Source: Gonapodya prolifera JEL478
Taxonomy: Eukaryota > Monoblepharomycota > Monoblepharidomycetes > Monoblepharidales > Gonapodyaceae
DNA length: 47,886 nt
Direction of reading: 5' to 3'
Assembly: GCA_001574975.1 (NCBI GenBank)
Contig: KQ965775.1
Location: 188,293 to 236,178 of the forward strand
Shown here: in pieces, positions 1-47,886 of the stretch
Layout: each line of letters begins with the position of its first letter
Position numbering within the stretch: the stretch's first letter is position 1
The notes under the pieces: generated by a model
The model's input: only the letters and a program-made list of their open reading frames with translations
The model's database searches: none
What the model was told of the DNA's origin: nothing
Translations under genes and position numbers: made by a program

Positions 1-226
1 GCGCAACAGATTCAACAGCTGACACTCCAGGGTAATAACGCGCAAGCCGCGTTATTTTTTCAGCAACGACAGGTGAGTTCCTTGCACTCGGACGGGGGGA
101 GTGTGTTCCACTGAACGTTTATTGTTCTTCTTATCTTTGTAGGCTATGCTTGCCCAGCAAACACAGAACGCCGCAGCCGCCGCGGGTGATGGACAGACGA
201 TGGACCTTGACGAAAAGGTTCAGTGA
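1..226 (+). CDS. 3' end of a Q-rich protein (partial)
   Basis: Two terminal exons (1-72 and 143-226) joined by a canonical GTGAGT...TTTGTAG intron of 70 nt, phase 0. The visible tail is about 51 residues, rich in Gln and Ala (AQQIQQLTLQ..., AMLAQQ), ending in the acidic stretch MDLDEKVQ and TGA. Composition suggests a low-complexity C-terminus of a regulatory or RNA/DNA-binding protein, but no family is recognisable from this fragment. The gene begins outside the window. Confidence 0.6.
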
Positions 227-741
227 TTGATGGACATTCTGATTATTTTGTCATATATGGGATTTTTCACGTCGATTTTTGGCGTTGTGTATACCACATT
301 TCCACTGTTCACGCACAAAACACATTTGGGTTGCATTATATGTGAAAGCACAAAAACATTGAATTTGAATACATGTTCGGTGCTGCCAGCTGCTTAGATC
401 ATGGCGGACGTTGTGTTTCAGTTTCATTCTCACACGCCTTTTCAGTCGGCGGAAATCATGTCAGTCTCTCTTCGTTTTCCGTGCGAGACGCAACGAAATG
501 TTCGTCGGCAACGTTATGTTTTGATGGTGGGGGACGACGATACAACGCCCATCTGATCAACCCTATTAGAGAGCTCTTGAGAGCCGTGCCCATGCAAACA
601 GTCTTTATGTAACGATGATTTTCAGTTTTAAATTAATTTCGTGAAGTTTCCAAGCGTATCAAACACGAAATATATTGTACCTAGATATATACACAGTAAC
701 ACCAACCCGACCATCCGTTTCAGCCCTTCCCGGGAAGCAAG
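227..741. other. Intergenic, nothing recognised
   Basis: About 515 bp between the partial Q-rich gene and the P450 gene. Short open frames here lack splice or family support. No RNA gene or repeat was seen. It presumably holds the 3' UTR of the left gene and the promoter of the P450. Confidence 0.5.
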
Positions 742-2952
742 ATGGCCGCTCTTACCCTTCTTACTTTCGCGAATGTAGCAACCGCGATCGCCGTCGCTTC
801 ACTTACTCGTTATGCTTTTTACCTCATGGACGCATTCCTGCGTTCCCCGATCGCCGTGATACCGGGCGCGGCACTTGATGTGGCTTTTCCACCCTGGGGA
901 TGGTGGAATCTCATGACTGGACGGGGATATGAGTGTAAATTCAAACGCCACGAACGATTCGGGGGCGTTGTGAGGTATGTTATGGGTGATGGTCACGTTC
1001 AATCAACCCCCTTCACTAATCTCCGTTCCCACAAAGAATTGATTCCAAGACTGTCTCCGTTGCGGATCCCTCACTAGCGCAAAGGGTAAATCGGCCGTTT
1101 GCTTTGCTCTACCATTCCATTTACAGTTGATCACCGCACAAAGCTTCTTCGGGTGGACGATATAAGCAAAGCCCGATTCTATGACGACATCAAAATTGAT
1201 CCAAAGGTGACTTTTCTCTGGTATCCACTAGGACTGGTTCTGGTTGCCAACGAGTGACTCATAAGTTCATAACTTTGTGCAGGACCCGGGTGAACTGCTC
1301 ACAATGCGCAACAAAGAGGACCACCGCAAAATCCGTCATGCAATATCACCAGCGTTCTCTATTCGCTTTCTAGCAGATCTCGAAGTTCAAATGGATCAAG
1401 TATGGAAAGTCTTGGAATCGAAACTGACGAATGAGGCACAAGCAGGACAAGGATATGCCGACGCTGATGTCGTGGAGTTGTTTGCAGTGAGTGACGTTCG
1501 ATCCAGCGCGCTTTTGACCAAGTAAACGGTACATTCCAGGCCGTGGCGCTTGATATCATCTCGTCCACAGCCTTTGGGGAGTCACTTGATGTGATCCGTC
1601 TTGGGGGACATCCATATCGCACCGCGGCTGATTTGCAGGCCGTTATCACCGCGTTTCAATCTATTACGCCATTCAACGTGTATTCCATCTCGTGGTGTCG
1701 CGATAATCTGGCCGTTTTGTGGAACCACTTGGCGACCCTCCGTCGGCGCCGACAGGCAGCGCTGGACAATGGAGAGAAAGTCCGGCGAGACATTCTTTAC
1801 ATTATGATGGAGCTCGAGGCCAAGGGTGTCATCCAACCGGTGGAGCTTCGGGAAAACTCTCTTTTGTTCATGGGAGCGGGCTCTGAGACATCAGGCAAGG
1901 CGCTTCACGACATTCCCTCATTCCAAAGTGGGCAATACACATATTTCTTTTAGCTAGCACCATGGCATGGGCAACCCACTTTCTTCTTTGCCACCCAGAA
2001 AGTCTCACCCGTCTCCGCTCAGAGTTGTCCAACGCAACGCTGTCTTCATCGCAATCTGGCTTTCTAAGGCTTGCCGATCTAAAACCTCTCCCTTACCTTA
2101 ACGCCGTGATCAAAGAGACACTAAGATGCAGACCCGTCGCAACGAGGTTGATGAGAGAAATGGACAAAGATACAACAGTCTCTACTGGCGGTTGGGATGG
2201 GGTGGAAAGGGCGTATCATATCCCGCGGGGAACAAACGTGGAAATTTCTATTTATGCCTTGCACAGAAGCCCCAAACGTACGTTATATTATCGCGTGGTC
2301 TATCAGTTTCCAATTCTTCACGCTTACCCAATGTATCACACAGTATGGCAGCGGGCTTCTGAGTTTTGGCCTGAGCGTTGGTTGGGAACAGAAACAGTGG
2401 ATGAAGAAGCTTGGGGTGTTGACGGAGTAATTAATCAACACGAAACCAAGAATGTGGAGCGGAAACCGGCCAAGGTGAACCTCGACGCATTTATTCCCTT
2501 TTCTGCGGGAACGAGGTGGGTCACAAGGATATAAGCAACAAACGCCAAGTTTGCTCACGTAAGCAAAACAACGTTCTTTGCGTCGTTGTCAGGGATTGCA
2601 TTGGAAAGGTAAGTGGTGATTCTGGCTCGCACGGTGTCTTGCTTTTGGTATCGAACTGAGCTTTTCCTCACATTTCTCCCCCAAAAAGAACTTCGGCATG
2701 AATGGTAGGTGGATTTTCTAAAAGAGGTATCCCAAGACTTGGATCAGCTTCCTGTATGCAATGACACGTCTTATCTCGACAGAAATACGCTTGTTCCTTG
2801 GACGTCTCGTGCACCTGTTCGACATTGAGCCATTGTACGACGTTTCAAAACCTGTGACCGGCAGTGATTATATCACACTCCAACCGCCACCATTCCCAGT
2901 AAAAATTACTCCGAGAAAGGCTTTGACTGCAGCTGTCGCTAGGGCAATGTAG
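742..2952 (+). CDS. Cytochrome P450 monooxygenase
   Basis: Haem-thiolate monooxygenase, 526 residues, a normal family length. Nine exons close in phase: 742-985, 1127-1206, 1283-1486, 1540-1894, 1954-2277, 2344-2515, 2593-2608, 2689-2704, 2783-2952. An N-terminal membrane anchor (about residues 2-28) implies an ER location. Family motifs: I-helix AGSETSAST, K-helix ETLR, PERF-region FWPERW, and the haem loop FSAGTRDCIGKNFGMNE with the Cys ligand. The I-helix is restored across a GC-AG intron (donor at 1895). Two consecutive 16-nt exons encode the haem loop. The first donor (GTGATG at 986) is weak and is chosen because it alone preserves phase; this is the least certain junction. Substrate and CYP family cannot be assigned. 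Divergence is typical of fungal clan members with xenobiotic or secondary roles (inference). Confidence 0.9.
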
Positions 2953-3204
2953 CGCAAATTATAATCCCTGTTCTTCGATACTCAATAGTGTCTAGTAAGG
3001 GAACATATTTGATTAGACGCCAACATGAAACGTAATCTTTTCGGCGAACTTGGAGTCCAAAAAAGGTAATGCCTGCCACGGAATAGAGAAATATGTCGTG
3101 GTCTTATGTGTGCTCTTGTTTTGACAGCTGATAGTGTCATGCTTCCCTTCGCCAATCCCAACGCGGGGCAATGATTGCACCAAAGCACGCCCTGCTACCG
3201 CAAA

Positions 3205-4569
3205 ATGTCGATGGCTTCAACACTTCTCCTCGATGTGCTCGAAGAAGTATTCTTCCTGGCCGCTCTGGCCTCTCTCAGTGGAGCTGATGCAGGTGACACA
3301 GCTGTGACCTCGTCCCATGTTGCCCAGACTGTTCTGGAGCTCGGACGAGTGTGCGTCCACTGGAATCGAGCTTCCCGAGTCGAATCGCTCTGGAGACGAC
3401 TGTACGATTCCAGAAAATGGAGATGGACCGAAAAGTTCAACGATGTCGTTCAACCAATCATCGGTATGTCCAAATTGAGACATTTAAAGTGAGAATCGTA
3501 TGACGGGTTGCTTTGCTTATCTAGATGGTGTTTCTGCGCCCATCGCGCTGCCTTCACTTCGATTGATCCAGCTCTCCTTTCCCTCTTGGATGTCGCTCTT
3601 CAAATCGCGGCACCTCGACGCGGTCGAGACAGGCTCTCGGGTACGAAACGAAATCGCACGTGTCTTAAAGGCATCTCGCAAGCTCGCGGAAATCTCGAGT
3701 GGATCAACCCTGGAGCGTGAGGACACTTCTTCGGAGGATCGGCTTTCCGAAGACACGCTAGCGCAAGAAGAGCTTTCCTTCAATCGCCCTTGCCCAGTAG
3801 AGCGCGTTTTAACATTGGAAGCTGCAATTGCTGCCCGACTGCCACTGGATTTGGTGGAAGCTCTCCTCGTTATGAATGGCCAGGGACCCTCTGCGCTAGA
3901 CGAACATCATATTTTCCGTGATACCTCGCACCCTCCTTCCTCTCAACGTCGAGCGCTTGGTCGAGTGCGTTCCGCGCTAAGAAACCGTGATTGTAAGTAC
4001 CGGTTCCTCGGTGCCGACGAGATTGAAAGTGTAACCTTACGGGGCGAACGGCCGGGTGGAGAAGAGCTCGATTGGCTCCTTCCGGGAGACGAGGGTGAAG
4101 AAGAAGATCCCATTGCTGACCTGGTTGGAAGTGCGGACGAAGAAGGGCAAAAGTTGAGGTCTTGCAAATGGGCACCGATCTTTGTTGCCCGTGATACGTG
4201 GATAGACAAAGCCATAAAGTTCGTGGACCTAGAAGAGGGCCCCAAACGAGGTCGAATGTGAGTTATTATGTAAACTTTTGCGTTCCTCGTCGGTTGACTT
4301 GTAAATTGGGTAGATTTCACCTAAACGTTGTTCACCTCTTGGAAGGATCATCGGACATGTGGGAGACGTGCTCAAGCTCTTTAGTCAGATTTCTGGAGAA
4401 ATCTGCAGATGCTGCAGAGAAGGAGCTGGCAGAGCAGGAGCTTAGAAGCGCTCTCGTCCTTCGCCGAGCTCGAGTCAGCCCAAGCGCACAAGATGCGCTG
4501 GACTTACATAACCACGAGGAGGAAGAGGAAGATTTGGATGGCCAAGGAGAGATGTTCCACGCTATGTAA
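3205..4569 (+). CDS. F-box protein with SMI1/KNR4 (SUKH) domain
   Basis: Three exons (3205-3463, 3525-4257, 4314-4569), 415 residues, all phases close. Residues ~5-65 look like an F-box (LEEVFFLAALASL, then VCVHWNRASRVESLWRRLY), the SKP1-binding part of an SCF E3 ligase. Residues ~190-390 resemble the SMI1/KNR4 fold: LPLDLVEALLVMNGQG near its start, WAPIFVARDTW and a FVDLEEGP core, then SLVRFLEKSADAAEKEL at its end. The C-terminus is acidic. F-box plus SUKH is the order found in metazoan FBXO3, which adds an ApaG domain not seen here. The likely role is substrate recognition in ubiquitination (inference). ATG 3211 is an alternative start. It lies same-strand between the P450 and TIM54. Confidence 0.75.
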
Positions 4570-4788
4570 CGAGACTAAGAATGCGTGCCTTATGTGGGTT
4601 GGGGACGAACCGGACAATTTCCGAGAGTGACTCTCAAGACGTGGCATTGTGAAATACCGCAGCAGCTTATGTAGGAAGCTCAATTCTATTATGGCAATTC
4701 ATTTTGTATGTATTGCTGGTTGCAGATTGGCCACGTTGCACCGTCATCTTCTTCACCTCAGGAATCTTCAAGCGAATTCATCATCGAA

Positions 4789-5938
4789 ATGGGCGATGCA
4801 TCGCCAGACGCTGCAAAACAGGCCACCACAACTCTCTCTGCTCGCATGCGAGCCCGTCTTCCTGGACGAGGATGGATGATTTTCTTTGCCATTTCGGGGA
4901 CAATCATTGGCCTGAACCGACGCGACAGCTATCTTACCCGACATATTCGTGATGAACTCAAAGAAAAGGCGGAGGAGAAAGCAAACATGCCTTGGGATGT
5001 CCGAGCCCATCCTCCACGCTACTATGTGTGCCTTGCTCCACCTCCTGGTCATGTAAACGCCCGGAAAGTACGCTGGATGTTCAGGGAGCATGTGAAACCA
5101 AGTAAGCCGCCTTTTCTGAGCCTTTCGGATGACGAAACGCATCTCAACGGCACACCGAACACGTGTATAGTTTTTGACTCGGCCGCTATGGACTACGAGG
5201 TGAATTAAACTCAAAGATCTGTCTCCAAGATTTCTAGATGATTGGAGAAATTTACTCTAGATCATCGAAGCCGCTTCCCCGGGGGCGCTCAAGAACGAAA
5301 TACGACGACGGGTGCACCGGGCCAAAACGGAAATTGGGAAGCCTGACGTTGACGAGACGACTGGATTGCGTGTTCCCAAAGCTTTGGAAAGTGGGNTAAT
5401 TGCAATCGGGCGGGCAAGCTGGAGGGAAGTCCTGGAGGGTATCAACGAAGGATGTCTTTCACAGCCACTATCAGAAGAACTAGTGAACGCAGGAAGTGTT
5501 GAAGGGCCGGAACAGTCTTCTTTGAAGGAAGCTTTTGGCTTGGTTGAGGCGCGAGATGATGAAGATGACATTGCACGGAAGAAGAAACTTGCGGAAGAGC
5601 AATTGAAGAAGGAAGCAGAAGCGCCTTTGGAACTGAGTGACTCTTATTTACCCAGCGACCTTTCGCTCCCACCGGTGGGATTTGTTCCATACCGAAACAT
5701 GACGGGCTGGTGGAACTTCCCCAATCGTATAGTGAGCTTTTTTACGGACTACAAAGATGCACGATTGATGGGTGATGAGGCACTCAAGATTGCTTTGGAG
5801 CATCGCCGACATTTCCGAGATAATGTTGACGATGATCGCGGTTTGAGCGAGGACATTGGGTTTGAGAAAAAAGGGGGTGGTAAAGTTGTTCGGGTTGCAC
5901 AGAGCGTTGCGGGGAAGCTGGAAGTGTTCGACGTTTGA
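4789..5938 (+). CDS. TIM54: Mitochondrial inner-membrane translocase subunit Tim54
   Basis: Subunit of the TIM22 complex, which inserts carrier proteins into the inner mitochondrial membrane. Exons 4789-5101, 5171-5199 (29 nt) and 5261-5938 give 339 residues. Diagnostic features: the conserved LPGRGWMIFFAISGTIIGL transmembrane segment (residues ~24-42), RYYVCLAPPPGHVNARKVR, then FREHVKPIFDSAAMDYEII, which is restored only by splicing the 29-nt exon, and EIRRRVHRAK. C-terminal PVGFVPYRNMTGWWNFPNRI also fits the family. Met at 4789 gives a short N-tail before the membrane segment, as in other Tim54. The single ambiguous base of the window (n at 5396) leaves one residue undefined as Leu/Ile/Val. 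The gene is convergent with CHO2; stop codons are ~110 bp apart. Confidence 0.88.
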
Positions 5939-6049
5939 ACAGTGACATTCTGAAACATCTTGCACTATGTAATTAGACTTAAAATACATTATGGTAACAC
6001 CACTCTATTGTGGAGACATGCCTGTTCTATCTGTTTTGGGTTTGGAACA

Positions 6050-9000
6050 TCAATTGGAAATGAGGGTTTTGCGGGCTTCCAGAATCTGTCAAAAGATGCA
6101 TTAAGAGCTTGCACATTTGGCAGCTGCATTTTTCAAAACTAACCTTTTTAGAAAGTTCTCGGACACTTCCTGCGATTCCCACAACACGCCACGAGAATTC
6201 CAAACCCGTAATGTATTGAATTGCGTAGACAATGCGGCGGCTCATTTCCTCCCTTTGTTTTTGGCGAGGTCCGACTGGTGAAAGCTTCGATTATCATCTG
6301 CGAAGGTAAGGGTGCCGAATATCACTCACGCCGTGGTGCCCCACCCATTGGCCATGCCATAAAAACTGCAATGTCCGTATCAACAGTCAGATTGTCTCCA
6401 ACGTCCAGGCATCTCCGAGTAACAGGTAGTATGGCGTTCGATAGATCTTGTTCGTTGGCATAAACACTCTCGTCCAGTTTGTCGGTGACGACATCAAAGG
6501 GTTTGCTGATGGCAAGACACCCGTAGCCTCCGTCATGATGGAGGCGAGCTTCCCAACATCCAAGAAGCCAAGGCAAGCGATCTCCCCGAAGTTCCACCTC
6601 CACATCCAATACCTCCACCTCTCCCCCTTCGTCAAGCGTCACTGTCCTACGTGTAGCCCCCTCACCAGATCTCAGTCGTGAAAGCTGAACTTCCTCGTAG
6701 TCTTCATCCACATCATCCCCAACACCTCGACCGGTGGATATATATACCCATTTCGCGGCACTTCGCACTGTGGTACGGAGAGTTTGGGGATTATCCCCTA
6801 CGCGGTACAGTCCAATCCAGTCTTTTGCACCTAGCGTCTCGCTTGGAACGGTGATGCACAAGCGCAAGTGTTCTCCGAATACCACTTGCGATGGCTTGTT
6901 GGCATCATTCGCCAACAAAGAAACGGCGTAAGCGGATTTCAAGCGTTCGAAATTCGCAGGATATGTGACCTTTGCACCGATCTCAGGGATGGGTATCGGA
7001 ATCGGCTGCTGAGATCCCGAGATAGTGGAAAATATGTCCGTGAGTGAGGGAATCGGCTTGATCGAGCGAGCACTGCTGCCCGACAGAGACTTTTCGTCCT
7101 GGGATCTTGGCTCATCGTCTTCTGACATGACCGGAGTTGTGTCCCCTTCTGTGGAAGATCTTCGAGACTCGTGATTAGAATTATGTAAGCCACTTGAGAT
7201 TTCCCAAGTACCGTCATCGCTTCTTGCACTGTCCGAGGGTGAACGGGTGTGTCTCGAGGTGTTGGATCGATCTCCATGCCGTACCTTCCGCGCCCTTCGC
7301 CTCCGAATTCCCTCTTTCCATGTTTCCGGAACTGTCGAACTCTTGAGCACTTCGTCCTCGACTTTCTCGAGAACCTCCACGCTCAACCTTTCCATGACCT
7401 CCTTACCCAAATCCTCAACTCGTCGCCCAATCACTTTCACGTCCACAGCCTGCCCTGCTTTCGAGACGCTTTCTACCAGCGGGGCGACGACTGGGTTCGA
7501 CAGCGTCTCGCGGACTTCTTTGAGGAGCACACGTTCGATTCCACCGAGTTCCCGGACGGACGATCCGTAGACGCGCCGCATGTGAGGCGCTTCCACGTAC
7601 TCGAGGAAGAGGTAAGACGACACGTGACCAAAGATGGAGACGGCGAACAAGGTCCATGAGCCGCAAATGAGCGTGATACCCCACAAGGAAGCTTGACCCA
7701 TGACTTTCTCGGGATTGTTGAGGAAGCGGTATATTCCGGTATACTTCACGCCCGACGATGGTGGAGGGAGGAAAAAGTCCCCGTAGAACCAGCCGTAATC
7801 TCCGAGGACCTCGTATATGGAAAATGAAGTCCAAATGTGGAGACAGACGAGCATCTGGCACGTGTCATAGATTCAGTTGGACTTTCCAGATTCGCGTAGT
7901 TCAGAGGACGTAACTCACGATTCCAACCATGTGCCGCAACAGGGTGTCGCCTTCTGTCCAGTTCTTCCAGTCTCTCAACCACACTCCTGGAAACTCGTAG
8001 ATACGGAAGGCGAGTAGACCGAAAGAAACATACGTCATCACCATTGTAAGATTGTATATCCTGTCATAGAGTGGTGCCGCTCATTGAGACGGGGTCGTGT
8101 TTGTAAATTATGAATCGATGGTCACGTGCCTCTTCCAATTGTCGAACCCTTCTTTGATACCTTCGCCGTTCTTCAGAAAGTGTTTGTTCCAGAATCGAGT
8201 CTTTGATTGGAAGTGGAGAACTGTCGACGCGGGAATAAGCTGGTGCGCGCGGGGGCGTTGTTAGCAACCACGGTGGACTCACCAAAAGCAGTTCCCCAGG
8301 TGAACAAAGTTCGCCACACGATTGCTTGGCTGAAACAAAAACGCCATGAACACACATAAAACCGACGACGGTGCCGTTGAATCTCACCACACGAGCCACG
8401 CCACGCTCAATTCCTTGCCGAACCACAACGAGAATGCAACGCTCTGCGCCATGACCAACACCGACGACAAATCCGAGCTCCGCATCCAATCGAACCCGTC
8501 CAGCACCACCATATCATTACGGAAGAACACCTTGAGCTCGTGGGGTTGCGCCGTGCTCCGGGAACCTGAGGAACCCGATGGAGACGCGGCGTCATCGCTC
8601 GAGCTCCCGTAGATTTTCTCGATGTGCGGGTTTTCTACGAGGTAGAGGAAGGCGAACTGACACGCGTGGGCGAACAGGCTGACGAAGAGGACGGTGTATG
8701 ATTGTGCTATTAATGTCGCCTGGGGCAAATTGCGTCAGTGGGTTTCGTGGACCATGAGACACCGCATCATGCTCACTGCGTAGTAGTGTGCGTAGCCGAG
8801 ACTGTACATCGGATGGAACCATACGTCGAAAGCTCCGTCGAATGTGAGGGATGCGGACTTGAGGAAGAAGAAGTCGCCTGTTGATGAAACCAGTCCAGGT
8901 GAGCGGTGCACCGGTCAAGATGCGAAAGCACTTTTCAAACCGTACCCCAGTACCATGCGTAGTCGGTCACGACACGGTGGGCGTCTGCTTTCACCCATAA

Positions 9001-9914
9001 ACTGAAAAACGAAATGAAAAGCCCCGCTACAATGCGCGACACGTCCGTGAGCCCGAAATGAAGCATTCCGTTTGCGAGGTACCGGAGATTGTTGGACAGC
9101 GATGGAGGTAGGGAAGCTACCTCGGGGGTTACGGGAAGTCGGGCATAAAGGAATGCTACGATGAAGAAAGCCGCAACGTCCGAGACGAGGACGATGTCGA
9201 CAAAGGAACGGAAGAGGACCCATGCTTTGAATTCGAGAGGAGTGTTCTGTCCGGGGGTTTTCTATCAGTCATCCGAACAGCACTTCAAATGTGGAGGGCC
9301 ATCTCACCGCCTCGCTGTACTCCGGACCGCTCTTAGCCTGAATTTCCCGCTTCAAAGCTTTAAGGAAAGTCCATCGCCAGCTGTTTACTTGACCAAACGC
9401 GCCATCACGAGACTTGGACTCGGCGGCGCGTTTGTCCATTTCCTCGTCGGAGAGTCCAAGTCCCAATTTCCTCGCCCACCGCACAAACGCCCTCTCTTCC
9501 GACTGCTTCCTCAATATCCACCCGAGTCCGACATTGTACGCCAGCCTCCAGAACACCGTTAGGAACAGGAAGAACAACTTTGGGATGTGAAGCACACCGA
9601 GCAGCGTGCCGAGACCCAGCAAAACCTGACCGACGAGAAATACGAGGACGGGAGCGTCAAGCCATGTCTTTTTGTGCGCAGGATCCAAAATTGCTTCAAC
9701 GACATCGTAGGTTTGTGGGATCACAAATGCTGCACCCATGTTCAAGTAGTCCGGAAGTGTGAGCACAGAAGAATGAGGCTGCAGACACAGGCACAAAGGC
9801 AACAAGAACACCCAGCGCACATTTTCCGTCTGGCGTTGTCCCCCTCGCCTCCAACGTGCCGCCCTTCCCTCCAGCGTTGGTGGATCCACCGTTGGTTCCT
9901 TCGACCGTTGCCAT
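6050..9914 (-). CDS. CHO2: Phosphatidylethanolamine N-methyltransferase Cho2
   Basis: ER enzyme that methylates phosphatidylethanolamine with S-adenosylmethionine, the first step of the PE-to-PC pathway. Eleven exons, in transcription order: 9821-9914, 9308-9729, 8946-9246, 8777-8877, 8719-8388, 8283-8329, 8130-8220, 7919-8060, 6330-7854, 6144-6274, 6050-6085. They give 1073 residues with no broken phase. Recognition points: GTTPDGKSFVIPQT at the N-terminus, [71 protein letters not shown] and [11 protein letters not shown], with many hydrophobic helices. The long exon carries a Ser-rich linker and a C-terminal domain ending in [17 protein letters not shown]. The intron starting at 8129 uses a GC donor. 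The first intron donor is GTGCGC. The start shares a 1.1-kb divergent region with the aldehyde dehydrogenase. Confidence 0.93.
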
Positions 9915-11036
9915 CAGTGGTGACGCAATGGCGGGGAGTCTGGATACAGTTGTGAGTGAGCCGTGTTGTGTTGCGGTACGGCCGGCGACGTTTGTGGGTT
10001 ACGTGGAGGTATGTTTTTCGGGTTTTGGGGTGAAGCGTGTAAAGGTTTAGGCGAATGCAGAACCTTCCAGGCAAGACATGTGACCTCATGTGACATAATA
10101 AAACTTTCATTCACGAGCGTCCTTTGCTTAGAGCCATCATCAAACATCATAAATGTCAATCTGCAAAGACCTGGAAGGCGAGGAGTGAGGGATTCGTGTA
10201 TGACAAGTTATGAATCTGGGGTCAAGGGGTTGCACATGATAATCATACCGATGTATTCAACAAAACCATTTTCCACACAATAGCTCTCGGTCGAATGGGG
10301 AAGGTGTACATATTCTCGCCCTGAGTGTGCAAGGCATGCGGGATCAGAGTATACATGTAAAGATAAACACAGCCGAGGTACCTCAGTCAAAGTAGAGAAG
10401 AAACGCGAATGGCTTTTTGAGTGCTGGTGATGGCATAGGCTCCTCAAAGGTACAGGGAGAAGCCGAGAATTGATTGTTTGTGGTTCTGGTCACGACCATG
10501 GTTTCACGGTGGGAGTCACCTATCTTACAGCGCTTGCGGGTCGCTGCAAATCGCTTTCTAAATCTACGCTGAGTTGTAGGCATAAGAAACTGCACACTCC
10601 CACCTTTGTGGCTCCGACCACTGAGAGGCTGTTTCAGCAGCAGACAAAGATCAGGAAACAAAATTCGTTCTTCACGGTCCAGCCCTGTCGTCTATGTACC
10701 TGCCAGATGACGAACTTACTTTTTGTTATCATGTTTGGTGACACAGAGACACCGAGTGAGAACTGCCACGACAAAACTGTGATATGCCAGAATGTAGGCC
10801 CGTTTTGGTATGTACTCGAATCTCAAACATACGCCGCCTGCAAGTCTCTTTCATGATGTAATGTGGCAAAGATACGAGGACCAGATGCAAAAACAAAAGG
10901 GTAGTTGCTCAGCCCGAGCGGTTGAGAATTTTGCCGTGTTTGCGCGGGATTGGGCCGAGAATCGCGACTTTTGAATATTCACCGTCGTTGTCCTCTTAAG
11001 CCGCATCCACCTCCCCACACCGTGCAAACTGCAGCA
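9915..11036. other. Divergent intergenic region (CHO2 / ALDH)
   Basis: A 1.1-kb stretch between two diverging start codons. No open frame here has splice or family support, and no RNA gene or repeat was seen. It must contain both promoters. Confidence 0.5.
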
Positions 11037-13576
11037 ATGACTGTGAGTGAGCGCCACCCTCATGCTGGATTCGCTCAGACGGCGCCAGCGTTGGTGTTCT
11101 TCGGGCTTCGGGCCACGTTGTGCCGAACGAGCATGCCAGCGAGGAGACGATGGACACACGGATCGGCCACGATTGTCACCCATGGCTGTCATGTGATGGA
11201 TTTCCTCGGAGAAGGAGGTGCTGGACACGCGTCTGCTACTGGTTTGGACGTAACGTGACGCCTGGGAGACAACGTGTTTCCTCTTTTGCCACGCAGATGT
11301 TATTCCTGACGCACTCAATCCACGCTCCACTAGTTTGACGACACCGTTGAGGTTCGGATCGGATCCAAGAAACACAAGATCCACACCGGTTCGTTGCCCT
11401 TCACCTCGCTTTTGCTTTCTACCACTTTTTCATTTCGCAAACCTGACACCTTGGCAATTTAATCCCCCACCAGGCATTTTCATCAATGGCCAGTTCGTGA
11501 AATCCGTCAGCGGAAAGACCTTCCCGACCATCAACGCCTCCAACGGCGAAGTCATTGCTCAAGTCCAGGAGGGCGACAAGGCCGACATCGACGCTGCAGT
11601 TCGCGCTGCCAGGAAGGCCTACGAGACTGTCTGGGAGAAGACCGAGGGTGCCCAGCGCGCAAAATACCTCTGGAAGCTCGCCGATCTCATGGAGCGCGAC
11701 CTCGAGTTCCTCGCTGGTCTGGAGGCTTTGGACAATGGAAAGACCCAGGCTAACGCTGCTGCGGTAGGTGGAATTCTTTGAAGTCTCTTTTACTATCATC
11801 TCAATTGCGTTGGAACGACCAGGGTGACCTTCCCCTCGCCATCGGCTGTCTCCGCTACTACAGCGGTTGGTGTGACAAGATTGAGGGAAAGACCTTCATG
11901 GACACCCACAGCTACGTAAGCATCACAGTCTGTAAACATCATCTACTCACGCTCACCAATTGTTCCTGCTATAACAGATGAACTACACCCGTCACGAGCC
12001 CATCGGCCTTGTGGGACAGATCATCGTACGTACACGTCAAACATTCCTTACTTCGACCATAGCGCTAATACTTTTCAACAGCCCTGGAACTTCCCCATCC
12101 TCATGTTCGCCTGGAAGATCGGCCCCGCGCTCGCTTGCGGAAACGTGACTGTCATCAAGCCATCCGAGAAGACTCCCCTCACCGCTCTTGCCCTCGCTGC
12201 CCTCATCAAGGAGGCTGGCATCCCCGACGGGTGAGTCTTGCCGTGCTGTCTCTGATAGAGTTGGGTTCTGATCCAAAGCCTTTTAGTGTTGTGAACGTTG
12301 TTCCCGGATACGGCCCCACCGCTGGATCCGCCCTCGCTGAGCACCCCGATGTCCACAAAATTGCCTTCACTGGATCCGGTCGCACTGGTCGTGCCATCAT
12401 GCAGAGCTCCGCCAAGTCCAACTTGAAGAAGATCTCCCTGGAGTTGGGCGGAAAGTCGCCTGCCATTGTTTTCGACGACGCCAGTGAGTGATAGTACATT
12501 AGGGTTTGCGCTAGACGAAATTCTGACGCTGTTGGCGCAAAAGACATCGAGAGCGCTGTCAACTGGTGCAAGGTCGGCATTTTCTTCAACCACGGACAGA
12601 CCTGCTGCGCATCCTCCCGTGTGTACGTTCACGAGGCCATCTACGATAAGTTCCTGGTAGCCTACAAGAAGGTCGCCGAGTCGATCAAGCTTGGAGACCA
12701 ATGTGAGGAAGCACTCCTATGTAGCGGATACAGAACTTGGAAATGAACTCTTGCTTCTCGATCTTTGTTAGTCGACCCTGCCACGGAGCAAGGACCCCAA
12801 GTCGACGAAGTTCAATTCAACTCCATCATGCGGTGAGTTTTGGCATTAGTGGTACGAACCTTAATCTACCTCTCATCTGTCTATAATTCCTCGAACAGCT
12901 ACATCGACCACGGTGTTCAGGAGGGAGCTAAACTCGTCACCGGAGGAAAGCGCCACGGCACTTCTGGGTGAGCACATAAATGTCTTAACATCAAAATTTC
13001 CAAATTAACCTCTACTTCGACTGAAGATACTTCGTTGAGCCCACCATCTTCGCTGACGTCAAGGAGGACGCCAAGATCATGCAGGAGGAGATCTTTGGCC
13101 CGGTCGTCGCCGTCACCACCTTCAAATCCGAGGAGGAGATCATCAAGCGCGCGAACGCCTCCACTTACGGCCTTGCCGCCGCCGTGTTCACCAAGGACAT
13201 CAACCGTGCCATCCGCGTCTCCAACGCTCTGCACGCTGGTACCGTCTGGGTTAACTGCTACAACGGTGAGCTTGTGTTGTTACTGTCTCGACGTTTTTGG
13301 GTTTCTCAAATGTTCCCATTGACAGTGTTCCACCAAAACACCCCCTTCGGAGGTTTCAAGGAGTCCGGTATTGGTCGTGAGCTTGGCGAGGTGAGACAAT
13401 CTTGAGCCAAAGTGGAGTTAAATTACCCCTCATCCGCTTTTTTCAACCAGTACGCTCTTGAGCTGTACACCCAAGTGAAGTCGGTCAAGATTAAGTGAGT
13501 GGTATTACTGGAGTATCGAAAGATCTCGTTCTGACTGGACCTTCCCATATTTTTCCACAACAGCCTCGGCGAGTAA
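11037..13576 (+). CDS. NAD(P)-dependent aldehyde dehydrogenase (ALDH1/2 type)
   Basis: Oxidises aldehydes to acids with NAD(P)+. Fourteen coding exons give 495 residues: 11037-11042, 11334-11388, 11474-11763, 11823-11915, 11978-12025, 12082-12230, 12287-12483, 12544-12702, 12772-12832, 12899-12967, 13027-13265, 13326-13390, 13451-13494, 13564-13576. Motifs: [33 protein letters not shown] in the cofactor site, the general base in LELGGKSP, the nucleophile in GQTCCASSR (about Cys300), EEIFGPVV, and [20 protein letters not shown]. No targeting peptide precedes the short N-terminus, so it is probably cytosolic. The first coding exon is only ATG ACT, followed by a 291-nt intron. It is chosen because it joins in phase to [19 protein letters not shown]. 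Codon use is C-ending and clean, consistent with high expression. Confidence 0.93.
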
Positions 13577-13844
13577 GATGTGCATGGGAACCTCTCTGTT
13601 GTTGCAAATAGCGTTTTGGTGATTTCGTGAATAATCTTGTATGAAAGAGAAAAAATGTATATTCTTTTGTCGCACATCTTGTTGCGGTTGTTGGGGTGGA
13701 GTGGAATGGAATCGTAACAGTACTAGAGGGGAATCCCCAATCAAGGTCGACTGATGACAATAAGGATATACGAATCTGTGAATTTCATCTATTGTGCTTT
13801 GGTTGGCATGTGGCGGTAGCCCAAAGTCTGATCCCATCAAGAGG

Positions 13845-15982
13845 ATGTCCGTGTCCCCACATTACCGCCAGCTTCCGTCATCGCCGTCCACGCAATCATT
13901 CTCGTCCGTCGCGTCCGGGCATTCCTCGCTGGTCCCACATCCCCCGCGAACGCCTCCTTCCAACCCGCCGCGATCGGGGACCTCCAGTGGGGCAACGATG
14001 GACGGATCCGTGGGGAGAGCGAAAAGTATAGTACCCGTTACGTACTCTGGGCATGGATTAGGGGCGGCGAAGTTCCAGGTAAGGAAATTAGTTGGGGTGA
14101 TAGTTCACCAGAACATCGTTGCGTTATTGATCTGAGCGATCCCTGCTTGCAGAAACCGCGACGCGTCTCCCTGACCAATAGCGCACCACCGCAAGTAGCT
14201 GGTTCTATTCGCGTCCCCTCCCGTCCGGCTGTACTCTTGATGGATGTCAAGATTCACGACCCCGAGAAGGCAAACGAAGCCTCCGCGTCATCACCTCAAA
14301 TCACTGAGGTTGAAGACGCGAGCGCCCTCACTCTTTTGCCTCAGGACTCGTACTCGCACGTTTCGGAACCGAATGAAAGCGCGACGTTTGATGGCAAACA
14401 GCCATCAGTCGTCACGTTGACGAGAACCGCCACCCTGCAGGTGACAACGACAGAGCGGTCAGTGCCGTCTACAAAGGTTTTCGGGACTGAGGAGCAGGAA
14501 GTCCAAACTCGAAACGGGGACCAAGAAGGGTATGACAAGGTGACCTGCGCTCAATCTGCAATGGACCGGGCTGCTCTCTCACGGAGCGCGAAACTTGTAC
14601 CCCTTCTAGCTTCTTTCCTCCTACCTCTTATGTCACCCAGCCCTCTCGTCGTCACCACCGCTGCCAACCCGACCAGTCTCCCCCACCGACCATCAATCGG
14701 ACCCCTCTATCCTCAGAGCTCTTCTCCAACAAGCCCTCTCCGCAAACACGCAACTCCAATCCCGCGTCGCTCACCTCACACGAATCACAGACGTCTCCTC
14801 GGACGCCATGAAGCAAGCCCGTGCCGAGCTCGCCGAGCAGGCCCAATTGGCCCGACACGCCGAGTCTCGCAACGAGGCTGAGGAACGAAAGCTGCGTGAA
14901 CGGTGCGAGAAGCTAGAGAAGGCACTGGAAGATGCCGAGGGGACTGTGGAGGAGTGGGAATTACGCGGAAGGGAGTGGGAAGAGGAGTGGGAGGCGGCGG
15001 AGAAGGATAGAGAGAGGGCGGAGGCGAGGGCTGCCGAGGCGGAGTCCGCGAGAGAGGATGCGGACAAGAGGCTGGAGGAATCCAGGAGGGCGGAGAAGTC
15101 GTGGAAGGAGAAAGCGGATGATGCAATCCTTGCACTCGCGGATCAAACGGAGCGTGTTGAGCATGCTGAGGACGAAAAGTTGGATGCTCTTCGGAAGTTG
15201 GAAGACGCTGAGAAAGAGCTTCAAGTGCTGCGAGGTGAGGGCTGATCCTTGGAACTCAGGCGCCGTCCACTGAAACTCTCCGCACTCCATGTTCGATTTA
15301 CATCTGACACGAAGGTCGCCTATTGGATACCACAACAGCCTTTGCCACCGCCGAGTCCCGCATTGCAGCTCTCGAGGAGATTGCAGTGGAGCGAAGCCTG
15401 GCGAACCGAGATGAGCTATCCGCGGCTCAGGAGGAGATCGCACGGGTGAGTTTTCACGTTCCCAAGTCTTCCAATACGACTGAGCAAATCCAAATGTGGT
15501 ACAGCTTTCGTCCCACCTCGCGTTCACACACGCGCACCTTTGTACCTTTTCCGCATCCACACCTTCCGACAGCCTACCTGAGCCCATCGAACCCAACCCT
15601 ACCATCACCATCAACGTAACTTCTTCCCCGCCATGCAACTTTTGCGCCTCTATCCCTACAATGGTCGCCGAGATCACCCACCTCCGGACGTTGTGCACTG
15701 CCGCGGAACTGGAGAACGGCAGGTTGAGAGAGCTTGTGGAGATCTTTTCGGCCGGGGACGGAACTGACGAGCCTGAGCGTGATGCGAGGGCGCGGGGAGT
15801 GGATGGGGTTCATGGTGGTATGGGGGAGGTAGATGGTGAGTGATTCGTGGAGTTGCTTCAATGTGGGCGACTGGTTGATACACGGATACGTCGCCGTCGC
15901 CGTTCAAGCTTTGCTCAAGGAGAACAGAGAACTTACGCGGTACGTAGTTGCAGTGCTGGACTCGGTGTCCAGGATGAAGTAG
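13845..15982 (+). CDS. Coiled-coil protein of unknown function
   Basis: Six exons (13845-14078, 14153-14539, 14610-15234, 15315-15445, 15505-15835, 15909-15982) give 593 residues with every phase closing. Residues 1-240 are Ser/Pro/Thr-rich and probably disordered (LPSSPSTQSFSSVASGHSS). Residues ~245-460 form a long charged coiled coil of heptads (ALLQQALSANTQLQSRVAHL, EARAAEAESAREDADKRLEE). A Cys-containing linker and a final short coil, LLKENRELTRYVVAVLDS, end the protein. I do not recognise a family. The architecture (disordered N-terminus plus long coil) is common for cytoskeletal, centrosomal or scaffold proteins, but that is only analogy. It lies downstream of ALDH on the same strand with about 270 bp between them. 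Confidence 0.72.
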
Positions 15983-16760
15983 CAGCAGGTTGGAAGAACA
16001 CTGCTCGCATAATGTATGGACCAACAACGCAAACATATAGAACTAAATCGAAAACAGAGCAATATTTATACTCCAGAATTAGATAAGAGCCCTCTGCCTC
16101 TCCGAACCCAGGACGACATTCCCGTGGTTCTGAAGTCACACCTCCATCCCTCTTCGCTTCCACCCCACCAAAGGCTCGCAACGGGACGCAGTTTTCATTG
16201 GCTTAAGTAGTGACTAAAATTTCCCCCTCGACACCCTACACCCCGTCAGTGCGTGGACTCCAGTCGGTAGTAGTTCGGTCGGCACCGTGGTGCTTCACTA
16301 GCGTCTCGAGAGCGCCCCCTTTCCACAGAAAAGGACCCCGACTTTTCAGGAACCGTCTTTGCTTCACGCGTTCGCCCTTGTTCGCGGTGGTCCCGCGTTG
16401 CTTGCAGACGGTTCGGCGCGGCACACGTTCGGGAAAGCCGCGATGCGACCCAGCTGAGAACCAGATGAGAACCAGCCAGGCTGCAGACTCCGCCTTTGTC
16501 TCCCTGCTCGCCGTTGAGTGAATCACCAGCACACCTTTTGTACCAACATCAATGGCACACTCAGCAAATTTGCTGTAACGACTTCTCTCCTCCCCTCTCC
16601 TGAGATACCAGCCCTCTTCATTTCTCATTTTCGTTTTTTTGTTCTCCTGTTGCTATCATATGTGAGGCCAGCACTTGAGTGGAAATCTCCTCCTCCCACC
16701 CAACAACAATGCTCATTTGTCAAGAATGAGCTTCATGTTGTACAGGTGGGGAGCAAAAAA
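15983..16760. other. Gene-poor region, nothing recognised
   Basis: No open frame with splice or family support in about 780 bp after the coiled-coil gene. No RNA gene was seen. It leads into the tandem-repeat region. Confidence 0.45.
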
Positions 16761-16768
16761 GAATCCTA

Positions 16769-18225
16769 TGACGTCAGCTGCCTGACACAATAGAAAATAT
16801 GATGTGAAACCATCACCTGTAAAAAAGATTTTCGTGTGAGGTGAAAGAATACACTCTGTTGTCTCTGAGCTCAAAGCCTTGAGAACATTGACATGTCAAT
16901 TGTGGATTATCAGCTGGGATCACAAACACCAAGAGCTGATTGCCATCGGCACAAAGATTTTTTCCTTGTACATAGCACAGTTTGCAGTGTTATCTCCAAT
17001 GGAAGAAGGTGCTGCAGAGTGGTGACACCACTGTCCATAGGGAACAAAACAATTAATAAAACATTGGCTTCCCACCTGCCGCAACATTTCATCAGGAGCA
17101 CTGGTACTCAGATCCTCACAGCCTCCGTCAGAGCATGCGACCAAAAAGGAGTGATTGTTGCCACATGAACACGATGGAGTGTGTGTTGATAGACCAATGT
17201 AGCGTAGCCAAACGTAGAGAATGATTTGTCAAATGTCAGGTTGTCATGTGCTGCGTCACCCCCAACCAGGATACAGCACAAAGACAGCAGAGGCAGTCGT
17301 GCGTCACCAAATAACGTCACTAAAAGTTTCCAGTGAGAGGATTCATGTTCCCGCTGTTGTGGGAACAAAGCAACCTCTTGTGCTGAGTGATGACATCAGC
17401 TATGACTCGCGCTCGAAGCATGCCCAGACATGAAAAGCTCTGGTGGCTTTGAGAGACATGTTGCGCGAGAAGTGCTCCTCAATGTGTCGAACGTGATACA
17501 CAGGCTTGCAGCATCATTTCGACGGCAGAGTAGGTGCACAAACCCTCACAGCCTCTGTCAAAACAAACGACCAAAAAGGAATCATCTTTGCCGCGTGAAT
17601 ATGACAGTATGTGTGTTCATAGACTGATGCAGTGATCAGAGTGGCCAAAAGTCTATCCGGGTCGCCGGATGTGACGGCTGTCCATGTGCTACGTCACCCA
17701 GTCATCCTGATGGCATTGAAACACGGTTGCCAAAAATTTGTTGCCAGAACACAGCTGGGAGCGTCCTGCTGACACTGTGTGCGGGTACAAAACAACTACG
17801 TGCTGAGCGCTGACGTCAGCTGTGACTCGTGCTCGTAGCACGTCCACATATGAGAAGCTCTGGTGGCTTTGAGAGACATGTGCGCTTGGAGTGCTCCTCG
17901 TTGGGTCGAACGCGAAACAAAGTCCAATTGGAGGATAAGTCGTCCCACCCCCCACATAGCATCCGTCAAAATGTGCGACCAAAAGAGAATCATCATCATC
18001 ACATGGAGACAATTGAACGTGTGTTCATAGACCGATGTAGCTCCGCCGGAAGGCCAAGTTGGCGGGAGGAGGAACCGTTGTCTATGTGCTGCGTCACCCG
18101 ATCGAGACACAACACCATAGACAGAAAACTTCAGTTGCGCGTTACCGAGTGACGCCACTAAAAGCTTTCGGCGAGAGAATGTTCCCGCAGTGACGTGGTA
18201 TTGTTGACGGAAGCAACTGCTGGTT
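16769..18225. repeat. Array of three diverged ~410-430 bp tandem repeats
   Basis: Blocks recur in the same order and orientation. CGACCAAAAAGG-type boxes start near 17139, 17569 and 17977 (spacing ~430 and ~408). GTGTGTTNATAGACNNATGNAG follows ~40 nt after each. TGCTRCGTCACCC lies about 60-110 nt further on. AGCTCTGGTGGCTTTGAGAG occurs at ~17438 and ~17858. A CRE-like palindrome, TGACGTCA, sits at 17811-17818, as TGACATCA at 17391-17398, and alone at 16769-16776. Copies are roughly 65-75% alike by eye and carry small indels. No terminal inverted repeats or target-site duplications are evident. The array could be a decayed gene family, a satellite or a non-autonomous element; see findings. Confidence 0.7.
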
Positions 18226-18239
18226 ACATCGGCCGCAGC

Positions 18240-18517
18240 GCTCACCTCACAGACTCGCGAACCCACCCCAGCAATCGACCGCCATTCGCGCCACGCGGCG
18301 TAAAAACGGGAGAGGTCAGGGAGTTGGGCATGGCGCGGACGGGAGGTGGAGAGATGACGAATGTTTGCGGGAATTGGGAATCGAGGTCTTGGTAGAAATG
18401 GGCAAGGGCTGGAGCGGATTCGTATATGGGAGGATTTGTGAAGAAACGATGGGTGCGGGAGGCACGGAGGGTGGAGGAGATTGCGGGATGATATGGCAGC
18501 CATGTGGAGGGGGACAT
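18240..18517 (-). CDS. Possible first exon of an unidentified gene
   Basis: An open frame with strongly C-ending codon use begins MSPSTWLPYHPAISSTLRAS and contains FYQDLDSQFPQTFVISPP. It ends at a good GTGAGC donor just inside the repeat array. The basic, hydroxylated N-terminus could be a mitochondrial presequence. No downstream exon could be found within the repeats, so the gene may be truncated by the repeat region or its next exon may be missed. A competing frame is open over the same DNA, which lowers certainty. Confidence 0.3.
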
Positions 18518-18591
18518 GGGACAGAAGGCCGGAGCGGACGTCGAGAGGGGGAGGATTGTAGCGCAGTGCTTGAGGGTGCGAAAAACAGGGA

Positions 18592-19308
18592 TTGGGAAAG
18601 ATGGTGGGGAGGATCAGTCGGTGGGTGGGGGTGCGGAAGGCAAGGGTGGCGACACTTGTATTCGCTGGAGTTATGTTCACAACTTTCTTATTTCTGACGA
18701 TGACCCCCGAACATACCCCTTGCACTCCCTCGAACCCACAATCACACCCGCCAACATCCTCGCCTTCGTTACTTCCGTCCATCTTCCCCTCCCTACCGAG
18801 TTCGCAGGATGTCAAGAAATTTCCAAAAGTCAACTTCCAGATGAATGACTATCTGCACTTGCACTTTCTACGGTCTGTGGTCCTGGTGCAGTCCGTCACA
18901 CGCCTCGTGCCCACCCACTGCTTCCGGTCGAACAAGAGGAGTCGCAGGTCCGGGACGAGGTGCCTCGACGAGAGCGTGTTGGAATTGAAACCTGCTGTTC
19001 TACGGTAAGCAACGCGTCGTCCCCTTTCTCAACAGTAACATACCCTAGGAGTTATGTGCACGCACGCCGCCTGCATCCTCAATAACGCCCCCTGGCACCT
19101 GCTCCACCGAGCACTAGAATCATGGAGCGAAGATGCCATTGGGTCCTCGTACCTGTGCACGGTGTTGAAGTGTTTGTGGGAAGGGGTTCTTGGAAGGGTG
19201 GAGAAGAAGGTGCGTGGGAGGAGCACGGGGGAGCGCTTGTCAGAGTATGAGGGGAGGACGTCCGAGGGGCCGCAAAAGTGGGTCTTGACTGATGGTGGCG
19301 GGGCATGA
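18592..19308 (+). CDS. Putative single-span membrane protein, model unresolved
   Basis: It begins MGKMVGRISRW followed by a hydrophobic segment, VATLVFAGVMFTTFLFLTM (residues ~19-37), typical of a type II signal anchor, then a Pro/Ser-rich stem. A convincing terminal exon (about 19051-19308) reads CTHAACILNNAPWHLLHRAL, SSYLCTVLKCLWEGVLG and ends WVLTDGGGA then TGA. Joining the parts needs at least two introns, and I could not find phases that close. It may be a Golgi-type enzyme by architecture only; no family is recognised. The start lies 74 bp from the opposing minus-strand open frame. Confidence 0.35.
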
Positions 19309-19645
19309 AGTGAAGGACGAACGGCACGGTAAACTCTTCACTACAATCTCGGTGATTCCTGACAGTAAATCGACTGTGCGGAGTCCGCTGCCTTCTGGGC
19401 CGTTCCAACAGTCTCTGTGACTCCATCACTTGACTTTGCTTACCAACTAATAGCGGAGTCTCGAAATTATTTTTGAGGCAATGATACAGTGTGTGCTCTG
19501 GCGAAATAAGTGCATAAACACTCGGGTGTTGTTGCCAAACGTGTAACAGTGTTGCCAAACTTGGTCAGAGTGCCTCCCACTATGGCCGCCTTCTCTGATG
19601 GACTTAGTCTCGCCTTACCCCCACAAACCACGCCGTCTCGGCAGA

Positions 19646-22030
19646 ATGATACGAATGCGGCACTTCACCGAAATCGCCTTCGCATCGCTTGTGCTCTCCC
19701 TCGCCGGAACACACGCAGCCCGGACTCCAGGGGGTCAGCACCCGCTGTCCATTTCTGGACTGCCTGACCCACCCGACTCAACAATCGGCCCTGCATGCTA
19801 CGCCGCAATCCACGACCACGCACAGTACAGACAGATCGCCCAGAGCTGTCTCCCGCATGGCGCTTGGCTGGCGGGACTGGACATAGTGACTGCATTCAAG
19901 AGTGTGGTCACGTTCGGCACGTCCGACTTTTTAATGCGGCAGCTCTACGGCCCCGGCGGACCATACGGTGGCTCAGACGTGTGCTGGAATGATAGGTGAG
20001 CGTGTTGCAATGGAATGGTGGGAGAACAGGTCCATCTAAATATTCATATTTACCCGATGCAGAATTGCATTACACCACGACACTTATTGTTCAGACGATT
20101 GCGCTTCCGCCTTCAAATCCTATTTTCAAAGTCTTCAATCCGTTTGCGGAACCGACCGGTTCGTCGGCCCCAAGGGAAACTATTCCGTCCAACCACCCCC
20201 ATACCGCGACGGGTCCTACCAGGATTTCGACTCTGCGCAGCAGTTCTATGGTCAAATGTACCCTTTTGGTGAAGCGCCCGTTTGTCAAGCTGGCCAAGGT
20301 CCATTTGGTGTCGCCTCCTCCTCCGAAACGTTCAAAGACAATGGACCAAGCACGACCTCGTTTCTCAGTCACTTCTTTACTGGATTCCTCCTGGACAGCC
20401 TCGACCGGTCCAAGGATCTAACAGCGCAGTCATTTGTTGAGGCTTTTGAAATAACACGTGCTGCCGTATGCACCAAAGTTCCTCAGGTTGGTGAAACGAC
20501 ATTCAGCGACTACTGCCCTCTCGAGGTACGGCAGATCGTGGGACCGGCAGGATTCCTCGCGGCAGAAGTACCCGATAAGAACGACCCAGCTGCGACAAGA
20601 ATTGTGATTGATGGGAAATTACTCGAGTCCTACTACGGCAGTGCGGGCAGGGAGTATGAAGATGCATGTGCTTGGTGAGTCTGATGGAGGTCGCTACGTG
20701 TGATCTGTGACTGCTTCCCGCTCATCTCTGCCCCAACCTTAGCTCAAAGGCCATACTGTCCATCCTCCCCACCACCGACTCACCGCTCCGCTCATCCATC
20801 CTGACCTCGGGCCGTCTCTTCCGTGACGCGATGTGCTCCTCTACCGGCAAAGTCCACGGCACAAAAGACCTGTACCCACCATCACTACCATCTCTCACAC
20901 CATCCTGCGTCGCCGCACTCCACGACATTAGCGTGTTCAAAAACGTCGCACACTCATGCGCCCCAGCAGACGCAGTGAGTGTGGACGACGACCCTGCGGG
21001 AACGTTCATCTCGGTGCTGGTGCAGGGGACAAACGAACTTACGGGGCAAGGCATTTACGCGGGAGATATGGCGCATTTTGGTGATGTTTGTTATAGAGAT
21101 GTGTGAGTGATGCATGTGTGCTTTTTGGGAGTGATGACGAGTGAAGCGTTTGTATGCCGTACGTCTTACAAAAACAACAGATTCGACGATTTGAACGATA
21201 AGATATGCTCAAGCAGCTGCCTGGACGTCATCGAACAATATTTTGATAGCGTGGAAGAAAAGTGCGCGGGGCAGGTATTTCGGGGCGGGAAACAGGCCTC
21301 CCTTGGAGACTACTTCCGCGGTCGCCGTCAGCACAGCACGTCTCCGTTTGACGGCGGTTTGTCAATGGGATATTTTGGACCCGACGGATGTGAGGATCGT
21401 CGCCGCGACCTGTCAAATGCAGGAGCTGGTGCTAGACACCACTTCTTTATCGAGGACAACAACGGCGTCTTCAAGCATCTTTCAGACGACGATGACGACG
21501 TGTCTGCCGACGCGTTCCTTCCCTACGGTGGCCCGCACAGGGCCTTTGTACTTCTGTTCCAGCTGCTGAACGAAGCTTCTGTCCTGAACCCGGAGGACCT
21601 CCGAGCAGCCTACAAAATCTCTCGCGCCGCAATCTGCACACGCGTGCGCCAATCTTCGGACTTCTGGGAAGATTGGGGCGATGAGGATGAAGGCTACTGC
21701 ATGGTCGAGGCGTGGAAATTTTTCGGCGGGTCGTTTGGGAGGATGCCGCAGTTGTTTGATGGGACCAAGACGGGGTGGGGGATGCGGCCAGGGAGAGAGG
21801 GTGCCGTTCTTGGGATGTGGCCACTTTTCAGGAAGGATGCGGATTCGTGCGCATGGTGAGTATTGAAGAGTGGGTGATGACAGTGGCAAAAGAAATTGAG
21901 GCTCACTTTCAAATCTCTTTCGAACAGCATGAAAGCGATTGCTTCGTCTCTCCCTGACGGTACGAAAGGAAAGGTTTCACCTTACCGAAAGTATTTGTGG
22001 GAGAGTGTGACGAGCGTTGTGTGTTCTTGA
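19646..22030 (+). CDS. Secreted Cys-rich protein with two tandem modules
   Basis: Five exons (19646-19995, 20063-20674, 20743-21102, 21181-21855, 21928-22030) give 699 residues. A signal peptide is evident (FTEIAFASLVLSLAGTHA). The protein repeats a unit. Module A has CYAAIHDHAQYRQIAQSC, CWNDR, then CSDDCASAFKSYFQSLQSVC and ends EDACA. Module B has CVAALHDISVFKNVAHSC, CYRDV, then CSSSCLDVIEQYFDSVEEKC and ends DSCA. A truncated third unit starts CMKAIASSLPDG, matching CSKAILSILP. All four introns are phase 2 and sit at matching points of the repeat. Even Cys spacing implies disulfides and an extracellular or wall location. No named family is recognised. Met 19655 is an alternative start. Confidence 0.75.
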
Positions 22031-22496
22031 ATCTGTTTGGAAACCCCAAAGCATATCAAAAATCAAAAATGTATAAAAGTCATCGATTTTTTTTCCCCCT
22101 TACAATAAGCGTCCGGCACCGCTACAATGCTACGCAACACGAATTTGATGCATCTGCTTCGTTCGCTTACATTCCTCAGACCTTGACTTTCAACCCCTCG
22201 AACAGAACCACTGATTTCGCGAGTGCACACACTTACAATTGGTGACTCGACAGCATGTCATTCATAAGTTCATCAATGCTAGTTAATGCGACACATCAAT
22301 TGTCTTCTGGAGGACTGCATCAGCGGTTCGTCCGTGCACGTCTCGCTCTTTGCCCCGTCACTTTTTGCCTTCCGCCTTGACCGCGAAAATGATTCTATAA
22401 CCGCGTACATCTTTCATTTGCCTCCAGGAAGTAATAATGTAAAAATCAGATATATCTCGTGTGCGACTGTCTCTCGGATGCGACGCGCGGATTTTC

Positions 22497-23386
22497 TCAG
22501 GTGGAGATGTATGGCAAATTCCCCACCCACTGCTTTGAGTCGTGTTCGACTTGGTCTAGGAGCCACGCCGCGATACTTAACTAATGATGGAAAATGGCAA
22601 CCGAAAGTGAAAAGATATTGTCAGTTTCACGATAGGACGGGCTTGATCAGAGTATCTCAAATCTCACCCTCGTAATGCCAGACGAGCTTCCTGCGCCTCC
22701 ACTGTCGTGGGTTCACCTAGATGCCATGTCGAAATCGCAAGAGTTAGATTTCGCCAAAATCGTATTTCGGCACTCGCAACTTACCATCTTTCAGCATCCC
22801 AAAAAGATACACAACCCAGTCAAGTCCCTCGAAAGTGTTCCCCTCGTTAAAAGTCTTTGCGATCTCGATAAGCTCGGCCTTTGCTGCGGGAATCAGAGCG
22901 CCGACCATTCCGACAATAGCGGCTGTGTGATTGAACGAGGTTGGGTCACCCAATGCTCACACTGGACGACACGGAAAAGGTTCGAGCACTCACTTCGACC
23001 GAAAGAGAATGTGTCCTCCGGGAAAGGTACGAAAATGTACCCAGCGCATATACTGTTCTCACTCCCGGCTCCTTCATCGTCTTAGCGAGTACCCTGTACC
23101 CCCTCGCAATGGACCCGACCTCGTGGCCCCGCCCATCAACCGGCCCCACCGAGGACACCACGACGGTGACTGGGCGTATCGTGAGTGCAGCCTTGAGTTC
23201 AGATTCGTTGTCGAGAGAACCCTGCACAGGAACGAAAGTCGTTGGGTACTTTGTTGAGAGCTCGGGTGGTAACTTGGAGATGTTGCGCGAGTAGGCGACG
23301 ACGGGGTGACCCTTTGCGAGGAAGGTGGAGAGGATGAGGCGTCCGATGAGGCCGGTGCCGCCGAGGACGAGGACGGTGTGTGGCAT
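22497..23386 (-). CDS. Atypical SDR / NmrA-like NAD(P)-binding protein, frameshift suspected
   Basis: The Rossmann start VLVLGGTGLIGRLI (residues 4-17) identifies an NAD(P)-binding atypical short-chain dehydrogenase. Exons: 22994-23386, 22785-22922, 22668-22716, 22497-22575. The C-terminal part fits the family: GLDWVVYLFGMLKDG, then IAAWLLDQVEHDSKQWVGNL. Exon 1 is 393 nt, yet the next exon needs one extra base. The conserved block RTVYALGTFS is read in one frame, while the adjoining PEDTFSFGRTAAIVG is in the next. The break lies around 23026-23032, where the minus strand reads TTTTCGTACC. Either a base is missing (mutation or assembly error) or an unusually short 47-nt intron removes the conserved block. 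If the break is real this is a recent pseudogene. Enzyme substrate unknown. Confidence 0.7.
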
Positions 23387-23814
23387 TGCGTAAATGTGGA
23401 GTGGACGAGTGGGAATGCTGTGATGCGAGCATGGCATCGAGTGTAGTTTATATGGGAGCGCCTTCCCGTTTTGCCTGATTGTTGATCTGTTGGGTAAACG
23501 TGTAACGCGGCGACATCATCATCGATATCGAAACCCAAGGGGCACCTAACTTAGAATTACGAAACTGCAAGGAATTCTCCCGACAGTATTCTGAATGCAA
23601 CGAAATTGTTAGGACAAGTCTGGAGTGAATGTAAAGGAATGGCAACAAAGCTAGGAAGAGTCGAACACGTCGCCAATCATATGCCACCTCATTCTTCACC
23701 GAATTTCGCACTCTGATAAAGGCTGCAACGGTGCTCGATGCTCCATGCCTGTGACGGTTGAACCACCGGATAAATGATTGCCAGACCGGCCCCAACCAAC
23801 CAAACACACACACG
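23387..23814. other. Divergent intergenic region (SDR / UBC7)
   Basis: About 430 bp between opposing starts; it must hold both promoters. Nothing else was recognised. Confidence 0.45.
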
Positions 23815-24792
23815 ATGCCACCGCAGCAATCGACTGCCATCCGCCGCCTGATGACAGAGTACAAAGGCGTGTGCAATTCTCTCTCTCTCCCCTCTTCAAC
23901 CTGGCAACCCCCAAACCCCCGCACCCCCTGCAGAGCTCACACTCCACGCACCAGAGGGAATCACGGCGGGACCCCTCAGCGAGGACAACTACCTCGTCTG
24001 GGAGGCGCTGATATGTGGACCCGAGGATACCCCGCTCGAGGGGGGAGTGTTTACTGCCATTTTAACCTTCCCGAGAGTTAGTGGAGTGCCCACACCTCGA
24101 TCGTTTTCACCCCGCTTACCCCCTCGTCCGTCCAGGATTACCCTTTGAGCCCACCCGTACGTCTTCCCATCCATTTGCTACCGACGAACCCGCTAAACCA
24201 CTACCCCCAGCAAATGCGCTTCACCACCCCCCTCTACCACCCCAACATCTACCCCGACGGGCGCGTCTGCATATCGATCCTACACGCTCCCGGGGAGGAT
24301 CCCAACATGTACGAGAGCAGTTCGGAGCGGTGGTCGCCCGTGCAGAGCGTGGAGAAGATCTTGTTGAGCGTCGTGTCGATGCTGGCTGAGCCGAATGATG
24401 AGAGCCCGGCGAATGTGGATGCTGCGGTGCGTATCGAGGAGTACGAGGCCTAAACGCAACAGCGCTGACCGAGGCCCGCACGCGGAGCGTGCAACGAGGC
24501 CTAAGAGGCGAAGCACTTGACCGAGGCGACTGCCTCGCGGAGCGAGTCCGAGGCCTAAATATGACTGTGCGGACCGAGGACATGGACGATGGGGAATTGG
24601 CTTTGCCGCTCCTTCGCCTCACTCACTTTGATTGCTTATGGGTGTCTTGCTTCGTACAAATTCATTCCCATGCCTTTTCTCCTCCTCTCTCCCATCTCAC
24701 CCGATTCCGCCCATCAGAAACTGTTCCGCACCGACCGCAAGGCCTACGAAGAACGCGTCCGCAAAAACGCCCAAGAATCACTCGGTCTCTGA
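23815..24792 (+). CDS. UBC7: Ubiquitin-conjugating enzyme E2, UBE2G2/Ubc7 type
   Basis: E2 of ER-associated degradation. Five exons (23815-23866, 23934-24076, 24136-24156, 24211-24426, 24718-24792) give 168 residues, matching the ~165 of the family. Motifs: [19 protein letters not shown]-like start, the [18 protein letters not shown] active site with Cys92, the class-specific acidic insertion [20 protein letters not shown] that separates Ubc7 from other E2s, and [13 protein letters not shown]. The C-terminus NAQESLGL is nearly that of animal UBE2G2. Intron 1 uses a GC donor (23867). Exon 3 is a 21-nt microexon encoding DYPLSPP. The 291-nt last intron carries a short tandem repeat. Confidence 0.93.
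24444..24560 (+). repeat. Short tandem repeat inside UBC7 intron 4
   Basis: CGAGGCCTAA occurs at 24444, 24495 and 24549 (spacing 51 and 54), each followed or preceded by a GACCGAGG element and a GC-rich imperfect inverted stretch. This is a small intronic minisatellite. Confidence 0.65.
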
Positions 24793-24926
24793 GAATCTGA
24801 ATTCACAACCACTGTCCGTACCACTTATTATCTCCGCATCACCACCCCACAAATGTACAAATTTAAATTAATGAATTCGACGACTCAATCCAAAGTTCCA
24901 CTCCAAACGTGGACCAAAAGTACAAG

Positions 24927-27901
24927 TCACACATCGCCCAGACTCATCCCCTGCGACATCTGCCTCACCAACCACTCCACCTCATCCCCTTCCCCGTCCC
25001 GTTCCTCCTTCACTTCCGCGTACTCACCCTCACCCTCCCCTTCCCCTTCCTCCTCCTCTTGCCTCCCATCCTCGAAATTCTCCTTCCCCCTAACCTCCAC
25101 TCGGACCCTCGTCAACCCAACCCTCTTCACACCGCCCTTCTTCCCCACCGCACCCGCCTGCGCTTTTGCGGCCACATTGCCACTCCCCAAAACAACTTTT
25201 GGCCCCGTTCCCTTCCCCTTCCCACCGCCCACGACGGCCCCAATTGCCTCCGCAAGCCGCCTCCTCAAATCCTCGTCCCGCCGATCCATCTCCTTCTCCC
25301 CCACCTCCCGCTCCACATCCTTCCTCCTCTTCTCCTCCCGTAGCGCCCTCTCGACGTGCTCCACCGCCTCCTGCTCCCGCGCCTTGACTCTGCTCCGCCA
25401 CACGCCAACCTCTTTCCGCGCCTCGTCTACAACGCCACCCGCGCCTTCAGAGCCTGCACATCATCTCGGTGCCGCGCGTCCAAGGCCGCAATGCGCGTGG
25501 TGTGTAGGTCGTCCCGCAGAGTCAGTTGCGCGTGCGTGGCCCCAGTGACGGTCAGGAGGCGTTGTTCGAGGGACGCAAAGGAATCGGGAGTGATGGTGGC
25601 AGTGCTGGGGTGGGGTGCAACGGCGGTGGTGGACTCGAAGGGGCTGGGCCTGGGTGTGACGTTACCTTACTTCCCTCATGGGGGGCGAACAACCGCACTT
25701 GACAACGCACCCTCACCCCCGCCATCACCGCCGCCACAACACACTCCCCGACCCGCTCGCCGTCAACCCACATCGCCTTAGCACACCTCCGCCTCGCCTC
25801 GCGGAGCACCGCAACATCCGCCTTCTTGGCCACAAAATTGGCAAGCGTGACCACAATCACGCTGTAATGCGTGTCCAAGTTTGGTGCCGAGGCGGAGGCA
25901 AGGATGCGTGGGAGAGATTGGGGAGGAGGAGCGTCTAAATAGCGGAGTGTGGGTAAACCCACTTGTTGCAGGATACGTTTTCGTGAAGCGGACGAACCTC
26001 CGTAACGCGCCCAGCCACGGAATACACCGCGGCGCACACTGCACCAATCCAGGGCTGTGGGAATTCGTTGGAGACCCGGTGTATTGAGAAACTCTGTCAA
26101 GGTGTGCAGTGCATGATCATGCTCTGTAGTCTTGCTCGACGATGGAGACCCCGGCCGAGTGCCACTCGGGTCCGGCGATGGCGCGTCTGGAACCAATCTT
26201 GGCGGGGCTTGAACACCTGATTCGACGTGCGGGAGATTTGAGGGGTCTTGACTTGGGACCTGAAGGAGTGGTGGGCTCAGTGCTTGTACATTTGATGTTG
26301 GACAGTGTACCAACAGTTTTGGGGCGTTTCGTGATAGGACGGACACCGTTCGCGCCAAGACGTCCACAGCGTCCTGAAGTTGGAAACGGCGCTCGTCGTC
26401 TGTGTGTTCTGGCGAGGCGTCGAGGATTTCGTGGAGGCGTTTGACGGATTTGTGAAGCTCTGATATCGACCAGTCTGTCGCTCGGCGATACGCTCGACTA
26501 ATCTCAGACGACGTCGTGGACGACGTCTGGTATTGGCTCATGTTCATGCCCGGTTTGGATTCTGCAACGGTGCGAGCACATAACGCACCTCCAGCACATC
26601 CCGCACGACGTCACACGCGACCTCCATGATCCTAGAAGCACAGGGAGAGGTGGACTCCTCCTCATTTTGAGCAAGCTCCGACATGGCTTTTGACTCGCAG
26701 GCGAGGATCGACTTGAGGCCTTTGGAGCCAAGTATTGCCGAAGAGGTCGAAGTCTGGGATGCGGTATGGGGGGGGGGGGCGAAGAAGGTGGTGTAGTAGA
26801 GTCAGGCGCTTTTACGAGCACGTAATCATGAGTAAAGATAGTTACGTTGTTGATGAACAGGTTATCGCTCACCGCGAGCTCTAACTCGGTACTTGATCCC
26901 CGACCAAGTGCCACCAAGACCAACCCAACGAAATCCCCCACGACGAGTCCCTCGGGTGCTCCAAAAAGGGCGAGTACTTGACACGTTGTACGTGCTGCGT
27001 CACGGACCACGAAAGAGTCCGTTGCCGTCGAGCACAGCACCAGGGCGAGAGGTAGCGTCGTCGATAGATTTGGGGGGTGGAAGAGCTGCCAACGAGATTG
27101 TTCGAGATTCCACACGTCGAGAAGTACGCGTTGAGTTTCGTTACCTCCTTCACCACTTGATCCCCGCCGACTACACTTTCCGCAAACCGCCGTATTGCTG
27201 CCACAACCACAGCTTGGTCCGCGTCGTCGAGAAAGCCGGCCAGGCGGCGTAACAGAGGTCTGGACGCGCCTTAAACGAGAGCCGAGCAGCAAAAGGGGTG
27301 GTGCAGAGCCAAGTGTGAGAGGGCGCGTAGGTAGGGAAGGGGTGTCGATTCTGGAGTGGGTTTTGTGACACTGTGGTGGAGGAACGGGATAACCCCATCT
27401 CAAGAAAGAAAGCGCTTTTAAACAACTTGGACTGACATGTTTGTAATTCATAGTTCAGCAAGATGTTGTGTCCCCGATGACTCGTCAGAGGCCTCCATTG
27501 CAGCTTCCTTCGTGCAAGGGTATTGCAGAGTCTGAGATACCGTCGCAAGGATTCCAATGACCTCAAAACAGTAAATCGTGATGTCCATGTTGCAGAGTTG
27601 GTGGCTGTTGTTCAGCTTTCTTCGTCGCTGAACCCGTCTTCATTTCCTTTGCTCCTTCCCCTGGTTCCAAGCGCGTCAAGCACCACATCGCTCCGGAGTT
27701 ATTCTTCGGCAGAGCGAGAGGAATGACTGGAAGAGACTTCATTCACAAAGCAATCGAGGATGAAAACTTCGAAAATGGCAGCCGAAGACTGGACTCACGC
27801 AAGGTCCGCAATCGCGCCGCAGCATCATCATCCCCACGCAAAAGCGCTACTAAGGCATCATCCGTTCCTACACAACGAGATCGCCCGAAGTAACCGGCCA
27901 T
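24927..27901 (-). CDS. ARM/HEAT-like protein with C-terminal coiled coil, unidentified
   Basis: Reconstructed exons, in transcription order: 27372-27431, 27145-27259, 26846-27085, 26589-26753, 25717-26526, 25439-25633, 24927-25370. After the first junction all are phase 0. Upstream coding stretches, one ending near 27482 (IGILATVSQTLQYPCTKEAA) and one starting at ATG 27901 (DALVALLRGDDDAAARLRTL), are placed tentatively; their junction is unresolved. Residues in the first half form amphipathic helical pairs like an ARM/HEAT solenoid (LLRRLAGFLDDADQAVVVAA). The middle is Pro/Ser-rich. A Cys/Arg helical region follows, then a strongly charged coiled coil (REEKRRKDVEREVGEKEMDR) and an acidic tail ending MSLGDV. 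No family is recognised. Several introns have alternative donors, and the model avoids invoking frameshifts. Confidence 0.55.
26768..26779. repeat. Homopolymer of 12 G
   Basis: It lies in the intron between the 26846-27085 and 26589-26753 exons of the ARM/HEAT-like gene. On the transcribed (minus) strand it is a C12 tract 12 nt before the acceptor and would act as a polypyrimidine tract. Run length is prone to sequencing error but is harmless there. Confidence 0.9.
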
Positions 27902-28148
27902 ACAGAGTGAAATCGCAGGGATTGCATCGATTGGGACCCGGCACATCCAAGCTCTGCCACCGATCCGTGTTGTATATACATTCACGTTCGCTAGAGTACA
28001 TGCATTTTCTATGAAGCGTTTTGCCGGTGGTGGGGAGCGAAGGGAAGACTCCAAGCGAGATGGCGTCAATCAGGAATCACGATCTCCAGGAAGGAATATT
28101 CCCGCGTAGCCTTCCGCCAGATAAAATTGCAACGCTGATCAGTGCGCG

Positions 28149-29336
28149 TCAGGATACCGTGTCTCCAGAACCACTTCCGGCAATGACTGCTTTCACTGCG
28201 CCATGCAAACTCGCACACGCATCCAACGCAAGGTCAATAGACTGTGCGGCACGGTGCAGTGAGATTATATATATGAGATTCCGTCGTTCTAACAACGTAT
28301 GAACGTGCTCATTGCTCACCTCCCCGACTTCCTCTCCACTGACGCTTCCATCAAGTTCGAAATGGGCAACTTCCGCAAGACTCGGCATTGCTGCCATGAT
28401 TAGAGATCCGGTACAGGAAGGGTGGGTAGATTCGACGACAGTTGGATCGAGCAAGACATTAGTTGGTGTGTCGGGGGAGGAGGGTAGGAAGGCCTGGGAG
28501 TCGAGACACCAATTTGTGTAATGTTAAAATGCAATATATCATCACTCTTACTGCAGAGCATCCGATAACGAGGTCGTAGAGTTCGATTCCTGGACGATGT
28601 GACCAGATTAGAGACTCGAAAGAGGTGACACACATAATCCAATCCACACAACAGACCAGCATCCGCCAAGGCCACACTTGCACACGTTATTGCGCTGGCA
28701 ACGCTCGCTTGAACGCCGTCCTCCTCCAGAACAGTCACGAAAACGTCGACTGCACTTCTCTCAGGTAGTGCCTCGTAGCGTACTGCAGGTTCTAGAGCGC
28801 GGAGAAGGGAGAGAGAGGCCGCCCTTTCAGAAGAATCTTTCAGGTATCCGCGTCGACTGGGAGATGCAAAAGGTGCAAACTTGAAGTCGCAGAGGAGCAC
28901 GGGGGAGGAGGAAGATGTTGACCCCGCAGATGCTGGACGTTGTCGGGGACCATAACTGCCATCCGAGTAGCAAAAAGGTCTCAAATTGCGGCTCCTGTGC
29001 CAAATGCGCTTTACGGGAACTCACACGGCAGCCATCACTTTGATTTTTCCAGCTTCCATGAAAGCAGATCCATTTGCAGCTGGAACCATTCCTCTTCTCA
29101 GAACTGAAGCCATCGGCCCACGAGCAGCAACAGATATCGGTCGATTCGATTAGAGGCGTGCTTTATTTGGCCCAGGATTTCGGGTTCGACTCACAAATTG
29201 GTCGTACGTTGTCCACACCTCGTCCATCCACTCTCCGAAGATTGTCATCCAGCGGCTGTGCCCGAAGCTTCGATTCTACGAGTGGCCGAACGGATAGTTC
29301 GGGACCCGCAACGCGCTTTCGATCTGGAGCTGGCAT
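28149..29336 (-). CDS. MTR3: Exosome core subunit Mtr3 (EXOSC6-like, RNase PH fold)
   Basis: Structural RNase-PH-type subunit of the RNA exosome ring, nuclear and cytoplasmic RNA decay and processing. Exons in order: 29195-29336, 29025-29103, 28657-28955, 28552-28589, 28320-28493, 28149-28241. They give 274 residues (human EXOSC6 is 272). Motifs: DRKRVAGPE and RVDGRGVDNVRPI at the N-terminus, GSAFMEAGKIKV, VYGPRQRP, CDFKFAPFA, then VFVTVLEEDG, ALADAGIELYDLVIGCSA and DPTVVEST. The basic RNase PH scaffold is intact, but the phosphorolytic active-site set is not obvious, as expected for a non-catalytic ring subunit. A 38-nt exon encodes the ELYDLVIGC strand. Confidence 0.9.
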
Positions 29337-29909
29337 GGAGCTCGAGTAGGACAAGACAAAAGAGTGGAAGAGCACCCCACTGCTCACCATTCGACAGGTC
29401 ACCCTTGCCACTGTAAATTAAACCAAGCAATCACTATTACTACATTTGGTTAGCTCCGTTGTTGCAGAGTAACTGTATGTTTAGTATGTTTACACATGTG
29501 CATATATGGATGCTCTTTGCTGAGTTCACGGCAATTCAATTTGTTTATCGATTTATCTATGTATTTGAAAAGTAATCATGGCGGGTAGTTATGATGCAAG
29601 TCGTTGTGTGGGATAACCGGAAGATGGCAATCCAGAAAGGGGTACCATCAAAAAGGGGAGGTGGGGAGAAAAGATGGACTTTGATGGACTTGATTGTATC
29701 ATTAGATGGAATCTGAGCGACAAAGACCGGTCCAGAGGCGAAAAGGTTTCAGTAAGGTTTTGTTTAGATTGACCGAATCCCTGAACACACTATCCCCCAA
29801 TTAGGTATCTTCGCAAGGAGTAATCGAGTAATCCTTCTTTGTCACTCTGGGATAATCGTGGACCATCTAAGCTGTTGCGACCACCAGTGATTGCTTCTTA
29901 CCCAGTAGC
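29337..29909. other. AT-rich intergenic region, nothing recognised
   Basis: About 570 bp between the diverging MTR3 and DUF4436-like genes, richer in A+T than its surroundings. No coding, RNA or repeat signal was seen. Confidence 0.45.
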
Positions 29910-31450
29910 ATGGCTTTCATCCCGCTTTGGCGACGTTTTGCGCCGATAGTGTGGTTGTGAGTTACCCTTTCATGCCGCAACATCGATGGACCTCCCCGCT
30001 TGAGCATCTGCCACATCATCCAAAGTGTTCTTATCTCTGTCGTCGTTGGAGTCACAAACTATCTCTATCAGAAGAATTGTGAGCAGGCGTGCCGTGGCGC
30101 TCTCCGATCAATTCTCAAGATGCCCATTCGAAAACAGCGGTCATCCCTGTGCGAAGCGCTAGAGACTGTCAGGAGTTTGATGCTTGCGCAGACAGCAATG
30201 ATGTAGCCTTTGTCTCGGGGAGAGCAGGAGTTGTGTACGCCGATGGATTGGCCGTCGTAGGCCACTTTGTCACCATTGACACGAATTCAGAGAAAATTGG
30301 GTACAGATTCACTGTGAGATTTTTTTGGAGCGGGGAAACGTGCCTGTTTTTCAACTTCACTTTTAGGTGACGGGCACAGGACGATATCGGGGGAACCTCG
30401 CCAATCTCACGCTCATCGTCGGGGATGTTACCAAAAAGTTCGAAGTCACCTCTGTGGTTGTCGGTCTTGATGCCGCATTCACTGCTGAAGATGGCGACCC
30501 GAGTGCATTTCCATTCGACATACATAGCACCACGTTCCAAGTCTACGTTGTTGATAGTCCCCTTTCATCATCAACAAGCACATTTGTCCCCGTTGGCTTT
30601 GATTTCCTCGGTCAAGTCGGCAGCTTCACAGTGGACACGAAAGTTTCTGCTCAGGGAAACTTTGACCAACGTGAATTCTTTTACGTCGTGGAAGTTGTGG
30701 TACAAAGAAGCGCCACAACAAAGTTCTTCACCCTCGTCACGGGAATATTGCAGGTGGGTAGATTGACTGGTTCTCAAACGCCGATCCAAAAATATGAACC
30801 TCAAAATCTAATGCGGTCCGTGTTAGTGGGGCCTTGCCCTCTCTTACGGACTCATCACCACTGATATTCGCTTCAAAGGACGTAAATTGGAAATTCCACT
30901 TGTAGGTGAGTCTCACAAGCCACCTGCCATCTGATTCTCGGAGGCATTATTTCGCTCTGGTCGTGACGTGAAGCACTTGGAGCAACTCTCCTATTTGCAC
31001 TGCCTGGCATCCGCAATTCCGCCCCGAATGCACCTCCCATAGGAACCCAGATGGACATGGCAACTTTGTTCTGTGAGTCAGAGCTTTGTACCATGGAGTT
31101 TCCATACCTCTTCATGTTGAAAACGTGACCCTTCCAATCACAAATTTGCGACAGAAAGTTTCTGTCACGGCGATCGGGCTTTGCCTTATTGTCAACATGT
31201 GTAGAATTGTCTATGAAATCGCTGCAGTGAGTTTTCTCTTGCAATCTATCTCGACTGATAAACGTTTGAGATGATACTGTTGCAGCCTAAACCCGCAGTG
31301 ACGACCTCCAGGACACCATCCAAAGTTTCTCCTACACTTGTGGTACACCAAGAGGCCTCCAATATTGTAATAGACGTTCCTGCCCCCGGACAAGCACATA
31401 CTATGCATGGCAGGGACGACAGCTTTCCATCGGGACCCAAGTACAAGTAA
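29910..31450 (+). CDS. DUF4436-like membrane protein, copy A
   Basis: Eight exons (29910-29956, 30005-30078, 30138-30313, 30367-30753, 30827-30905, 30983-31072, 31159-31226, 31286-31450) give 361 residues. The order is short N-tail WRRFAPIVW, an N-terminal transmembrane helix (~12-34), a conserved extramembrane beta-rich domain (GNLANLTLIVGDVTKKFEV, DPSAFPFDIHSTTF), then C-terminal helices. Between the last helices is LFALPGIRNSAPNAPPIGTQ, matching the R-x(n)-P-x-P-P-x-G loop I associate with DUF4436. Molecular function is unknown for the family. The exon plan is shared with the next gene, showing tandem duplication. Assignment to DUF4436 is from memory of family features, not a search. Confidence 0.75.
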
Positions 31451-31650
31451 AGCCGCCGCCTGACTTATTGATCCATTGTACTATAAATTAGCGAATCATC
31501 CCACTTTGCTTGCGATTTTAATTCATGTAGTGAATCGGAGAAAGTTGGAAGTTGCGTCGATTGTGATTTCGGTCCGACTAAGCGGTCCGCAGTGGTCGAA
31601 AATTTGGTCCCTCATCCCTGGAGGTTCTGTGCGTTTTATGGTGCGACTCA

Positions 31651-33186
31651 ATGCCTTCTTCAGAAAACGTTTTCACACGGAAATCCACCAATTTTCCAAT
31701 AGCTGTCATCCATCGCTTTTGGCGACGATTCGCGCCTCTGTTCTGGCTGTGAGAATCACTGCATTTTACCATACGATACTGGGACTAACTCCGTCTGGCT
31801 GGAAGCACCGCCTTGGCAATCGTTGTGACCATTTTCAACGTCAACTATCAGAGAACATGTGAGTCCTGAGTTTGAATCGGAGGTGGAGGTGCCCGTGAAA
31901 GAAGCGACCGTTGCGCTGCTCCTCCTTCTTAGCGGTGATACCTACTCGGAATCCACGAACAGAATGTCAGGATTTCGACGCATGCATTGATGCCACCACC
32001 GAACTGGATTACATTACTTTGGAGAACGGAGCCAGAGTGTCTGACGGTATTGCCATCGTCGCGAACTTTGTAACGATTGACACCACGTCCGAGAAGACGT
32101 CGTATAGATTTGCAGTAAGTTTTGAATGTTTGATTGTGACTGTTTCTGTATGTCGATTGATTAAGCATACGTCGCAGGTCCAAGGTACTGGACGCTTCGC
32201 CGCAAACCTAGGGAACCTCACCCTTGTCGCTGGTGACGTCTCCAAGAAGTTCGACGCTGTGTCCTTTTTCGCAGGGGTGGACGTGAACTTCTCGGCCGAC
32301 GAAGGGGATCCCTCCACCTTCCCGTTTGACACCCATAATGCAACTTTCCTGGCCTTTGCTGCTGAAGGACCTCTCACCACCCTCTTGAACTTGACAACGT
32401 ACCGATTGGATTTGAATTCCGCGGACAAGTTGGAAGTTTTAGCGTCAAGTCTACAATTACGCGCATATCGACAGATCAAAATTATCTCTACGCCGTGATT
32501 GTAACAGTCCGAAGGAGCGGGGCCACGAGATTCTTCACCTTGGTGACCGCTATTGCTCAGGTGAGAGGGAATGTTTCCTTTCACCAGCAGAGAGCTCAGA
32601 AGCAGAATTTGAACTTAATTCTTTCAAGTGGGCGCTTGCTCTCGCATACGGTCTCATCACCACCGATATGCGGCTCAAAGAACGAAAGCTTGAACTCCCT
32701 TTCCTCGGTGAGCTCGTTCTCACGTGTTGTTCACACATGGACAAATCTAAGGTACCAATCACTTCAACTTGCACTTCCATAAATTCTCGGCGCAAGTGTG
32801 CTTTTTGCGCTTCCTGGGATTCGAAACTCAGCGCCAAACGTGCCTCCAATCGGGACACAGATGGACATGGCAACGCTCTTTGGTGCGTTTTCTCAACGAT
32901 CAATGAATTTAGGCCAATAACAATCTTGACAATATCATGCAGTGGCCGTCGCAATTGTCGCGCTATGTCTCGTTAACAACATGGTACGGGTTTTCCTCGA
33001 AGCAAAACCTGTAAGACATAGTTCGGATCGTGTTTCAGGATATTTTCTTAGAGTCACAATCAACAGCCAAAGAAACCCGATGATGACAAAGCAAAATCGA
33101 AATCGGTGGAGAAATCTCCCGGCAGCCTGGAAAGTGGTGTTACTCTCGACGTACCTAACCGCAAAGATCCGAGCTCACGCCGTTGA
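31651..33186 (+). CDS. DUF4436-like membrane protein, copy B (one frameshift)
   Basis: Tandem paralog of the preceding gene with matching exons: 31651-31748, 31806-31858, 31933-32114, 32178-32560, 32629-32723, 32797-32882, 32943-33010, 33067-33186. Shared blocks include FWRRFAPLFWL, GNLTLVAGDVSKKFDA and LFALPGIRNSAPNVPPIGTQ. Exon 4 is 383 nt and must be 384. The reading frame breaks at 32397-32403 (ACAACGTACCGA): upstream PLTTLLNLTT is followed in the next frame by VPIGFEFRGQVGSF, which aligns with VPVGFDFLGQVGSF of copy A. One inserted base restores a 361-residue protein. All other junctions are intact, so the defect is either very recent or an assembly error. The donor of exon 5 (GTGTTG) is weak. 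Confidence 0.7.
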
Positions 33187-33382
33187 TGGACAAGTGAAAG
33201 CGGATGAACGGCTTTGAAGGAAGACTTCATTTTTCTTCCTGTGACACATGCACCAAACAGCAATTAAAAGATCTTGATGTATTAGAACTCCTTGCTTGAC
33301 ATTCTAGTTTACATTCAGGAACTAATGCACAGTAGAAGTCTTCATCCGTCAGGAGTTGATACCAGAGTGGACCAATCGCTCC

Positions 33383-34289
33383 ATGCACGACGAGATCGTG
33401 CCATTCCACCTCGAGCGCCTTCCATCGGAAATCCTTGACCGAATTTCGAATCTTCTCCCAGAGAGACTTGGTCTCCCGTTGCCGGCCTTGCTTTCGTCGA
33501 CCGACCGCAATCGCCGCACGAGCTCCGTTGCACTACCAATCTGAAGTAGATGCGCATGTCTCAGCGATCGAGCGTGAACCGGCTGATGTGGATGTGATTT
33601 CGGCAATCTGCGAAATGCTCACGATTGACATCAACAGCCGCGATTCGCAGGGACAGCAGGCATTATGTGTCGCATCTGAGGCCGGAAATGTCGATGTTGT
33701 TCGAATCCTGCTGAACGCCGGTGCGAGCGTGGACACCGATGGCGTGTTCGGTTTCGAAGACGGGAGAAACAATGCTTTCGACAGTGCAGTGATGGGTCGT
33801 CATATTGAAGTCGTCAAACGTCTCCTGGACAAGGGCGGTGACATCCGCCGCACCGCCATGGCCCTTTCGATGGCGTCGGCTTGGGGATTCTATGACATTG
33901 TTGAATGTTTGCTCGCCCATAGGTCGGATGCCAACATCCAGGACGACGACGGAGACTATCCGCTGACCCAAGCGGCAACGAACGCACATTTGGATATTTT
34001 GAGACTGCTTCTTGACCACGGGGCAGACTTCAACGCAGACTACGATGCTGCGCTTGTTTGCGCTTTTATGTCAGGGTACAAGGACATTGTGACACTTTTG
34101 ATTGAGCGGGACGGCAATGGGCGCCTGAACCTCGATGCAGCTCTTCTAGTGGCATTTGAGGAGTCCAGGATGGATATAGTGAATTTACTTACCACCATGG
34201 GGCGGACGCAGGCAATATTGGCATGCTACATATGGTCTGACACTTCCTGTGGTGACAGTGATTTAGGTAAAGGGCACTGTGGAAAATAA
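33383..34289 (+). CDS. F-box / ankyrin-repeat protein
   Basis: The N-terminus HLERLPSEILDRISNLLPER resembles an F-box start. It is followed by HVSAIEREPADVDVISAICE and about six ankyrin-like repeats (QALCVASEAGNVDVVRILLN, HIEVVKRLLDKGGDI, AHLDILRLLLDHGADF, DIVTLLIE, DIVNLLTT). The frame changes between the two parts. A 52-nt intron, 33454-33505 (donor GTCTCC, acceptor CACGAG), closes the phase but has a poor donor; a 1-nt indel is the alternative. The C-terminal 25 residues are not repeat-like. Such F-box/ankyrin proteins are expanded in chytrid genomes and probably recruit substrates to SCF ligases (inference). Confidence 0.65.
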
Positions 34290-34380
34290 TTGAATGATGC
34301 CGGGAACGAGTTGCATCTTTCGCGGACCATGCACCACTTCGGTCTGTGCCAAAAATCTTGTGTCTCTTTCTCTGATCAAT

Positions 34381-36208
34381 ATGGTAAGCACCGATTGGCC
34401 GCACCGGCGGTTAAGAAAGCAACCTCTTGTGAGCACTACTGACGGTCGACGTGATCTCCCTCTCCATCATTGTGAAACCTCCAGAAAGTGAAGACCATTT
34501 CTCGCCTCGAGTCCGATTACACTCGGGAGCGATCCAACGACATCTTCAAAGTACAACGGAATAGAGACCCAACGCTCCACCCATTTGAGCGTGCGCGGGA
34601 GTACACCAGAGCTCTCAATGCCGTGAAGCTCGAACGCCTCTTCGCCAAACCGTTCGTTCGAGCCTTGGAGGGCCACCAAGACGGAGTTTACTGCCTGGCG
34701 CGACATCCCTCACGCATTACAACCCTCGTCTCAGGAAGTGCGGACGGCGAAGTTAGGGTGTGGAACAATGCGACTGGAAATGTTGCGTGGTTGCTTCGAC
34801 CGGCCCACAAGGGCTTTGTCCGGGGCATTGCGTTTGCTCCCACAGAAACGAACGTTTTTTTTACTTGTGGAGATGACAAAGTAGTGCGGATGTGGAACGG
34901 GGCGGCCGCGGGAGAACTGGGCGAGGAACGAGACCAAGCCGCACCGTCATCCTCTTCATCCCCCTTCGTCCTCGACACTCCCACCACGACTGCTCCCACC
35001 GCGTCTCAAACCTTCCAACCCTCCGCCGCTCCGCTCACCAGTATCGACCATCATTCCACACGACCCCTCTTTGCGACAACCTCTTCTGCTGTGGAGCTGT
35101 GGGAACACTCTCGATTGAAACCTATTAGGCGCTTCGAGTGGGGTTGCGAATCCCTGTCTGCGGTGAAGTTCAACGGGACACATGGGGATGTGCTGGCGGC
35201 ATGCGGGAGCGATCGAACGGTTACTGTCTACGACGTGCGCCAAGAGAAGGCAGTGCAGAAAGTAGTCCTCGCTGTGAGTATTGGAAGGGCAATTTTTGTT
35301 ATCGGGATGGGAGAGAGAAAGCAGGAACGCTTGGGACCGAGGTTCCCATCAACGGAACACTCCACGTCCTTTGTACCAAGGGCATGTCCCGCTTCGATGG
35401 CCGCATGTTTCCCAATGACTCCTTGCTGAGCTGAATCTGCCTCCTATCCTCACAGATGCGGTCCAACGCCATCAGCTGGAACCCCCAAGAACCCTTCAAC
35501 TTCGCCGTTGCAAACGAGGATCACAACGCTTACCTGTTTGACATGCGAAATCTCGCACAATCGAGATTGATTTACAAGGACCACGTCTCTGCGGTGTGAG
35601 TGGTATTTTGATCGCCCTCTTGATTTAGGACAGACCAAGAGCCATCTGCTTCCCCCAGCATCGACATCGACTTCAGCCCGACTGGAGCGGAACTCGCCAC
35701 TGCCTCTTGGGATCGCACTCTGCGCATTTTCTCGGCGAACACGGGCCACTCTCGTGACGTGTACCATACCCAGCGAATGCAGCGTGTCACAGCTGTTCGG
35801 TGGAGCTTGGACGCACGATGGGTGTTTTCGGGCAGTGACGAAGGGAACGTCCGGGTGTGGAGAGGGGATGCGGGAAGCAGAGCGGCGACAGTGAGTTTGT
35901 TTTTGTGGGAATGCGGTGAAAATAGTGATGTGACCTGACCTGTGTACTCTTTTCAGCAAACTCCGCGCCAACAAACGGCGAGCTCCTACCGAGCTACTCT
36001 GGCCTCCAGATTTTCGCACCTTCCGGAGATCCGCCGAATCGCCAATCACCGCAGAGTACCCAAGGCTGTCACTGTTGCGAAGCGGACCAAGGAGGATATG
36101 GAAGAGAGCCAGAAGAGGAAGCTCAAGAATTTCGAGAAGCATTCGAAGCCGGGCACCGTGCAATGGAAAGCGGAGAGGAAGAAGAGCATCGTGGAGGTAG
36201 AGCAGTGA
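34381..36208 (+). CDS. SOF1: SSU processome WD40 protein Sof1 / DCAF13
   Basis: Nucleolar component of the small-subunit processome needed for 18S rRNA maturation. Exons 34381-34383, 34485-35273, 35456-35595, 35659-35890, 35957-36208 give 471 residues. The first coding exon is the ATG alone; it joins KVKTISRLESDYTRER, the conserved Sof1 start. Then come HPFERAREYTRALNAVKLER and FAKPFVRALEGHQDGVYCLA, seven WD40 blades, and the Sof1-specific C-terminus: SRDVYHTQRMQRV, SRFSHLPEIRRIANHRRVPK and a basic tail. An insertion rich in Ser/Pro/Thr (~residues 147-185) lies in a blade loop, longer than in yeast. This is a firm call. Confidence 0.93.
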
Positions 36209-36302
36209 TCCGTTTGCCACAGAATATCAATTCGTATTATGTACATAATATATCGCATGAATCGCATTTTCTAGAAATTCGACTGTGATCTTCACATGAC
36301 CG

Positions 36303-36612
36303 AATTTCTGTAAAGGACTTGAATGCATGAAGTTTTCGGCATCCGCCGGAAGAACAGGAATCAAATTTGCCCACAACTCGGAATCACGGTATTCCCTTTG
36401 GCAAATGTATCGGAGGTTCTGACCCGAAGGAACCAGAAAACGGCAAACTAAAGAATTCCGACGACCTGGAAGAAGAACCCACAGCACCCCCGCCTCCCGC
36501 CATTGAAGACCCGAGTCCGGAAGTGTTCGAATCCATCGCAAGTCTCATTGACAAACGTCAGCTGTTACCGGACGTGGAACCTTTTCAGAAAGTAAAACCC
36601 GAAGACGTGAAT
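36303..36612 (+). CDS. Possible upstream exon of PEX14 (start unresolved)
   Basis: An open stretch without an ATG, coding-like and acidic/Pro-rich (NSDDLEEEPTAPPPPAIEDP, then LIDKRQLLPDVEPFQKVKPE). It ends at a GTGAGT donor (36613) whose acceptor (36715) leads in frame through Arg-Lys into the PEX14 start Met. This suggests an N-terminal extension of ~90-100 residues, or a separate transcript exon. No initiating exon was found between it and SOF1, whose stop is only ~95 bp upstream. Confidence 0.35.
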
Positions 36613-36721
36613 GTGAGTGATACATTGGCGGTTTCAGCATCACTTGGTCGTAAATGTCACATACATCTCCCCTCGGGGTTCTCGCCGCCCTGACGTCTTT
36701 TCCCGATATAACCAGCGAAAA

Positions 36722-38042
36722 ATGGCTATTCGAGAAGACGTTGTGCAGAGCGCTGTCAAATTTCTGAAGGACCCCAAGGTGCGTCGGCGAGGACTGCCGT
36801 TCTTCCTTTCAGTCCGCATAAGCAACGTTCCTCGACATCAAGGTCCAGCAAGCGCCCCTAGCCCGCCGCGTCGCCTTTCTGGAATCTAAAGGACTGACTT
36901 CCGAAGAAATTGAGGATGCCATGTCCCGCTCGGGCACTTCTGGATCCACACCATCCGCCTCCAGCACGACATCCGCAACGACCGCCAGCGCCGCCCCTGC
37001 CCAACCGAGTCTTGCTCCTTACGCTCAAAATCCACCGTACCCTAACCAGCCTCAGCCTTACTACCCCCAGCAGCCTGGCTACCCTCAACAACCTGGCTAC
37101 CCGCAGCAACCAGGGTACCCACAGCAACCTGGTCCATACCCACCTTACCCCTACCAACCCTACCCGCCTTTCCCTCAGGAGCAACCTATCAGACAGCGTG
37201 ACTGGCGTGACTACACACTCGCTGGCATTGGAGCGGTCGCGGGAGCATATGTCATTGGAGTTGCCGTCAAGGTACGCAACGTCTGTAGCCACATTCGCAT
37301 GGCCCGAGCTGATCGTTTTCGATTTTCTGCATGCAGAACTGGCTCCTACCATACCTCGCCCTTCCCGCCTCCGTCGCTCTAACTCAAGACCGCAAACTTG
37401 TTACCGACTCGCTCTCCACCACGTCGACGGCCATCACGGCCGTTCAGCAGGAGACGGCTGAGTTGATAAAGAGCGTGGAGTCGCAAGTCACCAAGGTCGA
37501 CACGGCGCTTGAGGCCATCGACAAGGCGTTGAAGGACATGAAGGAGGCGGATGACCGGCGGGAGGACGAGGTGAAGTCGCTCAAGGATGATTTGGAGAAC
37601 ATCAAGTCTTTGATTCCAAAGGTGTGCAATGGTGCGGTTTTTCGCGGAGGTCGATTCGCTAAATCCGTCGTTACCCACCACACAGGTGGTCGACAAACAG
37701 AAGGAAAACCACTCCGCCGTCCTCACCGACCTCCAATCCGAAATCAAGTCTCTGAAATCCCTCATCCTCAACCGTCGCATCGTCCCGCTCGGGGGCGAAT
37801 CTTCCTCATCCTCCCCGGACGCTTCGTTCTCCTCGCAAGCGGATGCTTCCGCCGTCAACGGATCTGCCTCACCCTCTGTGCCGTCGATACCAGGAACTGT
37901 GACGGGGGCGAGCAAGTACCTTCAGGCGAAGCCGAGCATTCCTGCTTGGCAGTTGGAGCAGCAGAAGAGGGCGGAGGAGGCCGCGAAGAAAAAGGCCGAG
38001 GAAGGCGCGGCCGGGGCGAATGCTGACGCTGTGGCAGCGTAG
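36722..38042 (+). CDS. PEX14: Peroxisomal docking protein Pex14
   Basis: Peroxisomal membrane docking factor for the PTS1/PTS2 receptor Pex5/Pex7. Exons 36722-36778, 36843-37271, 37337-37621, 37686-38042 give 375 residues. The N-terminal Pex5-binding domain is clear: REDVVQSAVKFLKDPKVQQA, then LARRVAFLESKGLTSEEIED. A Pro/Gln/Tyr-rich linker contains four YPQQPG repeats. A membrane segment, GIGAVAGAYVIGVAV (~residues 147-161), is followed by a coiled coil (SVESQVTKVDTALEAIDKAL) and an Ala/Lys-rich tail. Met 36722 gives a complete Pex14 of usual size; an upstream in-frame exon may extend it. Confidence 0.88.
37062..37133 (+). repeat. 4 x 18-bp coding repeat in PEX14
   Basis: Four consecutive copies of an 18-bp unit encoding YPQQPG, with synonymous differences between copies. 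It lies in the linker before the membrane segment. Confidence 0.9.
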
Positions 38043-39187
38043 ATCGGTGTGTCTTTGCATTATTAATGTCACATGAGCGATAGGAATCTTGCACGAGAGA
38101 CACAACATCTGAGCCGCACCCTACTGCGATGTTCATTTGTCGGAAGAGTTTACAGCTCCATCTAAACGCTATTGCCCGTTTAGAGGTCTAATGCTGGTTA
38201 TTGCTTCTGTGCTAATTCTCAGAAAGTGCATAGATTTTCGCAGAAATCTACAGAATACTTAAATCTCCTGTGCCACAAAGTGCCCCGTGCAAACAAGACA
38301 TCCTCAAGTACCGGTGTCCAAAGCATGTTACCGCAACCCACCAAATCCAATACTCCAGTGAGTTTCCACCAACGAGCGAGCGCGCGCACCAGCAAACCTC
38401 TTGCTTTGGGTCAATCGCTCCCCTGGCGTGCTGGATTCGTCCCGCCTTGCTCCCCCGGCGTCCTTCCAGTCTCGTCACTGACCGTCGCACTTCCAGATTT
38501 CCATCTGCCTGCTCCGATAGCACGTCGAGCGATTCACCCCATGAATTTGACTGCAGAAGGTGTGTATTTGCTCTGATTTGTGGACGAATCGGTTGACGGA
38601 TCACGTTTCCAAAGTCCAGGATCGCGAGATTTTCGACGCGTCTTCCTCACGGCCTCCCACCCTTCTCTACCTCAGTACGCCACATCGAGAACCAGGCAGA
38701 CCCAGATTGAATGGTGCGTGACGTATCAGCATATCTCTCGGTCCAATGTGGATCTTTCGCAGACCGCTCGACCAGATGCCTTGCGCATTTGGTCCGCCTG
38801 CACGCATCCATAAGTCCGAAGAACTTGCTGCTCTCGTCCGTTGCGGCGTCTGTCTTATCGAGGTCGCCGAGCCCGTCGTCTAGCCCGTCATCGAGTGTCT
38901 TGGTGGGGGAACGCAAGTTGAAAGACGGAGTGACGGGAGTGATGTGTAGAGGTCCGTCCTTGTGTATCGGCTGACGTAGTGCCGTATGCTTTTGTTTTTT
39001 TTTTGTATGTCAAAGAAATGTGATGCTTTGAAACAATAAAACATTTATATTTTCCTCAACGAAAGCGTAATTGTGGGTTACTTGTCTTCACTGTGTTCGC
39101 AATAATGAAAAGGGAGTGCAGCGCGTAAAGTGGAATACGCCGCTATGGTCACTAAGCTCGTTTTCTCCAAACAGCGTGCAGTGGACG
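38043..39187. other. Region between PEX14 and NOC2, coding content doubtful
   Basis: Possible coding pieces around 38300-38975 on the plus strand: ACSDSTSSDSPHEFDCRR before a GTGTGT donor, then RDFRRVFLTASHPSLPQYA, and a Ser-rich stretch SVLSRSPSPSSSPSSSVL ending at 38974. They could be exons of a small Ser-rich gene, but I found no set of junctions that closes in phase. The last ~200 bp are AT-rich and contain a T9 run. Confidence 0.3.
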
Positions 39188-42100
39188 ATGGGGAAGGTCA
39201 GTGGACAAATGCGGCACAGCGACTGCATTTCCACTTGTACTTACACTTGAATTCCCACCTGCGACCTTCCATCGCCCAATTGCACGCGCATGTGCAGGCA
39301 CCGAAGGCGACAAAGAAGTTCATCAAGAACAGACTCAAACCAGAGCTGGAGAGAAGAAAAAAGGCAAAGAAGTTCACGCAGCAGAAAACCGCAAAGAAGG
39401 GTGGCGCAAAGGGGCAGGGGCAGGCGATAGGTGCGTTGGTGTGGGAATGTCCCGTGGATTGGAGTGACATTGGTCGTGCCATTCTTCGCCAGCCAAGGGA
39501 GGCAACCCACGGGCACCACGATCCACGCGTGACAACGATCCGGAGGAGGAGGAGTACGACGCGGGAGACTTCTCGGAAGGGTCGGATGACGGCGAGGAAG
39601 GTCTTGGTTCGGACGGCGACAGCGACATCGAGGACGATGCCGTTCGGGGACTCTATGATGAGGTGGAAGATGCGGAAGGAAGTGAAAACGGGTCGGAAAG
39701 GGACGTGCTGGATGACTTGTTCGACTTAGGTGAGTGAAGATGTCATTGGTCCGCGTGTGCCAGAGGCGGTGAACTCTAAAGCGTCCTTGCTGAACCCTCC
39801 AAACAACAACAACAAAATAGATTCGGGAAGTGAAGCAGGCACCACGGCAGGAGGCGATGACGACGACGCGGCGAGCGAACCGGACCTCGGCATGGACCTG
39901 GTCAAACTCAAAGAAACCGATCCCAAATTCTACAAATACCTTCAGGACAATGACAAGGAGCTCCTCGCGTTCAATCGCGACGACGACGACGACGACCAGG
40001 ATGGCGAAGAGGGCGCCGCGGAGGAGGGTGACATGATGGACGAGGACGAGGACGACACCGCTCCCAAGAAACTCACCAAACCCGCCAAACAACCCAAATC
40101 CAAACCCACCAAACCCTCCCGCGCCGTTACCACACTCACAAAGGCGCATCTCGCGGCATGGGAGAAGCTGCTGGTCGAGGCCAAGTCGCTTAAGGCCGCC
40201 AAGCGCGTGCTCCTGGCTCTTCGTGCCGCGCTGGCGGAACGCGACGGCGATGATAGTCAGGGGAGGAGAACGGCGTATAGGATTGACGAGCCTGCTGGTA
40301 CGCGTTTGCGTGGTGTTTGGTTTTGACCGGCGCCCACTTCACATACCCCGACTTTCCCGTGTCCGAATTTCTCATTTCCACCAACGTGCACTCCCGACCA
40401 TCCGCAACCCATCCAGTCTTCAACCGCCTCATCGTCATCACACTCACCCGCCTCCCCCCCGTCTACTCCCACCACCTCTCCTCACCAACGCCCAAAAAAC
40501 CCTCGGCTCACGCACCCCTCCCATCCGCGCACCCATCCTGGCCCCGCCTACACCCGCTCATCAAGTCCCACGCCCGCCTGCTCCTCACCTTGATCGCCCA
40601 ACTCCGCAACGCCGACACCCTCCACTTCGCCCTGTCCAAACTGCCCGCTCACGCCCCCTTGGTCGCGGCCTTCCCGCGCTCGGCGCGGCAGCTCGCCAAA
40701 ACACTCCTTGCGACATGGTCTGCGCCCGCAACCGCCGTATCAGCCGACACGCGCCGCACCGCATACGCCGCCTTTCGCGCCCTGGCGGCCGCGAACGGGT
40801 TGCCGAGGGGGAAAGCACTACGCGCCATGTACCTCGCTTACGCACGCTCAGCGCGCGTACTGACTGTCCGTGTGGCGCCCGCGATCGAGGTCATGGCGGA
40901 GTGCTTCGTGGACGCTGTTGCGTGGGATGTCGCAGAGGCGTACCAGGTCGGGTATGGCTGCTTGAGGGAGATTGCGGGGTGGGTCAGGGCGGGCGTTGCG
41001 GCAAAGGAAAAGGTGAAGTTCTCGTGCTTGTCGACCGCCCGCCGCGTCGGGGTCCTCACCCCCACCCCTTCACCATAAGGACTCGCACCGTCGGATCTAC
41101 TCCTGGCCCTTCCTCCTCCGCCTCCACCTCTGGTCGCGCGTCCTCTCCACATACTGCACATCCTCTTCCCCCGCCGACACACCGCTACGCCTGCTCGTGT
41201 ACCCCTTCATTCAGCTCGCGACCGGCGCCGTGCGGATAAATCCGGGCGCGCGGTTCTACCCGTTCAGGATCCACGTTGTCCGGCTGTTGGCTGAGACGGC
41301 GAGCGCGGTGGGCGTGTATGTCCCGCTTACGGCGTACCTTACGGACGTCCTCGAGGCGCTCACGAAAGGGGGCACACTGGGGAAGGGGAGTAAGGTCAAG
41401 GGGTTGGAGTGGAAGTATGCGGTTAAGGCAGGGAAGCAGCATTTAGGGGCAAGGGTTTACTTGGTGAGTATTAGTGTTTGATCGTGGCGGGTCCTTCGGG
41501 GAGATATCTGATACGCTTGCGCGCACCATCGCATGTCGCTGTGCAGGATGCCCTCGTGGACGAAGTCTCCTTCACCCTCCTCGAGGTCTTCACGCTTGTG
41601 TCGCGCTCCATCGGGTTCCCAGAGATTGCGCTGCACCCGCTTGTGCATATGCGGCGGTTCATGAAGGCCGTCGGCGGGTTCGCGCCCCGATGGCGTAAAG
41701 CCGTCCAGGCCGTCGTGGATAAGGCTGAGCTGAACGCCAAGTGGGTCGAGGAGAAGAGGTCTAAGGTCGAGTTTAGCCCGTTGGAGCAGAACAAAGTGGT
41801 GAGTGAGCGACCTGGCGTAGATGGTGTGCAGGAAGGGTAAGTACGCTAACGTGTGTTATCATCCCGCAGCGCGCCTTCCTCTCGGACGTGTCCAACGCCG
41901 CCACTCCCATCGGGCAGCACTACGAGCAAGCGCTGAAAGTTCGGCTGAAGCTCGAAGCGGAAATGGAGGAGCACGCGCGGACGGAGGATGAGAAGGACGA
42001 CGACGACGATAAGGGATCCTCGGATTGTGATTATTGGCCTGAGCAGAGGCCTAGGAAGAAGACAAGTAAAGGCGCCAAGGGGGGGAAGGGAGGGAAGGGC

Positions 42101-42367
42101 GCCAAGGGCGGGAAAGCGGAGGTGGAGGTTGAGGAGGATGACGACGACGAACTTTTGCCCAAGGAAGAACGGAAGGGTGGGAAGGGAAATGGGAAGAAGA
42201 CTGCCGTCGGTTCGAAACCAACGGAACAGGCGAAAGCGAAAGCGAAACGGGCTCCTCTGTCTGACGCTTCAGGACAGTCGTCGGGAGAGGACATTGTTGG
42301 TGATGTCACGAGCATGGACGATCTTCTCGGGGGACCGCCCCGAAAGAAGAAGAAGCGCTCGGCGTGA
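39188..42367 (+). CDS. NOC2: Nucleolar complex protein 2 (Noc2)
   Basis: Ribosome biogenesis factor; Noc1-Noc2 and Noc2-Noc3 dimers escort pre-60S particles out of the nucleolus. Eight exons (39188-39196, 39298-39430, 39493-39729, 39821-40297, 40417-41012, 41080-41463, 41547-41798, 41870-42367) give 861 residues. The first exon is nine bases (MGK), spliced to APKATKKFIKNRLKPELERR, the family start. There is an acidic region (EEEEYDAGDFSEGSDDGEEG), then LGMDLVKLKETDPKFYKYLQ and helical repeats with [51 protein letters not shown] and YPFRIHVVRLLAETA. The C-terminus is Lys/Gly/Asp-rich, basic and acidic in alternation, longer than in yeast. This is a firm call. Confidence 0.93.
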
Positions 42368-42483
42368 ATATAAGAATTTATTTGTGTTGCAATTGCTGTT
42401 TTTGACACCCTCGTATTGCATAGTAAATACATATAATCTCTTAGATGAGTTAAGAAAGGCTACGAGATGAGGGACAAGAATGG

Positions 42484-43546
42484 TCAAAGAATTTGCGACC
42501 GCTTGGTGATACATGGTGGCACCCACTTGACACTCTTTGGAGTCGCCGAAAAGTTGGGATTTGCGTTCCCATCTTTGGCGGTCAATAGCACGTTGCCGGT
42601 GCAACCCCAGTCTTGGTAAGACGAGTGAAACATAAGCGCACACGTCAAGCAGACGAATATTGTTGGCCTACCGCTGTAGAAGGTCGCAGTGGCACCACTG
42701 GTAAGTTTGAACGATCCAGAAGGATTGTCAAATCCGCTGTGTGATCACGCGAACGGTTAGGATGCACTTCATACATGCCGCGTTTCTGTACTCACAAGCA
42801 GCCCGCGTTACCGCCAGTCTGGCTCGACCACCCTCCAAAGTTGGCAAGAGAGAAGAGCTGCACTCCTGGAGTGTAGCCGAGGTTTACGGTCTGAAGAGAC
42901 GGAAGGAGATAAGCAACCAGCCACCAGTCACCAGGAATAGTTCAATGCAGCGGTTTGCTCACGGTTGATGTAGCGCCTAAGTTCAAACTAAAAGCAAACC
43001 CATCGTACGGTCATCCCACAGCGGTTTCGTGAACGTCATTGCACGGTCTCACCGAACACTGAGGGGCTTCGCCGAAAACTGCGTAGCTGGACTGTCGGTG
43101 CTCGAAACACCAAGGTCAGAACCTTGGCAGCCCCAGTCTATCGGAGGGAGACGGTGAGATCAGGTAGCTTTTGCAGGGTCGCCGACATCGCCTCCACGAA
43201 CCGCTATAGAACCGCGCCGATGTCGATGGAGAGAGCTTGTACGACTGGACGTCAACGCCTATGCCGCTAGTGTGTCCCGAAAAAGTCTTGGAAAGGTCTC
43301 ATTCTGCGTGGAGCTCTTCTGACTCACAAGCAGTCACCGTCAGTCCCGCCCGTTTGCGCGGACGTCCCGCTGTAGTTGGCGCCGTCCCAGTATATGATTG
43401 CAGGAGTGTATCCAAGGTTTGCGGTCTGTGGATTGGGTCGCGGTGAGCATCGCCAAGTCCAAGCGTTTGAGAGAGCGACACCTCACCTGAGCGAATCCTC
43501 TGGTGGCGAGAACGCCAACTACGAGAAAGCAAGCAAGAGCAGCCAT
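42484..43546 (-). CDS. Secreted two-module beta/gamma-crystallin-like protein
   Basis: Eight exons in order: 43487-43546, 43328-43425, 43202-43266, 43053-43137, 42963-42987, 42796-42890, 42672-42736, 42484-42611. They give 206 residues. Exon 1 is a signal peptide (MAALACFLVVGVLATRGFAQ). Module 1 has NLGYTPAIIYWDGANYSGTS, SYKLSPSTSARFYSG and DWGCQGSDLG. Module 2 has NLGYTPGVQLFSLANFGGWS, SFKLTSGATATFYSG and DWGCTGN. The spacing W-x4-Y-S-G and F-x4-F-G-G fits the crystallin Greek-key motif [YFW]-x4-[YFW]-x-G. Exons of the modules match in size and phase (98/65/85+25 versus 95/65/128), showing exon-level duplication. Role unknown; a calcium-stabilised wall, spore or antimicrobial surface protein is conceivable. 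Fold assignment rests on the motif only. Confidence 0.7.
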
Positions 43547-43849
43547 TTTTGTTGTCAGTAACTCAGACTTGAGATGCCGAAGGTAACGTTCTGTGAAGAT
43601 TTTTCTGTAAACTTGGCAAAATCCGCCCCCTCAGGATGTTCCTTTTGTCAGGAGGCACAACCCCCCAAACATAGCCAGAAACTCAGCCATGATGTGATTC
43701 ATCTCACTGACACAGCCAGTAATTTTCAACACTGTTCGTTAATAATCTGAAAGTATATTAGATACACTGCTACGACATTAGATTTTTACCACATCTTCCC
43801 CCAAAGTCTCATGTGAATCTGTGCGACGGGAAGTTATTATAACTCTGCA

Positions 43850-44919
43850 AATGAGACACATCAAGATAGCTTACTTCACACCTTTCGGCTGCTCCTGAGA
43901 CTTGGGGTCCTTGTTCCCTTGAGACGTGGTTAGAAGTTTCGTTCCTTTGCAACCTAGTCTTGATGGACATGAAGCGTTGAATTGGGGTTATGAACGGATC
44001 AAAAGTTGTTGGCCAGTTACATACCACTATAAAAGGTTGCTTTTGCGCCTTTTGTAAGCCGGAAAGACCCTGTGGTTTTCAAAGCCATTGAGTTCGTGCC
44101 GTTTGTTGGGAGGGTTGTTTATCAAAGTACACATGAAACACGATCGCACTTACAAACACCCAAACGACCTCCGGTCTGGCTGCTCCATCCTCCGAAATAT
44201 GGAAGAGAATATAGATGCACCCCAGGAGAGTAACCGTAACCGTCTAAGTGTGAGATTGAGTCAGTAATGAAATTCGACACGCCAGAGAACCAGCTTTTGT
44301 ACTTGCCGTTGTAAAGGCCGTCTCCCGAGCCGCGCGCGTTAATCTGCGGGCAGTTGAGTAGAGAGTCTGTTTTGTTTTGTTTTGTTTTGCTCTTGCGGCA
44401 AGAAATTCTCACCCTCATTCACTCACCGAACGCTGTATACTTCTTGTCACACCGTGCATTGGTTTGATCTTTGGAGGCATATCCGAGATCAGAGCCCTGG
44501 CAGCCCCAGTCTGGTGCACGAAACAAGAATATTTCTTGAATATATCATCGAATCACACCCTGGAGATTCCACCAACCACTATAGAAGCGTGCCGAAGATG
44601 ATGGAGAGAGCTTGAACGATTTCAACTCGATGCCGATCCCGCTATGTCCCAATTTTGAGCAAAACTGCACCGTTCTCAAGGTGGCCTGATTACTCACTAG
44701 CAACCGCCGTCCACTCCACCAGTCTGCGCCGATGTGCCAACATAATTGGGTTACGTGTAGTAGATAATCGCTGGAGAGTAATTGAGGTTTGTGGATTGTT
44801 CAAGTCGGGTGAGTAAAGTCGTTGCTTCGTTATACGTGACTCCACACCTGTACCAGAGCAGCGCCGGAGAGAACCACAACAGCCAGGCAGGCGGCAGCTG
44901 CGAATGTCAGTGCGCGCAT
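43850..44919 (-). pseudogene. Decayed paralog of the crystallin-like gene
   Basis: Same exon plan as its neighbour. The signal-peptide exon (44848-44919) is intact: MRALTFAAAACLAVVVLSGA. Exon 2 has lost its acceptor AG (CCACAAACC where the live copy has CCACAGACC) and carries an in-frame TAA after AIIYYT. Exons 3 and 4 are preserved (SFKLSPSSSARFYSG, DWGCQGSDLGYAS), but exon 4 ends one base out of phase. Exon 6 keeps YSPGVHLYSLPYFGGWSSQT. Exon 7 is frameshifted, and exon 8 has TAG in place of the TGG of DWGC. A (TTTTG)4 run lies in an intron near 44370. Multiple independent lesions make this a dead gene. Confidence 0.75.
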
Positions 44920-45370
44920 CGAGAGCTCAATTCCTCGGAGCTCGGTCTGAATTTATTGAATCTGAGGGAGGCTCTGCAAGTGCAGGCGGGCAAAAGCTTC
45001 TCCCGAAACCGATGGAACAACCCTGCTTGGGTGATACCGTGTTCGGAGCAGACGTTGGTTGATTACAATTTGGCTCCATCGCGGCAAAGACTTCGTCTTC
45101 TCAGGGGATCACCGCACGAATTCAATTCGGCTCCCATTTGGCCGATGCCAATGATCCACAGCTTGGCCCAGGCGAAAGGGTTCGAGCCAACGATGAAACA
45201 GAGAATTAATGCGGGAATTTCACCCAAGGTGAGTGTTCACGTGCTTTTGTAGCTGAAATGGCCCGACCAACATTACCCACTGCGAAGATGCCTCAGGTTC
45301 TGCATACGCCAAGTCCCGCCAAAAGCATTGACGGAAGCAGTGGAAGCCCCGCTAGAAACGAAATTCTGCG

Positions 45371-47886
45371 ATGGTGTATTGGCGATCGTCGCCGATCATA
45401 GCATGGCTTGCGATTCAGCTATGGATGAGAAGCTGTGCCGGCATCGAGACTTTGATCTTCTATCAACCTTACATATCAACAATGGATCCTGCCTTTCAAT
45501 TATCTTCACTGTATACAGCGGCAGTGGAATTTAATTCGACGTTCGCTGGTGTATGGGGTGTGGATGTCAGATACGTGGGTTGGGGAGAACTACTGGGCTT
45601 AATTGCGGGCGATAGCACCAAAGATCCTCCGGTGAGTGTAGCTGCTGAAGGCGTAGCATGAAAAGGGATACGTGCTTCCTCATAGATTCGTCTCTTCCTG
45701 TCCCCCCCTGCTCCGACACACTTAGGACCTGGTTGTTGTTGGCACCAGCTGGGTTGGCACTCTCGTTAAATCAAAAAAGCTATATCCCATCACAAAGCTT
45801 ATGGATGAGTGGAAGACTGAGCGTCCGGATGGGGACATTACAGCTGACATATTGAGATCTGCACAGTGGGTTTGCCTGCGAATAGTCACCAAAAAAAGCC
45901 TGAAGCCCAACGAACATCGATTCAATAGAGCTGATTATAATATTCTGAACGAGTGGTGGGTCCTCCCCTATGAGATGGATGTTCGGGTCTTTGCATACCG
46001 TGAGTTGAGACAAAATCTCTCGCAAATTAACGAGACTTAAATCTCCTTGAACATAAGGCGTGGACCTTTACAAGCGTTACTTGAACAAGACGAACCCCCC
46101 AGATACTTGGTACGAGATGGTTGACAATTCATTGAAAATTCAACAAGCAGCCCTTGCGGAGGGGAAGTCCATATGGGGCTACATTCCATCATACGATCCA
46201 ACTCAGCTGATATCACAGCAAAGTTTTGTCCGTGAGTGCTCCTTCTTGTCGTGTGGTGATGCGGCGCAGTAGTAACAGTTTGGTCGGTTGTCCTGGGAAT
46301 CTCGTGAAGAGTTCTATCTCAGTTGGTGAGTGATAAGTATCCAATTTGCGCTAGATGACACTAACTCAGGAGTTGGCACGCCTCCAGGGGTGCCTCGCTC
46401 GTGGATGCAAACTACCAATGTGGTTTAGCCTCGGACAATTTTCGCGCCGCGACCAAATTCTTGACCGATTTATACTTGAACTCGACATCCAGAACTAACC
46501 CCTTTCCTGACAGCACTGTTTATGGCTCAAAGGGCTATGATACCTTATTCTCGGATGGATCTCTTGTTCATATGTCACACGGTGTCTGGTCACGTGCTTT
46601 TGATCAGTCCAATTCTTCCATCGTCCAATATGATGTGAGCCTTGTGAGAAGCATTGGCCACATTGAAGACGCTAACAGACTTGATTAGTGTGGATTTGAT
46701 TTTTCAAGAACGACATTCAATGAAAGCAAAATGCATGTTGCGTTTGCAAAGATTCCACGAGGTCCACGAGGACGGTTCATTTTTGGTAGGCACATGCCCG
46801 ACTTGCTTTGGATCGTCTGAAATCCCAAGGATCATACCACTATCAGCTGGGGGGAGCGGTGTTGGAATCTCCGCACAATCCAAGAACAAGAGAACCGCCT
46901 TCGAATTCATGAAAATATTTCTTGACCCGTCCAAAATTCACCAACAAAATGCCGTTCGCGCAAGGAAGTTGATCAGCCCTTACAGTTCACTCCAGGTGGG
47001 TGCATGCCTTGTCAGCTCTCCTCTGTTTTCTTGTGCTAAATCACTGTGTGTGCCATCAGTACTTGCAAGATTCATCCATAAAATCTATCAGTGGGAGGAT
47101 GTGCAATGTGCCGTACTCATATTCTCAAATATTTCCCCAGCCATCTTTTTACGAGAGTAAGTCACCCCAGACAATCAAATTTTTGGTCAAATAAGCTGAC
47201 TTTTGCTTGGAGCAAGTGGGCGAGGTGGAGCGACAATTAATTATTCCTCAGATGATTGGTGAAGTCGTACAAGGAAATCTCACTGTTGCCGCTGCCACAG
47301 AGAAAGCTTGTCGCAGAATGGACAGCATTATCTTCCCCCCGCCATCTGCCATGTCTTTCAAGAGCCTTACTGGCGCAGTCACTTTTGCCGCGATATCAGC
47401 AACTGAAATCGGCTGTCTGGCAGTAATAGCGGCCCTGTGGCTTTACCGCTTACACTCATCCATCTTACACCCTTTGACAAGTACTGTCAAAATTATTGGG
47501 TGTATGGTGATTTTATCTTCTCAATACGCTGCCATGTTTGCTGTGGATCAAACGACCTGTGCGATTCCCGGCATCCTTCTTTTTGTGGGAATCGGTCTTG
47601 TTGCTGGGGTGATAATCATGCGGTTGTTTGCAATATACAAGGTTTTTGTGGTTGAGAGTGCGGGAGCAGCTATTCTACTTTACAAACTCCGTCTCGTGGC
47701 CTTGCTACCTTTGCTTGGAGAAGTGGTGAGATTTAATGCCATTCTTTTGTCTTTGATAATGACAAAGGCAATGCCTTCATACCAAACTCTTGGTCAGATC
47801 TTACTAGCAGCCTGGCTTATCTTCGATCCACCATCACTAGTGAAAGTCACGCTGTCAGACCAAACACGGCAGCAACTCTGTGGTAC
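45371..47886 (+). CDS. SBP-7TM receptor: solute-binding ectodomain plus class C-like heptahelical domain (partial)
   Basis: Starts with a signal peptide (SSPIIAWLAIQLWMRSCAG). Probable exons: 45371-45631, 45726-45865, 45929-45999, 46058-46227, 46279-46325, 46388-46634, 46689-46785, 46847-46995, 47060-47156, 47217 onward, with an optional in-frame intron 47726-47797. Residues ~25-425 resemble a bacterial sugar-type solute-binding protein: DLVVVGTSWVGTL, YNILNEWWVLPYEMDVRVFA, YRVDLYKRYLNKTNPPDTWYE-type region, and GGSGVGISAQSKNKRTAFEF. A stalk follows, then helices at ~480-503, 518-535 and 542-572 with class C hallmarks: LYRLHSSILHPLTSTVKIIG in loop 1, the TM3 Cys in TCAIPGILLFVGIGLV, and AWLIFDPPS after TM4. 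The exon 4-5 junction uses a poor donor (GTCCGT); GTGAGT four bases on breaks phase. TM5-TM7 and the C-tail lie beyond the window. Confidence 0.7.

Follow-up and report, generated by a model that had tools for sequence, protein, structure and literature searches.

The gene that begins at position 45371 and runs to the end of the window (the whole stretch of 47,886 nucleotides analyzed here, G000:C45:188293-236178) raises the question of whether a solute-binding protein (SBP) domain of bacterial type has truly been fused to the membrane region of a class C receptor, and what the product might sense. A first-pass annotation had read the gene as continuous from a signal peptide through an SBP fold into a heptahelical region. 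We are all but certain that an SBP-type domain and a class C membrane region are fused in one gene. Judged from its sequence, the product is probably a GABA-B-like class C GPCR whose Venus-flytrap is a solute-binding domain of bacterial type, namely type II (SBP_bac_1).

Gene model of the receptor

From the ATG at 45371 the gene could be followed on the plus strand, in consistent phase, up to the last base of the window over at least 11 exons. When spliced it comprises 616 codons with no stops, and all ten introns are of the GT..AG type. Beyond 47886 the rest of the 9.9 kb piece examined (about 7.3 kb) consists of N, and because this N adjoins the window end, the 3' end of the gene cannot be completed. 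The features of the gene are as follows.

45371..45631, plus strand: exon 1, with the start codon, the signal-like N-terminus (residues 1-24) and the SBP start; also present in the C132 copy
45726..45865, plus strand: exon 2, 140 bases, SBP domain; the C155 exon at the equivalent place is also 140 bases
45866..45928, plus strand: in-frame intron, 63 bases, GT..AG, without a stop; emerged with C155 as query
45929..45999, plus strand: exon 3, 71 bases, SBP domain; its C155 counterpart is also 71 bases
46058..46231, plus strand: exon 4, SBP domain
46310..46325, plus strand: exon 5, a micro-exon of 16 bases that the C155 query recovered; in C155 this stretch lies inside one uninterrupted exon
46388..46634, plus strand: exon 6, SBP domain
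46689..46785, plus strand: exon 7, SBP domain
46847..46995, plus strand: exon 8, SBP domain
47060..47156, plus strand: exon 9, SBP domain
47217..47725, plus strand: exon 10, one open exon with the SBP C-terminal end, a short linker, TM1-TM3 and the first half of TM4
47375..47863, plus strand: region matched by the class C profile 7tm_3, covering residues 471-609 and positions 8-152 of the 251 in the profile, with the intron 47726-47797 inside it
47726..47797, plus strand: in-frame intron, 72 bases, inside TM4
47798..47886, plus strand: exon 11, cut at the window end, with the second half of TM4, the DPP motif and extracellular loop 2 with Cys 615

Relatives on other contigs of the genome (C132, C155 and so on; the window lies on C45) were modeled by a home-made spliced aligner with the window protein as query, and the window was then remodeled with the C155 relative. 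This second pass returned identical inner exon boundaries over a span of 45431-47884 (from C155 residue 21), a test of the gene model that is not fully independent because C155 had itself been modeled with the window protein. Three places in the model were doubtful: the micro-exon and the two in-frame introns. C155 has an open exon in the regions of the micro-exon and of 47726, and an intron of its own between the 140- and 71-base exons in the 45866 region; at all three places the window protein matches C155 without a gap only once it is spliced. A gene model without the micro-exon in this form contains 13 stops, and with it none. Removal of the intron at 45866-45928 raised the local score against C155 from 1667 to 1698 and improved the SBP_bac_1 E value from 1e-16 to 8.9e-18. 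With the intron at 47726-47797 retained, which the first-pass annotation had listed as optional, 7tm_3 scored 12.9 bits (E 0.088); its removal brought the score up to 29.3 bits (E 8.4e-7) and left an alignment free of gaps with C155, which has no intron there. This intron is therefore supported. With both in-frame introns removed, the local score against C155 rose from 1634 to 1698.

On the minus strand upstream of the receptor gene, at about 43116-43562 and 44545-44926, are mutually similar open reading frame stretches (..KLSPS.SARFYSG..) that are possibly a tandem pair of genes for small secreted proteins diverging from the receptor gene. A Pfam scan of two ORF pieces upstream of the receptor gene found no families.

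The solute-binding domain and its candidate ligands

The N-terminus of the receptor protein is signal-like by hydropathy, with a hydrophobic stretch at residues 7-25. In a profile scan of the spliced protein, SBP_bac_1 matched residues 64-363 at 8.9e-18 (65.7 bits vs. a cut-off of 26) and SBP_bac_8 matched at 1.2e-16 (61.8 bits vs. 27), as expected if the SBP fold recognized at first sight is correct. The ectodomain had also been described as SBP-type rather than of the ANF type typical of animal class C receptors, in agreement with the lack of any match to ANF_receptor (type I) in the receptor protein at E values up to 10. A profile scan of the protein likewise found no match to the nine-cysteine domain (NCD3G).

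A single-sequence search of the PDB with the receptor protein returned 22 distinct sequences at E values up to 10, namely 18 solute-binding proteins and four GPR156 entries. The best match was 1eu8, a trehalose/maltose-binding protein (1.5e-8), and the SBP end encoded by exon 10 aligns to its C-terminal part. An SBP profile built from three sequences found five PDB sequences at E values up to 1e-6, the best being 5ci5 (1.4e-17) and 1eu8 (7.1e-17). Among bacterial relatives, a tblastn search of plasmids yielded a single record, a Halomicrobium sugar ABC transporter binding protein that aligns to 71% of the query at 21.3% identity, and a contig scan with the three-row SBP alignment gave 72 pattern matches of which none was confirmed (two short patterns, hence weak evidence).

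SBP_bac_1 and SBP_bac_8 are broad families. The suggestion that the domain binds a sugar or another small solute holds as a fair guess at the ligand class, because 7 of the 18 solute-binding PDB entries name sugar, maltose or trehalose and none names another ligand. A more specific assignment fares less well. The residues of 1eu8 presumed to contact sugar are the Asp that follows LPYEM, a Tyr two positions ahead of that Asp, and the Asp of the DVFLMD strand. In alignments with 1eu8 read by eye, the first of these is kept in the window protein (D151) and the other two are replaced; the ligand may therefore be something other than trehalose or maltose. From these comparisons we would put the chance that the ligand is a sugar at about even. 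A receptor for some other solute, such as an amino acid derivative, a peptide, an osmolyte or a metal chelate, would account for the partial replacement of the presumed contact residues and would accommodate the 11 of 18 PDB entries that state no ligand; it is a possible but rather doubtful reading, as every entry that does state a ligand points to a sugar.

The class C membrane region and its relatives

At 29.4 bits, the match of the receptor protein to 7tm_3 (8e-7) falls short of the cut-off of 33.5; the cut in the gene falls at position 152 of the 251-position profile. Alignment with relatives places four helices within the window, followed by N. Thus, the continuous gene, the signal-like N-terminus and the SBP domain of the first-pass annotation stand, but the heptahelical region extends in the window to four helices and not seven. 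The hydropathy profile has five peaks after residue 470, of which the one at 554-572 is taken as the probable end of TM3 plus loop and not as a separate helix. The class C hallmarks named in the annotation are all present: the TM3 Cys is C532, the loop-1 turn YRLHSSILHPLTSTVKIIG begins at residue 494 and WLIFDPP occupies residues 593-599. The TM3 Cys and the loop-2 Cys, which is C615 here, pair in class C receptors; both of these and the WxxxDPP motif are invariant in all four aligned sequences. A 7TM profile built from four sequences found 49 PDB sequences at E values up to 0.01, the best being GABA-B subunit 2 (4.3e-14), followed by GABA-B1 and mGlu receptors. The four GPR156 entries in the single-sequence search matched the membrane part at E values of 0.003-0.006. 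For the exon 10 product on its own, structure prediction gave a poor model (mean pLDDT 59.2, pTM 0.32).

We considered whether the membrane part might not signal through G proteins at all, and might instead anchor the binding domain at the cell surface for holding sugar or for adhesion. Animal class C receptors have a Lys at a TM3 position where the window receptor has Arg (MRLF), and the relatives C18 and C81 have Lys there as well. Seppala 2016 also proposes that surface carbohydrate-binding domains of gut fungi may both sense and sequester sugars (PMC5168858). However, a mere anchor has no need of the conservation seen in the two cysteines and the WxxxDPP motif of all four sequences, and the 7TM profile retains a GABA-B match of 4e-14, so that we judge the anchor improbable and prefer to view the membrane region as that of a receptor.

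Searching the genome (47.6 Mb, 207 contigs) with the window protein gave 33 matching pieces on eight contigs: C45 (the receptor gene itself), C132, C155, C81, C18, C97, C3 and C25. With the C18 model as query, 43 pieces came up on seven contigs, all of them already among these eight. Both C155 and C18 are modeled from the start codon through TM7, and the 7TM region of each has seven hydropathy peaks; the C155 model has an eighth, weak peak in its tail, the end of which was set arbitrarily. C81 was modeled from the equivalent of C18 residue 174 onward, and the search with the C18 model shows earlier pieces. 7tm_3 was over its cut-off in all three relatives scanned (C155, 2.6e-25; C18, 3.1e-35; C81, 7.6e-34), and SBP_bac_1 in one of the three (C155, 5.5e-17). 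C81 scored 20.3 bits for SBP_bac_1, under the cut-off of 26, and a profile scan of the C18 model found no SBP_bac_1 match at E values up to 1; the C18 ectodomain is 40% identical to that of the window receptor.

Searched with 7tm_3, the genome gave at least five places, four over the cut-off, a count that is a lower bound because the search missed the window's own gene. Whole-genome searches with SBP_bac_1 and ANF_receptor at E values up to 1, and with SBP_bac_8 at E values up to 0.1, gave no matches; these zeros are uninformative as to absence, since the two SBP searches missed the window's own intron-split domain. A further class C-like gene, C47 (G000:C47:301500-310000), scores 32.4 bits with 7tm_3, just under the cut-off of 33.5, and an ORF upstream matches the last third of Peripla_BP_6, a type I flytrap, at 3.9e-8 (33.8 bits vs. 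31.7). The genome probably combines class C helices with either type of flytrap, type II in the window gene and type I in C47.

The C132 copy shares 413 of 427 residues with the window gene before its sequence gives way to N. The shared block corresponds to window positions 43651-47247 (3.6 kb, 91.7% identical), that is, the first nine exons and 1.7 kb upstream, and because it includes the upstream sequence, C132 may represent the alternative haplotype or else a duplicate of recent origin. Divergence along the block is uneven (1505 of 1700 upstream positions identical, 242 of 261 in exon 1 and 95.6 to 100% in the later coding exons), which could reflect gene conversion. In the 10 kb examined on C97, only two stretches match, of 117 and 111 bases, which flank a 313-base N gap (locus G000:C97:20500-25500); they are 96.6 and 97.3% identical to the window, the first is 100% identical to C132, and the 10 kb held no further match to the last 13.9 kb of the window. 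These stretches may be an assembly or scaffolding artefact.

Two other relatives, C3 (G000:C3:778500-783200) and C25 (G000:C25:38500-42500), look broken or partial, since the C3 model has stops inside it and C25 has the N-terminal part only. With such relatives in the genome and the window gene itself cut by a gap, a decaying copy had to be considered for the window gene as well. Its 616 codons without a stop argue against decay, as does the comparison with C132, which covers the binding domain only: over 426 codons there are 36 coding differences, 23 synonymous and 13 nonsynonymous, for a dN/dS of 0.152 (bootstrap 0.068-0.294). The binding domain is under purifying selection, and we hold a pseudogene to be very unlikely.

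The fusion is independent of any splice because the exon at 47217-47725 alone carries the SBP end and TM1 to mid-TM4, and in the spliced models of C155, C18 and C81 the SBP end and the start of the membrane region lie on one exon as well. We therefore rejected, as scarcely credible, the reading in which two neighboring genes, one for a secreted binding protein and one for a membrane protein, were wrongly joined, since one exon in one open frame holds both domains.

Proposed function and known counterparts

The product is very probably a sensing receptor, judged from its domains, and most likely one for a sugar or another small solute that acts through G proteins. In class C receptors the flytrap shuts on a small ligand and the motion is passed to the helices, mostly in dimers. 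The window receptor would reach the cell surface by way of its signal peptide, where the two-lobed domain would close on a small solute, a mono- or oligosaccharide most likely. The closing motion would reach the helices via a short linker that lacks the nine-cysteine domain, probably in a dimer, and the helices would then activate a heterotrimeric G protein, whose signal might report food, or a surface suitable for settlement, to the cell. The genome contains 22 pieces matching G-alpha on several contigs (1 of 14 prokaryote controls matched, under the cut-off). Chitin synthase matched nine pieces, eight of them over the cut-off, and a radial-spoke protein matched eight pieces, with none of 14 prokaryote controls matching in either case; these matches fit a flagellate (zoosporic) fungus, the kind of organism initially proposed.

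The first-pass annotation had mentioned related fusions in early fungi, and the literature bears this out. Krishnan 2012 (PMC3251606) lists 96 fungal class C receptors from four species; most carry ANF_receptor and others LysR_substrate, OpuAC or PBP_like_2, and eight Allomyces macrogynus receptors carry SBP_bac_1, the same Pfam domain in a different genome; their likeness to the window receptor is one of description. Seppala 2016 (PMC5168858) reports about 100 class C receptors of anaerobic gut fungi (51+24+32 = 107, Table 2), of which almost half have a type II SBP of sugar type, and states that an ANF ectodomain is not a defining feature of them. These share with the window receptor the type II SBP and class C 7TM region without ANF and without the nine-cysteine domain, again a likeness of description. 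GABA-B receptors are described in the same paper as having no nine-cysteine domain (PMC5168858). GABA-B subunits 1 and 2 and GPR156 are the closest solved structures to the 7TM region, and they and the window receptor both lack that domain; however, the GABA-B flytrap is of type I (ANF), whereas that of the window receptor is a type II SBP. The same solute-binding family, by sequence, includes 1eu8, which differs in part of its presumed binding residues and which is part of a transporter and not a receptor. Class C receptors of Mucoromycotina, likewise early-fungal, are candidate trisporic acid receptors and cluster with animal GABA receptors according to PMC5705715; their proposed ligand is a pheromone. 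The window gene is thus a new case of an architecture already in print, and its novelty is lowered by the fusions reported in PMC3251606 and PMC5168858. Among the literature matches listed, which cover few subscription journals, we recognized none that names a ligand for an SBP-bearing class C receptor of a fungus.

Chemotaxis mechanisms in aquatic chytrids are poorly understood, according to PMC12115818. A speculative and rather unlikely extension of the receptor reading is that the gene belongs to a small GABA-B-like lineage in a flagellate fungus that captured a bacterial sugar-binding flytrap and steers zoospores, or their settlement, to food sugars, beside a probable receptor with a type I flytrap (C47). 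Between them, the window gene and C47 suggest that a single fungus can join class C helices to flytraps of type II and of type I, and receptors with a soluble, expressible binding domain of sugar type make the question of the ligand directly testable.
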